Shown: positions 1 through 10,937 of the stretch, piece by piece
Numbering within the stretch: position 1 is the stretch's first letter
Layout: each line of letters starts with the position of its first letter
From: an uncultured Prevotella sp.
GTDB taxonomy: Bacteria > Bacteroidota > Bacteroidia > Bacteroidales > Bacteroidaceae
NCBI GenBank assembly: GCA_947303825.1
Contig: CAMYZK010000048.1
Coordinates: 1-10,937 of the forward strand
Length of the DNA stretch: 10,937 bases
Direction: 5' to 3'
The notes under the pieces: model-generated
The model's database searches: none
What the model was told of the DNA's origin: nothing
The model's input: only the letters and a program-made list of their open reading frames with translations
Translations under genes and position numbers: made by a program

Positions 1-1
1 C

Positions 2-304
2 CAGTGCTATATCACTGATGCTGTGGTTGCCGAACTTCTGTTTGGTGCCTACTACAGCGACAGGATTGAGGAAAATCTCTGTCAGGTAGAGAAGTTTGTG
101 AGTGAAATGAAGGTCATCCCATTCCATGAAACAGTTCATACCTTTGCCCAGGAAAGGACTACGCTCTGGAAGGCAGGAAAGAAGATTGACGACTTCGACC
201 TGCTCATCGGCAGCGCGGCAAAGGCCAAAGACCTCGTGGTGGTGACTCACAACCGCAAGCATTTTGAGCACATCGAGGGCATCAATATCGAGGACTGGGT
301 ATAA
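2..304 (+). CDS. vapC: VapC-like PIN-domain toxin, 5' end cut by window
   Basis: This is the C-terminal part of a PIN-domain ribonuclease, the toxin half of a VapBC type II toxin-antitoxin pair; such toxins cleave RNA (tRNA or rRNA in studied cases) with a metal-dependent acidic active site. The frame is open from the left edge, so the GTG at 23 is an internal codon. Visible family marks are the ITDAVVAELLFG segment with its conserved Glu, the acidic pair in KKIDDFDLLIGSAA, and the C-terminal VVTHNRKHFEHI ... INIEDW strand typical of VapC. About 100 residues are visible of a usual 125-140, so the first catalytic Asp and the VapB antitoxin should lie upstream. The stop is TAA at 302-304. It converges on the SLOG gene. 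Family assignment is firm; RNA target and activity are unknown. Confidence 0.85.
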   Translation, partial: QCYITDAVVAELLFGAYYSDRIEENLCQVEKFVSEMKVIPFHETVHTFAQERTTLWKAGKKIDDFDLLIGSAAKAKDLVVVTHNRKHFEHIEGINIEDWV

Positions 305-342
305 CAGTTTCATCACTATTCTCTTTTTTAGCCTATTCTTGG

Positions 343-696
343 TTAGGACTCTTCACGGCCAAGGGCATTGGTGTCTACCACCTTCACGGGCTTGCCCTTC
401 TCGCGGGCATAGTCCAGGGTGTACTTAGTGCCACGGCTGGTGCCGTCCCAGAAGGCAAGCACGCAGTCGCACTCGTCGACGATGAGCTTGTTGCGCTCCA
501 GCGGGGCACGGCGGCCATAACGCTCGTAGTCGGGGAAATACTCTATGAGCTTCAGGCCATGACGGCGGGCAAAGTCTCGCGCGTAGGTGTCGGCACCAGC
601 AGCACCACCCGAGACCACGGTGTCGGGGATGTACTTGAGGTGTGCCGCGATGTCTACAGGAGGGCACGTCCTGGAACCTATAATGGCTATCTTCAT
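343..696 (-). CDS. SLOG-family (DUF2493, YspA-like) small nucleotide-binding protein
   Basis: A complete 117-residue single-domain protein with the marks of the DUF2493/YspA branch of the SLOG (Rossmann-like) superfamily, relatives of DprA and LOG. MKIAIIGSR forms the first strand and GSR turn (residues 1-9), SGGAAGAD the glycine-rich phosphate-binding loop (29-36), ERN (67-69) follows the second unit, and VLAFWDGTSRGT (79-90) is the conserved strand and loop, followed by a closing strand GKPVKVV. SLOG proteins bind nucleotides or nucleotide-derived ligands, and the family is associated with stress or phage-defence signalling; no specific reaction can be assigned here. The ATG at 696 is preceded by an A-rich leader with no Shine-Dalgarno, usual for Bacteroidota. 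I found no TAnnTTTG promoter directly upstream; the leader instead contains repeats. It is convergent with the PIN toxin gene, with 38 bp between the stops. Confidence 0.85.
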   Translation of the reverse strand: MKIAIIGSRTCPPVDIAAHLKYIPDTVVSGGAAGADTYARDFARRHGLKLIEYFPDYERYGRRAPLERNKLIVDECDCVLAFWDGTSRGTKYTLDYAREKGKPVKVVDTNALGREES

Positions 697-742
697 TCTT
701 CTTTTTCTCTTTTAACACGAATGGTCTTTTTCTTTTAACACG

Positions 743-760
743 CGCTCGGCTCTGCCGCTT
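743..760 (-). repeat. 18-nt dispersed core, copy 1 (intergenic)
   Basis: On the minus strand this reads AAGCGGCAGAGCCGAGCG. It is identical over 18 nt to the copy at 9846-9863 and matches 17 of 18 nt (16 contiguous) at 2279-2296. It contains the short inverted repeat CGGC-AGA-GCCG. Here it lies in the leader of the SLOG gene. Three copies of such a string in 11 kb are not expected by chance, so it is probably part of a dispersed repeat family. Confidence 0.75.
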
Positions 761-810
761 GCTACCAACGGGACGCAAGAATGACCACGAATTATACACG
801 AATAATTTTA

Positions 811-996
811 AAAATGCCTTTGCTATCCTCACGAACCGCGCGGGCAGTCTATTCTTATTACTTATTAAAAATGATTTAGTAATGCCTGCTATTCTCACGA
901 ACCGCGAGGCACCAAATACTCAATAAATGCTAGCCATCCTCACGGACAGCATAGCTCAAAACCTAAATAACTGCTGGCCGCCCTCACGACAAAGCG
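811..996. repeat. Four degenerate direct repeats centred on CTCACG
   Basis: Four copies align around CTCACG at 828, 894, 939 and 983. The plus-strand consensus is close to AATGCYNGCYATCCTCACG followed by AACCGCG; the first two copies share CTCACGAACCGCG exactly, and the third and fourth are more diverged. The spacing is 66, 45 and 44 bp, so the array is only partly regular. Gaps between copies are AT-rich and unrelated. Function is unknown. Confidence 0.6.
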
Positions 997-1015
997 CAAG
1001 GACTGACACCAACAC

Positions 1016-1041
1016 TATACGCCACCTATGAAAGGCGTATA
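1016..1041. other. Inverted repeat just past the small ORF, possible weak terminator
   Basis: TATACGCC (1016-1023) and GGCGTATA (1034-1041) form a perfect 8-bp stem around a 10-nt loop, 13 bp beyond the stop of the minus-strand ORF at 1054. There is no T-run after it on the minus strand, so a terminator role is only a guess. Confidence 0.35.
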
Positions 1042-1053
1042 TGGGGTGACACA

Positions 1054-1383
1054 CTACACCGCGCTGTCGGCAGGCATCACGGGGATGCTGTCGAGCGGCG
1101 GCACGCGCAGCGACAGGCTGTCGCTGTCGGCACGCTGCACCAGGACGCTACGCGACGGCGACGGCTGTCCCGCCCCCGCGAAGAGCAGCGACGGCAGCGA
1201 CGTGGCTGCCAGCAGCAGCACACAAAGCAAAGCCCTGCCAGCACGGGCATGAGCCGTGTGCAGCAGGGCAGGTGTGGGAGCCGCCTTACGCGAAGCAGTG
1301 TCTATCGATTTACCTGAAGAAATAGGGGGGGGGAGTAACTCCTTGTCCCTCAGCATGTTATGCAAATGTTGTAGTAATTTCAT
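1054..1383 (-). CDS. Hypothetical 109-aa protein with one membrane or signal segment and a C9 tract
   Basis: I do not recognise this protein. The ORF extends upstream to an ATG at 1440, but that longer start would place coding sequence over the promoter at 1410-1441, so I chose the ATG at 1383 (MKLLQHLHN). About 50 mostly polar residues lead to a hydrophobic stretch at residues 51-69 (LLCVLLLAATSLPSLLFAG), which could be a single membrane span or a late signal sequence. A Ser/Pro-rich tail of 40 residues follows. Codons 17-20 (Leu-Pro-Pro-Pro) contain a run of nine C, so the frame downstream depends on the run length. Evidence that it is real is the promoter at the right distance and an open frame after the homopolymer; evidence against is its odd composition and no known family. 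Confidence 0.45.
   Translation of the reverse strand: MKLLQHLHNMLRDKELLPPPISSGKSIDTASRKAAPTPALLHTAHARAGRALLCVLLLAATSLPSLLFAGAGQPSPSRSVLVQRADSDSLSLRVPPLDSIPVMPADSAV
1325..1333 (-). repeat. C9 homopolymer in the 5' end of the small ORF
   Basis: Nine consecutive G on the plus strand are nine C in the coding strand of the ORF at 1054-1383, starting in the Leu17 codon. Eight C would give a TAG stop eight codons after the run, and ten C would give TAA within five codons; only nine leaves the rest of the ORF open. Such tracts are typical sites of slipped-strand mispairing. Confidence 0.9.
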
Positions 1384-1409
1384 ATTCTCGTCTTTCGGTT
1401 TTCTTCCTG

Positions 1410-1441
1410 CAAAGGTAGTGTAAAAGGAGCGAAACGCCAAA
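1410..1441 (-). promoter_or_regulatory. Bacteroidota-type promoter (-33 TTTG / -7 TAnnTTTG)
   Basis: Read on the minus strand, TTTG (1441-1438) is followed by exactly 20 nt and then TACCTTTG (1417-1410). This fits the known Bacteroidota primary sigma factor consensus TTTG-N19-21-TAnnTTTG. Transcription would start a few bases past 1410, giving a leader of about 20 nt before the ATG at 1383. No clear Shine-Dalgarno is present. This site decides the start chosen for the small ORF. Confidence 0.75.
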
Positions 1442-1450
1442 TAAAATATG

Positions 1451-1490
1451 AGTTTTTTAGTTTTTGAGTTGGTGAGTTTGTGAGTTCTAA
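1451..1490 (+). repeat. Octamer array 1, five degenerate 8-bp units
   Basis: Five consecutive 8-bp units all begin AGTT: AGTTTTTT, AGTTTTTG, AGTTGGTG, AGTTTGTG, AGTTCTAA. The third differs by one base from the AGTTGATG unit found (on the minus strand) at 2191-2222. The array lies just upstream of the promoter of the small ORF, in non-coding DNA. Confidence 0.7.
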
Positions 1491-1511
1491 CATTATAACA
1501 TTTAACGTTAA

Positions 1512-1610
1512 GCGTGTTTTCGCCCGTTTTACGATGATTTATGCAGCCACTACGAGCAGGGGATTGAGGCCATCAAGACTGCGAAAAAATCCACCACTGA
1601 AATCAGTTAG
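1512..1610 (+). pseudogene. Possible 3' remnant of a plus-strand gene
   Basis: A 32-codon open frame without a start codon runs from a TAA at 1509-1511 to a TAG at 1608-1610. Its translation (ending DDLCSHYEQGIEAIKTA then KKSTTEIS) has protein-like composition, and the stop is followed within 30 bp by a terminator that works best in the plus direction. An open frame this short can easily occur by chance, so this is only a suspicion of a decayed gene end. No family is recognised. Confidence 0.2.
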
Positions 1611-1613
1611 TTG

Positions 1614-1633
1614 CATTGCAAACCCCTGCAATG
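1614..1633. other. Short perfect hairpin CATTGCA / TGCAATG
   Basis: A 7-bp perfect stem with a 6-nt loop (AACCCC) lies just before the main terminator. It may be part of the same transcript end or a fragment of a mobile sequence; nothing further can be said. Confidence 0.4.
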
Positions 1634-1639
1634 TGGGTT

Positions 1640-1677
1640 AAAATCAGAGGGCTGCCTATTGGCAGCCCTCTGATTTT
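1640..1677 (-). terminator. Strong rho-independent terminator, probably bidirectional
   Basis: A perfect 17-bp stem (1640-1656 pairing with 1661-1677) with a 4-nt loop TATT; the GC-rich core is AGAGGGCTGCC. The A/T ends of the stem give a T-run in both directions (TTTTGTTTTT on plus; TTTT then AACCC on minus). It begins 9 bp after the stop of the lipoprotein gene and so should end the large minus-strand operon. It would also stop any plus-strand transcript entering from 1512-1610. Confidence 0.9.
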
Positions 1678-1685
1678 GTTTTTCG

Positions 1686-2180
1686 TCAGAAGGCAGGCTG
1701 GTCGCTGTAGGTATCGTTAGGATTGTCGGCATCAACGCCCCCTCCTTGGTAAACTGTTTGCCTCACCGTAAGAACCAAGGTGTCGCTTACCTCATACTTA
1801 GTGGTAGATGCCTGGCTGCGTGCAAGTAGCATCACGTCTTGCAAGCGTTCTGCTGTCGTAAGGTTTTGCTGGCAGGTCACCGTAAGCTGTGGCGTGCCAG
1901 AGGTATAGGGCAGCAGTGTGGTGGTGAGCCACGCAGCCGAGCCGCTCTTGCCTGTCACTTCGCTGGTGAGTCCCGACAGTGTGACAGTAGTCTCCGATGC
2001 ATCGGCAGGCATGTCACAGGTCATAGTAAGGTACTTGCCAGAGGGTGGCTCCGGATCTGGATCTGGTGTAGGTGTAGGAGGTGGTGTCGGTTCGACGGGG
2101 TCTTCGCCACCGCAGGCCGTTAAAGTCAGTGCGGCAGCGAAGATTGCTGAAAGCATTTTTATTGTGGGTTTCATAAACAT
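1686..2180 (-). CDS. Small surface lipoprotein with BACON-like domain
   Basis: A complete 164-residue lipoprotein, last gene of the operon. The signal peptide ends in lipobox LTAC with Cys at residue 23, followed by GGED; acidic residues just after Cys are a known feature of surface-exposed lipoproteins in Bacteroidota. A Pro-rich spacer of alternating Pro, Thr, Asp and Glu covers roughly residues 28-47. The rest resembles a BACON-type beta-sandwich: a Trp (AAWLTTTLLP), the Asn/Arg pattern in CQQNLTTAERLQDVMLLA, and a closing strand SDTLVLTVRQT. BACON domains are often found in carbohydrate-related surface proteins, but no ligand is implied here. The start could be ATG 2180 or ATG 2174 (MKPTIK); both keep the signal peptide. 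It lies 42 bp after the 2300-residue gene, and a terminator follows its stop. Confidence 0.85.
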   Translation of the reverse strand: MFMKPTIKMLSAIFAAALTLTACGGEDPVEPTPPPTPTPDPDPEPPSGKYLTMTCDMPADASETTVTLSGLTSEVTGKSGSAAWLTTTLLPYTSGTPQLTVTCQQNLTTAERLQDVMLLARSQASTTKYEVSDTLVLTVRQTVYQGGGVDADNPNDTYSDQPAF

Positions 2181-2190
2181 ATTTTTTTAC

Positions 2191-2222
2191 TTGTCAACTC
2201 ATCAACTCATCAACTTGTCAAC
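2191..2222 (-). repeat. Octamer array 2, four 8-bp units between two operon genes
   Basis: On the minus strand this reads exactly GTTGACAA, GTTGATGA, GTTGATGA, GTTGACAA. It directly abuts the stop codon of the 2300-residue gene and fills most of the 42-bp gap before the lipoprotein start at 2180. Changes in unit number would alter the spacing and leader of the lipoprotein start but not any protein. Confidence 0.85.
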
Positions 2223-5200
2223 TTATTTAACCACTATCTTATGGCCGTTATGCAGGTATATGCCCTTCTTAAACGTTGCGCTCGGCTCTGCCGCCTCGCT
2301 TGTCGAAGAACGTCGAACAATACGTCCTTGCAGGTCATAATACTTATCCTTTGACGATTCTCTATCCAGTTTTTCTTGAATACCTGTTCCTTGGCCACTA
2401 ATGAGGTAGGCCCGTGCCCCAATAGCCCTTGGCACAGCCAGCCAGCCTTTGTGCCGGCCTCCAATGATGAAGGCACCGCCACTGGCTTCGCCCCAGAACC
2501 ATCCGAAGCTCTGTGCCAGCGATGTGCCGCTGGGACCATAACATAGCTTGTAGAACAGGTTGTCACCGTCGGCTGTTGTCCATACGTCATCATCACTGCC
2601 GTGGAGCAAGTTGGTGCCTACGGCTGGTACGCCAACCGCCGTGGTGCTGGTAAGGGTGAACGTGGCGGCTTGCCTGGGCGTAGCCTCAATGAGCACAGCA
2701 GTTCCTTGTGGTATGATGCCACTTGTAATAGGCTGATACACCAGTCGTCCGTTCTGCACACCGCTCACCACGCTGGCCGTTAGTCCCTCAGGCAGCAGGA
2801 AATCATGCGCTGAGTCAAAGAACGTACAGTAGCCTGCATCGGCTGTCTGTATGGTAATGGTCACTGGCTGAGGCTGTGGTTGTCCGTTCTGGCGGATATA
2901 GTATACGAAGACTGCCTCGTCGCTGTCCTCAATTCCCTCGGCCACGGCCATGCATCGCACCGTCACCTCATAGGCATCTTGGTTGAGGACGATGCCCTTG
3001 ACTGGGTCGTAGACGCTGAGCGTACCGCTGTCGCTGCACAGGCAGCTGCCGTCGAGGGTGTAGATGATGCTTGCACCATCAGTAGTGGAGCTGAGGTAAA
3101 GGCGTGTGCCAAAGTCTACTACCGAGCCGGTGGCTATCGACGATTTCGGTTCGGCACAGATAAAGTCGTTCTTCTCCTTTACGCCCACCATGACGTATTT
3201 CTCCACATCGTCCTGCTCTATGCTCAGGCGGAGAGCCGTGGTACCGAGAAGCTTTCCGTTGATGGTAAAGGTGGCCTTTCCGTCGGTTCCTAACGTCACG
3301 CTCTGTACGTCGGCAGTGGCAATATCTGTGGCCATCGATGTAATGGTGAGCACTTTCCCGCTGGCAGCCTCTGCTGGCAGGGCATCGATGGTTATCTGCT
3401 TCTGCTGTCCGTAGAGGAAGGTTACCAGCGAGTCGGCAACGATGGCCTCCACCACCCTCTCCACATCGAAGGTCTGTGTATAGGCCTCGGCCATGGTCAC
3501 TCCGGCGTAGCTCTCGGCAGTAGGAGCCACGGTGAGTGTGAGCTGCTGACCAAGGGAGAAGCCCCCTCCGGCTCCCCCCACGGTGGAGGGCACGAAGCGC
3601 AGGGAGCGCACGTAGGCCACGGAGTCGGGGCTGTAGGTCTGGTCAAGCAGCTGCAGCGTGCCTTCCACGGCATTACCGTTGAGTGTCACGGTAATCGCAT
3701 CGGTAGTAAGCGTGGCGGGCTTCATCCACTTGTCGAAGGTGAGGCTGACACCCTGCTCTGTTGCCCTGGCGCGCATCACCACGGGCTGCGAGAACTGGCT
3801 CATAGGCACGTTGATGTCGAGCTGTGGTGGCGGCACAGGCAGCCACTCGGTGGTGGTGGTCTGGTAGCCCTGCTTCTCGAACTTCACCTGCCACAGACCC
3901 TGCGGCACATCCCAGGCATACTCGCCGTTCTCGTCGGTAAAGAGGGGGTTGTGCTGGGCATATTCCTCTGCATTCCACACCACTATGCGCTCACGCTTGT
4001 CGCCATACATGTCCTCATACGCTTCCTTGTAATAGATAGTAGCTGTAGCCCCCTGCACGCGGTTGCTGGCCACTGCCTCGTAGACATATCCGGAGGGGTC
4101 GAGAATGGGCTGTGAACCACCGGGGAAGTCGCCGCCGTTGCGTCCGCCACGGCTGCCTCCGCCTCCGCGACCGCCACGGCCGCCGCCATTGCTGCCATCA
4201 CCATCGCCATTGCCGCCATCGGGATCAGGCTTTGGACCGCAGTTGCTGCCGTCGCCGTCGGAATCTCCGCCCATGAGGCCCTCGAAGAACTGCCACAGCT
4301 TGTTGGTGCGCTTATTGCGCTTGAAGAGGTTGGCACCGGCACGTCCGCTGTCAATGTTGAAGTTGTCGCCATCGTCGCGCCAGCAACCGTCCACCTCGTC
4401 GCCCGGCTTGAGGTCTCGCTTCTTGCACTCCAGCTGTTTCACCTTATACCTGAAGCCCTCTACCATTGCTGCCGTCTGCTCATTGTGCTTGAGCAGTGCC
4501 CAGTAGTTTACCGCAATGGCAGCCATGGCGGCCACGACGGCTCCCAGCGAGATGCCTCCTGTCTCGGGGGCTGCTATCAGTCCGCCGAAGGTGACGCCAA
4601 TGCTGGCCAAATCGCCCGTGATGAGTGAGCTGTAGTACATGGCCGTGCTGCGAGCTGCCGAGTAGATGTCATCGCGCAGCCGGTCGGCCTTATCCTGTTC
4701 GCGCGGGCACTCTGTGGGCACCATGGTGTAGAGCCGTTTCAGCTCTTCCATCTCCTTCAGTTCATCGCGAATGTTGCGCATCAGGCTTGCTACGCTGATG
4801 AGCTTGCCGCCCCATTTGCCGGCCTTCAGGTTTTCGAGTTTCTTCAGAGCCCACTTAACGCTGCCTCTGAATCCCGACAATCCCTTGAGCTTGGCAAACT
4901 TGATGCCCAGCCTGACAACGTTCTCCCTGCCCTCAGCGCTGCGGACGTAAGCCCAGAACGACTTGTTAAGGGCCTGGTAGCTGGGTTCTATTTCGTTGGC
5001 CACCTTTGTAAGGCGGTCTATGCACTGGTCAACGGCCGAGAAGAACGACGACAGCTCGGCAAAGAACTCGTCGCCCTTCTTTCCCAAATAGTCGATGGTA
5101 GAAACAAACCAGCTCAGGGCATCGCCACCGCTGCCGGCCCTGAACGCTGTGGCTGCCCGTGCACCGGCAATGGCCGACATGTTGAGGGTGAAGACGATAT

Positions 5201-8200
5201 TGTCGGCCAGGCTCACCAGGCTTACCAGCGTTGGTGTTATCTTTATGTAGAAGGGAGCCTCGCCGGTGGGCATCTCCTCGTAGCCATCCTGCAGCAGGGC
5301 GGTGCGTGTCAGCCCGTCGGCAGTACGTATGGTGAGTCCGGGCACCTTGGAGTAGCACGATGCATCGAAGAGGTCGGTAGTGAAGATGCCGTCGATGGTG
5401 GGCTGATAGAGTGCCAACAGCCTGTCGGCCTCGTCGAAAGCCCAGTCGAAGTCTTCCTCGTTGAGCACAAAGTCCTTTATGCCGTCTTCCAACGTGGTGA
5501 AGTCATCGTCGGTCAATTGGTAGAGCTGCATAAGCAGGCTGCGCATCTTTGCCGATGCCTCTGCGCCATACTGCTCCAGTAGAGCTTCCATCTGGCTGAA
5601 GATGGTGTTCACCTCCTGGTCTATACGCTGTTTGTCTGCCTTCCAGCTGTTCAGGTCGCCAAGCAGGGTGTTCACCATGCGCTTGTCGGCAAGCGGCTGG
5701 CGGTGGCTCGTCACCTCCACATGAATGTTATGTGGCAGCGACGTGGTGTTGAAGATGTCCTTTGCCACCCAGCGGTTCTGTTCCTTGTCATAGACACATT
5801 CCAGCTTACGGTAGCGTTCGGACCCTGTGGTGAACACCCACAGCATGACCTGGCTCACCACGGTGGTGTCGTTCTCTGTAAGGTCTACGGTGAAGGTGAT
5901 GTCGGTAGGAACGCCTGGCAGGTTGGAGAAGTTGTACGACTTTGCCTGCGGCTGCATGGTCTCGTAGTCCCATACGAAGCGCTCGGTGAACATGTGTACA
6001 GGGTGATAGTTGAAGAACGACATCTCCACCGTCTTTGGCTTGACATGCCCCTGTTCGTAGACTACCATCACCTCGGCCGTTGTCACCGTCTGCCCTGTCT
6101 CAGGGTTGGTGATGAAGGCGTTGACAATGTGTGCCGAGTTGTTCATCAGCGGCTGTCCGTGCAGAGTGCATTGTGCCATCCAGTCACCACTGGGGCTTGC
6201 GGTGGCAGCTCCTAGGAGTATGCGCTGGTCATCGTATACCTCGATGGTTGAGCCCGGCGTGGCCTGTCCGCTGGCAATGAACTCCGGCGTGCTGGTTGTG
6301 AGTGGAGCCTGCATAGTGGCATCGTCGATGATGTAGGTGTCGGTGCTCAGATACTCAGTGTAGGTCTGTCCCTGGTATTTGAACGTCACCTTCATCATGA
6401 GCTTGGCATCGTCGGAGGCCTCTCGCGCCAACCAGCACTCACGCATCTGGCGGGCATAGTCACGTCCCAAGCTGATGCTGCGGCTGTTACCAAAGCTGTA
6501 GACAGTGTTTCCCACCATGGTCGAGCCGTCTACGTAGGCTGAATGCTCGGTGTTGGTCGCCAGGTCGCGAGTAGTGACAACCACGTCGTTCACCTCGGCG
6601 GCATACTCCTCACGGAAGGCCAGCTGGAGGCGCAGCGTCTGGTAGCTGCCCACCACGAGCTCGGTCTTACTCAGGCTAAGGTTGGTACGGCGGTTGTCTA
6701 TGAACCGCTGTATATTTGAGTTCACCGCAGGCACGGCATCCCACTTGACGAGCTGCCAGCGTGCATCGCTGACGCTGACGCTGCTCTTCACATAGTCATC
6801 GCCCTCAGTGAGCAGCCGTTGCACGTCGCCCAGCGTGAGCAGTGCTCCAAGCAGCGTGCCTAGGTTGCCCTCGCCGCCGGTGAGTCCCACGACGGTGTAG
6901 TTGCCTGCAGGCAGCGGCTCGGTAACGGCTACGAAGAGAGTATCCTGCTGCACGCCGCAGCGGTAGCGGTTTACCAGCTGTCCGCCGCTGTCGAAGAGCA
7001 GGACGTAGGTACCGCGAGTGGGGGTGTTTATCTCTATGCTGCCACGCTCAACAATGTTGAGGGCGAAGTGCAACGTGCTGTCGGCATGTTCTACAGTGGC
7101 AGTGGCAGTGGCTGGTGCCAACTCGCCATCGGGGTCGGTGGCAGTGAGCAACAGCTGCGTACCTACCGGCAGTGGCTGGCTGAGGCGCAACTCACGGTCG
7201 TTGACACGTGCCACACCTCCTATATCCTCACCTGTGGTGACGTTATGCAGGGCGAAGCGAAGCAAGGTACCATCGGGCAGTCCGGCAGTGGGAGATGGTG
7301 ACGTGTCGCCGTCGGCAGCCTCAGTATAAGTATAGTCCAGCTGAATCCACTGTCCACGGTTAGGAGCCATGTAGATGTTTAGCTCACCCTTAGGCCGAAC
7401 TTCCACGCGCTGCGTCTGCGTGGCATACTGTCCGCTGCGGTCGCACACGGTGATGTCATAGATGCCTTGCGGCAACCCTTCCAACTCGGTGAACTCAATA
7501 TAGTTGAACCAGTATCTTGGGTCTGCAACATTGGTGCTGGCATCTGGCACAGCACCGCTGTAGAGCTGACGCTGTCCTGTGGCAAGGGGCTGGGCGAAGC
7601 TTATGTTGTAAGAACCGCCTCGCAAGAAAGGTCTGACGTTCACCTGATAACGGCAGCGAGGCACCTCGACGAGTTTGTAGACGTGGGTGAGCATGCTGTC
7701 GGTAACGGTGATGCTCAGCGTGTCCTCCATCTTGTAGTATAGCCAGCGGCTAATGTTGTCAAGCCTGATAATGGCCTGCAGCTGCTGACCGTTTACCACG
7801 CCATGCACCGTCGGCCCATGCTCAATGAGGTTGCCCAGGGCATCGTTCCAGCTGACGTGTATGCTGGCATCCTGATAGTCGTAGGTGAAGCCGAGGCTCG
7901 TCACCAATCGCAGGTCATGGGGCCAGTGTATGGCGGTGGAGGTGAAACTGACGTTGGCTCCGTCGTCATCAACATAAACGTTCTGCTGCTGCGCCAGCAC
8001 AATGCCGCGTCCGTTTACCAGCTGCACGTCGTAGACAGTGTTCACCGGCAAAGAGCGGAAGGTGTATTCCTTGCGGCTGCCCACCACCATGCGGCGCACC
8101 TGTTGCGTCTTGGTGTTCACCAGCTCAAGGGTCATGTTGCGCAGCATGGGCAGCTCGTCATTGCTTATGTCAAAGCCGATGGTGAGCGGTGCAGCGTTCT

Positions 8201-9125
8201 GGTCGATAGGCAGTATGGTAAAGTCCTTCCATACGGGAGCCTTCTGATAGAGGGTTATGGCCTCGGCAGGCACGAAGACGGTCATGTCGGGGTTGGTAAA
8301 GCAGTCGGTGGCAGTCACCTCAGGCGGTGTGACTGCGAAACATGTAATGTTTTGCAGTGGCTTTTGGTTGAAGCCGTAGCCGTTGATGGTACGCATGGTG
8401 CTGGGCAGCAGCACGTCGGTCAGCGCATTGAGGGCAGCGTCAAACCACTCGCGGTAGCGCCAGCCGCCTATCTCGGTGAGCGTGGTGCGGCTCAGGTCCA
8501 CCACCTGCAAGTTGGGATAGATGCTGAGGTGCTCCATCATGCCAGCCGTCATGAACGTGCCGCTGACGATGATCTTCTGCACCAGATCGCGCTCGGTTTC
8601 GGGCACGGTGTTGCGGAAGGCGTCCCAGTCGCCCCGCTCAATATTGTCAACTATGAGCGTTCCGGCAGCGGCATCCCAGAAGTTGGGCTGCGGGTTGGGG
8701 TTGCCAATGTTGCCAGGGTCGTAGACAAAATGCTCCACGAGGGTGATGTCGTAGTCGGGCATGATAAAGTCGGCATGGTCGAAGTCGCCGTTACGGTCGT
8801 AGGTCATCTCTATCTCTACGGGGATGTTCTGCTGCTGGGTGAACTGCTCGGTGAACCGGTAATAGCTGCGGGCATCGCGACGGAAGCTGTTATAGTGGGG
8901 TCTCAGCCTAACCTTCGCACCGGCGGGGATGCTGATGGTCTCTGCCGTGTAGTAGACGTAATCACCGTTGTCATCGGTGAAAAGATAGTTGGTCTCGCCG
9001 TTGACCACCGAGTAGTACTCGATGATGCCGTCGGGATCGCTCTTCAGCGTGAGCTTGTATTTCTGTTGTGCAAGGAGTGCCGCGGTAGCGAGGCACGCCA
9101 TGCAGAGGCTGATGATTCTTCTCAT
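2223..9125 (-). CDS. Giant secreted multidomain protein (2300 aa) with BspA-type LRRs, Ig-like modules and T9SS-like C-terminal domain
   Basis: A complete exported protein. Residues 1-20 are a Sec signal peptide (MRRIISLCMACLATAALLAQ). A BspA-type leucine-rich segment lies at about 150-308 (NLQVVDLS, CFAVTPPEV, VFVPAEAITLYQKAPVWKDF). Beta-rich modules follow to about 1140, including a bacterial Ig-like unit near 948-985 (ATPGSTIEVYDD ... GDW). Residues 1142-1600 are mainly helical with a hydrophobic Gly/Ala-rich pair at about 1505-1545. A Gly/Asp linker (1619-1672) leads to a module starting DPSGYVYEAV (about 1676) with WLPVPPPQ at 1761-1768, which I recall from large surface proteins of other phyla. 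A chitobiase C-terminal-like domain is at about 1990-2078 (IIYTLDGSCLC ... VTVRCMAVAEG). The end, YYDLQGR ... KGIYLHNGHKIVVK, fits a T9SS sorting domain. ATG 9125 lies 24 bp after the upstream gene. No enzyme motif is seen; a binding or adhesive role is inference. Confidence 0.9.
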   Translation of the reverse strand: MRRIISLCMACLATAALLAQQKYKLTLKSDPDGIIEYYSVVNGETNYLFTDDNGDYVYYTAETISIPAGAKVRLRPHYNSFRRDARSYYRFTEQFTQQQNIPVEIEMTYDRNGDFDHADFIMPDYDITLVEHFVYDPGNIGNPNPQPNFWDAAAGTLIVDNIERGDWDAFRNTVPETERDLVQKIIVSGTFMTAGMMEHLSIYPNLQVVDLSRTTLTEIGGWRYREWFDAALNALTDVLLPSTMRTINGYGFNQKPLQNITCFAVTPPEVTATDCFTNPDMTVFVPAEAITLYQKAPVWKDFTILPIDQNAAPLTIGFDISNDELPMLRNMTLELVNTKTQQVRRMVVGSRKEYTFRSLPVNTVYDVQLVNGRGIVLAQQQNVYVDDDGANVSFTSTAIHWPHDLRLVTSLGFTYDYQDASIHVSWNDALGNLIEHGPTVHGVVNGQQLQAIIRLDNISRWLYYKMEDTLSITVTDSMLTHVYKLVEVPRCRYQVNVRPFLRGGSYNISFAQPLATGQRQLYSGAVPDASTNVADPRYWFNYIEFTELEGLPQGIYDITVCDRSGQYATQTQRVEVRPKGELNIYMAPNRGQWIQLDYTYTEAADGDTSPSPTAGLPDGTLLRFALHNVTTGEDIGGVARVNDRELRLSQPLPVGTQLLLTATDPDGELAPATATATVEHADSTLHFALNIVERGSIEINTPTRGTYVLLFDSGGQLVNRYRCGVQQDTLFVAVTEPLPAGNYTVVGLTGGEGNLGTLLGALLTLGDVQRLLTEGDDYVKSSVSVSDARWQLVKWDAVPAVNSNIQRFIDNRRTNLSLSKTELVVGSYQTLRLQLAFREEYAAEVNDVVVTTRDLATNTEHSAYVDGSTMVGNTVYSFGNSRSISLGRDYARQMRECWLAREASDDAKLMMKVTFKYQGQTYTEYLSTDTYIIDDATMQAPLTTSTPEFIASGQATPGSTIEVYDDQRILLGAATASPSGDWMAQCTLHGQPLMNNSAHIVNAFITNPETGQTVTTAEVMVVYEQGHVKPKTVEMSFFNYHPVHMFTERFVWDYETMQPQAKSYNFSNLPGVPTDITFTVDLTENDTTVVSQVMLWVFTTGSERYRKLECVYDKEQNRWVAKDIFNTTSLPHNIHVEVTSHRQPLADKRMVNTLLGDLNSWKADKQRIDQEVNTIFSQMEALLEQYGAEASAKMRSLLMQLYQLTDDDFTTLEDGIKDFVLNEEDFDWAFDEADRLLALYQPTIDGIFTTDLFDASCYSKVPGLTIRTADGLTRTALLQDGYEEMPTGEAPFYIKITPTLVSLVSLADNIVFTLNMSAIAGARAATAFRAGSGGDALSWFVSTIDYLGKKGDEFFAELSSFFSAVDQCIDRLTKVANEIEPSYQALNKSFWAYVRSAEGRENVVRLGIKFAKLKGLSGFRGSVKWALKKLENLKAGKWGGKLISVASLMRNIRDELKEMEELKRLYTMVPTECPREQDKADRLRDDIYSAARSTAMYYSSLITGDLASIGVTFGGLIAAPETGGISLGAVVAAMAAIAVNYWALLKHNEQTAAMVEGFRYKVKQLECKKRDLKPGDEVDGCWRDDGDNFNIDSGRAGANLFKRNKRTNKLWQFFEGLMGGDSDGDGSNCGPKPDPDGGNGDGDGSNGGGRGGRGGGGSRGGRNGGDFPGGSQPILDPSGYVYEAVASNRVQGATATIYYKEAYEDMYGDKRERIVVWNAEEYAQHNPLFTDENGEYAWDVPQGLWQVKFEKQGYQTTTTEWLPVPPPQLDINVPMSQFSQPVVMRARATEQGVSLTFDKWMKPATLTTDAITVTLNGNAVEGTLQLLDQTYSPDSVAYVRSLRFVPSTVGGAGGGFSLGQQLTLTVAPTAESYAGVTMAEAYTQTFDVERVVEAIVADSLVTFLYGQQKQITIDALPAEAASGKVLTITSMATDIATADVQSVTLGTDGKATFTINGKLLGTTALRLSIEQDDVEKYVMVGVKEKNDFICAEPKSSIATGSVVDFGTRLYLSSTTDGASIIYTLDGSCLCSDSGTLSVYDPVKGIVLNQDAYEVTVRCMAVAEGIEDSDEAVFVYYIRQNGQPQPQPVTITIQTADAGYCTFFDSAHDFLLPEGLTASVVSGVQNGRLVYQPITSGIIPQGTAVLIEATPRQAATFTLTSTTAVGVPAVGTNLLHGSDDDVWTTADGDNLFYKLCYGPSGTSLAQSFGWFWGEASGGAFIIGGRHKGWLAVPRAIGARAYLISGQGTGIQEKLDRESSKDKYYDLQGRIVRRSSTSEAAEPSATFKKGIYLHNGHKIVVK
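2279..2296 (-). repeat. 18-nt dispersed core, copy 2, inside the sorting-domain loop
   Basis: The minus strand reads GGCGGCAGAGCCGAGCG preceded by A, a 17/18 match to copies 1 and 3. It is translated as part of SEAAEPSA, in the loop between YYDLQGRIV and KKGIYLHNG of the 2300-residue protein. That loop is about 16 residues here and commonly shorter in such domains (from memory), so an in-frame repeat insertion is likely. Confidence 0.7.
3574..3590 (-). repeat. GC-rich hairpin in coding sequence, doubtful repeat relic
   Basis: CCCCCCAC G GTGGAGGG forms a stem with one C-A mismatch and encodes part of VPSTVGGAGGG at about residue 1845-1855 of the 2300-residue protein. It resembles the CCTCC/GGAGG hairpins at 9439-9455 and 9780-9798 but has no long identity with them. 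It may just be a Gly-rich loop. Confidence 0.25.
4110..4271 (-). other. Low-complexity Gly/Asp/Arg linker in the giant protein
   Basis: This stretch encodes about 54 residues dominated by Gly, with Asp-rich pieces (DSDGDGSN, DPDGGNGDGDG) followed by Gly/Arg pieces (GGGRGGRGGGGSRGGRNGG). It separates the helical central region from the DPSGYVYEAV module. The DxDxDG-like spacing could bind calcium, as in thrombospondin type 3 or dockerin loops, but the short motif alone does not prove this. Confidence 0.7.
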
Positions 9126-9149
9126 AGTCCTTATATATAATATGTGTGG

Positions 9150-10937
9150 CTACTTGATGATGACTTTCCGTCCGTTCTGAATGTAAAGGCCCTTTGGCAT
9201 TTGACCATTTGACCATTTGACCATTTTACTATTTGACCATTTTACCATTTTACTATTTGACAATTTTTCCATTTTACTATTTGACAATTTGCGGCCCTGC
9301 AGGTCGTAGAGCTGTTCGGTGTGTTGCCACCTTGTCGCAACAGTTGGGACGGCGGTGATGCCATTGCCAATACGCAGCTCGAAGCGGTTGGCAAAGGTGC
9401 CGGCCTGGGTGGTAAAGGTATAGGAGCCTGCCACCGCCCCCTCCCCTAAGGAGGGAAGAGCAAGCTGGGTGCAGGTGTTCTCTTCGTGGTCGATAAGGGT
9501 GACGGGAGTGTCAGCGGCAGAACCGCTGTCCATACTACCGCCGCGCACGCTGAGGGTCAGGGTGTAGGTGCCGCCCTCAGCGACGGTGAAGGCCAAGGGC
9601 ACAAGGCCATCGTCGAGCGGGCGCTCGTTGATGCTGTAGCTCACGCCGCCCTGGTGCGACCAGAGGGCGGTGGCCTCGGCGGGAGAACCGCCGAGCACAG
9701 TAGCCATGAAGGGGGCATCCTTGCCACGGTCGTAGCGCAGGGTGGCCTTCGGGTTTACAACAACACGGGTACGTGAACTCCCCTCCATTGGGGAGGGGTT
9801 GGGGGTGGGCTCTCCCTCCTCTGAAGAGGGGTTCTTTGCTAAGCAAAGCGGCAGAGCCGAGCGGGGGGTGGGTTGCAAAGTGATGTCATATACAACACGC
9901 TGGCTGCTCATGGCGGCACGGCGGGCACTGCGGGAGGTGGCGGCGTGGTGCACGTCGCGGTTGTCCTGCCTACCGTCCTTGCCAAAGGTGAGGGCCGCCA
10001 GCTCGTCGGTGCGCTGGATGAAGAAGGCCTCGTTAGGTCGCAGGATGTAGTCGTCGTCCAAGGGGCTGTAGGCCGTGAAACTGTTGTTGTACCTCACAAG
10101 GATGGGCGACTCCGTCTGCAGCTGCACGATGTCGTAGTAGCACAGCCAGGGGTTGGCCACGGCATTCCAGCCACGGTTGTGCTCGAACTCGCCGCGCCAG
10201 TCGGTGAGCGGCAACGTAACGTCATTATTGCCGAAGATGTAAGTGTTGGCACCCTCGCGGGCGTTGAAGTAGAAGTCGGGAGTGGGCTGATACTGCCACA
10301 CACCGTAGATGTCGCGCACGAAAGCGGGGTCGTAGCGGAAGCAATAGCCCTGTCCGGCACGCAGCGTGTCGGTCATTTCGACTGTCTTCCATGTGTGGGT
10401 ATAGTCGCCAGTGGCGCGGGCCTGACTGTCATAGCGGCGCACGGTGAAGGGAGCCTCGGGGTATTGGGCCGTGATGTCGGCACGGCAGATGTCGGCCGGC
10501 ACGGTGATGAAGATCCACGAGCTGGTCCAGCTGTGGGGCTGGAAGAGCATCTCCACACGGTCGGCTGTCATCTCTCCGTCAACGATGAGCGTAGGGCTGG
10601 TGGCCTGATACCACGGGCCGAGGTAGTGGGTGTGGCGGTAGGTGGCAGCGGTAAGCTGGCCATCGGCAGCCACATGAAGCTTGCCCCACTGATACCAGTT
10701 GGCAGCTTCGTTCCAGCTGACTAACACGTCGCGCTTACGGTCGGACAGGCTGTTGGTGGCATCAATGGTGCACGTATTGGGTACAACGAGCAGGCCTGGG
10801 TCATAGCCTCCCTCTATGGGTAGCACGTTCTCTGATGGGTACATATCTTGGAAGCGAGACTTCCAGGCAGCGAGCGTGACTTGCGGCACGTAGATCTTGG
10901 TGGTTCTCTCCCACGGACCTAATCCGGCAAAAGCCCC
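9150..10937 (-). CDS. Secreted BspA-like protein with T9SS-like C-terminal domain, N-terminus cut by window
   Basis: The frame is open to the right edge, so the GTG at 10889 is internal and about 595 C-terminal residues are visible. The first residues, ending WERTTKIYVPQVTLAAWKSR then FQDMYPSENVLPI, match the end of a BspA-type leucine-rich region. A beta-rich domain common in Prevotella surface proteins follows: GWNAVANPWLCYYDI (around 10170-10125), DDDYILRPNEAFFIQR (10062-10015), then a strand pair RVVYDITLQ and TRVVVNPKATLRYD. The end, LYDLQGRKL ... PKGLYIQNGRKVIIK, is a T9SS-like sorting domain. Three repeat-like insertions lie in frame: a palindromic element (9778-9875), a short hairpin (9437-9456) and an octamer array (9195-9290). 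It is the first visible gene of the operon, 24 bp upstream of the 2300-residue gene, which it resembles at both N-terminal and C-terminal domains. No enzyme motif seen. Confidence 0.85.
   Translation of the reverse strand, partial: GAFAGLGPWERTTKIYVPQVTLAAWKSRFQDMYPSENVLPIEGGYDPGLLVVPNTCTIDATNSLSDRKRDVLVSWNEAANWYQWGKLHVAADGQLTAATYRHTHYLGPWYQATSPTLIVDGEMTADRVEMLFQPHSWTSSWIFITVPADICRADITAQYPEAPFTVRRYDSQARATGDYTHTWKTVEMTDTLRAGQGYCFRYDPAFVRDIYGVWQYQPTPDFYFNAREGANTYIFGNNDVTLPLTDWRGEFEHNRGWNAVANPWLCYYDIVQLQTESPILVRYNNSFTAYSPLDDDYILRPNEAFFIQRTDELAALTFGKDGRQDNRDVHHAATSRSARRAAMSSQRVVYDITLQPTPRSALPLCLAKNPSSEEGEPTPNPSPMEGSSRTRVVVNPKATLRYDRGKDAPFMATVLGGSPAEATALWSHQGGVSYSINERPLDDGLVPLAFTVAEGGTYTLTLSVRGGSMDSGSAADTPVTLIDHEENTCTQLALPSLGEGAVAGSYTFTTQAGTFANRFELRIGNGITAVPTVATRWQHTEQLYDLQGRKLSNSKMEKLSNSKMVKWSNSKMVKWSNGQMPKGLYIQNGRKVIIK
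9195..9290 (-). repeat. Octamer array 3, twelve 8-bp units in frame in a sorting domain
   Basis: Twelve consecutive octamers, on the minus strand mostly AAATGGTC, AAATAGTA and AAATTGTC with single variants. Three octamers make 24 bp, so the translation is an 8-residue repeat (KLSNSKME, KLSNSKMV, KWSNSKMV, KWSNGQMP). The array lies between YDLQGR and KGLYIQNG of the C-terminal domain, ending about 40 bp before the stop. Twelve units keep the frame; any change not divisible by three would not. Confidence 0.95.
9437..9456 (-). repeat. Short CCCTCC/GGAGGG hairpin in coding sequence
   Basis: CCCTCC (9439-9444) and GGAGGG (9450-9455) pair around CCTAA. The translation is LALPSLGEGAVAG, between TCTQ and the strand SYTFTTQAG of the partial protein. 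It resembles one arm of the element at 9778-9875 and could be a truncated copy inserted in a loop. Confidence 0.45.
9778..9875 (-). repeat. Composite palindromic element inserted in frame in a coding gene
   Basis: About 95-98 bp built of consecutive hairpins: CCCCTCC/GGAGGGG (9780-9786 with 9792-9798), CCTC/GAGG (9818-9821 with 9826-9829), CTTTGCT-A-AGCAAAG (9834-9848) and CGGC-AGA-GCCG (9849-9859), flanked by G-rich strings GGGGGTGGG and GGGGGGTGGG. It encodes a Pro-, Ser- and Glu-rich piece (QPTPRSALPLCLAKN, then PSSEEGEPTPNPSPMEGS) that separates the strand RVVYDITL from TRVVVNP. From memory, GC-rich palindromes of this kind occur between genes in Bacteroidota; exact ends and family are not established. 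Confidence 0.75.
9846..9863 (+). repeat. 18-nt dispersed core, copy 3, inside the composite element
   Basis: The plus strand reads AAGCGGCAGAGCCGAGCG, identical to copy 1 (743-760, minus strand). It forms the right part of the palindromic element, directly after the CTTTGCT/AGCAAAG hairpin, and is read antisense by the host gene as RSALPL. Its orientation relative to the host gene is opposite to that of copy 2. Confidence 0.8.

What the first reader, a model, noticed from the sequence alone, without database searches (positions are those of the whole stretch)
9195..9290. Octamer array in a T9SS-like sorting domain could switch secretion by frame
Twelve 8-bp units (96 bp) interrupt the C-terminal domain between YDLQGR and the final KGLYIQNGRKVIIK. 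Only unit changes in multiples of three keep the frame. In one other frame the reading ends about 20 codons later, and in the other it runs on into the next gene; both lose the terminal sorting motif. Slippage could therefore toggle whether the protein is anchored or exported, a contingency-locus design. The array is seen directly; switching is inferred.
Basis: partly seen in the sequence, partly recalled or inferred. Interest (0 to 1): 0.75.

Follow-up and report, generated by a model that had tools for sequence, protein, structure and literature searches.

The report
In-frame octamer repeat in sorting tail
An 8-letter DNA repeat sits in frame in a flexible loop of a secreted protein's export tail in a Prevotella-type bacterium; it belongs to a genome-wide repeat family that, outside genes, mostly sits right at start codons, and nothing seen here shows that it works as an on/off switch.

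Summary
The array is real: minus strand, 9198-9293, twelve 8-bp units counting the one that begins with the Arg codon of YDLQGR. The host sequence is a T9SS type A-like sorting tail. The switch reading found no support. The tails that two motif searches found in this genome (21 with DLQGR, 26 with KG[ILV]YI, overlapping sets) all read in frame, as do 7 octamer linkers from five other MAGs. The four long CTD arrays hold 6, 6, 9 and 12 units; five shorter linkers carry a 7-bp unit that restores frame. The octamer, GTMAAATD, is genome-wide: 62 double-unit hits against 3 for the control, including an in-frame insert in an mnmA-like gene. Outside genes it behaves as a start-codon element: 45 of 50 arrays have a same-strand ORF start within 60 nt, 8 of 53 on the other strand; the ATG is in register with the 8-bp unit in 27 of 45. 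Best reading: a coding member of a dispersed 7/8-bp array family, kept in frame by selection as a disordered spacer; a new variant of short tandem repeats such as TAACTGA (PMC4679880). Variation between strains or reads could not be tested.

The parts
9198..9293 (-). Octamer array, 12 units of 8 bp counting CGCAAATT; reads KLSNSKMEKLSNSKMVKWSNSKMVKWSNGQM after the Arg codon
9150..10937 (-). Host gene, 595 aa seen, 5' end runs off the contig; relative of longer LRR (PF13306) proteins with a C-terminal sorting tail
9292..9308 (-). First conserved block of the sorting tail, YDLQGR (last base of the Arg codon is in the array)
9150..9194 (-). Last conserved block of the sorting tail, KGLYIQNGRKVIIK and stop; predicted as two strands (residues 583-594)
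2223..9125 (-). Next ORF, 2300 aa, with its own tail of the same kind (YDLQGR ... KGIYLHNGHKIVVK) and no octamer array; TIGR04183 at 12.6 bits, below its cut-off of 23

Best explanation
The array is one coding member of a genome-wide family of short (7-8 bp) tandem arrays. It lies in a permissive loop of a T9SS type A-like sorting domain, between the YDLQGR block and the last beta hairpin, and is translated as a flexible spacer. Unit changes that break the frame lose the last block, so selection leaves only lengths that keep it: multiples of three octamers, or a series with one 7-bp unit. Shown: the array, its frame, the unit counts in four paralogous tails, the family and its contexts. Inferred: purifying selection as the cause, and spacer as the role. 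Outside genes the same octamer family mostly sits at start codons, often with the ATG in register with the unit; the window array itself is not at a start (73 nt from the next one).
For: Tails in frame: 21 of 21 DLQGR tails (24 hits; 3 are not tails) and 26 of 26 KG[ILV]YI tails (30 hits; 4 have no stop nearby and are not tails); 7 of 7 foreign octamer linkers from five MAGs. Unit counts 12, 9, 6, 6 in CTDs; 5 of 13 noncoding arrays of the family have a length divisible by three. The reading frame of each of the four CTD arrays has no stop, while the 11 noncoding arrays examined (of 13) have stops in all three frames; units end in G in 22 of 33 coding and 20 of 95 noncoding units. In-frame insert of the same family in an mnmA-like gene; among 29 MnmA loops read, 7 are minimal and others carry different repeat-like inserts. 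Array residues 560-576 have pLDDT below 50, the last block forms strands. Family genome-wide.
Against: Only consensus assemblies of one genome per species were seen. Samples are small: four long CTD arrays, and the foreign 36-nt linkers may share descent. Two of the four CTD arrays (C203, C13b) are also free of stops in a second frame, so stop avoidance is not strict. Lag-24 excess is not specific to coding arrays. A role as spacer was not tested; the loop may be merely tolerated.
Confidence: 0.78

Rival explanations
1. Contingency locus: slippage of single octamers toggles the reading frame and so the sorting tail, making the protein anchored or lost in a reversible way.
For: Non-triplet tandem repeat inside a surface-protein sorting domain; unit number differs between paralogous tails (6, 6, 9, 12); both other frames lose the last block.
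Against: No out-of-frame tail found; counts step by three; a 7-bp unit restores frame in five linkers; degenerate units; same family in an mnmA-like gene and at start codons; nearest orthologue of the C13 array protein has no array.
Confidence: 0.08
2. The array is neutral residue of a mutational process (slippage or copying of 7/8-bp units) that lands anywhere tolerated; it has no role as spacer.
For: MnmA loops of different species carry unrelated inserts at the same place; arrays are lineage-specific, and GTMAAATD pairs are found in 18 of 60 genomes of the genus; 7 of 29 MnmA loops are minimal.
Against: None that is decisive here; this differs from the best reading only in the role given to the loop. 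Start-codon register in the family outside genes suggests that position is not random there.
Confidence: 0.12
3. Assembly artefact of a fragmented metagenome bin.
For: 385 contigs, 70.7% complete.
Against: The family and such linkers occur in independently assembled genomes; a preserved frame and register with the start codon are not expected from assembly error.
Confidence: 0.02

Closest known systems
TAACTGA heptamer direct repeats (MacGregor 2015, PMC4679880; abstract, passages and sections 3, 7 and 15 read)
   Same: Short odd-length tandem units, many copies per genome, forward orientation, mostly a few nt upstream of start codons, a few inside ORFs; also reported in five Bacteroidetes.
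   Different: Here the unit is the 8-mer GTMAAATD, the ATG is in register with the unit, and stop-free copies sit in frame inside a sorting tail and an mnmA-like gene. In that paper forward repeats inside ORFs necessarily end them, because they carry stops in all frames.
Long simple sequence repeats of 5-11 bp units (Mrazek et al. 2007, known here only through the introduction of PMC4679880)
   Same: Heptamers are said there to be the commonest class in most genomes; period 7 is the commonest here as well.
   Different: Here period 8 is frequent too, and one octamer family is bound to start codons.
Short tandemly repeated repetitive (STRR) heptamers of cyanobacteria (recalled; one search gave a listing only)
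   Same: Dispersed heptamer arrays in and between genes (recalled).
   Different: Other phylum and units; not compared by sequence.
Contingency loci by slipped-strand mispairing (recalled; tract variation of Moraxella uspA1 and uspA2 via PMC4679880)
   Same: Non-triplet repeat in a surface-protein gene.
   Different: No off-frame allele seen, degenerate units, counts in steps of three.
T9SS type A sorting domain (TIGR04183)
   Same: Y-x-L-x-G and KGxYI..GKK blocks at the C-terminus; a T9SS sortase in the genome.
   Different: The window tail itself does not match TIGR04183 at E of 1 or 10, and carries a 31-residue repeat linker.

Membership tests
T9SS type A sorting domain (TIGR04183) | Match to the family model | tested here: inconclusive
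   5 of 26 tails of this genome match at E up to 1, best 6.4e-6; the window tail does not
T9SS type A sorting domain (TIGR04183) | T9SS present in the genome | tested here: met
   NF033707 sortase, 994.9 bits over three pieces in one frame, cut-off 420; of 14 control genomes 2 rang, none over the cut-off. Other T9SS parts not searched
T9SS type A sorting domain (TIGR04183) | Relation to solved CTDs | tested here: inconclusive
   Profile of 26 tails: gingipain CTDs at E 0.05-0.13; an arabinanase chain (4kca) at 2.1e-9
Contingency (phase-variation) locus | Off-frame alleles exist | tested here: not met
   None among 21 and 26 tails of the consensus genome and 7 foreign linkers; alleles within one species not available
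Contingency (phase-variation) locus | Long run of perfect units | tested here: not met
   Longest identical run: 3, 4, 2 and 1 units in the four CTD arrays
Contingency (phase-variation) locus | Reversible change within a population | not testable with these tools
   No reads or second strain
Start-codon short tandem repeats of the TAACTGA kind | Many dispersed copies in one genome | tested here: met
   62 double-unit hits, 19 arrays, control 3
Start-codon short tandem repeats of the TAACTGA kind | Forward orientation just upstream of start codons | tested here: met
   45 of 50 sense, 8 of 53 antisense, 43 of 45 within 13 nt. True of the family outside genes, not of the window array
Start-codon short tandem repeats of the TAACTGA kind | Same unit (TAACTGA) | tested here: not met
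   Unit is GTMAAATD, 8 bp

The most novel reading that the evidence does not exclude
GTMAAATD arrays are a dispersing translation-start module of Prevotella. Outside genes they form a leader whose 8-nt unit is set in register with the start codon (NNNNNATG), giving an A-rich initiation region in a phylum that lacks Shine-Dalgarno sequences. Because 8 is prime to 3, a stop-free version reads as the same cyclic octapeptide in every frame, so copies can be taken up inside genes, as in MnmA loops and T9SS sorting tails, and then persist only in lengths that keep the frame, mostly steps of 24 bp.
Probability: 0.3. Interest if true: 0.7.

Novelty: new variant of a known kind. Interest (0 to 1): 0.45.

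Why it matters
It replaces a tempting switch story with a general one that can be tested: the four Prevotella-group genomes sampled carry 25 to 195 arrays of 7/8-bp units per Mb, and the octamer family among them abuts start codons, often in register with the ATG, and enters protein loops in frame. If the register is functional, it is a new kind of leader in a phylum that starts translation without Shine-Dalgarno sequences (PMC6847099, abstract). If it is only mutational, it is a clear natural record of where tandem growth is tolerated. It also warns against calling non-triplet repeats in Bacteroidales genes phase variation on sight.

Tried and rejected
Switch by frame: tested against own-genome tails, foreign linkers, homologues and noncoding arrays of the family; no support. 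Search for a second strain through proteins: apart from the genome's own P0107, the nearest were 39% (window protein) and 72% (C13 protein) identical. One search used a 595-aa fragment, so relatives longer than about 1041 aa were not candidates, and only the 7994 candidates sharing most words were scored. P0124, an orthologue without the CTD, was followed as a possible off allele: I compared its end with P0123 by eye, and among 398 genomes only 5 matched at E up to 1e-200, best 56% identical, so its DNA was not seen; cause left open. Lag-24 excess as proof of 24-bp duplication: rejected, noncoding arrays can show it too. Pfam on the window tail gave two weak unrelated hits.

Literature on such arrays in Prevotella: searches gave no paper, five and fifteen (twelve listed), none of them on this by title and start of abstract; one was opened by passages and is unrelated (PMC11388281). 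Broader listings. Most papers of subscription journals are not in this library.

Limits of the counts. MnmA loops: 30 loci fetched, the best by E-value of 187 genomes with a match; 29 fitted the motif; the lag values have no shuffle control, and the palindrome-like class is by eye. Gene starts in the surveys come from a simple ORF rule of mine, not from annotation. The start-codon count takes the first ATG that opens 60 codons, which favours ATGs inside an array; without those the register is 18 of 36. The 45 cases come from this genome and 11 of the 17 other genomes that had the pattern, 40 stretches, and some appear to be the same gene in two genomes, so the binomial values are too optimistic. 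An earlier count said 17 other genomes; 11 is right. Besides periods 7 and 8, TRF also lists period 9 (14, 1, 17 and 11 rows) and 12 (9, 9, 23 and 10 rows) in the four samples, so 7 and 8 stand out against 4-6 and 10 rather than against everything.

Full report
WHAT IS THERE. The window is G000:C48 of a 2.63 Mb, 385-contig genome (70.7% complete). The gene at 9150-10937 (minus strand, 5' end off the contig) ends in YDLQGR, a repeat, and KGLYIQNGRKVIIK. The repeat is 12 octamers, 96 nt, 9198-9293, if the unit that holds the Arg codon is counted. Lag-8 identity is 0.83; the maximum of 20,000 shuffles is 0.52.

IS THE TAIL A T9SS SORTING DOMAIN. An alignment of 26 tails of this genome shows two conserved blocks, Y-x-L-x-G and KG[ILV]YI..GKK, with the array in the gap between them; the second block was the search motif, so only the first is independent. 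Five of 26 match TIGR04183 at E up to 1, best 6.4e-6; the window tail does not. The profile finds gingipain CTD structures only weakly (E 0.05 to 0.13) and an arabinanase chain, 4kca, clearly (2.1e-9). The genome has a T9SS sortase (NF033707, 994.9 bits over its pieces; none of 14 control genomes reaches the cut-off, two ring below it). I take the tail as T9SS type A-like. The model of the window protein (mean pLDDT 82.1, 41 sequences) puts residues 560-576, within the array, below 50 and the last block in two strands, 583-587 and 590-594.

IS IT A SWITCH. (1) Of 24 DLQGR hits in the genome, 21 are tails, each in frame up to a stop; 3 are not tails. Of 30 KG[ILV]YI hits (control 0), 26 are tails in frame with at least 123 open codons upstream; 4 have no stop nearby. 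The two sets overlap. (2) One scan of the genome-contig collection for DLQGR plus two octamers gave 8 stretches: 7 Prevotella or Prevotellaceae tails from five MAGs, all in frame, and one match in a Chromatiaceae MAG that is not a tail. In the genus, 3 of 299 genomes including this one have the pattern. (3) Units, counting CGCAAATT: 12, 9, 6 and 6 in the four long arrays. One shorter linker here (C216, L090) and four foreign ones (L109, L110, L112, L116) run 5+8+7+8+8 = 36 nt, where the 7-bp unit restores frame; the foreign ones may share descent. Of 13 noncoding arrays of the family, 5 have a length divisible by three. (4) The reading frame of each of the four CTD arrays has no stop, though two of them also have a second open frame; the 11 noncoding arrays examined have stops in all three frames. 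Units end in G, which avoids TAG at the junction, in 22 of 33 coding and 20 of 95 noncoding units. (5) Units are degenerate: the longest identical run is 3 here, 4 in C203. (6) Of 139 homologues returned by two searches, 115 have a CTD-like core by a loose motif, and only P0107, from this genome, shows the octapeptide. The nearest orthologue of the C13 array protein, 72% identical, has a plain short linker. Together this speaks for a spacer that selection keeps in frame. It does not exclude rare off-frame cells, since only consensus assemblies were seen.

THE FAMILY. GTMAAATD twice in a row occurs 62 times in this genome against 3 for the reversed pattern, in 19 arrays, 6 of them coding with an open frame through the array: four CTDs, an mnmA-like gene, and one further gene. 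The mnmA-like gene carries an insert of about 36 residues. Among the 29 MnmA loops that fit the motif, of 30 fetched from 187 genomes with a match, the loop is minimal in 7, has lag-7 identity of at least 0.54 in 8, has the octamer array in this genome (lag 8 0.54), carries a C/G-rich palindrome-like insert by eye in 8, and is unclear in 5. So one and the same loop takes unrelated repeat inserts, in frame.

NOT ONLY ONE UNIT. In 374 kb of this genome TRF finds 49 period-7 and 24 period-8 arrays, none in a local shuffle. Density of 7/8-bp arrays is 195 per Mb here, 105 in G149, 88 in G260 and 25 in G016, from samples of 374 to 400 kb; periods 4 to 6 give 0 to 2 rows per sample, but periods 9 and 12 are also well represented. 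Of the 73 arrays here, 21 lie inside ORFs. Of the 52 others, 19 lie within 15 nt of a start and 27 within 15 nt of a stop, where random placement gives 10% and 9%: arrays tend to fill gene edges of both kinds, so closeness to starts is not a trait of all families.

START CODONS. For GTMAAATD arrays outside genes, from this genome and 40 stretches of 11 others, 45 of 50 with room have a same-strand ATG ORF of 60 codons or more within 60 nt, against 8 of 53 on the other strand; 43 of the 45 are within 13 nt. The ATG falls at positions 6-8 of the 8-bp register in 27 of 45 (expected 5.6): 9 of 11 in this genome, 18 of 34 in the others. Without cases where the ATG lies inside the last unit it is 18 of 36. 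The next commonest register holds 7 of 45. A stands at -3 in 29 of 45 and at -6 in 35 of 45, against 43% at each for 221 starts of this genome; the array's own composition explains part of this. A at -3 is a positive determinant of initiation in Flavobacterium johnsoniae (PMC6847099, abstract read). The window array is not at a start: its 3' end is 73 nt from the next ORF.

COMPARISON. The nearest described thing is the TAACTGA heptamer of Beggiatoaceae, Cyanobacteria and five Bacteroidetes, mostly forward-oriented just upstream of start codons (PMC4679880; abstract, passages and sections 3, 7 and 15 read). Its introduction reports that heptamers are the commonest long simple repeats in most genomes (Mrazek 2007, not read by me). 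Here the unit, the host and the in-frame use inside a sorting tail and an mnmA-like gene differ. My searches listed no paper on such arrays in Prevotella. Hence: new variant of a known kind.

VERDICT. Observation right; switch reading unlikely (about 0.08); in-frame member of a dispersed array family, acting as a spacer, about 0.78, with plain neutral residue as the nearest rival. The most novel reading not excluded is a register-locked start-codon leader module that has also been taken up by genes.

Noticed in passing
Own-genome loci L001, L031-L044 and other-genome loci L259-L298: GTMAAATD arrays outside genes abut start codons on the same strand (45 of 50), with the ATG in register with the 8-bp unit in 27 of 45.
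   Followed up: partly
L119:8148-9416 (minus) and loci L137-L166: An mnmA-like gene carries an in-frame octamer array in a loop; the same loop in other genomes carries heptamer arrays or C/G-rich palindrome-like inserts.
   Followed up: partly
window 2189-2226 (minus): Another period-8 array (unit about TTGATGAG) lies between the stop of the 2300-aa ORF and the start of the 164-aa ORF at 2180.
   Followed up: no
window 741-762, 2278-2302 and 9848-9864: A dispersed element around CTCGGCTCTGCCGC, seen by eye; in two places it lies inside ORFs, one of them the linker of the neighbour's sorting tail (SEAAEPSA).
   Followed up: no
window 9438-9460 and 9780-9835 (minus): C/G-rich palindrome-like stretches (PSLGEG, PNPSPMEG) inside the same host gene resemble the inserts in MnmA loops, by eye.
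   Followed up: no
L117-L136: Other 7/8-bp families recur in this genome (AACTCTT, AGTGAAG/TCTTCAC, CCAAACGA, CGTTATTA); several period-7 arrays lie in gaps between convergent genes, so not all families are start-codon elements.
   Followed up: no
protein P0124: An orthologue of the C13 array protein lacks the sorting tail after EVKEVREVKE; whether by frameshift, insertion or assembly is unresolved.
   Followed up: partly
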